DNA of 29,283 nt, from IMG/VR virus record IMGVR_UViG_3300031857_001001, positions 1 through 29,283 of that record. One strand, written 5' to 3'. The notes below the pieces were generated by a model. It had not been told where the DNA came from. It searched no databases and saw only the letters and a program-made list of their open reading frames with translations. Position 1 is the stretch's first letter; each line of letters begins with the position of its first letter. Below are positions 1-29,283 of the stretch, piece by piece. A program made the translations under genes and the position numbers. Source of the DNA: a virus.

Positions 1-781
1 GAAGAATAGTACTAGAATCGTTGTCCAGATTAGCAACAACCCATTTGCGAACTTCCGCAAAGTTTTTTTCTTTGAGGTATTTGATGAGGTCATTTACTGA
101 AACGTCTGAGAAAGATGCAAGAATGCCAGCGTCGATTTTCCCTCCTGTAGAATACCTTTGGCATTCGTTGAGGACTCTCCGAAAATCGGGGAAGTGTTTT
201 GATACAAGTTCTGCAACAACTTTTTCATCGTACTCAATTTTTTCCTGATCCAAGATCGTTTGGAGACGCTTGAAGAAGGATCCTGCGAGTTGTGCCCGCT
301 GCTTCCCTTTGATTGTGAAGTCAATGACGGCACATCGGGAGTGGAGGGGTTCAATGATCTTGTTCTTGTAGTTACAGGTGAAGATGAATCGGCAGTTGCT
401 ATAAAATGCCTCAATATTTGCCCGTAGTAAGAGTTGTACATCATTGCCGGTGTTGTCTGCTTCGTCAATGATGATGACTTTGTGTTTAGAAGATCCCGTA
501 AGTGATACGGTCGAAGCGAAGTTCTTCGCTTGGTTCCGTACAGTATCCAAGAAACGTCCTTCGTCGGATCCGTTGATGACATAAAAATCTGCTCCTAGTT
601 CATTACATAATGCTTTTGCGATTGTGGTTTTACCAATACCCGGAGGTCCAGCAAGAAGGAGATTTGGAATCTCACCCTTCTCCACAAACTCCTTGAATGT
701 TTTTTTAGTATCATCAGGAAGAATACAGTCATCAATAACTTGAGGACGATACTTTTCCACAAAAAGAAATTCACTTGTCAT
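1..781 (-). CDS. 44: Sliding clamp loader large subunit gp44 (partial, C-terminus outside window)
   Basis: AAA+ ATPase that, with gp62, opens and loads the gp45 clamp onto primer-template DNA. About 260 residues are visible, against roughly 319 in T4 gp44, so about 60 C-terminal residues lie beyond the left edge. The start is ATG at 781, giving MTSEFLFVEKYRP, a typical clamp-loader N-terminus. Walker A GPPGIGKT is at residues 45-52, Walker B IIIDEAD at 103-109, and the arginine-finger motif SRC at 148-150. No Shine-Dalgarno is seen; the leader reads ATAAATTATG. In T4, gene 44 directly follows gene 45, but here five other genes separate them. gp62 is expected just outside the window. The family assignment is secure. 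Confidence 0.95.
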   Translation of the reverse strand, partial: MTSEFLFVEKYRPQVIDDCILPDDTKKTFKEFVEKGEIPNLLLAGPPGIGKTTIAKALCNELGADFYVINGSDEGRFLDTVRNQAKNFASTVSLTGSSKHKVIIIDEADNTGNDVQLLLRANIEAFYSNCRFIFTCNYKNKIIEPLHSRCAVIDFTIKGKQRAQLAGSFFKRLQTILDQEKIEYDEKVVAELVSKHFPDFRRVLNECQRYSTGGKIDAGILASFSDVSVNDLIKYLKEKNFAEVRKWVVANLDNDSSTIL

Positions 782-793
782 AATTTATACAGA

Positions 794-1042
794 TCAATTT
801 AATTCAAACTTACGATTAATATACTGATTTAAATCGCGAATAATGCTACGAAGTTCAGAAACTCTTTCAAAGTCATCAAGAAAATTACTACCAATCAAAG
901 TATCAGATATTAGTATAGCAGATCTACCGACAGCACTGGCGTGTTCAAAACAATTTTCCGAATATTGTTCTTCATAATTTTCGGATTCATCATCTGCTGT
1001 ATAAAATTCGGGAAGGCAGAAATGATTTTTTTTAAGTTTCAT
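794..1042 (-). CDS. Small acidic protein of unknown function (82 aa)
   Basis: I do not recognise this protein. It is acidic, with Asp/Glu-rich stretches (DDESENYEE near residues 17-25) and a predicted helical C-terminal half rich in Leu, Ile and Arg. There is no signal peptide, membrane segment or clear enzymatic motif. Its leader, ATAAATTATG, matches that of gp44 immediately downstream and lacks a Shine-Dalgarno. It ends 12 bases before gp44, so co-transcription with replication genes is likely. Its size, its acidity and its place in a variable cluster between gp45 and gp44 would suit a host-takeover or accessory protein, but that is only inference. Confidence 0.7.
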   Translation of the reverse strand: MKLKKNHFCLPEFYTADDESENYEEQYSENCFEHASAVGRSAILISDTLIGSNFLDDFERVSELRSIIRDLNQYINRKFELN

Positions 1043-1045
1043 AAT

Positions 1046-1390
1046 TTATAATTCAATGTTTGGGGCAATGACTGCACCATTTAAACGACTATCTGGATTT
1101 TTAGAATCATAATATCTTACAACAGTACTTCCAGAACCACCAGAACCACCAGATCCAACATAAGATCCATAATAGTATGTTCTTATTTGAGGTTGTTCTG
1201 TGACTGCTACATCATCAACAAACCAAACATTATACTCTTTACAATTATCATCAAAATGCTTTGCCAACTGCCAATGGGTTTGTGTATGTAGAGTATCTTG
1301 TTCTAATTCTTCAACAGAAGCATATTCCAAAAAAATGGAATATAGATATGAATCCAACTCCTTTGAAGGATGAAAGTATTTGTCATCCAT
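1046..1390 (-). CDS. Unknown protein with Gly-Ser linker (114 aa)
   Basis: I do not recognise this protein. An acidic, aromatic-rich N-terminal part (residues 1-75; motifs FLEYASVEELEQD and YNVWFVDDVAV) is joined to a short C-terminal part (about 90-114) by the flexible linker GSGGSGGSGS at about residues 79-88. That linker is encoded by a perfect or near-perfect 9-base tandem repeat (1131-1157). The start is ATG at 1390, preceded by AGGATG, a usable Shine-Dalgarno. It ends 4 bases before the 82-aa gene and lies 16 bases after the 78-aa gene, so these three probably share a transcript. A natural Gly-Ser linker suggests two separately folding parts, but no function can be assigned. Confidence 0.7.
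   Translation of the reverse strand: MDDKYFHPSKELDSYLYSIFLEYASVEELEQDTLHTQTHWQLAKHFDDNCKEYNVWFVDDVAVTEQPQIRTYYYGSYVGSGGSGGSGSTVVRYYDSKNPDSRLNGAVIAPNIEL
1131..1157. repeat. Three-copy 9-bp tandem repeat encoding the Gly-Ser linker
   Basis: Units CCAGAACCA, CCAGAACCA and CCAGATCCA lie head to tail (1131-1139, 1140-1148, 1149-1157; plus-strand reading). The repeat is in frame with the 114-aa gene and encodes Gly/Ser residues of its linker. Because the unit is a whole number of codons, slippage here would change linker length without breaking the frame. Confidence 0.85.
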
Positions 1391-1405
1391 TACATCCTAT
1401 CATAA

Positions 1406-1642
1406 TCAATACAATACAATAACTTCTGCGTCTTCAAAATCACCATCCCAATCTCCATTATTATAACTTTCTTCATAAGTTATTTGAGAAATATAGGAAT
1501 TAGTAATTTTAGTCTTATTCTTTTTTACATTTACTTCATACAATGCAATATCTGCATCATATCCACCCAATCCCGACTCAATAACAACTTCCTTATCTTC
1601 ACGATAATATTGGAGCAATTCAATAAGTTCTTTTACTTTCAT
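1406..1642 (-). CDS. Small conserved phage-type protein of unknown function (78 aa)
   Basis: The N-terminus MKVKELIELLQ, followed by a charged turn, EVVIES and GLGGYDADI, has the layout of a common family of small phage and bacterial proteins (MKVKELIxxLxxxxxDxxVV, then a Gly-Gly loop), none with a well-defined function to my knowledge. The C-terminus is acidic (DWDGDFEDAEVIVLY). There are no membrane or catalytic signatures. The start is ATG at 1642, behind an A-rich leader without a clear Shine-Dalgarno. An 88-base gap separates it from the upstream 170-aa gene; I see no convincing promoter or terminator in that gap. It leads the short cluster of three unknown genes before gp44. Confidence 0.7.
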   Translation of the reverse strand: MKVKELIELLQYYREDKEVVIESGLGGYDADIALYEVNVKKNKTKITNSYISQITYEESYNNGDWDGDFEDAEVIVLY

Positions 1643-1730
1643 AATTTTTCACAAATAAAAATAATCAAGTGCAATCCAAAATTAGGCGATAAACAACAAT
1701 CTTTGAGGCAAAAAAGTGTTAGTGCCCTAC

Positions 1731-2243
1731 TTATACTACCCATTCTGGACGCCTCTGGGGCATACGAAGATAGTTGTCCTTTACCCAAGTTTTTGAGGAA
1801 ATATACCTTTTATATGCCTCAAATGTATCTATAGAGGTATCAAATTTATATTCATCGGGCATAGCACGAACAAATGGAGTGACTTCAGTAATCTTTCCTT
1901 TGGGGAAAAGATAATAAGCAGCAAGTAGAGTATTATAACACGAATGCTGCTTACCGTATCTCAGCATATATTCATCACACAGATTCATACCGTGCTTGAT
2001 CAACCAGTAAGCATTGTGGACACTCTCCGCTGCCCACTTGGTACAGGGATGGTTCCTGAATGCCCCCTTGGTGGTGCTGTAAGGCGTCCCATCTGCCTTG
2101 GGTAGGGTTCCATACCCATGATACCACTCAGACGCCACTATGGACAGCATCTGGCAGCATTCAAGGGCCATCTTCGTTACGTGACGGTCAGGAAGTACAA
2201 TAGCACTCTCCGCAGGAAATGGAGAAGTAACAAATATGTTCAA
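1731..2243 (-). CDS. Conserved phage protein of unknown function (170 aa)
   Basis: The N-terminus MNIFVTSPFPAESAIVLPDR, then HVTKMALECCQMLS and a NHPCTKWAAES segment near residues 63-73, belong to a family I associate with phages and environmental bacteria, usually annotated as hypothetical. The C-terminus ends MPQRRPEWVV. A very distant likeness to pyrimidine-dimer glycosylases (basic helices, a Pro-x-Trp C-terminus) is possible, but I cannot establish it. The protein is rich in Tyr, Trp, His and Cys and predicted soluble. It lies only 2 bases after the HNH-endonuclease gene, so it is probably on the same transcript. Base composition is slightly more GC-rich than the adjoining small genes, which may mean a separate origin. 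Confidence 0.75.
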   Translation of the reverse strand: MNIFVTSPFPAESAIVLPDRHVTKMALECCQMLSIVASEWYHGYGTLPKADGTPYSTTKGAFRNHPCTKWAAESVHNAYWLIKHGMNLCDEYMLRYGKQHSCYNTLLAAYYLFPKGKITEVTPFVRAMPDEYKFDTSIDTFEAYKRYISSKTWVKDNYLRMPQRRPEWVV

Positions 2244-2245
2244 GA

Positions 2246-2827
2246 TTAATTCCTCAATGTTTTGTAGTAATGAACCAATAGTTCTAACTCTTCAACTGTA
2301 GCATCTCTTTTTAAGATGTTTGCCCTTCTACTGACGACTGTAATATTTCCTTTTATATAACCTTTGGAACTATCTATCCTGTCAACACTAGGAGCAAACA
2401 TCCAGGTTTTTTTATCTTCTCTTTTTAAGTCAAATCCAAATACGGGGCATTTTTCTGGAATAATTATATCTTCTAAATCAATAGAAAATTCTCTTCCAGT
2501 TTGTTTACATCTTGACTTAATATTTTTATAAAGAAGTTTAGCAGCATCTTCTTTCCAATCTTTATTTAATTTTTGAACTTGTCGGATTCTTGCGGAACAT
2601 TTTTTACAAGTATTCTTTGTTCCAGAATTGGAGTTCCACTTATCAATCAAACTAAATTTATTAAGATTTAGAGATTGATTGCATTCTTCACAAATTTTAT
2701 ATCGGTTTGGATTTTCTTCTCTTTTTTTCATACCAAATTCTCTTGCATTATACACATTCATACATTTACAAGAGCAGAACTTTTTTTGTCTTTTTTTAAG
2801 AGAAGAATTACATTCCAAACAATACAT
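2246..2827 (-). CDS. HNH-type endonuclease with N-terminal zinc ribbons (likely homing endonuclease)
   Basis: Two cysteine modules come first: CLECN with CSCKC, then CEEC with CKKC, separated by about 28 residues. The C-terminal third carries a nuclease-like block: PEKCPVFGFDL, then APSVDRIDSSKGYIKGN and VVSRRANILKRDAT. This SVDRID/GYxxGN arrangement recurs in phage HNH-family endonucleases that bind and cut DNA, and many are mobile. A TTG codon at 2842 could extend the frame by five residues, but I chose ATG at 2827 because GGAAG sits about 8 bases upstream. The gene has its own late promoter motif (2852-2859) and sits directly behind the sliding clamp gene, a common pattern for free-standing homing genes. 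The target site is unknown. Confidence 0.8.
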   Translation of the reverse strand: MYCLECNSSLKKRQKKFCSCKCMNVYNAREFGMKKREENPNRYKICEECNQSLNLNKFSLIDKWNSNSGTKNTCKKCSARIRQVQKLNKDWKEDAAKLLYKNIKSRCKQTGREFSIDLEDIIIPEKCPVFGFDLKREDKKTWMFAPSVDRIDSSKGYIKGNITVVSRRANILKRDATVEELELLVHYYKTLRN

Positions 2828-2851
2828 TTGCTTATCTTCCAACTACATAAT

Positions 2852-2859
2852 TATTTATA
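2852..2859 (-). promoter_or_regulatory. T4-type late promoter motif TATAAATA before the HNH gene
   Basis: A perfect match to the T4 late promoter element TATAAATA, recognised by RNA polymerase carrying gp55 (encoded in this window). It lies between the gp45 stop and the HNH start, about 25 bases upstream of the ATG at 2827. Placement in the only gap between two otherwise packed genes supports function. Confidence 0.65.
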
Positions 2860-2879
2860 AAAAGAATACTCTCAGATGT

Positions 2880-3545
2880 TCACCCAAAAGTGCTGTCGGG
2901 TTCAAGAGCGATATAATATGTTACATCAAATCCAGTATTCTTAAATCGGGAAAGAAGTTTCTGAGAAATCACAACCTCATAAGAACCAGGAATAATCTTG
3001 ATATTTTCCACTTTAAAGTTGAAGGAAAATACTTCATCAGTTTCACCAACAACAATAGAGAAATCATTAGAGGTATCATTCTTCTTATCGCGAACCACAA
3101 GTTTCACCACATCAGCTTCGCCAACCACAGACAAGTCAGGCAGTTGATACACAGCAGCAGCCTTAAGCAGTTTATCAAGTTCTTTGGTATCAAGAAGGAA
3201 ACAAACATCTTCACTTGGAAGGGAAATGGATTTATCAGGAGGAGTGACAATTACATTGGGATCTGCAAAGAAGTATTTGGAGCGCGATTTGCCTTCTTTG
3301 ATGACAACATAATTATCATTCCCAAAATCAAGTTCCGCATTTTGGTGAAGATTAAGACCATTCAGGAATTGATTGAGGTCATAGATACCGAAATCCTTGG
3401 GTAGTTCTTCTTCAATTGTTGCTTCTGCAAGAATATTTTTCATTACAGAAATAGTACGAAGAGAATTTCCTTCTTTAAAAAGAATAGATTGATTGATAGA
3501 AGAGAAGTTCTTAAGAAGAGTCAGAGTTTTATCAGAGAGTTTCAT
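2880..3545 (-). CDS. 45: Sliding clamp gp45 (DNA polymerase processivity factor)
   Basis: Trimeric ring that tethers DNA polymerase gp43 to DNA and, in T4, also activates late transcription through gp55 and gp33. The product is 221 residues (T4 228). It starts MKLSDKTLTLLKNFSSIN and contains the characteristic FGIYDLNQFLNGL strand near residues 52-64 and a PDLSVVGEADVV segment, both typical of T4-type clamps. The start is ATG at 3545, 5 bases after the stop of the DUF3310-like gene, so the two are probably cotranscribed. Here it is followed by an HNH gene and unknown genes rather than directly by gp44. Identification is firm. Confidence 0.95.
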   Translation of the reverse strand: MKLSDKTLTLLKNFSSINQSILFKEGNSLRTISVMKNILAEATIEEELPKDFGIYDLNQFLNGLNLHQNAELDFGNDNYVVIKEGKSRSKYFFADPNVIVTPPDKSISLPSEDVCFLLDTKELDKLLKAAAVYQLPDLSVVGEADVVKLVVRDKKNDTSNDFSIVVGETDEVFSFNFKVENIKIIPGSYEVVISQKLLSRFKNTGFDVTYYIALEPDSTFG

Positions 3546-3550
3546 AATGT

Positions 3551-3877
3551 TCAGCGAAATTCAGAGAGACCGTTATCTTTGCGGGAATAGTGCCCATCAA
3601 AGTGAAGCAGAAGCATAGCATAGTGAATCACTTTCAGCAAATCCCGCTTGTTGCGCCCATCTTTATCACCATAACGAGACCCATATTTCAAAATATTTGA
3701 TTGACAAAATCCAGGAGCAAGGTCTTTTGCTGCCATCAGATCAATAGTTTGAATATTCCTATAATCTTCGCTGTGACCACAGTAATGACTTCCATAAGTA
3801 CTAGTCACATAATCCTCAATATCTTTCAGGATTTTATCTTCGTTATATTTCCAAAGATGATTTGTTGTTTCGTTCAT
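3551..3877 (-). CDS. DUF3310-like protein (108 aa)
   Basis: The core, YGSHYCG then IQTIDLMAAKDLAPGFCQSN, ILKYGSRYG and NKRDLLKVIHYAMLLL, matches the general layout of DUF3310 (SaV-like) phage proteins: a His-Tyr start, an ID-L helix, GFCxxNxxKY, then K-D-L-x-K. These are sometimes called nucleotide-kinase-like, without solid evidence. The open frame extends to 3964, but that start would overlap the cobS-like gene by 23 bases and put a rho-independent terminator (3904-3933) inside the coding region. I therefore prefer ATG at 3877 (MNETTNHLWKYN); ATG at 3904 is a second option. It lies just upstream of gp45, so a role in phage DNA metabolism is possible. No promoter could be assigned between the terminator and this start. 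Confidence 0.7.
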   Translation of the reverse strand: MNETTNHLWKYNEDKILKDIEDYVTSTYGSHYCGHSEDYRNIQTIDLMAAKDLAPGFCQSNILKYGSRYGDKDGRNKRDLLKVIHYAMLLLHFDGHYSRKDNGLSEFR

Positions 3878-3903
3878 ATTAATAGTAAAGGTTGGATCAA
3901 TCA

Positions 3904-3933
3904 TAAAAAGAGGGAAGGTATAGTTACCTTCCC
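3904..3933 (-). terminator. Rho-independent terminator after the cobS-like gene
   Basis: A perfect 9-bp stem (GGGAAGGTA paired with TACCTTCCC, 3912-3920 and 3925-3933) with a 4-base loop is followed on the minus strand by TCTTTTT. It begins 9 bases beyond the cobS-like stop codon, which closes the transcription unit to its right. Confidence 0.85.
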
Positions 3934-3941
3934 ATATTATA

Positions 3942-5096
3942 TCAGAAAATGTTCTTTGGTGCAACCTCTTCGGTAGCTTCTTTGGTAGGCATTACAAAAT
4001 CAGCATCAATTTTATCGTACAACTCAAGGAACGCAGTTTTAGTTTCATCGTCAAAACGATTCACACAAACTTGAATTGCCTTTGCTTTGTCATTGAAAAT
4101 AGAGTATGCGCGAAGGATATGAACCAAACGACGAGTACTGATAATTTCCTCAATACCACCATCATAGAAGGTCTTACGAATTACATCACCCCAATCAACA
4201 AGACGTTTGCAGAATTCGCGATCTTCCACACCAAGATCCAGAGCAATACCCTCAAGAATCTTTTGTTCCACGGAAGGTGCAGGATAGGACTGCTCAAAGG
4301 TCACAGGGAAACGCTCAAGGAATGCTTCATTCAGAACGTTAGTACCAATGAAACGACCATCATCAGAACCTTTGCCTTTAGTGTTTGCGGTGGCAATCAC
4401 ATTGAATCCAGCAGCAGGTTTGACAAACCGACCAATCTTTTTCAGGAAGACACCTTTACCTTCCAGAACGGATTGCAGACAGAGAATCTTGTTAGATGCA
4501 AGGTCAATCTCGTCAAGCAGCAGGATAGCACCACGCTCAAGTGCCTCAATCACAGGACCATTGTGCCAGGCAGTTTCGCCATTCACAAGACGGAAACCGC
4601 CGATCAGATCATCCTCGTCAGTCTCAATAGTAATATTGACACGGATCAATTCGCGACCAAGTTGAGCACACGCTTGCTCCACACCGAACGTTTTACCATT
4701 ACCCGAAAGACCCGTAACGAACGTAGGATAAAAGAGACGGGAGTGAATAATTTTTTTAACATCATTGAAGTTACCAAACTTGACGAAAGTAGCATCTTTA
4801 TCAGGAATAAGGTTTTGGTGATGTTCGGGAAGGACAGCAACATTCTGGAAGGAACGCTCAATCTCTTCCACACGTTCTTGAGTCACCTCAAGATTCCATT
4901 TGCCACGACCAACTTTGAAGGGGTCAAGTCGCTTAGTGACAGTAGGATAGGAAAGATTTTTAGAAGCACAATAACCCCGCACATCGGCAGAAGTAATGGT
5001 GTCCCCGAAAGTAGTTTTCAGATCGTCAATAATTTGATTGTCATTCATTTTGATACGAGGCATAACGTAGTGGTTTTGTTTTTCAACTGTAGTCAT
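3942..5096 (-). CDS. cobS: CobS-like MoxR/CbbQ-class AAA+ ATPase
   Basis: AAA+ ATPase of 384 residues. Walker A GLSGNGKT is at residues 129-136, Walker B ILLLDEID at 191-198, sensor 1 ATANT at 235-239, and arginine finger ERF at 261-263. The N-terminal 100 residues look like a phage-specific DNA- or partner-binding part (TITSADVRGYCASKNLSY resembles a small helical motif). T4-like cyanophages carry this gene as cobS, after the cobaltochelatase ATPase, yet no CobN or other cobalamin gene is visible here. MoxR-class ATPases normally work with a VWA-domain partner, and one is encoded upstream at 5921-8077. It is preceded by a weak hairpin (5105-5128) and followed by a strong terminator. The family is secure, but a role in cobalamin synthesis is uncertain. 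Confidence 0.9.
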   Translation of the reverse strand: MTTVEKQNHYVMPRIKMNDNQIIDDLKTTFGDTITSADVRGYCASKNLSYPTVTKRLDPFKVGRGKWNLEVTQERVEEIERSFQNVAVLPEHHQNLIPDKDATFVKFGNFNDVKKIIHSRLFYPTFVTGLSGNGKTFGVEQACAQLGRELIRVNITIETDEDDLIGGFRLVNGETAWHNGPVIEALERGAILLLDEIDLASNKILCLQSVLEGKGVFLKKIGRFVKPAAGFNVIATANTKGKGSDDGRFIGTNVLNEAFLERFPVTFEQSYPAPSVEQKILEGIALDLGVEDREFCKRLVDWGDVIRKTFYDGGIEEIISTRRLVHILRAYSIFNDKAKAIQVCVNRFDDETKTAFLELYDKIDADFVMPTKEATEEVAPKNIF

Positions 5097-5104
5097 TATA
5101 AGGC

Positions 5105-5128
5105 AAAAGGGAGTCGGGCAGGACTCCC
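5105..5128 (-). terminator. Hairpin with short T run upstream of the cobS-like gene (possible weak terminator)
   Basis: A perfect 7-bp stem (GGGAGTC with GACTCCC, 5109-5115 and 5122-5128) and 6-base loop is followed on the minus strand by TTTTG. The T run is short, so it may attenuate rather than stop transcription entering the cobS-like gene, whose ATG is at 5096. It could also be an mRNA-stabilising or processing hairpin. Confidence 0.5.
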
Positions 5129-5160
5129 AGTGGCCAGTTCATCAAGTGGACCCATATTTG

Positions 5161-5316
5161 TTAAATGGTGTCCCTAAATTTATATGTGTATTGTGGATAG
5201 AATTTTTTTACGATATGAGGAACTCCATATCGCCCAAGGTGTCCATTTCCTTCCCAGCGAATATAAACTATTTTTTTATCTTCGTCAACTGAATGTTGAA
5301 ATGGAAATTTGTTCAT
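5161..5316 (-). CDS. Small ORF between internal protein and cobS-like gene (51 aa)
   Basis: The ATG at 5316 opens a 51-codon frame beginning MNKFPFQHSVDEDKK and ending YTYKFRDTI. It has no recognisable domain, but the composition is protein-like: mixed charge, aromatic-rich (IRWEGNGHLGRYG), predicted beta. It starts 7 bases after the stop of the internal-protein gene and fills an otherwise empty 225-base gap between two solid genes, so translational coupling is plausible. There is no strong Shine-Dalgarno. An overlapping ATG at 5321 stops after two codons. This is a plausible gene with no assignable function. Confidence 0.5.
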   Translation of the reverse strand: MNKFPFQHSVDEDKKIVYIRWEGNGHLGRYGVPHIVKKFYPQYTYKFRDTI

Positions 5317-5322
5317 CTCATT

Positions 5323-5895
5323 TTAATTAATTTTTGCTTTAGTCTTTGCAACATCAGAACTTGAGTCTTTTGCGTGCTTCATCAAACGAATAAGTTCGGT
5401 GACTTTTTTCTTTCTCTTTTCTTCTGCTTTTTGTTCAGGAGATTTTCTTGTTATGAATAATTCTTGAACATACTCTTCTGTTGCTGCTGCTTTTCCACTA
5501 TACTTTTTAGTTTTATTCTTTTGTGAGTTTTTTTCAATCTCGCGAGAAATAAGTTTCCTCTTGAGTACCATTCTTTTACTCAAAGGAGGAGGATTACCAA
5601 TTGCATTCGCAACTGTCATTCCGATACCTTCTTCAATCTCAACATCTTCAGGAAGACCAAGTTTTTTTCCTGCGGCATTCATTCTTTTTTTAGTGTCTGC
5701 TCTTCTATTTTTTTCTGCTTCTTTTTTGTGATCTACATTGTACCCGCCCTGAAATTTAGAAAAATCGGGGAGTGGTTTTCTGTCTTTATAATCTTCATAG
5801 TCTCTACCACGAACTGCTGGGCGCAAAGAAGTCCTAGATTTGGAATAACTTGAACGCCCATAAACTTCAGTAATAAAGTCTTGAAATGTTTTCAT
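5323..5895 (-). CDS. Putative internal (capsid-packaged) protein with T4-type capsid-targeting leader
   Basis: A 190-residue basic protein with 32 Lys and 15 Arg, about 25 percent of all residues. The first ten residues, MKTFQDFITE, match closely the capsid-targeting leader of T4 internal proteins IPI and IPIII (MKTYQEFIAE), which the gp21 protease cuts after that glutamate. Further I/L-x-E sites occur at LPE (81-83) and IEE (87-89). In T4 such proteins are packed in the head and injected with the DNA, for example to inhibit host nucleases. A perfect late promoter motif (5918-5925) precedes it, fitting late expression with the prohead genes. It lies between an HExxH-VWA gene and a CobS-like gene. 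The packaging role is inferred; the molecular target of the protein is unknown. Confidence 0.75.
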   Translation of the reverse strand: MKTFQDFITEVYGRSSYSKSRTSLRPAVRGRDYEDYKDRKPLPDFSKFQGGYNVDHKKEAEKNRRADTKKRMNAAGKKLGLPEDVEIEEGIGMTVANAIGNPPPLSKRMVLKRKLISREIEKNSQKNKTKKYSGKAAATEEYVQELFITRKSPEQKAEEKRKKKVTELIRLMKHAKDSSSDVAKTKAKIN

Positions 5896-5917
5896 ATCCC
5901 TAAAATACTTTTAGAGA

Positions 5918-5925
5918 TATTTATA
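5918..5925 (-). promoter_or_regulatory. Late promoter motif TATAAATA overlapping the stop of the VWA gene
   Basis: A perfect TATAAATA whose internal TAA is the stop codon of the VWA-protein gene (5921-5923). It lies about 23 bases upstream of the internal-protein ATG, so that gene can be expressed late independently of the VWA gene. Confidence 0.7.
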
Positions 5926-8077
5926 CCACAAGAGAAATGAACTCCCCAAGAACTTTTTTATTCAATTTTTTGGTTTTTAGTGATTTCACAAAGGCAGATT
6001 TAATTTGTGCCTTTGTTGCAGATTCCTTAACTTCAAAGTCACAATCCTGAGATAGTGCCGAGGAGGACAATCCAAAATATGCGTGATATGCAGAATTAGT
6101 GATTGTAAAACTTTTGAATTTTCTCCAATCATTCTGCATAATCCGATACTGATCATCGTAGTTATGATAAAGACTCATAAACCTACTTGCATCTTTACTG
6201 GCAATAATACGAATTCCCACAAAATTAACAGAGGTGAATTTATCTTTCAAGTTTTTGATGATAGTATCCGTAAATTTATGATACTCATATCCGAATCGGT
6301 AGGTAGTGCCCAACTTACGATCACGCAGAAAAACCTTTTCGTTAATTGCACGAACTCCAATATAGGAGTTTGATTCTCCCCTCTTGATTTCAACGTGATA
6401 GGGAATCGGTTGAGATTCTCCATCAGTTAGAACAATGCAATGAACTTTTTGCAGTCCGTTATTCTTTTGGAATACTGGGATAATTTCGTGCAAGCAAATA
6501 AGAGACTCATTCAAAGGAGTTCCAGACAGAGACAACCTGGAAGGAATGCTATATTTTGACGAATAGCAATTACTAAAGCAAGATGCAAGACGCCAGATAT
6601 TTACCATTTGCTTTTCCAGTTCATTTCCAGACACTTTGCTTGTGAGCAAGTTCATCAAAGCAAATCTATCATCAACAGACAGGATACCATCCTTTTTTGT
6701 ATAATGGCATTTCAAATCTGCACGGATATACTTTCCAGTTTGGTAATCATAAGTGCAAGAATTCCATTCATTAGTAAAGGCATAAACCTCGAAAGGAATA
6801 GATACTTTCCTGCAGAACCAAATCAAGTTGAAAAGTTGTTTGCACGTATCTTGCATCACATGGCTCATAGAACCAGACCAATCAAGAATAAAAATCAAAC
6901 CGTGATTTTTACCATCAGGAAGAACAGATACCTTCTTGAAGAGATCTTCACAGTACATATAACTATGCAGTTTTGAAGTATCAAGAACTCCAGTTCGCGC
7001 AGTAGTAACCCTAGCATAAGAATCTGCTGCTTTGCGGCATTCAAACTCTTTTACCAAATAACTAACTTCTTTTTGTGCTGAGGTCTTAAATTTACGGTAT
7101 TCCAAATCTACGCTTTGAAACGCATCAGAAGATTCTCCATAAGCATTTTTGTGCTTAATATTTTCGTGGCGAAAATGAGTATCAATTTCTTTGTGAATTT
7201 CTGTATTCTTTGCGATCACAGTATCAAGATTAACCTTTGGCACTTCAACATAGATGCTTTCAGATCCAAGCATATTTGCAAGATTTTTGATATTATCCGC
7301 AAGAGAATCTACAGTTCGGAGTTCAGGTTCTTCTTGATTTTTGTTTCCATCAAAAGAAACTTCATCGCCTTTAGCAGATCCAGATTGATTGGTCTCTTGT
7401 TGCAAATTTGGAGAAGATGCCTCATTTGTTTCATTTTCTCCTTCATTCTTTTCCTGCAGATCATTACTTTGATCACCAGAAGAACCAGATTCTTTCTGGT
7501 TCTCAACATTATCAATCTTTTCCTGTTCTTTTTGCTTTTTGCAATACTTATAAAGTTCTTCGGAAGCAATCAGAACGTCAGCAAATGTTTCTGCTACCGC
7601 AATCAGATCAACAATTTCCTGTTCTTCTGCAGTGAAATTCAGATCAATAAAATTGCCAATTTTAAAGTAAAGATTTACTTTGTCCGCAAGACTGAACTTA
7701 GAAATATCTTCGTCGCCAATAGAGAAGAAATCTTCCGCGTGAAGTTCTTTATACCCATTGAAAAAACTTTTAGGAGATCCCTGATACTTCCTCTTGCAGA
7801 GTTTTTCAACCCTAGCATCCTCAACAATATTCACATATTGCTGAGGAACTTTACAATTAACGGACCAATCCTCATTAGGAGTCCAAAGAGCGTGAGAAAT
7901 CTCATGCAAAACAAGCATAGTATAAATGCTATCACTGGCCTTCTCCCAAAGAGGCAGCGTCAGGCATCGCGTTTGAACATTAAAACAGGCGGTCTCTACC
8001 TTTTTATGTTCAACGATAATATCTTCAGTTGCCAGAAGGCGGGCAAGAGATCCTTTAATTTCAAGATTAACTGTCAT
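5921..8077 (-). CDS. CobT-like protein: HExxH metallopeptidase motif plus C-terminal VWA domain
   Basis: A 718-residue protein. Near the N-terminus LHEISHALWTP gives an HExxH zinc motif (His58, Glu59, His62), and NIVEDARVEK offers a third acidic ligand at Glu86, 24 residues on; this resembles the segment of CobT and related putative metallopeptidases. A Glu/Gln/Asn/Ser-rich linker spans about residues 185-255. The C-terminal VWA domain has a complete MIDAS: DWSGS (Asp399, Ser401, Ser403), Thr520 in SGTPLNES, and Asp552 in LTDGES. VWA proteins with such motifs pair with MoxR-class ATPases, and the CobS-like gene lies two genes downstream in the same unit. A possible promoter lies at 8101, behind the gp46 terminator. 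No metal binding or protease activity has been shown for it. Confidence 0.85.
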   Translation of the reverse strand: MTVNLEIKGSLARLLATEDIIVEHKKVETACFNVQTRCLTLPLWEKASDSIYTMLVLHEISHALWTPNEDWSVNCKVPQQYVNIVEDARVEKLCKRKYQGSPKSFFNGYKELHAEDFFSIGDEDISKFSLADKVNLYFKIGNFIDLNFTAEEQEIVDLIAVAETFADVLIASEELYKYCKKQKEQEKIDNVENQKESGSSGDQSNDLQEKNEGENETNEASSPNLQQETNQSGSAKGDEVSFDGNKNQEEPELRTVDSLADNIKNLANMLGSESIYVEVPKVNLDTVIAKNTEIHKEIDTHFRHENIKHKNAYGESSDAFQSVDLEYRKFKTSAQKEVSYLVKEFECRKAADSYARVTTARTGVLDTSKLHSYMYCEDLFKKVSVLPDGKNHGLIFILDWSGSMSHVMQDTCKQLFNLIWFCRKVSIPFEVYAFTNEWNSCTYDYQTGKYIRADLKCHYTKKDGILSVDDRFALMNLLTSKVSGNELEKQMVNIWRLASCFSNCYSSKYSIPSRLSLSGTPLNESLICLHEIIPVFQKNNGLQKVHCIVLTDGESQPIPYHVEIKRGESNSYIGVRAINEKVFLRDRKLGTTYRFGYEYHKFTDTIIKNLKDKFTSVNFVGIRIIASKDASRFMSLYHNYDDQYRIMQNDWRKFKSFTITNSAYHAYFGLSSSALSQDCDFEVKESATKAQIKSAFVKSLKTKKLNKKVLGEFISLVV

Positions 8078-8100
8078 TTGGACTTGTGCGTTATGAACCT

Positions 8101-8129
8101 ATTATACACGGAATAGACCTCTTGCATAG
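8101..8129 (-). promoter_or_regulatory. Possible promoter of the VWA gene (good -10, poor -35)
   Basis: A perfect TATAAT on the minus strand (8101-8106) lies about 25 bases upstream of the VWA-gene ATG, in the 115-base gap just after the gp46 terminator. The position expected for a -35 box (8124-8129, CTATGC) is a poor match. A promoter is needed here because the terminator isolates this gene, but its class (early, middle or activator-dependent) cannot be told. Confidence 0.4.
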
Positions 8130-8161
8130 GGGACATAGACACTTCAAAAAGTGGCACACAT

Positions 8162-8183
8162 AAAAAAACACCCATGATGGGTG
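8162..8183 (-). terminator. Rho-independent terminator after gp46
   Basis: A 6-bp stem (CACCCA with TGGGTG, 8169-8174 and 8178-8183) with a 3-base loop is followed on the minus strand by seven T residues. It lies 10 bases beyond the gp46 stop and ends the recombination gene unit. Confidence 0.8.
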
Positions 8184-8192
8184 CATCTTTGA

Positions 8193-9905
8193 TTATAACA
8201 TTAGGTGAGAAAATCCCTTTTGTTTTTCAAATTTAAGTACGCTTTCAAATTTGTCTTCAAGTCCAGTTTTGTGGGAGATTACAAAAACATTGGCATCTTT
8301 AATCACATATCTAATAATTTTAAGAAATTCTTCTGTTCCAAACCCATCAAGAGAACTATCAAATACTTCATCAAATATAATTAAATTTGTATGAGCAGAG
8401 TTTTTGATCTTCGCAACTTCTCTCCAAGCAAATACAAGTGCAAGATTTATTCTAGCTTTCTCACCTTCACTGAAAGAGGCATAAGAAAAATCTTCATGAA
8501 TTGGAGATTGAATAGTTTCGTTAAATTCTTCGTCAAGTGTAAAATTAATGTAAAAGTCCATCATCTGTAGGTAACGATTGACTTGCTGATTTATTAGTGG
8601 TAGATACTTCTTAATAATTTTAGTTTTTACTCCACCATCCTTAAGTAAGGTGTAAGAAAAATCGTAATACTTAATTAGATCTTTTTTGGTGGCAAGTTCA
8701 TCATATGTAGTTTTTAAACTAACTTTAAATTCTTCTAATTTCTCGTGTTCAGTATTTCGGTTTTCAAGTTGTTCGGTAATTGTTTGAATTTCATATTCAA
8801 GATCTCGTATTTGTCTTTGGCATCCAGAGATCTTAGTATTGTTTTGAGAAATGTCATTTGTGAGTTTTGAAATCTCCTTAGAGAGAATAAGGAATTGACG
8901 CTCTCGGTCCTCTTCTTCTTTAATTGCCTCCTCTAGTTCCTTATAACCAGATTGCAACTCCTTTGCTTTAGATTGAGCGTCACTAATTCTATTTATTCTA
9001 AAGGTATCATCAATCTCTTGAGTACATGTAGGACAAACCGTATTTTCTGTGAAGAATTTATGCTCTTTAGTAATTGTTGATACTTTTTGTGAAATCTTGC
9101 CTTTTAAATTTCCAAGTTTCCTGAGTTTATCTGAAGCACCAAGATAATCTTCAAGTTCTTTTTGTGTGGAGAAGACGCCCTCTTCAATCTTTGAATTTTC
9201 CAACATATGAAATTCAACTTCACTATTGAGCGTATTGATTAATTCCTTCTTCTTATTGATGTTTTCTTTTCCGCGACTTTCAAGTTCTTCAATGAAGTTC
9301 TCTTGCATCTTAACTTTATCAACAAGAGATTGTTTCTTTAATTCAAAAACTTTAATTTCCTCTTTTGATTGGCGGATCTTTTCTTTGATTACACTATTCA
9401 TAGAGGAAAAGATCTTAATATCAAGAAGATCTTCAATTACTTCCCTACGATGGGCGGCGGAAAGTTGCATAAAAGGAACAAACGTACTTGATCCCAAAAT
9501 AACAATTTGAGTAAAACTACGAAAGTCCATTTTGAGAACGTTCTGCTCTAACCACTTTTGCTGATCAATTGCAGACGCTTTTTGATCAAGTTCCTTTCCG
9601 TTGCAATATATTTTAAAAATATTTGGTTTTATTCCCCTTTCAACTTTCCATTTTGTTTTGCCTATAGTAAAATTAACTTCAACGAATACATCCTTTTCGT
9701 TAACAGAGTTAATTAATTGTGGACGATTAATTTTCCTAAATGGTTTATTGAACAGTGAGAAGCACAGGGCATCCAATATGGTACTTTTGCCTGCACCATT
9801 AGCCCCAATAATTAGCGAGGTCTTGTTCTTATTGAGATTTACGGCAGTTGGTTGCTGTCCTGTGCTTAAAAAATTTCGCCAAGATATGGTTTCAAAAATA
9901 ATCAC
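8193..9905 (-). CDS. 46: Recombination endonuclease subunit gp46 (Rad50/SbcC-like)
   Basis: ATPase subunit of the gp46/47 complex, which resects DNA ends for recombination-dependent replication and host DNA degradation. It is 570 residues (T4 560). Walker A GANGAGKST is at 34-42. Two long coiled-coil arms flank a zinc hook CPTC (Cys291, Cys294). The C-terminal ABC signature SFSEGEKARINLAL and Walker B LIIFDEVFD follow. The start is GTG at 9905 (MIIFETISWRNFLS); no in-frame ATG gives a complete N-terminus. A candidate sigma70-type promoter lies 25 bases upstream (9930-9958). The partner gp47 lies just upstream, separated by the DUF3110 gene. Confidence 0.95.
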   Translation of the reverse strand: MIIFETISWRNFLSTGQQPTAVNLNKNKTSLIIGANGAGKSTILDALCFSLFNKPFRKINRPQLINSVNEKDVFVEVNFTIGKTKWKVERGIKPNIFKIYCNGKELDQKASAIDQQKWLEQNVLKMDFRSFTQIVILGSSTFVPFMQLSAAHRREVIEDLLDIKIFSSMNSVIKEKIRQSKEEIKVFELKKQSLVDKVKMQENFIEELESRGKENINKKKELINTLNSEVEFHMLENSKIEEGVFSTQKELEDYLGASDKLRKLGNLKGKISQKVSTITKEHKFFTENTVCPTCTQEIDDTFRINRISDAQSKAKELQSGYKELEEAIKEEEDRERQFLILSKEISKLTNDISQNNTKISGCQRQIRDLEYEIQTITEQLENRNTEHEKLEEFKVSLKTTYDELATKKDLIKYYDFSYTLLKDGGVKTKIIKKYLPLINQQVNRYLQMMDFYINFTLDEEFNETIQSPIHEDFSYASFSEGEKARINLALVFAWREVAKIKNSAHTNLIIFDEVFDSSLDGFGTEEFLKIIRYVIKDANVFVISHKTGLEDKFESVLKFEKQKGFSHLML

Positions 9906-9929
9906 AACACAAAATTTATTACTGTAGGT

Positions 9930-9958
9930 ATCCTATCAAATTTTTGGTTTTTTGTCCA
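9930..9958 (-). promoter_or_regulatory. Candidate sigma70-type promoter for gp46
   Basis: On the minus strand TGGACA (9953-9958, 5 of 6 to consensus) and TAGGAT (9930-9935, 4 of 6) are separated by exactly 17 bases. The pair falls in the 88-base gap between the DUF3110 gene and gp46, with a short A/T-rich leader to the GTG start. Confidence 0.45.
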
Positions 9959-9993
9959 GTCCTTGTCGTGGATTTCATAAATTCCAAAAATTT

Positions 9994-10266
9994 TCAAATA
10001 AAATTATGATCCAAATTCGGAGGAATTACAATGTCATCTGGAGTAATGACTACGTACTGATATCCATGCATTTCGCAGGTTTTTATCATTACATCATCTT
10101 CAATCTCTATTATATGCATTTCGGGATAATCATCTTCCTCTAACATCATAGCATATCTTGTGGCATCATCTTCTTCCTGAAAGAGATACAAAATATGTTC
10201 CCCTTCATCATTGATTACCGAATATGCACCTTCTGTTTCCCTGCCGTTAATTGTTAGAATAAACAT
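9994..10266 (-). CDS. DUF3110-type protein of cyanobacterial kind (90 aa)
   Basis: The sequence has the order typical of DUF3110 proteins, which occur mainly in cyanobacteria and plastid-bearing organisms: an N-terminal FILTINGRETEGAYSV strand, LYLFQEEDDATRYAMMLEE near residues 27-45, then a short acidic part and VITPDDIVIPP near the C-terminus. The function is unknown. It is strongly acidic and predicted soluble. Its ATG overlaps the gp47 stop (TAATG), so it is translationally coupled to gp47 and sits between the two subunits of the recombination nuclease. Acquisition from a cyanobacterial host is the simplest reading. The family call rests on remembered patterns and not on a search. Confidence 0.75.
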   Translation of the reverse strand: MFILTINGRETEGAYSVINDEGEHILYLFQEEDDATRYAMMLEEDDYPEMHIIEIEDDVMIKTCEMHGYQYVVITPDDIVIPPNLDHNFI

Positions 10267-11300
10267 TAAACCAATTCACACGCTTCCTGATAGATTTCTT
10301 GCATTAATTTTTGAATAACAGATTTATCAAGATTGATTTCTGCTTCCTCAATATATCTATTCAAGATAGAAATTGTATCCTCGCTTTCAAACACATCAAA
10401 CTCTTCAGGTTCTTGAATATCAAAATTTTCAATGATATTCAACTCTGAAATATTTGCTTCATAAAGTTTATCTATGAATTTTTCAAACTTTTTAGTATTT
10501 GTTTTTTTGCGGACAATAACTTTTACAATCTTATTTGCGTACTCTCTTGTATCAAAAGTTTGAAAATCAGTGTCCTCATAGTAAATGTTATGAAACATTT
10601 TATATGGATTATTGATTGGAGTATGCTCTAAGGTTTCAGTATCAAAGATAGTAAATCCGCGAGTATCATTTACATCTGTCCAGTATATCTCATAAGGATT
10701 GCCGAGATAGAACACAGTTCCATTATTAGAACGAGTGTGGTAATGACCAGAAAATACCTTCGTGAAGTTTTTAAAAAGATTTGCTTCCAGTCCATGTTCC
10801 ATTACAATTTGCCTATTTACTCTAAATCCATGAAGTTCAAGATGACCCATAGCAACTTTTGCTTTGGTTTTCTTAATCATTTTCAAGGATTGCTCTTCAT
10901 TTTCTGAGCAAATCCATGGAAGGAGAAGAATATCAAGATTCTCAACTTTAATTTCAGTAGGAGAAGAATAAGTTTGAATATTCAGATAATCTTTCAGAAG
11001 AAGTTCTGGTGAGTTTGTATTATTAGTGTTTTTATAGTAACTATCATGATTTCCCACAATCATATGAACCTGATATTTGGAAAGGGGTTCAAATACAACT
11101 CTTTTAGCCCACTCCAAACTTTGATAATCAATTGATTTGCGACTATCAAAAGCATCTCCCATATGAATAACTGTTGTAATCCCATACTGTTCCAGCGTTG
11201 GGAAGAACACATTCTTATAGAAGAGTTCAAAGTAGTCGTGAAAGAGTTTAGACCCCTTTCTCGCGCCATAATGAGTATCGGTGATAATTGCAATCTTCAT
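10266..11300 (-). CDS. 47: Recombination endonuclease subunit gp47 (Mre11/SbcD-like)
   Basis: Calcineurin-type phosphoesterase, the nuclease subunit working with gp46. It is 344 residues (T4 339). Metal-binding motifs are in order: DTHYG (Asp8, His10), HMGDAFD (Asp49), VGNHDS (Asn84, His85), then GHLELHG and FSGHYHTR. The start is ATG at 11300. The stop overlaps the DUF3110 start. It lies 10 bases after gp55, so it is probably cotranscribed from the promoter at 11835-11863. Confidence 0.95.
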   Translation of the reverse strand: MKIAIITDTHYGARKGSKLFHDYFELFYKNVFFPTLEQYGITTVIHMGDAFDSRKSIDYQSLEWAKRVVFEPLSKYQVHMIVGNHDSYYKNTNNTNSPELLLKDYLNIQTYSSPTEIKVENLDILLLPWICSENEEQSLKMIKKTKAKVAMGHLELHGFRVNRQIVMEHGLEANLFKNFTKVFSGHYHTRSNNGTVFYLGNPYEIYWTDVNDTRGFTIFDTETLEHTPINNPYKMFHNIYYEDTDFQTFDTREYANKIVKVIVRKKTNTKKFEKFIDKLYEANISELNIIENFDIQEPEEFDVFESEDTISILNRYIEEAEINLDKSVIQKLMQEIYQEACELV

Positions 11301-11310
11301 TACTAAAAAA

Positions 11311-11808
11311 TCAATACCTCAATTTACTGTGAATTTCGTCCTTGATGCTATTGTAGTCCGAATAGTTCCCCCCGTCAATAGTGTTGTCGTCAGTAAAGAC
11401 CTCACTGAACCCAGAACGCTCAAGAATTTTATTCTTGATTTCTAATTGACGCTTTTCTCTTGTGATTCTACGAATAAAAGCATAATGGATGATTTGAGTA
11501 AAATATGCAAAGGGGTTTTGTGACTTTTCGGGATTGAAGTTGTGAATGTACTGAACGCAGTTTTCAATCCCATCGGAAATCATGTCTTCCTTAAACATGT
11601 AATTTACAAAGTTGGGCTTAAAGGAGAGATGATTTGCGATCTTCAAGAAACACTCGCCAATATATCTGGGAATAGGTGGTTTTGGCTTGTCTTGAAGAAG
11701 GGCAATCTCCTTGTCCTCGCGATACTTAATAAGTGCTGCCAGAAACTCTTTGTTATTAACGTAATGCTCTGACCTCTTTCTCTTGGTCATAACCGCTGTG
11801 CTTATCAT
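11311..11808 (-). CDS. 55: Late-transcription sigma factor gp55
   Basis: A small sigma70-family factor that directs host RNA polymerase to TATAAATA-type late promoters, with co-activation by the gp45 clamp. It is 165 residues (T4 185). MTKRKRSEHYVNNKEF near the N-terminus, the central DMISDGIENCVQYIHNFNP helix and the NPFAYFTQIIHYAFIRRI segment (sigma region 2-like) are characteristic. ATG at 11808 (MISTAVMTKRKR) gives the longest product; the internal ATG seven codons in (MTKRKR) is equally possible. It has a near-consensus sigma70 promoter just upstream, as expected for a gene needed before late expression. Many of the motifs it would recognise are in this window. Confidence 0.93.
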   Translation of the reverse strand: MISTAVMTKRKRSEHYVNNKEFLAALIKYREDKEIALLQDKPKPPIPRYIGECFLKIANHLSFKPNFVNYMFKEDMISDGIENCVQYIHNFNPEKSQNPFAYFTQIIHYAFIRRITREKRQLEIKNKILERSGFSEVFTDDNTIDGGNYSDYNSIKDEIHSKLRY

Positions 11809-11834
11809 AAGTTTTTATCATTATTATGTAGATA

Positions 11835-11863
11835 TTATAACATTTCTAATGGCATTTGACAAC
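11835..11863 (-). promoter_or_regulatory. Strong sigma70-type promoter for gp55-gp47-DUF3110
   Basis: On the minus strand TTGTCA (11858-11863, 5 of 6) and TATAAT (11835-11840, 6 of 6) are separated by exactly 17 bases. It lies 27 bases upstream of the gp55 ATG in a 104-base gap. It is the best host-type promoter in the window and fits early or middle expression of the late sigma factor. Confidence 0.8.
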
Positions 11864-11912
11864 CCTATGGAATCTCTGTATAATTACCTTTGTGAGGTTT
11901 GATAAGTGAGCT

Positions 11913-12302
11913 TTAGCTATTTTTATAAAGCTTTTCTAGAATCTCTTTAGCATCATTAACATTAGAGATATATCCCATTCTTCTATTCAATTTAGATTGA
12001 TTGCTTCTTTCTTTATCGGATTGTCTAATGTAGGATTGATAAAGCATAATCATCTCTATGTCAGACGACTCAGAAAGAGTTAATACGTCTTCAATATTAA
12101 TAATAAACATATCATCTGTTGTGGTTTTTAACCAGGGTTCTACTTTATATCCAACTAATCCCGTTCTACTTTTAATTTCTGCAACAATAATAGGATTTGA
12201 AATTATCAATAAAGTTCTATCATCTTCTTCAGATGCAGCAACTTTACAAAATATTTCTTCTCCTGTTTTTAATTTAACGGTAGCATAAAAATCTTCTTCC
12301 AT
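11913..12302 (-). CDS. Unknown protein, Sm-like N-terminal pattern (129 aa)
   Basis: I do not recognise a named family with certainty. The N-terminal half (ATVKLKTGEEIFCKVAASEE, then LIISNPIIVAE, KVEPWLK, FIINIEDVLTL) alternates strands in a way that recalls Sm/LSm-like small beta barrels, which bind RNA or form rings; this is a weak likeness. The C-terminal half is helical and basic. It lies 6 bases after uvsW, so it is on the same transcript, and it comes just before the gp55 promoter region. A 7-bp inverted repeat (AGCTTTA/TAAAGCT) overlaps its stop without a T run, so I do not call it a terminator. A function in nucleic-acid metabolism is only a guess from context. Confidence 0.75.
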   Translation of the reverse strand: MEEDFYATVKLKTGEEIFCKVAASEEDDRTLLIISNPIIVAEIKSRTGLVGYKVEPWLKTTTDDMFIINIEDVLTLSESSDIEMIMLYQSYIRQSDKERSNQSKLNRRMGYISNVNDAKEILEKLYKNS

Positions 12303-12308
12303 ATTTTA

Positions 12309-13781
12309 TTATTTTTTTAGTTGTACTGTGATAATTTCGTAGTTAAAGTTTTCTTCGTTATATATTTTAATTCTTTCAATGAGGTGGTTGAGAGTATAAT
12401 TTTTTCTTGAGTTATGAGTACAATCATCAGCAATATCATAAAGAACTGCTTTTGTCTTGTCCTTACCCTTTCTCAAAACTCTTCCAATTGACTGCAAGTT
12501 TCTAATTCTTGATTTGGAAGGAGAAGCAAAAATTACATTGTGGAGGTTTTTGATATTGATACCAGTAGAGAAAGTTCCATAAGAAGCAACAATAATTGCA
12601 TTGTTTTCCCTTTCAGTAATTTCTCTAACCAATTCTCTTTCTTCGGTATCAACTCCACCATGAACAAAGAATACTTTTTGCTTTTCTTTTCTATTACTAT
12701 TTATTCTTTCGTAAAGTATTGCTCCGTGTGCCTCTACTCTAGAAAAAAGTACAAGAGTATTTCCCTTTAAATCCAGAGTGAGATTTGTGATAAATTTATT
12801 TCGTTGTTCGTGGGAGATTAAATACTGAATCTCTTCCTCATAGGTTTCAAATCTTCGTGGAGGATGTTTTAATACTATGCAGCGAATATCTAATTGAGAG
12901 AGGTGTCCCTGCCTCATTAGCTCGTCTGTTCTTGTAACTTTATAAGATGGACCAAACAATCCCTCAAGCACCCATTTGTGCGTTTGGGTGCCATCTAAAG
13001 TTCCTGTGAATCCAAAACGATATTTCGCGTGATGAAGTTTGGTCATTATTTCAATTAGAGATTTGCTCTTGAAAAGGTGAGCCTCATCTCCTATAATTAC
13101 ATTGTATTCTTCAAAGAATGACCTTTCTAGTTTATATACTGATTGCCAAGTTGTAATAGTAACTGGAAATTCATTTGTCTTTTCCTTACCAGAATAAATT
13201 CGGTGACAGTATGAATCAGAATCCCATCCATAATCTTGAAAATCCTTGTATATCTGCTCTACAAGAGATGTCGTTGGAACAACTAAAAGAATTTTTTGCC
13301 CTCTATCCACATAATACCGCACGAGGCCGTAAATCATCAGACTTTTTCCTGACGCAGTTGGACTTATCAGTAACTTTCGATTGTGCCGTAAAGCATCATA
13401 TACTCCCTCTATTTGATACTGACGCGGAGAATGAGAGCAAATAGAGGACATATAATCCTTTACTCCCTCATATGAAACAAATTCATTAATTTCAAATGGT
13501 TGTCCGTAAAACTTATTTTCTTTAAATTCGTATGTATAGTTATGAAGTTTAAGTTTTTCGATTACTTTATCCAGTAACCCAACATAAATTTCCCCAGTAT
13601 GGGTGCTTAAAAGGCGAATCTTTCCATCCCAATGCCTACTTCTGTAGTGGGACATAAATTTTGCGGATTCAACCTCAAATGTAAAATATTGCTGAAGTTC
13701 ATATAAAATATGCGGCTCGCAAGAGAGTTTTAAATAAACTTCATTCTTCTTCTCAATAATTACGTCACTCATAGCATTCAT
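12309..13781 (-). CDS. uvsW: DNA/RNA helicase UvsW
   Basis: Superfamily 2 helicase that unwinds R-loops and branched DNA, switching T4 replication from origin- to recombination-driven. It is 490 residues (T4 about 500). Helicase motifs are in order: Walker A SPTASGKS (140-147), Walker B GDEAH (231-235), motif III FTGTLDG, and motif VI QSIGRVLRKGKDK. The N-terminus holds the YRSRHWDGKIRLL segment of the UvsW substrate-binding domain. The longest start is ATG at 13781 (MNAMSDV); the ATG three codons on is equally likely. A GATAAATA late motif lies just upstream (13793-13800), which matches the known late expression of T4 uvsW. Confidence 0.93.
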   Translation of the reverse strand: MNAMSDVIIEKKNEVYLKLSCEPHILYELQQYFTFEVESAKFMSHYRSRHWDGKIRLLSTHTGEIYVGLLDKVIEKLKLHNYTYEFKENKFYGQPFEINEFVSYEGVKDYMSSICSHSPRQYQIEGVYDALRHNRKLLISPTASGKSLMIYGLVRYYVDRGQKILLVVPTTSLVEQIYKDFQDYGWDSDSYCHRIYSGKEKTNEFPVTITTWQSVYKLERSFFEEYNVIIGDEAHLFKSKSLIEIMTKLHHAKYRFGFTGTLDGTQTHKWVLEGLFGPSYKVTRTDELMRQGHLSQLDIRCIVLKHPPRRFETYEEEIQYLISHEQRNKFITNLTLDLKGNTLVLFSRVEAHGAILYERINSNRKEKQKVFFVHGGVDTEERELVREITERENNAIIVASYGTFSTGINIKNLHNVIFASPSKSRIRNLQSIGRVLRKGKDKTKAVLYDIADDCTHNSRKNYTLNHLIERIKIYNEENFNYEIITVQLKK

Positions 13782-13792
13782 ATTACTATGAG

Positions 13793-13800
13793 TATTTATC
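13793..13800 (-). promoter_or_regulatory. Late promoter motif GATAAATA before uvsW
   Basis: One base from TATAAATA and abutting the uvsY stop codon (TAG at 13800-13802, sharing its G). The uvsW ATG lies about 12 bases on, so the leader would be short; the downstream ATG (MSDV) may then be used. T4 uvsW is also a late gene. Confidence 0.45.
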
Positions 13801-14237
13801 TACCCCAATCCAGATTGGAAACGAATAAAATCAATAGAGTTTTTGATTTGATATGTTCGGTTTGATATCATTTTTAAGATGCTGTCCAAATATGAAAGCA
13901 TTGTTTCGTAGTATTCAATTTTAAGTGCGGTTTGTGCTAATTTATCGTCTGAATCCAAATATCCCTGAAGTGTCTCCTTATCACGAATCTTTTTGGGGAA
14001 TGGATTTTCTAGATATACTTCTGGGTCTGCTTTACCGGTAAAGTATTCATATCTTTCGTGCCTTATTTTTTTTCTTTGCTGCTCTGCCTTCTTCTTCAAT
14101 AGATTAATTGTATTATAGAGGTCAAAATACTTTGCGTGAAGAATTGGAATATTTAACGATTCTGTATGAAGATTGTCAATATCCATTTTTGAATCTTCTT
14201 CCCACATTTTTTGAATATTATCTAAATCAATGCTCAT
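13800..14237 (-). CDS. uvsY: Recombination mediator UvsY
   Basis: Hexameric mediator that loads the UvsX recombinase onto gp32-coated single-stranded DNA. It is 145 residues (T4 137). It begins MSIDLDNIQKMWEEDSKMD, with the typical acidic W-EED-K start, and continues with IPILHAKYFDLYN and a basic KKAEQQRKKIRHERYEYFTG helix, all characteristic of UvsY. The start overlaps the stop of the upstream tail gene (ATGA, 4 bases), so the two are translationally coupled. uvsW follows 18 bases later. Having uvsY-uvsW behind the capsid gene is also the arrangement in T4-like cyanophages. Confidence 0.92.
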   Translation of the reverse strand: MSIDLDNIQKMWEEDSKMDIDNLHTESLNIPILHAKYFDLYNTINLLKKKAEQQRKKIRHERYEYFTGKADPEVYLENPFPKKIRDKETLQGYLDSDDKLAQTALKIEYYETMLSYLDSILKMISNRTYQIKNSIDFIRFQSGLG

Positions 14238-14782
14238 AACCTATTTCCACTTAAATCGAATATATTGTAGATAGTATACTTGAAAGATACGTCCGCTGTA
14301 AAGTACTGAATATCAGTATCCGTAGCATCAAATGTCAATGTTGACAATGTATATGGAAATAAATCCTGAAACATTACCTGAAAGTTTGGTATTTGACTAC
14401 TAGTTAAAACCTGCAATGTACCATCGGAATACACATTCTGTCGGTCTTTAGCATAATTACCTTGAGCAAATCCCTTTTCTTCCAACTCAGCAAATTGCCC
14501 CAATCTCTCCGGAAATCCCATACCACGAATCCAGTTTTGGATGCACATATAGTTTTCAAGATTTTCATCAACTAAAAATCTTATGGACAAATCTCCAAAT
14601 TCAATAATGTCACCTGGAGTTGGTAACATTTTTGTATATGTCGGTTGAATAGCAACTCCAAGATTTAAATCTGGAATATTCGCCTGATTACAAAAAAATG
14701 CTACTTTTGGTTCTCTTGCTAATGTAAATTTAAATCCAGTCGGAGAAAGAAAATTTCTATTCTCAATTTGTCCTCTAGTCAT
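14234..14782 (-). CDS. Tail structural protein, probable gp3-type tail completion/sheath stabiliser
   Basis: A 182-residue structural protein. The N-terminal FLSPTGFKFTLAREPKVAFF, then NIPDLNLG, PGDIIEFGDLSIRFLVDENL and YMCIQNWIRGMGFPE, follow the pattern of a tail-tube-like family widespread in marine myoviruses. The gene immediately after gp23 and before uvsY is, as I remember, annotated gp3 (tail completion and sheath stabiliser) in cyanophages; alternatively it may be a baseplate tail-tube cap protein. The sequence itself supports a tail-tube-type fold better than it supports the exact name. It comes right after the gp23 terminator, behind a TCTAAATA motif (14797-14804). Its stop overlaps the uvsY start. 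Confidence 0.8.
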   Translation of the reverse strand: MTRGQIENRNFLSPTGFKFTLAREPKVAFFCNQANIPDLNLGVAIQPTYTKMLPTPGDIIEFGDLSIRFLVDENLENYMCIQNWIRGMGFPERLGQFAELEEKGFAQGNYAKDRQNVYSDGTLQVLTSSQIPNFQVMFQDLFPYTLSTLTFDATDTDIQYFTADVSFKYTIYNIFDLSGNRL

Positions 14783-14796
14783 TGTATTTTTTTAAG

Positions 14797-14804
14797 TATT
14801 TAGA
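14797..14804 (-). promoter_or_regulatory. Late promoter-like motif TCTAAATA after the gp23 terminator
   Basis: One mismatch to TATAAATA. It sits directly downstream of the gp23 terminator and about 15 bases before the tail gene ATG at 14782, where a new promoter is needed to restart transcription. Confidence 0.5.
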
Positions 14805-14805
14805 C

Positions 14806-14830
14806 AAAAAAAGAGGGTCCGAAGACCCTC
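14806..14830 (-). terminator. Rho-independent terminator with UUCG loop after gp23
   Basis: A perfect 7-bp stem (GAGGGTC with GACCCTC, 14813-14819 and 14824-14830) closes a TTCG tetraloop, followed on the minus strand by seven T residues. A second small inverted repeat (TGAACC/GGTTCA, 14842-14855) overlaps the gp23 stop codon. This is the strongest terminator in the window and ends the late structural run. Confidence 0.92.
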
Positions 14831-14852
14831 CAGATAAAATATGAACCGTGGT

Positions 14853-16286
14853 TCACATAAGGTTTTTGACTGCAACACGTCTGTAGTAACGGTTTGCATT
14901 AACCTGAAGTCTTCCAAGACCCTGCTCAGTGCCTTCTGCAAATGGGTTTGCAACAAGACCATAACGGGTCTTAAAGCCAATCTTAGGCTGGAAGCTGTTC
15001 TCACCAACGGCACGAACCATTTGGAGAGGAACATAAGGACAATAGAAGATTCCTGCGTCATAGGGGGAAGAACCCTTATAACCGACAACATAGTACTGGT
15101 TGCCTGGAGTTCCGTTCGAGGAAGTCAGGTTAGCAGAATATGGGTCAATATAGACACGGAATTTGCCCATCAAAGTACCAGCAAATGTATTGCCAGTATC
15201 ATCAACGTTAAGGTTAGCGTTGAGTGCGGGGGTGTAGTCAAGAACACCAGCCATGGTCAGTGCTGAAGCAACGTCAGCAGAGCACATGACAATGTTGCCC
15301 TTTCCTCTACGAGTTCTTTGAGCGATTGCGTTGGCATCACGCTCAATTTGGAACAGAAGACCCTTGAACTTCTCAACTGACCAACGACCGTTGGAGTCAA
15401 CGTCCAGGTCAAATACGCCAGGAGTTGCTACGTTCTGTACAGCACCCTGTTCAGCAACCTTATAGATGGTTCTGATAACTTCGCGGTTGATTTCGGCAAG
15501 AATCTCTGTAGAGAGAATATTTGCCAATTCCGCTTCAGCATTCAGACCGTGGATTGCCTTAAGGTCTTGAGCAAGCTCAAGTGAATACTCGGCTTTCAGA
15601 GCGCGTGACTTTGCGGTAACGGTGACTTTCTCGATTGAGAATGCCATCTGGTTAAATTGACCAGAATCACCACCAAGTTGCTCTGAGTCGCCAGTTACCA
15701 TTCCCTGACCAGCATCGTATGCAAGATTATCTCCTGCACCACCTACTGGGTTCAATACTGATGGGTTGGTTCCTGACTGTGCAGTAGTACCCAGACCAGA
15801 AGTAACTGAACTGAATCCTGCATTTCTGTCGAAAGCGGCATTCTGACCAGAGAATGCAGAATCTACTTCATTGTAGAAAGCTTCGGTGCCACTTTGTCCA
15901 GTGTAACGTGAACGCATTGCGAAGATGAGTCCTGTAGGACCGCTCATTGGTTGAACGCCAGCGAGGTCATAAGCGACCAGGTTAGGCATTGAACGACGAA
16001 TGAGGGAAATCAGAACGGGGTCAAAACCTGCGGTAGGACCGCCAGCAGCAGAAGTACCTCCGAATGCTCCCGAACCAGCAGCAGCGTTACCTGAGTTGGT
16101 GATTGGGGATTCCATCAGGTTGCCGATGCCACCTGAATTAAATGCTGATTCTTCTCTTAAGAATTTTTCTTGGTTTTCTAACAGGACAGCGGTTACAGCT
16201 CTACGATGAGAATCTTTGATTGGATCAAGACCCTGATAGTCGAGAAGGGGTGCCCACTTTTCCTGCAGATGCTCTGAATGGAACAT
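14853..16286 (-). CDS. 23: Major capsid protein gp23 (precursor)
   Basis: It forms the hexamers of the head. It is 477 residues (T4 521). It begins MFHSEHLQEKWAPLLDYQGL, and QPMSGPTGLIFAMRSRY is a hallmark of T4-type capsid proteins. The likely gp21 maturation site is LME after Glu59 (L-x-E rule; T4 cuts after residue 65), which would remove an N-terminal peptide rich in charged residues. No late motif lies in the 52-base gap upstream, so transcription probably reads through from gp22, with a leader AAGG as Shine-Dalgarno. It ends in a very strong terminator, fitting a highly expressed gene. Confidence 0.97.
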   Translation of the reverse strand: MFHSEHLQEKWAPLLDYQGLDPIKDSHRRAVTAVLLENQEKFLREESAFNSGGIGNLMESPITNSGNAAAGSGAFGGTSAAGGPTAGFDPVLISLIRRSMPNLVAYDLAGVQPMSGPTGLIFAMRSRYTGQSGTEAFYNEVDSAFSGQNAAFDRNAGFSSVTSGLGTTAQSGTNPSVLNPVGGAGDNLAYDAGQGMVTGDSEQLGGDSGQFNQMAFSIEKVTVTAKSRALKAEYSLELAQDLKAIHGLNAEAELANILSTEILAEINREVIRTIYKVAEQGAVQNVATPGVFDLDVDSNGRWSVEKFKGLLFQIERDANAIAQRTRRGKGNIVMCSADVASALTMAGVLDYTPALNANLNVDDTGNTFAGTLMGKFRVYIDPYSANLTSSNGTPGNQYYVVGYKGSSPYDAGIFYCPYVPLQMVRAVGENSFQPKIGFKTRYGLVANPFAEGTEQGLGRLQVNANRYYRRVAVKNLM

Positions 16287-16338
16287 TTGCTTTTTACCTT
16301 TTTACTAAAGTGCGTTTTTTGTTTGAATTATATTAAAT

Positions 16339-17538
16339 TCAATTTTTGCGGAATGCTGAAAGTGTCTTGAGGTATGCAGCCATTGATCCAGAAATTGCTT
16401 CTGGAGCACTATCTACACCTTCAGACAAGGTTTCAGTTTTTGCATTAGGAGAAACTACTCTTGAAGGAAAATATGATTCCTTCAATGTCTCCAGTTTTTC
16501 ACGATATTCTCTTTCACTTTCAAACTCAACACTTTCGGCAAGTGAAGCGAGCTTGTCCTTCTGAGTGTCTGCAAGACCTTCAGCGACTTGTTCAAAGATT
16601 CCATCAGCAACCGACTCTGCGAGACGCTTGTTAAGGGAAACGTTTTTCTCAATTTGCTCGTTGAGTTTTGTCTCCATTTCATCAAGTTTTTCTACCATAC
16701 TCTCAAGTACATCATATTTATCTTCAGGGATTGATACATAATGTTCTTCAAAAAGACCCTTCATTCCTTGTAGGAATGATTCGGTCATTTCGGTCTTAAG
16801 ACCTTGTTCAATGACAAGTGCGTTCTCAGTGAACCACTCATCAGACACATACTCAAGGTATGCATCAACACGCTCGCTGAGTTCTGCCTTGATTTCCTCA
16901 ACTTCTTCAGCAAGAGCAACTGCATATTGCTCTTCTAGAGCTTCTTTGATGTCACCCACCTTAGAGCGAAGTGCAGCTTCAAAGATTGTGCGTGCCTTTT
17001 CTTGGAACTCTTCGGAGAGTTCTTCACCTTCAAGAAGAGCATTTACATCTTCTTCAATGCTGAACTCTTCTTCCATTTCCTCATCTTCATCCTCTTCATC
17101 TTCATCATCTTCTTCTTTTTTGCCCTTTTTCTTTCCTTCTTCCTCTTCTTCCTTATCTTCTTCCTCTTTTGCCTCTACGATTTCATCCTCACCAATCTCT
17201 TCATCCTCATCAGTCTCTTCTAAGAGTTCTTCGTCTTCATCATACTCAACATCTTCTTTCTTCATACCTTTCATTGGATCCGCTCCCTTGGCACCCTTAT
17301 TGACAACATCTCTTACTTGCTTGAGTGTTGCTCCAGGTGTTTTAAGTTTTGCAGAATTATCATCTGATTTATAATTTTCTGGTGTTGGTCCACCAAGATC
17401 TTCCCAACCTGCAGTTTGCCCATCAGGAATATTTCCTGATAATTTTGGCATTGCATCTCCCGCCTTTGCATTTGCATTTACAGCGGTTCTGGATTGCTTT
17501 GTGCCTACTTCCATTTCTTGTAAATCTCCACGAGACAT
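16339..17538 (-). CDS. 22: Prohead core scaffolding protein gp22
   Basis: Main scaffold protein of the prohead core, degraded by gp21 during maturation. It is 399 residues, well above the T4 length (269). Excess length comes largely from a run of Asp/Glu/Lys near residues 100-165, in which nearly every residue is charged; coiled-coil helices follow (about 170-330). The C-terminus AYLKTLSAFRKN resembles the end of other gp22 proteins. Many L-x-E and I-x-E sites could be gp21 cleavage sites. The leader has GGAGAG ahead of the ATG at 17538, and a late promoter motif lies at 17574-17585. Identification rests on position between gp21 and gp23 and on composition, as the family diverges fast. Confidence 0.92.
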   Translation of the reverse strand: MSRGDLQEMEVGTKQSRTAVNANAKAGDAMPKLSGNIPDGQTAGWEDLGGPTPENYKSDDNSAKLKTPGATLKQVRDVVNKGAKGADPMKGMKKEDVEYDEDEELLEETDEDEEIGEDEIVEAKEEEDKEEEEEGKKKGKKEEDDEDEEDEDEEMEEEFSIEEDVNALLEGEELSEEFQEKARTIFEAALRSKVGDIKEALEEQYAVALAEEVEEIKAELSERVDAYLEYVSDEWFTENALVIEQGLKTEMTESFLQGMKGLFEEHYVSIPEDKYDVLESMVEKLDEMETKLNEQIEKNVSLNKRLAESVADGIFEQVAEGLADTQKDKLASLAESVEFESEREYREKLETLKESYFPSRVVSPNAKTETLSEGVDSAPEAISGSMAAYLKTLSAFRKN

Positions 17539-17573
17539 TTGAACTCTCCGTTTAACCTTTAAGTTATAAACTA

Positions 17574-17585
17574 TATTTATTTATA
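17574..17585 (-). promoter_or_regulatory. Late promoter motif TATAAATAAATA before gp22
   Basis: Two overlapping matches, TATAAATA (17578-17585) and AATAAATA (17574-17581), in the gap between gp21 and gp22, about 40 bases before the gp22 ATG. It probably drives both gp22 and gp23. Confidence 0.75.
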
Positions 17586-17595
17586 ATTTAATTAT

Positions 17596-18246
17596 TTACA
17601 ATGAATTTAAGAACTCATTGAACAACGATAATTTGTACTCTTCAAGAATACCTTCGTCAACTAAACTATTTATTTTTTTCTTTGTATTGTATGCTGCTTT
17701 TTCTCTTAGGACTCCACCTTCCCAACACCACTCTTTTCCTTCCATAATTCCCTGGACAAATGCATCAGGTGCAGAGGGATCGGCAACAATATCAGCAGCA
17801 GTGGCAAGCATAAAATCTTCGCCTACTTCCTTGTATCCTCTGTTATTTTCTCTAAGTGAACCAATACCCCGAGAGGAAACGCCGAGAGTAACGCCATCAC
17901 TCAAAAGTGCCTCTGCAATTTTGCCCATTGGTGTGGATAAAATTTGAGCCTTGCCTACAAAATTATTTCCTTTTTGATAGAGTTCAACAATTTTATGAGA
18001 AACTCTATCAAGATTTACAGTAGGGCCATCAGGATGTCCAAGTTCTCCTAATGCACGTCCTTTTTGAACGTAATTTTCATTATACCTCTTGACCTCCCTC
18101 TCCATAATTGCAAAGGGATACATTCTTCCATTACGATTTACACATTCACTCTGAAGAAATACTCCTTGAATATAAAGATTTTTTTTACCGTTTTTTTCTT
18201 CGGTAATGACCTTTACCTTTTCTACTTCTTCTCTGATGAGTTTCAT
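17596..18246 (-). CDS. 21: Prohead core protease gp21
   Basis: Serine protease (herpesvirus-protease-like fold) that cleaves capsid and core proteins after I/L-x-E and then itself. It is 216 residues (T4 212). Motifs are NRNGRMYP (38-44), GELGHPDGPTVNL with likely catalytic His71, and GVSSRGIGSL with the nucleophile at Ser124 or Ser125; ATAADIVADPSAPDAFV (148-164) is also conserved. Its ATG overlaps the stop of the Ser/Thr-rich gene (TAATG), so the two are coupled. Likely substrates here include gp22, gp23, the gp67-like protein and the internal protein at 5323-5895. Confidence 0.95.
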   Translation of the reverse strand: MKLIREEVEKVKVITEEKNGKKNLYIQGVFLQSECVNRNGRMYPFAIMEREVKRYNENYVQKGRALGELGHPDGPTVNLDRVSHKIVELYQKGNNFVGKAQILSTPMGKIAEALLSDGVTLGVSSRGIGSLRENNRGYKEVGEDFMLATAADIVADPSAPDAFVQGIMEGKEWCWEGGVLREKAAYNTKKKINSLVDEGILEEYKLSLFNEFLNSL

Positions 18247-18797
18247 TATGCTTGTCCTGAAATTTGTACTTGTTGTAAATAAAGAACACCCGTTCCGGTA
18301 TCAGTTCTTGCGGCAACTTTAAGGGAATTTGTTAGAGTTGCATTTACTGACGAAAATGCAGTCAAAATTCCACTGGTGTTAGTGTCAATAGAACATCTGG
18401 TTTGATGATATCCATCATATCCAGATGAGGTATCCACTGAAATTACTGGTTGGTGTGTAAAATCATAATAACTTTGCCCATTCGCAGTTAAGGTAACATA
18501 GTCACCTACACCAAAAGGACATTGAGTTCCTTCTGCAAAAATAATAGTTGTAGTTGTTCCGGTAGTAACTCCCACAACTCTATTGGATGCCTTTGTTAAA
18601 GCAAGAGTTGCCGAAGTTCCCGAAGGAACTAGATAATCACCAGTAGTTGCTGTTGGATTGGTGCCAATGGCAACGAAAGTATTGCCACCAGTTGCCACCA
18701 CTCTCAAGACATTTGATTGAACAGAAAATGATGTAGATTGTGCTGATGTTGATGATGTGGCAAATGATGTGCCAAGTCCAACTGGTCTATGCGCCAT
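18246..18797 (-). CDS. Ser/Thr/Gly-rich beta-type virion protein of unknown function (183 aa)
   Basis: No named family could be assigned. Two parts are visible: an N-terminal one (about 20-105) with NVLRVVATGGNTFVAIGTNP and TTGDYLVPSGTSATL, like beta-sandwich modules in phage decoration and tail proteins, and a C-terminal one (about 110-183) with GYHQTRCSIDTNTSGILTAF and a conserved-looking VLYLQQVQISGQA end. Composition is rich in Ser, Thr, Gly and Val, with few charges. It has its own perfect late promoter motif and is coupled to gp21 by TAATG. T4 has gp68 at this point, but this protein does not look like a small core protein. A capsid-associated role is the best guess. Confidence 0.8.
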   Translation of the reverse strand: MAHRPVGLGTSFATSSTSAQSTSFSVQSNVLRVVATGGNTFVAIGTNPTATTGDYLVPSGTSATLALTKASNRVVGVTTGTTTTIIFAEGTQCPFGVGDYVTLTANGQSYYDFTHQPVISVDTSSGYDGYHQTRCSIDTNTSGILTAFSSVNATLTNSLKVAARTDTGTGVLYLQQVQISGQA

Positions 18798-18821
18798 TAT
18801 TTTTAAAATACACTTATTAGT

Positions 18822-18829
18822 TATTTATA
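18822..18829 (-). promoter_or_regulatory. Late promoter motif TATAAATA before the Ser/Thr-rich gene
   Basis: A perfect match in the gap after the gp67-like gene, about 25 bases upstream of the ATG at 18797. It would also transcribe gp21. Confidence 0.75.
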
Positions 18830-18866
18830 AATTGTGGATTACCTACTAACTTTCGGTAAATTTCTC

Positions 18867-19019
18867 TCAGTCTTCTTCGTTATTAAACAAATGATTGGCT
18901 ACATCGGGACGAAACCCATCAACCTTTTCTGCTGCCTTAGCAAAGAGAATATCTTTAATCTTGTCACTAATCTGAGAGGGAGACTCGTCAGTAGCAATCA
19001 TATCCATTAAATCATCCAT
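18867..19019 (-). CDS. 67: Small prohead core protein, gp67-like (50 aa)
   Basis: ATG at 19019 to TGA at 18867. The product, beginning MDDLMDMIATDESPSQ and ending NHLFNNEED, is acidic and helical. It has the pattern of T4 gp67-type core proteins: a short acidic N-terminus, a helix ISDKIKDILFAKAAEKV, then a DVANHLF segment. T4 gp67 is longer (about 80 residues). Position is decisive: directly after gp20 and before gp21, as in T4. A perfect late promoter motif that overlaps the gp20 stop lies 25 bases upstream. In T4, gp67 helps form the core and set head shape. Assignment rests on position and pattern. Confidence 0.72.
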   Translation of the reverse strand: MDDLMDMIATDESPSQISDKIKDILFAKAAEKVDGFRPDVANHLFNNEED

Positions 19020-19044
19020 TTTAATACCTGATAATAATCTTTGT

Positions 19045-19052
19045 TATTTATA
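19045..19052 (-). promoter_or_regulatory. Late promoter motif TATAAATA overlapping the gp20 stop
   Basis: A perfect motif whose internal TAA is the gp20 stop codon (19048-19050). It precedes the gp67-like gene by about 25 bases. Confidence 0.75.
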
Positions 19053-20730
19053 TTTCGCCACCTTTTGGCATATCTACTGCTTTTGTACTTGGTTGAGTTG
19101 CACTAGCATCAATTTGTGGTTCCATCACTGGTTGTCCCAAATCCATCTGTGAAGTTTGATCTAATGGCAATCCAGTTGCTGGATCTATGGGTTGATTTGG
19201 ATCTGGAATAATTCCTTCCTCTATTTCCTTTTTAATGATTTTGTCCTGCTCTAAGATTTCAATATCAGTTTGTCTCAGAATTTTGCGTCTTACATAATCT
19301 TGTGAAAAATATTTGCCAATATAAGGTTCTGCAACTTGAACCATATTCAACCTTTCGTTGAGAAGTTCTGCGTCCTTCAATTCTGCAAAATGGTTATCAT
19401 ATAAGAAGTCATATTGGATATGCTCGTCCATAGCATTCCAGTCTTCTGGAGTAATGATATTCTTCAAAATCAACTGAGTTCTTAGCATATCACTGAACAT
19501 ATATGAGAATCTCTTTCTCAATCTAGAGACAAATTTACTGAACTTAACTTCATCTCTTAAAATCTCAGATGAACGTCCCAGATTAAATCCACCTTCTCCA
19601 TCCATTCTTGATGGGGGAACATTCAGGGATTGGTATAGTTTTTTCTTAAAGTACTCAATATCAGTAATTTCACCAAGATTTTGTCCGCCTGGTAGAGTAG
19701 TAATTTCAGTTCCTCTGCCACCTTCTCTTCTTGGCAACCAGAAATCTTCAAGCATTGCCATAAACTTCTTATCATCGCGAATTTCCCCAGTGTTCGCATC
19801 GTACACCAGTTTATTTCGGTATCTCATCATAACATCGCGAAGATATTGCTCAGCCTTTACTTTCGGTAGATTGCCAACGTCAATGTAAAAAATTCTTCTT
19901 TCTGGTGCTCTTGATAGGCGGTAAATTACCAGAGAGTCCTCAATCATTCTTAACTGGTTGAGTGACTTAATTGCCTTGTGTAGGTATGAAAGAGAAGATC
20001 CTTTATTTCTATCTACAAGTCCAGAAGTACAATAAGTTATTGAATCTTTAGTCATTCTGATTCCAGAATTTGACCCACCCAATGCACCAGGAGCTGGAGT
20101 GCCTGTTGGGTATGTCATTTTTGGTTCATAAATGAAATACTCTTCAATTTCAGGAAATTCATAATCCATAGGATTATTGATCATCCTATTCGAAACTTTA
20201 TACTTATCCCCTTCCTTTTTCTTTGCTTGACGAACATAACGCATTTTCATTGCGTCAATGTATCTCAGTTCAAGTATTCCTGCTTCGGGTCTCTTTAAAT
20301 CAATTACTTTGTGATAATAAAGTCTACCATCAACGTACCAATTCCTATAGATTTCGTGCGATTTTTTGTCAAAGTCCAGAAGTTCTAAAATATATTTAAA
20401 CTCTTCTCTTATTTTCTTTTTAATTCCATCACTTGCATTTAGATTGTCCAAATCAATTTGGACAGGACTATCATTTGTATCACTTACAATTGCTTCATTT
20501 ACAATATCCTCAATCGCACTATCACACTCTGGATGTAGTGCCATTTCACGATATCTTTTGATAAGGTCAAATTCTGTTCTATAGACACCTTCAATATCTA
20601 CATATGAACCAAAAAACCCACTACTTAAATAGTGGTCAACCCCGTCCTCCTTATTGGGAGGAACGGGGGAGATTGCACTTGATGACAACTCTTCATTATC
20701 ATCAATAGAAAATCCAAATAATCTTGCCAT
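19048..20730 (-). CDS. 20: Portal vertex protein gp20
   Basis: A dodecameric portal through which DNA enters and leaves the head. It is 560 residues (T4 524). Typical segments are DSAIEDIVNEAIV (75-87), YIDAMKMRYVRQAKK near 175-190, the RAPERRIFYIDVGNLPK stretch near 275-290 with MMRYRNKLVYD after it, and SLNVPPSRMDG near 370; cyanophage diversity surveys use this gene as a marker. The last 60 residues are Pro/Gln-rich (DPNQPIDPATGLPLDQ) and probably disordered. Start is ATG at 20730, behind a late promoter motif overlapping the gp19 stop. Confidence 0.97.
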   Translation of the reverse strand: MARLFGFSIDDNEELSSSAISPVPPNKEDGVDHYLSSGFFGSYVDIEGVYRTEFDLIKRYREMALHPECDSAIEDIVNEAIVSDTNDSPVQIDLDNLNASDGIKKKIREEFKYILELLDFDKKSHEIYRNWYVDGRLYYHKVIDLKRPEAGILELRYIDAMKMRYVRQAKKKEGDKYKVSNRMINNPMDYEFPEIEEYFIYEPKMTYPTGTPAPGALGGSNSGIRMTKDSITYCTSGLVDRNKGSSLSYLHKAIKSLNQLRMIEDSLVIYRLSRAPERRIFYIDVGNLPKVKAEQYLRDVMMRYRNKLVYDANTGEIRDDKKFMAMLEDFWLPRREGGRGTEITTLPGGQNLGEITDIEYFKKKLYQSLNVPPSRMDGEGGFNLGRSSEILRDEVKFSKFVSRLRKRFSYMFSDMLRTQLILKNIITPEDWNAMDEHIQYDFLYDNHFAELKDAELLNERLNMVQVAEPYIGKYFSQDYVRRKILRQTDIEILEQDKIIKKEIEEGIIPDPNQPIDPATGLPLDQTSQMDLGQPVMEPQIDASATQPSTKAVDMPKGGEI

Positions 20731-20760
20731 TATTAAAGTTCAATCCTACTTTACTGTTAC

Positions 20761-20768
20761 TATTTATT
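20761..20768 (-). promoter_or_regulatory. Late promoter motif AATAAATA overlapping the gp19 stop
   Basis: One base from TATAAATA. Its TAA is the gp19 stop codon (20764-20766). The gp20 ATG is about 30 bases on. Confidence 0.6.
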
Positions 20769-21354
20769 GCCACGCTTCCTGGGCACCTTGAGGAGTCCAG
20801 TATTGAACTTGGAATTCTACAGTAAATTCCTCAATGGTATCAGAACTATCGTATGACAAATCAATAGCAGCAACGTTAGTTGGGAAAATAGAATAGAACT
20901 TATAGAGAGCAGCTGCTTCTAATCCTTGTCCAGTAGGAGTATTGAATCCGGTATTAGACGCAGATCTTTTATACTGCTTCACGTAAGCATCTACCATATA
21001 ATCTGCAGGGTTGGTGTCACCGCTTGCATCACCATATTGACCAATTTTTTGCATCCACCTTTCCATAGCATTTCTAACAGCAAAATCTTCATCATTCAGA
21101 ACTGTTACTGTCCAAGTATCATATGTTCTATCGCCAGCAACTTTGAAGATTCTTCCTCTAAAGGGAACATCAATTGAAGCAATATTGGATGCTGGTAAAG
21201 CGGCTGACTTGCATAGCATACTGAAATTATCTTGGCCATCAGTACCACCAAAATCAATCCCACTAGGAAGTGAGGGAATAGCAACTTCAAATAGATTGGG
21301 CCTTGCACCACCACCTCTAAGTGCTTTTTTGAAATCCTGAATTGAGTGTGACAT
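20764..21354 (-). CDS. 19: Tail tube protein gp19
   Basis: Forms the inner tube of the contractile tail. It is 196 residues (T4 163, so somewhat longer). It begins MSHSIQDFKKALRGGGARPN, with the gp19-type LFEVAIP strand next, then LCKSAALPASNIASIDVPFRGR and TWTVTVLNDEDFAVRNAMERW, and ends with DTIEEFTVEFQVQYW, all typical of T4-type tube subunits. It has the best Shine-Dalgarno in the window (AAAAGGAGG), fitting a protein needed in many copies. It lies 33 bases after gp18 with no late promoter motif between, so it is probably on the gp18 transcript. Confidence 0.95.
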   Translation of the reverse strand: MSHSIQDFKKALRGGGARPNLFEVAIPSLPSGIDFGGTDGQDNFSMLCKSAALPASNIASIDVPFRGRIFKVAGDRTYDTWTVTVLNDEDFAVRNAMERWMQKIGQYGDASGDTNPADYMVDAYVKQYKRSASNTGFNTPTGQGLEAAALYKFYSIFPTNVAAIDLSYDSSDTIEEFTVEFQVQYWTPQGAQEAWQ

Positions 21355-21387
21355 TTTTGATTCCTCCTTTTAGTGTTTTAATTAAAA

Positions 21388-23586
21388 TCAAACAGCACCA
21401 GCAACTTCTTCAAAACTTACTCCGGTTCTGGTAGCAACAAAGGTAAGTGTGACATAATTAATGGATTTTGCTGGTTTCAGGTAAATATCAGCTCTAAATT
21501 CATTGTTATCAATAACATCTGGAGTATTATTGGAAGAATCACAAACAACTAAGAATCCATAAAGTCCACGCTTTGCTTGAACATCGCGGAGATATGGTTC
21601 AACAATATTGACAAAGTTTGCTCTTGTAATCGCATCGTTCAGTTCAAATAATTGAGCCTCGGCACTTCTTTTGAGTGCTTGCTCCACCGTAAGGAATAGG
21701 CGACGAACATTAATTCTATCAAATGCAGATGCGTAACCTAGTGCCGTTTTATCACCAAAAAGAAGAATACCTATACCCGGTTGATTAATAATTGAATTAA
21801 TTCGTTGTGGATATAATTGGTCTCTTTGAGCCTTATTTGGATTATATGCAAGTTTGATTGCATTATTCAAAATTCCTCTTTGTTGTCCTGCGGGAGAGAA
21901 CCATGGGTAAGCAACTACATTTGTTCTTACCATCAGACCTGCCACATCCCCATTACATGGAATGTAACGGAATTTATTATTGAATCTATCATAGGTGTAC
22001 TTATACCCACTGTCAAAAACTGCATATGATGAAGAAGAAAGTGGCGAGAAGAATTCTATGATATTGTCAGTTTGGGTATCAGTATTTGTGAGATCAACAA
22101 CATCTGCGCGGTGGGGAGAAATTACTGCAACACAATCCTTTCTTCCGTTAGCAATAGAAATTAGATGATTTGCTTTTGCCTGCGACTCAAATTTATTCTG
22201 AAGGCCTGGACCCATGATTAAGTAATCAACTTCAATTTCATCCGCATTTGAGAATAAATTATATGCGGTAAATAAATCCCCAAGAATTGCGGTCATTCCT
22301 CCAGTAGCGGAATAATCTTTTCCGCCTCCTAATGTATACGTTACATTTCCTAGAGCACTATATGTTTTATCTTGAGCGTCTTTATTCCAAAGACCTTGTG
22401 AATTTGTAAACTCAGTAAATGCAGTGGAGAATCCAGTAGCTACAACTGGTTCATTGACATTTAGTTCATCTGAAGGATTATCTCCAACATAAACATACTT
22501 TGAATAAAGAGACAAATAGTTCTTCCACCATATTTGTTGGGGAGAATTTACTGCAGAAACTGCATCAGTTGCTTTTGACAATCCAACATGTTTTTCGAGA
22601 AGATTGCCTTGAATTCCAGTAACTGTACCAGTGTCATCAATGACAACTACATGAATCTCGTCACTTCTTCCATTTCTATTTGCTGCATATTGTGAAGTTC
22701 TTGGTTTCGGTGCAATTGAATTCCAATAAATTGAAGTATTTGATAGTTGTAATACTTGTTGGTCATACCAATCGAGAATTGGATTAGGTCCAGTATTTAC
22801 TGATGAAGAATCGACCAATGTGCCAGAAGAATCAATTAGATTGACCGCAATAGTTCCCCCGCCAGTAGAAGGTTTGAATGATTGCAATTGTGACTTGGCT
22901 GCATAAGTTATTGGAGTTTCAGTGCCATCAGTGGAAACTAAAGAACTTACTTTGACTTCAAGAGTGCTTGCGCCTACGCCAGTTACAATTCCTTTCAAGT
23001 AACCGTTAAATAATGAAGTAGTACCAATTCCTGCAGATGGGACATTTACCAAGGTTGTTGTTAACCCCATCCCAACTGATGCTTGGTCTGCAACTGCGGA
23101 TCCGACTGTAATAATTTGATCTGCTTTATCGTCAATTACACAAACTTTTAGGTTGTTTGCCCAGGATCCCGGAGTTTTGGCGGCAAAAATATAATTTGCA
23201 ATATCGTCTGCATAATTTGCCTCATAATCATCAAAATTTTTAATTTTGAGTGTTGGTTCTCCTGCAGTAGAAACTCCGGAAGAGTTTCTAATAGCATTGG
23301 CAGTTACTAAACTTCCACCATCCACTCTCACAACTTTAAGAACACCACCGTAGGAAAGGAATGAGGAAGCACTCATCCAATACTCATATTGAGCATCTGT
23401 AGAAAGTGGCTTTCCAAAAGTGTTAAGTAATTCTTTTTCTGTTGTGATGTCAATCGCCTCATCAATTGGACCAATTGCAAATGGTCCTGCAATTGCTCCA
23501 ATGTTATCTAGTACATTATCAGCTCTTCCTACAGTTAAATCAACCTCTCTGATTAATACACCAGGAGATAATTGAGGAGTCGCCAT
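21388..23586 (-). CDS. 18: Tail sheath protein gp18
   Basis: Contractile sheath subunit. It is 732 residues (T4 659). It starts MATPQLSPGVLIREVDLT, a clear sheath N-terminus, and ends with the conserved core containing FDRINVRRLFLTVEQALKRS, FVNIVEPYLRDVQAKRGLYG and the C-terminal KPAKSINYVTLTFVATRTGV strand. The middle (about 170-330) is Ser/Thr/Gly-rich, without clear similarity to T4, and probably forms the outward-facing domain. GGAG precedes the ATG by 8 bases, and a CATAAATA late motif lies about 35 bases upstream. Confidence 0.97.
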   Translation of the reverse strand: MATPQLSPGVLIREVDLTVGRADNVLDNIGAIAGPFAIGPIDEAIDITTEKELLNTFGKPLSTDAQYEYWMSASSFLSYGGVLKVVRVDGGSLVTANAIRNSSGVSTAGEPTLKIKNFDDYEANYADDIANYIFAAKTPGSWANNLKVCVIDDKADQIITVGSAVADQASVGMGLTTTLVNVPSAGIGTTSLFNGYLKGIVTGVGASTLEVKVSSLVSTDGTETPITYAAKSQLQSFKPSTGGGTIAVNLIDSSGTLVDSSSVNTGPNPILDWYDQQVLQLSNTSIYWNSIAPKPRTSQYAANRNGRSDEIHVVVIDDTGTVTGIQGNLLEKHVGLSKATDAVSAVNSPQQIWWKNYLSLYSKYVYVGDNPSDELNVNEPVVATGFSTAFTEFTNSQGLWNKDAQDKTYSALGNVTYTLGGGKDYSATGGMTAILGDLFTAYNLFSNADEIEVDYLIMGPGLQNKFESQAKANHLISIANGRKDCVAVISPHRADVVDLTNTDTQTDNIIEFFSPLSSSSYAVFDSGYKYTYDRFNNKFRYIPCNGDVAGLMVRTNVVAYPWFSPAGQQRGILNNAIKLAYNPNKAQRDQLYPQRINSIINQPGIGILLFGDKTALGYASAFDRINVRRLFLTVEQALKRSAEAQLFELNDAITRANFVNIVEPYLRDVQAKRGLYGFLVVCDSSNNTPDVIDNNEFRADIYLKPAKSINYVTLTFVATRTGVSFEEVAGAV

Positions 23587-23620
23587 GTTTTTCTCCGTTA
23601 ATCTCAGTTTATCTAAAAAA

Positions 23621-23628
23621 TATTTATG
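23621..23628 (-). promoter_or_regulatory. Late promoter motif CATAAATA before gp18
   Basis: One base from TATAAATA, in the 84-base gap after the small zinc-protein gene and about 35 bases before the gp18 ATG. A weak hairpin (TTTCC/GGAAA near 23640-23655) lies just upstream, but its T run is too poor to call it a terminator. Confidence 0.6.
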
Positions 23629-23670
23629 AAAAACTTATTTTCCATAAGGGAAACATGACGTGAATCGCAA

Positions 23671-23904
23671 TTACCAGTCAGGATATTCCCACTCATTACT
23701 ATGAGACCTTATTTTTTTTCTACTTTTGATTATTCTTTTTATTGAACACTCTTTGCACTCATATGAGTATGAAGATGCAACTGGACCTCTATCTTTACGT
23801 GTTCTATAAAAATCATCGGTTAAATTTTTCATTATCCCACACACTCTACATTGCCGATCTACAAGTAATAAATGCCCCAGTTTTATCTGCTTATCTAAGT
23901 CCAT
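23671..23904 (-). CDS. Small zinc-ribbon protein (77 aa)
   Basis: Two Cys pairs, CRVCG near residue 19 and CKEC near residue 49, with about 27 residues between, form a likely zinc module of the kind CxxC-(n)-L-x-x-F-(n)-CxxC. A basic helix (IKRIIKSRKKIRS) follows. This module is often found at the N-terminus of endonuclease VII- or HNH-type nucleases, but no nuclease part is present here. ATG at 23904 overlaps the gp17 stop as TAATG, as at three other junctions in this window, so I chose it over the ATG at 23919, which would overlap gp17 by 16 bases. Nucleic-acid binding is likely, but its role is unknown. Confidence 0.75.
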   Translation of the reverse strand: MDLDKQIKLGHLLLVDRQCRVCGIMKNLTDDFYRTRKDRGPVASSYSYECKECSIKRIIKSRKKIRSHSNEWEYPDW

Positions 23905-25556
23905 TACATGTATTCCCACATATATGCCCTATCGCCATATTCATCAACGTGCCACCTGTCTCCATCGACATCAACAAAAGTATTCTCATCAAGTCCATCT
24001 GAAATAAATCCAAAAGGAGACATATCCTGTTCTATTTGATTTCTTTGTTCTTCATATAATCTCTTCCTTACATCCTGATCAGTTAACTCTTTAAAATAAT
24101 CCTGAGCGACTATCCAAGCATAGATAACCAAACACATTGCCAAATCATCGTTACACCCCTCTTCTGCTTCAAATGAATTATGCTTTTGGATAAAGGTAGT
24201 CAGTTCGCTAATGATTTCATAATCATTTAAATATAATTTGTCTTCCTCAATCATCGTCTTGAGATTGAGACAACCAACCTTTTTAACTGTCTTTGACATC
24301 TTAACGCCAAGTTGAGTTTTCTTCCCAGAAAATCCCTGACCAACTATTTGCCCAGCACGACCCCTCATAGAGCACATAAGAAGATTATTATATTCCAGAT
24401 CATATTGAAGAATGCTTGCAACTTGGTCCCCAACATCATTTACTTCACATAGAATATATGCGGCATTGTATGCCATTGCTGCCTCATATATTATGCTGGG
24501 GAAAAGCATAGGTTTAATTTCATTGTTCCTATATTTTGCAACAACTTTATGAGGAAACTGGGTAATATCAACCACAACGAACGCGGAATAATCATTTCCA
24601 ACACCTCTAGCAACGTCTACAGTAATCAAATAGTCGTGTTCCTCTATAGGGTCCTGATATACGTCCAAACCCGCGCTACGGGTCTTAGGGTGGTCATACA
24701 CGAGGGTTCTGAGTTTACTTGGTGCAATCAGCGTATCAACAGAACCTAGGAATTCACATTCAAATTCAACTTTAAACTGTTGATCTGACGTGTTGGCTAT
24801 GGTTTGCTTTTTCCATGCCTCATCTCTTCCCGGAACTTCGCTCCAATGAACATCAGTAAATACATACTGGTTCTTACCTTTTTCTGCATCATGCCACATA
24901 CGGTAGAAGTGATTCATACCGTGTGGAGTAGAAACTATAATTACTTTAGTATTCTTACCTGAAGTAATTGTAGGATATACTGACGCAAAGAAAGAATCTG
25001 CAATATGATTTGGAACGAACGCAAATTCATCCAAAAATAAGATATTGAATGACATACCACGAACTGCAGAAGCAGAAGTAGAAGCAGCCAAGATTTTACT
25101 TCCATTTTCCAGTTCCAAGGAACCTTTGTTCCAAGAAATAATTCCCTGCTGCATCCACTTTGGTAAATTTTCATATGCGGTTTGCAACCTATCTAAGAGT
25201 TCTCTTGCAGTCGCTGCTTTGTTTGCCAGAATGCCAATATTCACGTTATCATTGAATACTGCATAGTGCAAAAGAAAAGCAACAACAGTAGTACTCTTTC
25301 CTGTTTGCCTAGGCATCTTACAGATATTAAATCTGTAATTGTGAAAATTTTTAATTAATTTTTCTTGGAAATGATATGGTTTAAACGTCTGCAATCCATG
25401 ATCCAGGGTTACAATTTTTACATAATTATTTGCAAAGTAAACAGGATCGTCTTTACACTTGACAAATTCTAAAATTTGTTCTTGAGTAAATTCAATTTGC
25501 GTATTTGCTTTTTTTAATAATGGATTGCCAAGATATACATCATTTGAGATCGGCAT
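23904..25556 (-). CDS. 17: Terminase large subunit gp17
   Basis: Motor that packages DNA into the prohead and cuts concatemers. It is 550 residues (T4 610). The N-terminal ATPase has Walker A-like PRQTGKS (82-88), Walker B ILFLDE (172-177) and the coupling motif VSTPHG (208-213). The C-terminal RNase H-like nuclease has TVDVARGVGNDYS (Asp314), then LCEVNDVGDQV, and the final acidic EEGCNDDLAM. Shine-Dalgarno AAAGGA precedes the ATG at 25556. It follows the modular protein gene after 17 bases without a promoter, so it is cotranscribed. Confidence 0.97.
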   Translation of the reverse strand: MPISNDVYLGNPLLKKANTQIEFTQEQILEFVKCKDDPVYFANNYVKIVTLDHGLQTFKPYHFQEKLIKNFHNYRFNICKMPRQTGKSTTVVAFLLHYAVFNDNVNIGILANKAATARELLDRLQTAYENLPKWMQQGIISWNKGSLELENGSKILAASTSASAVRGMSFNILFLDEFAFVPNHIADSFFASVYPTITSGKNTKVIIVSTPHGMNHFYRMWHDAEKGKNQYVFTDVHWSEVPGRDEAWKKQTIANTSDQQFKVEFECEFLGSVDTLIAPSKLRTLVYDHPKTRSAGLDVYQDPIEEHDYLITVDVARGVGNDYSAFVVVDITQFPHKVVAKYRNNEIKPMLFPSIIYEAAMAYNAAYILCEVNDVGDQVASILQYDLEYNNLLMCSMRGRAGQIVGQGFSGKKTQLGVKMSKTVKKVGCLNLKTMIEEDKLYLNDYEIISELTTFIQKHNSFEAEEGCNDDLAMCLVIYAWIVAQDYFKELTDQDVRKRLYEEQRNQIEQDMSPFGFISDGLDENTFVDVDGDRWHVDEYGDRAYMWEYM

Positions 25557-25573
25557 AATAATATTCCTTTGTA

Positions 25574-27319
25574 TTAATTACAATTCCAACGACGAAGTGC
25601 TTTATTAATTCTTGAGTCTGGATCTCTTGCAGTTTCTGCCGATGTTAATCTTTTTTTCATTCCTCCCATTCTTCTGCAAAAATTTTTTTTTCTTTTTGCT
25701 CTTTTTCCTGTAGGATTTTTTTCAGTTACTGCAGTTTGTAGTTTTGAACCTGGATTTTCTCTGCGATATGCATTAACTGCTGCAGGACTTAATCCGTCAG
25801 TCTTATCTTTACGATTGACTGATTGCCAGTCTTCATCAATTTCAACTTCTTCCCCCATAGGTTTTACATAATTTCTATTTGGACCTGGTTTAGATGCGCT
25901 TCCTCCCTGAGGTCCAAATGCTTGGATTAATGGTTGTCCTGGTTGAATTTCAGAAACCGAATGGTAAAGTACATTACATCCTGGGTAAACTTTTTGAAGT
26001 TCAACATTAATATCTTTACGAGTTGGAAGTTTTACTTGTGGGAAAAACATTTTAAGTGAATAATATTTCCCTCTCCAGTTCAAAGTAACTCCAACTACAT
26101 TGCCAGTTTGTGCTTGCAATCTTGTTGCTTCTTGTACTTGTGATTTAAATCCTTTGATTGGTTCTGGTTTGATAATATCAACAACTTCTGCAAATGTATT
26201 TCCATTTGCATCTTCAATGGTCACATCTTCTTTTTTTACGCACCTGTTATATTTCTTGCCAAAAAGTTTCTGAGTACCTTTTTTTTCATATCCAGACCAA
26301 CATTTCATTTCGTCCATGATTCTATCAACCAATCTTTGTTCTTCCATCTCCCCACTTGCCACATAGTCTGCAGCAGTATCAATATAATCTGCTGCCTTAG
26401 TGATTTTTGACTGAACCCATGCTTCCAAATCACCTTCACCTTTACCAACCTTCTTTTCTAATCTTTTAAGTGCATTGTGAATAGTTTTTAATTCGGATCT
26501 TGCCATAGAATACTCTTCATCCTTCACAGAAACTTTATCCCATGCCTTTTCGCCATATGAACATTCAGATCTTGACTCCCTCTTATCACATAGAGGACAG
26601 TATCTTTCTTCTTCGTGCATAGTTGCCTCCGATTTAGTTCCCCAGTTTGCAGCACCAACTTTACGACATTTTACTAGTGCTCCAGAAGCATATGCACTTG
26701 GCCAAACATCATATCTAGACTTTACCTTATTATAGCAAGCATCTTTTTTACCACTACCTTTACCTGGTTTGTCTTTGACTTCTTGTAGGTCCATTTCTTC
26801 AGTTCTTACGTTAGTTGGTTTTGTGCCGCCAGTTTTTTGTGGTTGATTTGGGTCTTGAATATTTTTTCTACGTCTTGCTGCTTCCTCTTCGTCTTTTGAA
26901 AGTGCTCTTTTCATTTTAGAACTTCCGCATTTTGGTGTGGAAGTTTGACCCTCTTGACGAGCACATGGTTTGCCTGCCCACTTTCCCCCAAGTTGAACCC
27001 ATCCACTTTTACCATCTGAGGATTTGGATTTACCAAACCAATCACGAAGACCTTCATCGCCCGATTTTGTTTCTTCTTTTACATCTTTGAATTTTTTATG
27101 ATGCCTTTTAGCATCTGCCTCCATTTTCTTTAAACGAGTATAATAATCTGGAATTTCATCAAGATGTTGTAAAGCAATATATTTCGCCAAATCATGATCT
27201 TGAGTATGTTCGTGCTCAATAGGTTCTCCCATATCAAGTTGATTTTGCACAAAAGAAACTTCTAACCGATGCTTCTTCGCTATTTGTTCAACCGTCTTAT
27301 GGGATTTTAATTTTTGCAT
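25574..27319 (-). CDS. Modular Cys/Lys-rich protein with several phage cassettes (581 aa)
   Basis: It lies between gp16 and gp17, where T4 has nothing comparable. At least six distinct segments are visible: 1-75, DUF5661-like (MGEPIEHEHT, ALQHLDEIPDYYTRLKKME); 89-160, GWVQLGGKWAGKPCA then LSKDEEEAARRRK; 190-228, KKDACYNKVKSRYDVWPSAY then KCRKVGAANWG; 272-325, helical, with EAWVQSKITKAADYIDTAAD; 335-363, MKCWSGYEKKGTQKLFG; 395-466, LNWRGKYYSLKMFFPQVKLP then VSEIQPGQP; and 505-581, GLSPAAVNAYRRENPGSKLQ, KRAKRKKNF and INKALRRWNCN. From memory, these units recur in other marine phage proteins in other combinations. No catalytic residues are evident. A late motif lies at 27342. It may be a virion component or packaging accessory; function is unknown. 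Confidence 0.75.
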   Translation of the reverse strand: MQKLKSHKTVEQIAKKHRLEVSFVQNQLDMGEPIEHEHTQDHDLAKYIALQHLDEIPDYYTRLKKMEADAKRHHKKFKDVKEETKSGDEGLRDWFGKSKSSDGKSGWVQLGGKWAGKPCARQEGQTSTPKCGSSKMKRALSKDEEEAARRRKNIQDPNQPQKTGGTKPTNVRTEEMDLQEVKDKPGKGSGKKDACYNKVKSRYDVWPSAYASGALVKCRKVGAANWGTKSEATMHEEERYCPLCDKRESRSECSYGEKAWDKVSVKDEEYSMARSELKTIHNALKRLEKKVGKGEGDLEAWVQSKITKAADYIDTAADYVASGEMEEQRLVDRIMDEMKCWSGYEKKGTQKLFGKKYNRCVKKEDVTIEDANGNTFAEVVDIIKPEPIKGFKSQVQEATRLQAQTGNVVGVTLNWRGKYYSLKMFFPQVKLPTRKDINVELQKVYPGCNVLYHSVSEIQPGQPLIQAFGPQGGSASKPGPNRNYVKPMGEEVEIDEDWQSVNRKDKTDGLSPAAVNAYRRENPGSKLQTAVTEKNPTGKRAKRKKNFCRRMGGMKKRLTSAETARDPDSRINKALRRWNCN

Positions 27320-27341
27320 TTAGATACTCTAAATCTCTTTA

Positions 27342-27349
27342 TATTTATT
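27342..27349 (-). promoter_or_regulatory. Late promoter motif AATAAATA overlapping the gp16 stop
   Basis: One base from TATAAATA and overlapping the TAA stop of gp16 (27348-27350). It is about 25 bases upstream of the 581-aa gene and would also serve gp17. Confidence 0.6.
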
Positions 27350-27770
27350 ATTTGTTATCTTCAGACTGTTGCTTCAACAATTTTGCCAATTCTGCAGTTG
27401 ATCCAACAAAAAGAGCATTGTTGACTGTAGTAGGACCTCTTTGTTGATTATCCTCCTCTACATCTTTCAATGTTTTTTGTAAAGATAATAATTTCTCTGC
27501 AATTTCTCCGGTATTTTTAATCAACTGGCCAACAACCTCATAAGCTCTTGCTTGATCAGATTCTTGCGCCAACTCAAGAACTCCATTAATTGCTTCTTGA
27601 CCTTTCTCAATGAGGGAGTATAAATTACCTCTCGCATACTCATAATCTTTTTTAATGTCATCCTTAGACGACTCTATTTTCTTTTCAACAATATGAGTTT
27701 CAACCGGAACTATTTCCGCATCAACGTTAAATGTTTCATTGAGTTTGTCAAATTTTTTTGTCATTTTCAT
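27348..27770 (-). CDS. 16: Terminase small subunit gp16
   Basis: DNA-recognition and regulatory subunit of the packaging motor. It is 140 residues (T4 164). The core IKKDYEYARGNLYSLIEKGQ (39-58) with ARAYEVVGQLIKNTGEIAEKL forms the central coiled-coil helices of T4-type gp16, and the C-terminus NNALFVGSTAELAKLLK is characteristic. The start is ATG at 27770 (MKMTKKFDKLNETF), 6 bases after gp15. The 581-aa gene separates it from gp17, an insertion relative to T4, where the two genes are adjacent. Confidence 0.92.
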   Translation of the reverse strand: MKMTKKFDKLNETFNVDAEIVPVETHIVEKKIESSKDDIKKDYEYARGNLYSLIEKGQEAINGVLELAQESDQARAYEVVGQLIKNTGEIAEKLLSLQKTLKDVEEDNQQRGPTTVNNALFVGSTAELAKLLKQQSEDNK

Positions 27771-27776
27771 ATCTTA

Positions 27777-28778
27777 TCAAAAAGTGCTTCCGCTGAATCC
27801 AAAATCATCTCCAACTTCAACCAAGGCATTATCAGCAGAAGTAATTGACTTAATTTGTGCTCCCGCTAAATGTGAGGTTATTGTAGTATTGTCTTTTCCG
27901 CGCTCAACAGTAAGAATATTTCCTGATTTTGATTTCACAAACACTTCCTCGCCTTCCAGGTCTAAGTATACATTTTCTGAAATAGAACTCGCATCATTTA
28001 CTGTAATTAGTGTGTCTGATGTTGAAATATCATTGGTTAGATTTGTAAGAATAATTCCAGTATAATTTTGAATTGCTCTTGGTTCTACCGAATAAACAAT
28101 TTCTCTCGTTGCATTTGCGGACAAATCTCCCGCGATGTAACTGATAGAAGTTTTCTTGATAATACTGTCGGTTGCTTGAGCAACTGGACCGAACAAATAG
28201 GTTTTTGCTGTAAATCTTAAAGTATAAATTAAAACTCTTCTAGTAGTAAAATCTCCCTCATAATCATCCTGCATTGTAATATTCTCGAGAATCACAGGAA
28301 TATCCCTTTTCTCATTAATGGTATCTAGCAAATCTACTGATAAAGTATATGCTGGTTGAAAATAAGGTAAAATTTGCTCAACTATCTGCAAAGCATCATC
28401 ATTTAATTTTGACATTATACTCAATTCAAATTGCATATTATATGGAACTGGTAGATATACTTTTTTAACATCTTTACCATCAGTTACTGATTTTGCAGTA
28501 AAAGTTTGAGTTGTAGTTGATTTTCTAGTGGAATCATATGTAAGTCCAGTGAACTCAAATGACATTCTTGGCAATGTAATTTGAACTGGTTTATTTAAAT
28601 CTGGAGATTGATTAAGTCTTGCAAGAAATTTTTGAGTTGGTCCATATGCAAGAGGTACTTTAATCACACTTACAGTATTATTTGAATCATTATTATGTTT
28701 AATTGATATATTATTAAAAAGCGTTCCAAACGAAATTACAGTTTTTCTTAAAATTTCGTGATAAAAATATTCAAACAT
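27777..28778 (-). CDS. 15: Tail sheath stabiliser/terminator gp15 with C-terminal beta extension
   Basis: Hexameric ring at the top of the tail that joins it to the neck. It is 333 residues (T4 272). It begins MFEYFYHEILRKTVISFG, and the segments IKVPLAYGPTQKFLARLN (39-56), ELSIMSKLNDDALQIVEQIL with PYFQP (118-142) and KRDIPVILENITMQDDYEGD (157-176) closely follow T4 gp15. Residues about 241-312 form an added domain, with LITVNDASSISENVYLDLEG and LTVERGKDNTTITSHLAGA, similar in pattern to modules found in other phage virion proteins. The C-terminus returns to a gp15-like DDFGFSG ending. A late motif lies 40 bases upstream. Confidence 0.92.
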   Translation of the reverse strand: MFEYFYHEILRKTVISFGTLFNNISIKHNNDSNNTVSVIKVPLAYGPTQKFLARLNQSPDLNKPVQITLPRMSFEFTGLTYDSTRKSTTTQTFTAKSVTDGKDVKKVYLPVPYNMQFELSIMSKLNDDALQIVEQILPYFQPAYTLSVDLLDTINEKRDIPVILENITMQDDYEGDFTTRRVLIYTLRFTAKTYLFGPVAQATDSIIKKTSISYIAGDLSANATREIVYSVEPRAIQNYTGIILTNLTNDISTSDTLITVNDASSISENVYLDLEGEEVFVKSKSGNILTVERGKDNTTITSHLAGAQIKSITSADNALVEVGDDFGFSGSTF

Positions 28779-28818
28779 ATGATTGACCTTATTATTGTTG
28801 TGATAATCTAATAACTAA

Positions 28819-28826
28819 TATTTATA
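28819..28826 (-). promoter_or_regulatory. Late promoter motif TATAAATA before gp15
   Basis: A perfect match in the 52-base gap between the upstream neck gene and gp15, about 40 bases before the gp15 ATG. It would also serve gp16. Confidence 0.7.
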
Positions 28827-28830
28827 TAAC

Positions 28831-29283
28831 TCAAGGCATTCCAAAAGGATTAGATTCACTAAAATCTAAAATGTTATTTGCTTCTATTTGGATTTCTTCA
28901 TTTGAAGCATACCCATCATCGGTAGGATAAATTTCAATAGATCGCAGATAATGAGATGCACCCGATTCAGAACCTATTATATTTTCCCCGAGAATAAATT
29001 CTCCATCAACGTTAGAAGCTTGAAGTAAATTAGTAGTAGAATCCCAAGATTTGACTCTCGCGGCAGTTCCGCTCTGAGATCCTGTAATAACTTCATTAAA
29101 AATAAAGTTTCCTATTGAGTTTGTATTTGGATTTTGTATGCTTATTGTAGGTGGCACAGTGTATCCAAGGCCGGCATTCGTGATGAGTATTGATGAAATA
29201 AATCCTTCCGCAGAAAGAATTGCAGTTGCGGCCGCAGAAACTGTTGATATTCCGGAGAATACAATAGAAGGGGCAATTGCATA
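28831..29283 (-). CDS. 14: Probable neck protein gp14, C-terminal part (partial)
   Basis: The frame stays open to the right edge: 42 sense codons lie upstream of a GTG at 29157, so the apparent 108-aa gene starting there is only the tail of a larger one. About 150 residues are visible. A strand block ITNAGLGYTVPPTISI (about 35-50) belongs to the repeated AGxGYTxPPT modules of cyanophage virion proteins. A second module follows, with VITGSQSGTAARVKSWD and GESGASHYLRSI-like pairs. The end, ILDFSESNPFGMP, fits the C-terminus of T4-type gp14 as I remember it, and gp14 precedes gp15 in T4. The neck assignment rests mainly on position and this ending. Confidence 0.7.
   Translation of the reverse strand, partial: YAIAPSIVFSGISTVSAAATAILSAEGFISSILITNAGLGYTVPPTISIQNPNTNSIGNFIFNEVITGSQSGTAARVKSWDSTTNLLQASNVDGEFILGENIIGSESGASHYLRSIEIYPTDDGYASNEEIQIEANNILDFSESNPFGMP

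Follow-up and report, generated by a model that had tools for sequence, protein, structure and literature searches.

A conserved MoxR/VWA gene pair of T4-like cyanophages and a proposed late cargo slot between its genes, probably two separate systems

Do four genes that lie between two terminators in a viral genome serve one purpose, or do they only share an address? The question is raised by a virus of cyanobacteria, IMG/VR record IMGVR_UViG_3300031857_001001, of which positions 1 to 29,283 were analysed (29,283 nt; hereafter the window). Four minus-strand ORFs are found there between gp46 and a DUF3310 gene, with gp45 next after the latter (Table 1). A preliminary description of the DNA had placed terminators at 8162-8183 and 3904-3933 and treated the enclosed genes as an isolated, shared and previously undescribed unit. 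Here, we describe evidence that favours another reading, to which we give a probability of roughly 0.7: the locus holds two separate things, an early intracellular ATPase/VWA-peptidase machine and a late cargo slot between its two genes.

Table 1. Features of the locus, in window coordinates
Feature	Position	Strand	Remarks
Terminator-like hairpin, after gp46 and before the VWA gene	8168..8184	-	
TATAAT, early-type promoter element	8101..8106	-	29 nt before the VWA start
Metallopeptidase-VWA gene (peptidase putative)	5921..8077	-	718 aa; phrog_459 'peptidase'
TATAAATA, T4-type late promoter motif at the VWA stop codon	5918..5925	-	30 nt before the 190-aa gene
Capsid-targeted basic protein gene	5323..5895	-	190 aa; proposed late cargo slot
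51-aa ORF	5161..5316	-	homologues in related loci
Third terminator-like hairpin, downstream of the 51-aa ORF and upstream of the CobS-like gene	5109..5128	-	
TATAAT, early-type promoter element before the CobS-like gene	5095..5100	-	
MoxR-class AAA+ ATPase gene ('CobS')	3942..5096	-	384 aa; phrog_249
Terminator-like hairpin, after the CobS-like gene and before the DUF3310 gene (start 3904)	3912..3933	-	

The ORFs and the flanking hairpins are present; their isolation as one unit did not stand. The third hairpin is as good as the two outer terminators, and a T4-type late promoter motif sits at the VWA stop codon; three transcription units are therefore predicted rather than one, with early-type signals for the VWA gene and the CobS-like gene and a late-type signal for the capsid-targeted gene. 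A terminator precedes the VWA gene in 68/77 relatives. One precedes the CobS-like gene in 42/62 loci, for which shuffled sequences give 2-6. Against a random expectation of 6%, TATAAT occurs at -27 to -32 of the VWA gene in 20/79 loci and before the CobS-like gene in 45/62, mostly at -27 to -40, and it is absent before the capsid-targeted gene (0/26). The T4-type late motif shows the reverse distribution: capsid-targeted gene, 13/26; VWA gene, 1/81; CobS-like gene, 1/64. In some relatives the capsid-targeted gene overlaps the VWA stop codon and has no clear late motif. CTAAATA at -45 was considered as the late promoter of these overlapping genes and rejected, as it also occurs in loci that have no capsid-targeted gene. 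Taken as predictors of transcription, the promoter and terminator motifs would rule out a single unit for the four genes. The preliminary description had itself held that transcripts assigning the middle genes to other units would speak against a shared unit, and the predicted arrangement comes close to that situation.

MoxR-class AAA+ ATPases act with VWA partners, as in CobS/CobT, CbbQ/CbbO, NorQ/NorD and RavA/ViaA. The VWA protein had been called an HExxH-VWA protein, and both elements are present: HEISH at residues 58-62 (nt 7892-7906) and the MIDAS motif DWSGSM at residues 399-404, with D399-S401-S403/T520/D552 as MIDAS residues. E86, 24 residues past the HExxH, is a candidate third metal ligand. 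In sets of 17 and 31 aligned proteins, no variation is seen at H58, E59, H62, E86, the MIDAS residues, T520 or D552, and the HExxH falls in a helix in the structure model. The N-terminal part is a putative zincin-like metallopeptidase domain whose putative metal ligands are conserved. Searched by sequence, the profile of the VWA protein had no match in the PDB, and none in six bacterial genomes in a run made without a positive control; when the model of the VWA domain was compared by fold, the best PDB matches included the NorD VWA domain bound to NorQ and the midasin MIDAS domain. The CobS-like protein, whose real start is probably the ATG at 5063, has Walker A (GLSGNGKT) and Walker B (LLLDEID) motifs that are invariant among relatives, matches PF07728 (63.6 bits) and PF08406 (23.5 bits), and has CobS and NorQ structures among its PDB matches.

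With Walker A and B, a CbbQ/CobS-type family match, a VWA MIDAS fold and adjacent genes, the ATPase and the HExxH-VWA protein are a conserved MoxR/VWA pair, encoded by adjoining genes across T4-like cyanophages. The VWA protein matched 463 phage records, nearly all of them cyanophages, and the order gp46, VWA, CobS-like, gp45 recurs in annotated regions, among them those of a pelagiphage and of an Ochrobactrum phage that is more distant. A comparison across T4-like cyanophages had been proposed as a check of linkage. The VWA-CobS linkage held in annotated regions; that of the middle genes did not, as most relatives that have the pair lack them (S-PM2, Syn1, S-T4, HTVC008M and OC). Nor is the pair new: under the name cobST it is known from cyanophages and haloviruses (PMC8651126), and jumbo phages have been reported to carry it as MoxR with a metallopeptidase-vWA partner (PMC7824862).

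A rival reading takes the pair to be CobS/CobT, which together with host CobN would increase the cobalamin supply of ribonucleotide reductase (PMC8651126). CobS is the top bacterial solved-structure match of the ATPase, after midasin; the N-terminus of the VWA protein resembles CobT around EQARVEAIG; and PF02514 proteins do exist in cyanobacteria (Synechococcus elongatus was detected as a control). Set against this, the ATPase scores 67.5 bits with the CobS model TIGR01650, whose curated equivalog cut-off is 558.55. The CobT family PF06213 does not match the protein of the window and reaches only 1/17 relatives, at E 0.49, and a CobT profile comparison with the VWA protein aligned only 39 columns at 5% probability. 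In the CobTs compared, the motif is degenerate (HDxxxH or similar), whereas the phage proteins retain HExxH. CobN was sought in the window and not found, as the preliminary description had noted for this 29 kb fragment; the CobN family was also found in 0/198 genomes of the Pelagibacteraceae, yet pelagiphage HTVC008M, whose host belongs to this family, carries the pair. Because the CobS and CobT cut-offs were not reached and CobN is missing from those 198 genomes despite the pelagiphage pair, we regard cobaltochelatase activity as improbable. The earlier proposal of a phage remodelling or processing machine gains support, and judged by sequence the pair is probably such a machine.

We infer both remodelling and peptidase activity for the pair. 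Made early and acting inside the cell, the machine would use the MIDAS domain of the VWA protein to dock the ATPase ring on a substrate; the ring would remodel it, and the peptidase may afterwards cut the remodelled substrate. A related possibility is that the pair works in virion morphogenesis, where it would remodel and clip structural proteins; such a role has been proposed for jumbo phages and inferred in the case of p618/p892 of Acidianus two-tailed virus. The shared architecture with the jumbo-phage pair, the Acidianus precedent and the recurrent proximity of capsid-targeted cargo point that way. The early-type promoters and the location among replication genes do not, and S-N03 and S-H34 have the cargo lyase but no pair. 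In the S-CREM2 virion proteome, no detected protein derives from 31-34 kb, where the pair lies; the pair could still act transiently in assembly. On balance, we consider a role in assembly rather doubtful, though less so than one in cobalamin synthesis.

The 190-aa protein between the two genes had been described as an internal protein bearing a capsid-targeting sequence (CTS), and this description fits. Its N-terminus, MKTFQDFITE, agrees with the T4 capsid-targeting definition (PMC9026906), which asks for aromatic residues at 4 and 7 and for I/L-x-E at 8-10; 23/26 relatives likewise have E as residue 10. The protein is basic (net +20, K+R over D+E), and with the late motif TATAAATA at -30 of its gene it looks like an internal head protein. 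Expressed late, it would be sent into the prohead core by its first 10 residues, a gp21-type protease should cut it after FITE, and it would then be packaged and injected. A tblastn search with this protein against named phages gave no match, its sole close contig (L002) is an identical copy, and the PF23780 SAM-lyase domain was not found in it at the cut-off.

Among relatives selected by their VWA gene, leaving aside loci found via the capsid-targeted protein, 15/63 have a capsid-targeted protein in the VWA-CobS interval. Capsid-targeting starts number 18 in 47.6 kb of this interval, 1 in 292 kb upstream and 0 in 160 kb downstream, an enrichment that rules out chance matching of the motif. 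Such relatives occur in only a part of the cyanophages, and cargo was gained or lost at least 12 times on the VWA tree, which rules out single inheritance. Most of the interval proteins carry a SAM-lyase domain; PF23780 was found in relatives at 62.7 bits against a cut-off of 28, and it exceeds the cut-off in L004, L038, L040 and L060. A phmmer search of the PDB with one relative's lyase found no match and a lyase profile reached Svi3-3 weakly (E 0.54), so the identification rests on the fold search, which matches T3 lyase and Svi3-3. The shared module C was sought in an S-SCSM1 virion protein and not found.

Virion proteomes had been suggested as a further check, and the S-CREM2 study agrees for the cargo and not for the ATPase/VWA pair. 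A SAM-lyase homologue was detected by mass spectrometry with 19 peptides; the authors caution that such virion-listed proteins may be contaminants (PMC10665884). The S-CREM2 lyase begins with MKDFDSFLEE, a weak targeting sequence only, and the passages of the article consulted do not mention fusion of a lyase to a T4-type targeting sequence. The slot in relatives would usually deliver a SAM lyase, injected along with the DNA. We put at about even odds a fuller account, in which the VWA-ATPase interval is a dedicated late cyanophage cargo slot that chiefly holds SAM lyase with T4-type targeting. The lyase would be packed into the head, where the prohead protease would trim it between E and SSL, and co-injected with DNA to strip SAM at entry, and SAM-dependent restriction and BREX-like defences would fail before phage expression. 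The protein of the window would be a variant in which the lyase module was lost or had never been acquired.

Could cargo and machine still work together, with the capsid-targeted protein and the 51-aa ORF as its cargo or substrate, or as regulator of the pair, as first proposed? Capsid-targeted genes are very strongly concentrated in the VWA-CobS interval, and the small ORF recurs: in about 20 related loci, homologues of about 60 aa (KFPFEHVVKYD...) directly precede the CobS-like gene. The late promoter that lies at the VWA stop codon accounts for the positional bias. Moreover, the promoter types differ, there are two terminators, many phages have nothing between the genes of the pair, and lyase relatives occur at other genome positions, whether or not the genome also carries the pair. 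As the lyase is found without the pair in some phages, machine and cargo do not have to work jointly. We infer that there is no functional bond between them, and a single functional unit seems unlikely.

The reading of two separate systems has consequences for both. In marine cyanophages, the 'cobS' gene ranks among the core auxiliary metabolic genes and is cited in vitamin B12 arguments, a reading that is altered if, as the evidence favours, it belongs to a machine that remodels proteins and has kept its protease motif intact. The cargo enzyme of related viruses destroys the methyl donor of the cell and could disarm host defences; a head-targeting sequence on SAM lyases offers a concrete route for a cyanophage to disarm methylation-dependent defence before transcription, in parallel with the action of T4 IPI on type IV restriction.

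Several known systems resemble parts of this locus. The phage VWA domain has NorQ/NorD and the midasin MIDAS domain among its best PDB fold matches; the substrates differ, and to our knowledge no metallopeptidase domain has been reported in either. Likened by architecture, a close system is the group 2.2 jumbo-phage pair (PMC7824862), with neighbouring ATPase and VWA genes and an N-terminal metallopeptidase fused to VWA; unlike that pair, the one described here is fixed in the T4-like replication cluster, has early-type promoters and is off the S-CREM2 virion list. The viral cobST cluster (PMC8651126) comprises these same cyanophage genes, there called CobS and CobT, whereas here the scores fall below the CobS/CobT cut-offs, HExxH is intact and a cobalamin role is judged unlikely. 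Acidianus two-tailed virus p618/p892 are likewise a viral MoxR ATPase and VWA partner, but without a peptidase domain and with p618 as a virion component. As for the cargo, T4 IPI, IPII and IPIII share the 10-residue start with aromatics at 4 and 7 and hydrophobic-x-E at 8-10, the basic body and the late promoter; the body itself is unrelated, and the cargo of relatives carries SAM lyase. That cargo shares domain and fold with Svi3-3, the T3 SAM lyases and the S-CREM2 virion SAM hydrolase (PMC10665884), from all of which the 190-aa protein of the window differs in having no lyase domain.

On this 29,283-base fragment of a T4-like cyanophage, an IMG/VR virus record, the ATPase and the VWA protein are assigned to a MoxR/VWA pair by family, motif, modelled fold and gene order, as the preliminary description had proposed. 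The ATPase sequence profile reaches midasin, CobS, CbbQ and NorQ. HExxH, E86 (a candidate third metal ligand) and every MIDAS residue show no variation among 17 VWA proteins with identity down to 22%, nor among 31 closer ones; an AlphaFold2 model of the VWA protein (pLDDT 76) places HExxH within helix 49–65 and E86 within helix 79–97. A PDB fold search with this model returned the NorQ-bound NorD VWA among the best matches, with the midasin MIDAS next at weaker scores. The VWA protein has tblastn matches in 463 phage records, and a CobS-like gene lies downstream in all 16 annotated relatives whose VWA region was inspected, with no gene separating the two in S-PM2, Syn1, S-T4, DSL-LC02, HTVC008M and OC. 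In S-CREM2 (OR473000.1, 31017–34271) they also adjoin, but away from gp46 and gp47, and are annotated as a ribosome assembly protein and a MoxR-like ATPase. That genome thus carries the pair, in contrast to its publication, which states that cobS is missing from cluster C marine strains (PMC10665884).

Features of the region, with genes in minus-strand order
Feature	Position	Strand	Remark
gp55		-	
gp47		-	
DUF3110		-	
gp46		-	
VWA protein	5921-8077	-	718 aa
Late motif TATAAATA	5918-5925	-	T4-type; across VWA stop codon
Basic protein	5323-5895	-	190 aa
51-aa ORF	5161-5316	-	
Hairpin GGGAGTCCTGCCCGACTCCC then TTTT	5128-5109	-	terminator-like; hairpin scan; between 51-aa ORF and CobS-like gene
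CobS-like ATPase	3942-5096	-	
DUF3310 protein		-	
gp45		-	
ORF antisense to CobS-like gene	4071-5177	+	368 aa
ORF antisense to VWA gene	7115-8116	+	333 aa

Codon usage probably accounts for the two long plus-strand ORFs. S-IOM18 has a homologue of the 51-aa ORF (L025, 4995–5177) near the terminase gene, about 21 kb from the VWA gene of that phage, so this family also travels alone.

The phage genes have been read as cobST (PMC8651126), and a review had already doubted homology to bacterial cobS (PMC5083919). The ATPase scores 67.5 bits, far short of the CobS equivalog cut-off of 558.55, and the VWA protein does not reach the threshold of PF06213 (CobT family). In eight cellular CobTs the position of the phage HExxH is taken by HDxxxH or a similarly degenerate motif, although their EQARxEAIG just after it resembles the phage EDARIEKL; the CobT–phage VWA profile comparison is weak. 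The pelagiphage HTVC008M carries the pair, yet the CobN/Mg-chelatase family occurs in 0 of 198 Pelagibacteraceae genomes (positive controls included), which we count against this function. On these comparisons the pair is unlikely to be a cobaltochelatase, and its earlier placement outside cobalamin synthesis is supported.

The four genes had been described as one unit bounded by two terminators. Both hairpins are present, but the same scan gives a third inside the supposed unit. Such hairpins occur 5' of the CobS-like gene in 42/62 loci, against 2–6 in shuffled sequence and 10.5% of random windows, and 5' of the VWA gene in 68/77. TATAAT stands 29 nt 5' of the window's VWA gene and again directly 5' of its CobS-like gene; in relatives it is found at fixed distances from 20/79 VWA and 45/62 CobS genes (random, 6%), and 5' of none of the 26 capsid-targeted genes. 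The T4-type late motif NATAAATA, the cyanophage late promoter consensus (PMC2984593), precedes 13/26 capsid-targeted genes, 1/81 VWA genes and 1/64 CobS genes, and further window copies sit 5' of structural genes, that of the tail sheath stabiliser among them. The third hairpin, the early-type TATAAT and the distribution of the late motif lead us to predict three transcription units in place of one. The gene after VWA in relatives, capsid-targeted or not (e.g. MSRFTDLFQEP...), often has NATAAATA at the VWA stop codon.

The 190-aa protein begins MKTFQDFITE, which bears out its reported capsid-targeting sequence under the T4 rules (residues 4 and 7 for targeting, 8 and 10 for processing, with L/I-x-E as the gp21 site; PMC9026906). 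Around VWA genes, 18 such starts fall in 47.6 kb of VWA–CobS interval, compared with a single one in 292 kb upstream and none in 160 kb downstream; a fair control is the gp46–VWA interval (54 kb), which is equally variable. A start is present in 15 of 63 complete VWA–CobS intervals, a count leaving out three loci retrieved via the capsid-targeted protein itself. Over whole records (~2.8 Mb) a similar pattern matches 26 times, against once when reversed. A tree of 86 VWA proteins requires at least 12 changes of the trait. Among the capsid-targeted proteins, 23/26 have E as residue 10, and their bodies are nearly all basic. The best account of the positional bias is a late promoter with a fixed place at the VWA stop codon, so that the interval stands ready to receive late genes.

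The window's protein combines the targeting sequence with basic modules that recur both in long basic proteins and in further capsid-targeted ones. A relative of the long proteins carries a virion-protein annotation in S-SCSM1, but the shared module was not found in it. Loci L008–L017 of relatives encode such long proteins (501–794 aa), with repeated E-rich boundaries like prohead-protease sites, and these are possibly head polyproteins. Long basic-looking proteins in the VWA–CobS interval of six other loci (L022, 7239–8993; L023, 6208–7116; L057, L074, L078, L080) start with an LRxLQEAYM-like sequence, perhaps a second head-targeting signal.

No lyase domain was found in the window's 190-aa protein. 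In relatives, PF23780 SAM lyase scores up to 62.8 bits (cut-off 28) at four loci (L004, L038, L040, L060), and by alignment the domain is complete in at least 13 of 26 capsid-targeted proteins and partial in others. Two residues are conserved, the tyrosine of the catalytic site (Y58 in Svi3-3) and a glutamate in E-x-S (E69-N-S in Svi3-3), and a model of the L047 protein (pLDDT 59.5, modest confidence) has T3 SAM lyase and Svi3-3 as its top two matches among 350,542 chains. Lyase function of the cargo in relatives is likely. The domain start is preceded by E (E|SSL) in nearly all, plausibly a gp21 site.

The S-CREM2 virion proteome gives a SAM hydrolase (ORF6) with 19 unique peptides and lists no protein from 13.9–42.2 kb (PMC10665884), a region that includes the VWA and ATPase genes (31.0–34.3 kb); its authors suggested that the enzyme is injected, and cautioned about contamination. 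In S-N03 and S-H34, from which the pair is missing, a lyase gene adjoins gp47, and the S-N03 domain exceeds the cut-off. Cargo and machine therefore occur apart. We favour an early intracellular machine in which the pair would carry out ATP-driven remodelling (probability about 0.7), possibly with cleavage of its substrate; that it serves virion assembly specifically seems unlikely. The cargo would be packed late into the head and then injected.

In the literature searched, mostly outside subscription journals, we found no description of the combination of targeting sequence, lyase and pair, of a fixed slot with an embedded late promoter, or of its repeated turnover. The pair and the targeting sequence are already known, and a virion-borne SAM lyase has one earlier report, in the S-CREM2 paper (PMC10665884).

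What the first reader, a model, noticed from the sequence alone, without database searches (positions are those of the whole stretch)
5323..5895. N-terminus nearly identical to the T4 internal-protein capsid-targeting leader
Seen: MKTFQDFITE, against MKTYQEFIAE of T4 IPI and IPIII, followed by a 25 percent Lys/Arg protein, with a perfect TATAAATA in front. Known: the T4 leader targets proteins into the prohead and is cut by gp21 after I-x-E; the mature proteins are injected. Inference: this is an injected effector of a marine cyanophage, with an unknown host target, possibly anti-restriction or nuclease inhibition, as for T4 IPI.
Basis: partly seen in the sequence, partly recalled or inferred. 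Interest (0 to 1): 0.75.

Follow-up and report, generated by a model that had tools for sequence, protein, structure and literature searches.

The report
Capsid-delivery leader on cyanophage basic polyprotein
A small, strongly basic protein of a virus of ocean cyanobacteria starts with the same kind of ten-residue tag that phage T4 uses to load proteins into its head, and this tag turns out to sit on dozens of unrelated marine phage proteins, so it may help predict which proteins these viruses carry and perhaps inject.

Summary
The ORF at 5895..5323 (-) is real, and its start MKTFQDFITE is a T4-type capsid-targeting sequence. The four residues that matter in T4 (4, 7, 8, 10) are kept. The leader codon pattern occurs in at least 120 viral stretches, against 0 for the same codons in reverse order, 0 with Phe4 changed to Ala, 3 with Glu10 changed to Asp. 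The residue after Glu10, left free by the pattern, is small in 43 of 60 distinct leaders. The leader heads at least 34 unrelated bodies (SAM lyases, ADP-ribosyltransferase-like proteins, kinases, basic proteins). In published virion proteomes, 5 of 6 leader-bearing S-CREM2 proteins, including its SAM lyase, and the S-SM1 and S-SCSM1 nucleotidyltransferases are in virions; 2 of 3 S-SCSM1 matches are not. The candidate is leader + three basic modules joined at IEE and VQE. Relatives between the same two genes carry these modules plus a SAM lyase, which the candidate lacks. Best reading: a capsid-targeted, gp21-processed internal head polyprotein at a cargo-exchange locus. Packaging is likely, injection plausible, host target unknown. 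New variant of a known kind.

The parts
5866..5895 (-). capsid-targeting leader, residues 1-10 MKTFQDFITE, predicted gp21 cut after Glu10
5629..5865 (-). basic module 1, residues 11-89, ends in EDVEIEE (predicted cut after Glu89)
   Evidence: shared with L008 and L149; pI 9.7
5461..5628 (-). basic module 2 (GIGMT module), residues 90-145, ends in EEYVQE
   Evidence: recurs in large modular proteins (L009, L010, L013-L018, L150-L153) and in the locus relatives
5326..5460 (-). basic module 3 (LFIT module), residues 146-190; stop codon 5323-5325; relatives continue here into an SAM lyase (L149), a divergent SAM-lyase-like domain (L148, by eye) or another tail (L008)
5918..5925 (-). TATAAATA, possible late promoter
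   Evidence: not specific to leader ORFs
5921..8077 (-). VWA-type 'peptidase' (phrog_459), upstream bracket of the cargo locus
3942..5096 (-). CobS/MoxR-type AAA ATPase (phrog_249, PF07728), downstream bracket
17596..18246 (-). gp21 prohead protease (PF03420), the presumed processing enzyme
   Evidence: E 6.2e-40
16339..17538 (-). gp22 prohead scaffold (PF25623), the presumed core partner of the leader
   Evidence: E 1.7e-80
14853..16286 (-). gp23 major capsid protein by gene order and resemblance to T4 gp23 (by eye), with NLME|S as its likely propeptide site
   Evidence: sequence, T4 gp23; the site is my reading, not tested

Best explanation
The ORF encodes an internal head protein precursor. 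Its first ten residues bind the prohead core as the T4 leader does, so the protein is enclosed when the shell forms. The phage's own gp21 protease then removes the leader after I-T-E (new N-terminus Val11) and probably also cuts after I-E-E (Glu89) and perhaps V-Q-E (Glu145), giving small strongly basic peptides next to the packaged DNA. The gene sits at a cargo-exchange site between the VWA and cobS genes, where relatives put the same leader and modules in front of an SAM lyase; in this phage the enzyme is absent and only the basic carrier part is made. Shown: the leader and its key residues, modular junctions, the locus, virion presence of leader-bearing proteins in other cyanophages. Inferred: packaging of this protein, cleavage at each site, entry into the host.
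For: Key T4 residues 4, 7 (targeting) and 8, 10 (processing), from passages of PMC9026906, are all kept; viral-collection controls. All 3 Glu10->Asp exceptions have another I-x-E within 3 residues. The residue after Glu10, free in the pattern, is A/S/C/G in 43 of 60 distinct leaders against 27% background. Where a body that follows a leader recurs in another context, [ILVM]-x-E lies exactly at the junction in 19 of 65 places, against 0, 0, 0 at offsets -4 to -2 and 3, 0, 0 at +2 to +4. Virion data: S-SM1 T4-GC190 (PMC3037559 section 26) starts MKKFSAFLNE|A; S-CREM2 leader proteins gp6, gp13, gp14, gp136, gp154 are all in Table 3 of PMC10665884; S-SCSM1 NMNAT starts MKSFLQFLKE|A and is a virion protein. 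gp21 and gp22 are in the same fragment. L149 has the candidate's leader type and all three modules (with one more module between) plus SAM lyase at the same locus.
Against: No virion data exist for this phage. In S-SCSM1 only 1 of 3 leader-pattern CDSs is labelled a virion protein. T4 core proteins that gp21 cuts several times mostly leave the head (PMC9026906 section 2.5), so several cuts could mean a scaffold peptide rather than an injected one. V-Q-E deviates from the T4 L/I-x-E rule. 46 of 65 junctions lack an exact match (many are alignment slips or leaders not recognised by the filter; not cleaned up). The S-CREM2 authors warn of co-purification.
Confidence: 0.75

Rival explanations
1. 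Prohead core (scaffold-type) protein: the leader brings it into the core, gp21 degrades it into small peptides and most of these leave before or during DNA packaging, as with T4 gp67/gp68/gp22. It helps head assembly or DNA condensation and is not an injected effector.
For: Several internal cut-type sites and a basic, simple make-up; T4 core proteins are cut many times and removed. No gp67/gp68-like gene was recognised in this window (by eye).
Against: Leader-bearing relatives at the same locus carry an enzyme domain (SAM lyase) rather than only a scaffold; modular basic proteins SSCSM1_29, 89, 92 and 93 are labelled virion proteins in S-SCSM1.
Confidence: 0.3
2. Decayed cargo gene: the ORF is what is left after the SAM-lyase domain was lost from an L149-like ancestor; it is still packaged but does nothing of its own.
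For: The candidate ends at DVAKTKAKIN, where L149 runs on into the SAM lyase; same locus. No SAM lyase elsewhere in the fragment.
Against: All three modules are intact and 41-66% identical to those of diverged phages; L008 ends its modules in a different tail without a Pfam hit, so the modules exist without the enzyme more than once; the GIGMT module recurs in large modular proteins.
Confidence: 0.2
3. Injected DNA-binding or nuclease-inhibiting effector in the sense of T4 IPI: the basic peptides enter with the DNA and protect it or block a host nuclease.
For: pI 10.0, net +20; T4 IPI precedent (PMC9026906 passages); SAM lyase, an anti-restriction enzyme, at the same place in relatives.
Against: No similarity to IPI beyond the leader; no known family for the modules; no test of injection.
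Confidence: 0.3
4. The match to the T4 leader is chance or has another role.
For: It is only ten residues.
Against: Controls 0, 0 and 3 against at least 120; small-residue preference after Glu10; 5 of 6 in the S-CREM2 virion.
Confidence: 0.03

Closest known systems
T4 internal proteins IPI, IPII, IPIII and their capsid-targeting sequence
   Same: Leader residues 4, 7, 8, 10, N-terminal position, cut-type site, basic protein, gp21 and gp22 in the same genome
   Different: Body unrelated; internal I-x-E/V-x-E junctions and exchangeable modules; T4 IPs have no such modular build that I know of (recalled)
T4 Alt (virion-packaged ADP-ribosyltransferase)
   Same: Enzyme carried in the head and cut by gp21; leader-bearing ART-like proteins exist in the marine set
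   Different: The candidate has no enzyme domain; the ART model made here was too poor to use
S-CREM2 gp6 SAM hydrolase/lyase (virion protein)
   Same: Leader MKDFDSFLEE, then SLEE|SSLSR and a SAM lyase, found in virions by mass spectrometry
   Different: Carries the enzyme the candidate lacks; different gene position
T3 SAM lyase / Svi3-3 (PF23780)
   Same: Cargo domain of locus relatives: Pfam 1e-17 in L011, invariant G, Y, E, Q and acidic residue, fold match Z 12.1 to T3 SAM lyase 8bb1 and 8.2 to Svi3-3 6zm9
   Different: Not present in the candidate
T4 core proteins gp67/gp68
   Same: Small and cut by gp21
   Different: No sequence resemblance seen; gp67 is acidic

Membership tests
T4-type capsid-targeted internal protein | N-terminal leader with aromatic residues at 4 and 7, I/L at 8, E at 10 | tested here: met
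   F4, F7, I8, E10; residue roles
T4-type capsid-targeted internal protein | Phage encodes gp21-type protease and gp22-type scaffold | tested here: met
   PF03420 6.2e-40 and PF25623 1.7e-80 in the window
T4-type capsid-targeted internal protein | Basic mature protein | tested here: met
   pI 9.7-10.2 for each module
T4-type capsid-targeted internal protein | Present in the virion, leader removed | not testable with these tools
   only by analogy: leader-bearing proteins of S-SM1, S-CREM2, S-SCSM1
T4-type capsid-targeted internal protein | Injected into the host | not testable with these tools
   none
IPI/IPII/IPIII protein families (homology of the body) | Sequence similarity beyond the leader | tested here: not met
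   bodies do not cluster at E 1e-4
S-adenosylmethionine lyase (PF23780) | SAM lyase domain | tested here: not met
   no match for the candidate; met in L011, L029, L030, L039, L067
gp21-processed polyprotein | L/I-x-E at module borders | tested here: inconclusive
   ITE and IEE fit, VQE does not fit strictly; border enrichment in relatives 19 of 65; no cleavage data

The most novel reading that the evidence does not exclude
Marine T4-like phages carry a general, sequence-readable head-delivery system: one short leader loads dozens of exchangeable proteins, and the same I/L-x-E cut sites string several basic modules and an enzyme into a single polyprotein that the prohead protease splits inside the capsid, so one gene delivers several peptides plus, for example, an anti-restriction SAM lyase at the moment of DNA entry. 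The candidate is the enzyme-less form.
Probability: 0.5. Interest if true: 0.85.

Novelty: new variant of a known kind. Interest (0 to 1): 0.72.

Why it matters
Which proteins a marine phage injects is largely unknown (my judgement). A leader that can be read from sequence turns this into a list that can be checked against virion proteomes, and it bears on the doubt that the S-CREM2 authors left open (packaged or merely co-purified). It also links anti-restriction SAM lyases to delivery with the DNA and suggests that T4 internal proteins are one branch of a much larger set.

Tried and rejected
TATAAATA as support for the finding: not enriched before leader ORFs. Named-phage relatives of the candidate by tblastn: only 7 Sinorhizobium records at E 0.1 in a clamp loader, taken as chance. 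Solved structures for the candidate: none up to E 5; for the SAM lyases none relevant by sequence, found by fold only. ART family model: mean pLDDT 53.7, not used for a fold search; ART profile against solved structures: only RNA 2'-phosphotransferases at E 0.056 and worse. Peptidase_S77 in the leader contigs: 13 of 79 records (L035 left out as it shares its contig with L038), most too short to tell; of the 5 records over 100 kb, 4 have it. The narrow leader regex first used on S-CREM2 did not list gp14 (GTG start), gp136 (Phe at position 8) or gp154 (limit on upstream open frame); the class was widened after I had seen the N-termini of the 52 virion proteins; without Phe at position 8 the count is 4 of 5 instead of 5 of 6. 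S-CREM2 gp12 (Cas9) has a leader-like KPLRFASFMAE|A at residues 15-25 but was not counted. In S-SM1 only L144-L146 (150 of 174 kb) were scanned for leaders. Clustering joins families through shared modules, so 34 bodies is a lower bound. A weak resemblance of module 1 to the SSM2_065 family (KRRMKAAG) was seen by eye only.

Literature: 10 searches. 'capsid targeting' with 'cyanophage' gave one paper, the T4 review; PMC10665884 holds no 'capsid targeting'. Only open-licence PMC papers were searched, so absence from print is not shown. What I saw of papers: PMC9026906 passages and one section; PMC3037559 passages and section 26; PMC7877911 passages; PMC10665884 passages and sections 18 and 19; PMC9602691 passages; PMC9146016 one passage; all others search listings only.

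Full report
What is there. The window is a 29,283-base viral fragment whose genes, all on the minus strand, follow T4-like cyanophage order from about gp15/gp16 through gp23 to gp45/gp44 (compared with S-SM2). The portal protein is 80.6% identical to that of Synechococcus phage S-SM2. The ORF 5895..5323 encodes 190 aa beginning MKTFQDFITE. It lies between a VWA-domain 'peptidase' gene and cobS, where S-SM2 and S-SM1 have only ORFs of 49 and 47 aa. A second contig, L007, carries the identical gene.

The leader. According to PMC9026906 (passages; section on gp21), residues 4 and 7 carry targeting, 8 and 10 processing, gp21 cuts after L/I-x-E, and Asp at position 10 blocks cutting. The same codons in reverse order gave 0, Phe4->Ala 0 despite twice the codons, Glu10->Asp 3; in those 3 of 3 another I-x-E ends within 3 residues of position 10.

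Which ORFs bear it. I read 80 of the loci (83 ORFs). In 66 of 83 the frame is open for 12 codons or fewer before the ATG, so the leader is mostly at real starts. Clustering of the bodies (E 1e-4, at least 25 columns), with the window, four S-SM1/S-SM2 proteins and three T4 proteins added, gives 39 clusters, 34 of them with contig ORFs. Pfam names some: S-AdoMet lyase, ART-PolyVal/PARP, zeta toxin, adenylate kinase, DPBB lytic transglycosylase, DUF5661, DUF6321; PHROG 2667 'internal head protein' matches 4 of 51 members scanned, best E 0.0013. 60 of 80 loci hold a homologue of at least one of 42 S-SM2 proteins, 3 of them only through the modular GC119 protein. The residue after Glu10, which the pattern leaves free, is A, S, C or G in 43 of 60 distinct leaders (background 27%, binomial p 8e-13; positions 12 to 20 reach 7 to 21 of 60).

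Does the leader predict the virion? Three published data sets bear on it. S-SM1: PMC3037559 section 26 names T4-GC190, a cytidylyltransferase, among the virion proteins; its S-SM1 protein begins MKKFSAFLNE|A. S-CREM2: Table 3 of PMC10665884 (read) lists 52 virion proteins; the record has 219 numbered CDSs. Of 10 pattern matches in the genome, 6 fall on annotated starts: gp6 SAM hydrolase MKDFDSFLEE, gp13, gp14 kinase VKRFDAFLTE, gp136, gp154 cytidylyltransferase MKNFSSFLTE, gp175. Five of 6 are in the virion (hypergeometric p 0.003); gp175 (55 aa) is not. The residue class was widened after I had seen the N-termini; without the Phe at position 8 the count is 4 of 5. S-SCSM1: 3 matches on annotated starts; the NMNAT (MKSFLQFLKE|A) is a virion protein, SSCSM1_30 (MKTFKQFMSE|S) and SSCSM1_261 (dCMP deaminase) are not so labelled. 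The S-CREM2 authors could not exclude co-purification (section 19); the leader offers a loading mechanism, and 'capsid targeting' does not occur in their text.

The body. The candidate is three basic modules: residues 11-89, 90-145 (GIGMT) and 146-190 (LFIT), pI 9.7 to 10.2. Their borders read IEE|G and VQE|L. The GIGMT module recurs in large modular proteins of other phages (L009, L010, L013-L018; L150-L153), most of them beside a leader-bearing cytidylyltransferase gene. In S-SCSM1 the neighbouring modular proteins SSCSM1_89 and 92, and SSCSM1_29, a relative of the window's own 27319..25574 protein (38% over 284 columns), are labelled virion proteins.

The locus. Leader ORFs stand between the VWA gene and cobS in the window, L007, L008, L011, L029, L042, L057, L063, L067 and L095 (10 of the 18 sequences looked at; L012 is cut off at its 5' end, L037 and L071 have leader ORFs before cobS with the VWA gene on the other strand, L043 has an ORF there without an N-terminal leader, L039 and L090 do not reach the VWA gene, S-SM2 and S-SM1 have no leader ORF) and in L148 and L149. 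In L011, L029 and L067 Pfam finds an SAM lyase; L057, L063 and L095 carry close copies. L149 reads leader, module 1, an extra module, GIGMT, LFIT, then an SAM lyase; its GIGMT-LFIT part is 66% identical to the candidate and its leader plus module 1 41%. L008 has the same modules and another tail. So the candidate is the enzyme-less form of a shared architecture.

SAM lyase check. In 15 aligned domains the residues that I match to Svi3-3 Gly56, Tyr58, Glu69, Gln104 and Glu105 (roles from passages of PMC7877911) are invariant: G64, Y66, E81, Q109, D110 (the pairing, of Glu69 with E81 above all, is my reading). The AlphaFold model of L011 is poor overall (pLDDT 59) but 60-88 over this domain. Its best fold matches are T3 SAM lyase and Svi3-3 (Foldseek, E 0.003, none below 0.001; VIA-align Z 12.1 and 8.2, with unrelated folds at 6.9 and below). 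Named isolates with the domain include S-CREM2, S-H34, S-N03 and P-TIM68.

Cut sites. The same SAM-lyase start (S/T-S-L-x-R) follows the leader directly (MKTFKEFINE|SSLSR) or an internal linker (DLSE|TSLTR, EIDE|SSLSR, SIQE|TSLNR). Over all bodies that recur in a second context, [ILVM]-x-E is exactly at the border in 19 of 65, one residue off in 9 and 8, and in 0 to 3 at most other offsets; peaks of 7 and 14 at -6 and +6 I put down to leaders followed by a second site. This is the pattern expected if the prohead protease cuts at both kinds of site; it is not proof of cutting.

Reading. Packaging via the leader is well supported by analogy and sequence; cutting at Glu10 is likely; cutting at Glu89 is plausible and at Glu145 less so; injection and any host target are inference.

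Noticed in passing
L162 41626-41835 (SSCSM1_93) and L043, ORF between VWA gene and cobS: Leader-like sequences at the C-terminus (RTFKEFLEYIE at the end of SSCSM1_93, a labelled virion protein; GKTFSQFMMECYSLT at the end of the L043 ORF), as if a targeting tag could also sit at the far end.
   Followed up: no
L158 7704-10313 (S-CREM2 gp12): A Cas9-annotated protein found in S-CREM2 virions has a leader-like KPLRFASFMAE|A at residues 15-25.
   Followed up: partly
L021 30761-31984, L146 48256-49419, L162 38819-40048: The cytidylyltransferase/NMNAT-like protein T4-GC190, with matches in 534 phage records (382 over at least 80% of the query), begins with the leader in S-SM2, S-SM1 and S-SCSM1.
   Followed up: partly
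L027, L049, L050, L060, L065, L073, L074, L079, L093: Nine leader-bearing YHGT proteins resemble ADP-ribosyltransferases or RNA 2'-phosphotransferases, recalling T4 Alt.
   Followed up: partly
window 25574-27319 (-): A modular protein of unknown function between gp16 and gp17 with DUF5661 and DUF6321 and acidic I-D-E linkers; a relative is a labelled virion protein in S-SCSM1.
   Followed up: partly
window 3942-8077 (-): The 'cobS' and 'peptidase' genes look like a MoxR-type AAA ATPase and a VWA protein with a DWSGSM motif, a pair of its own rather than a cobalt chelatase (motif reading from memory).
   Followed up: no
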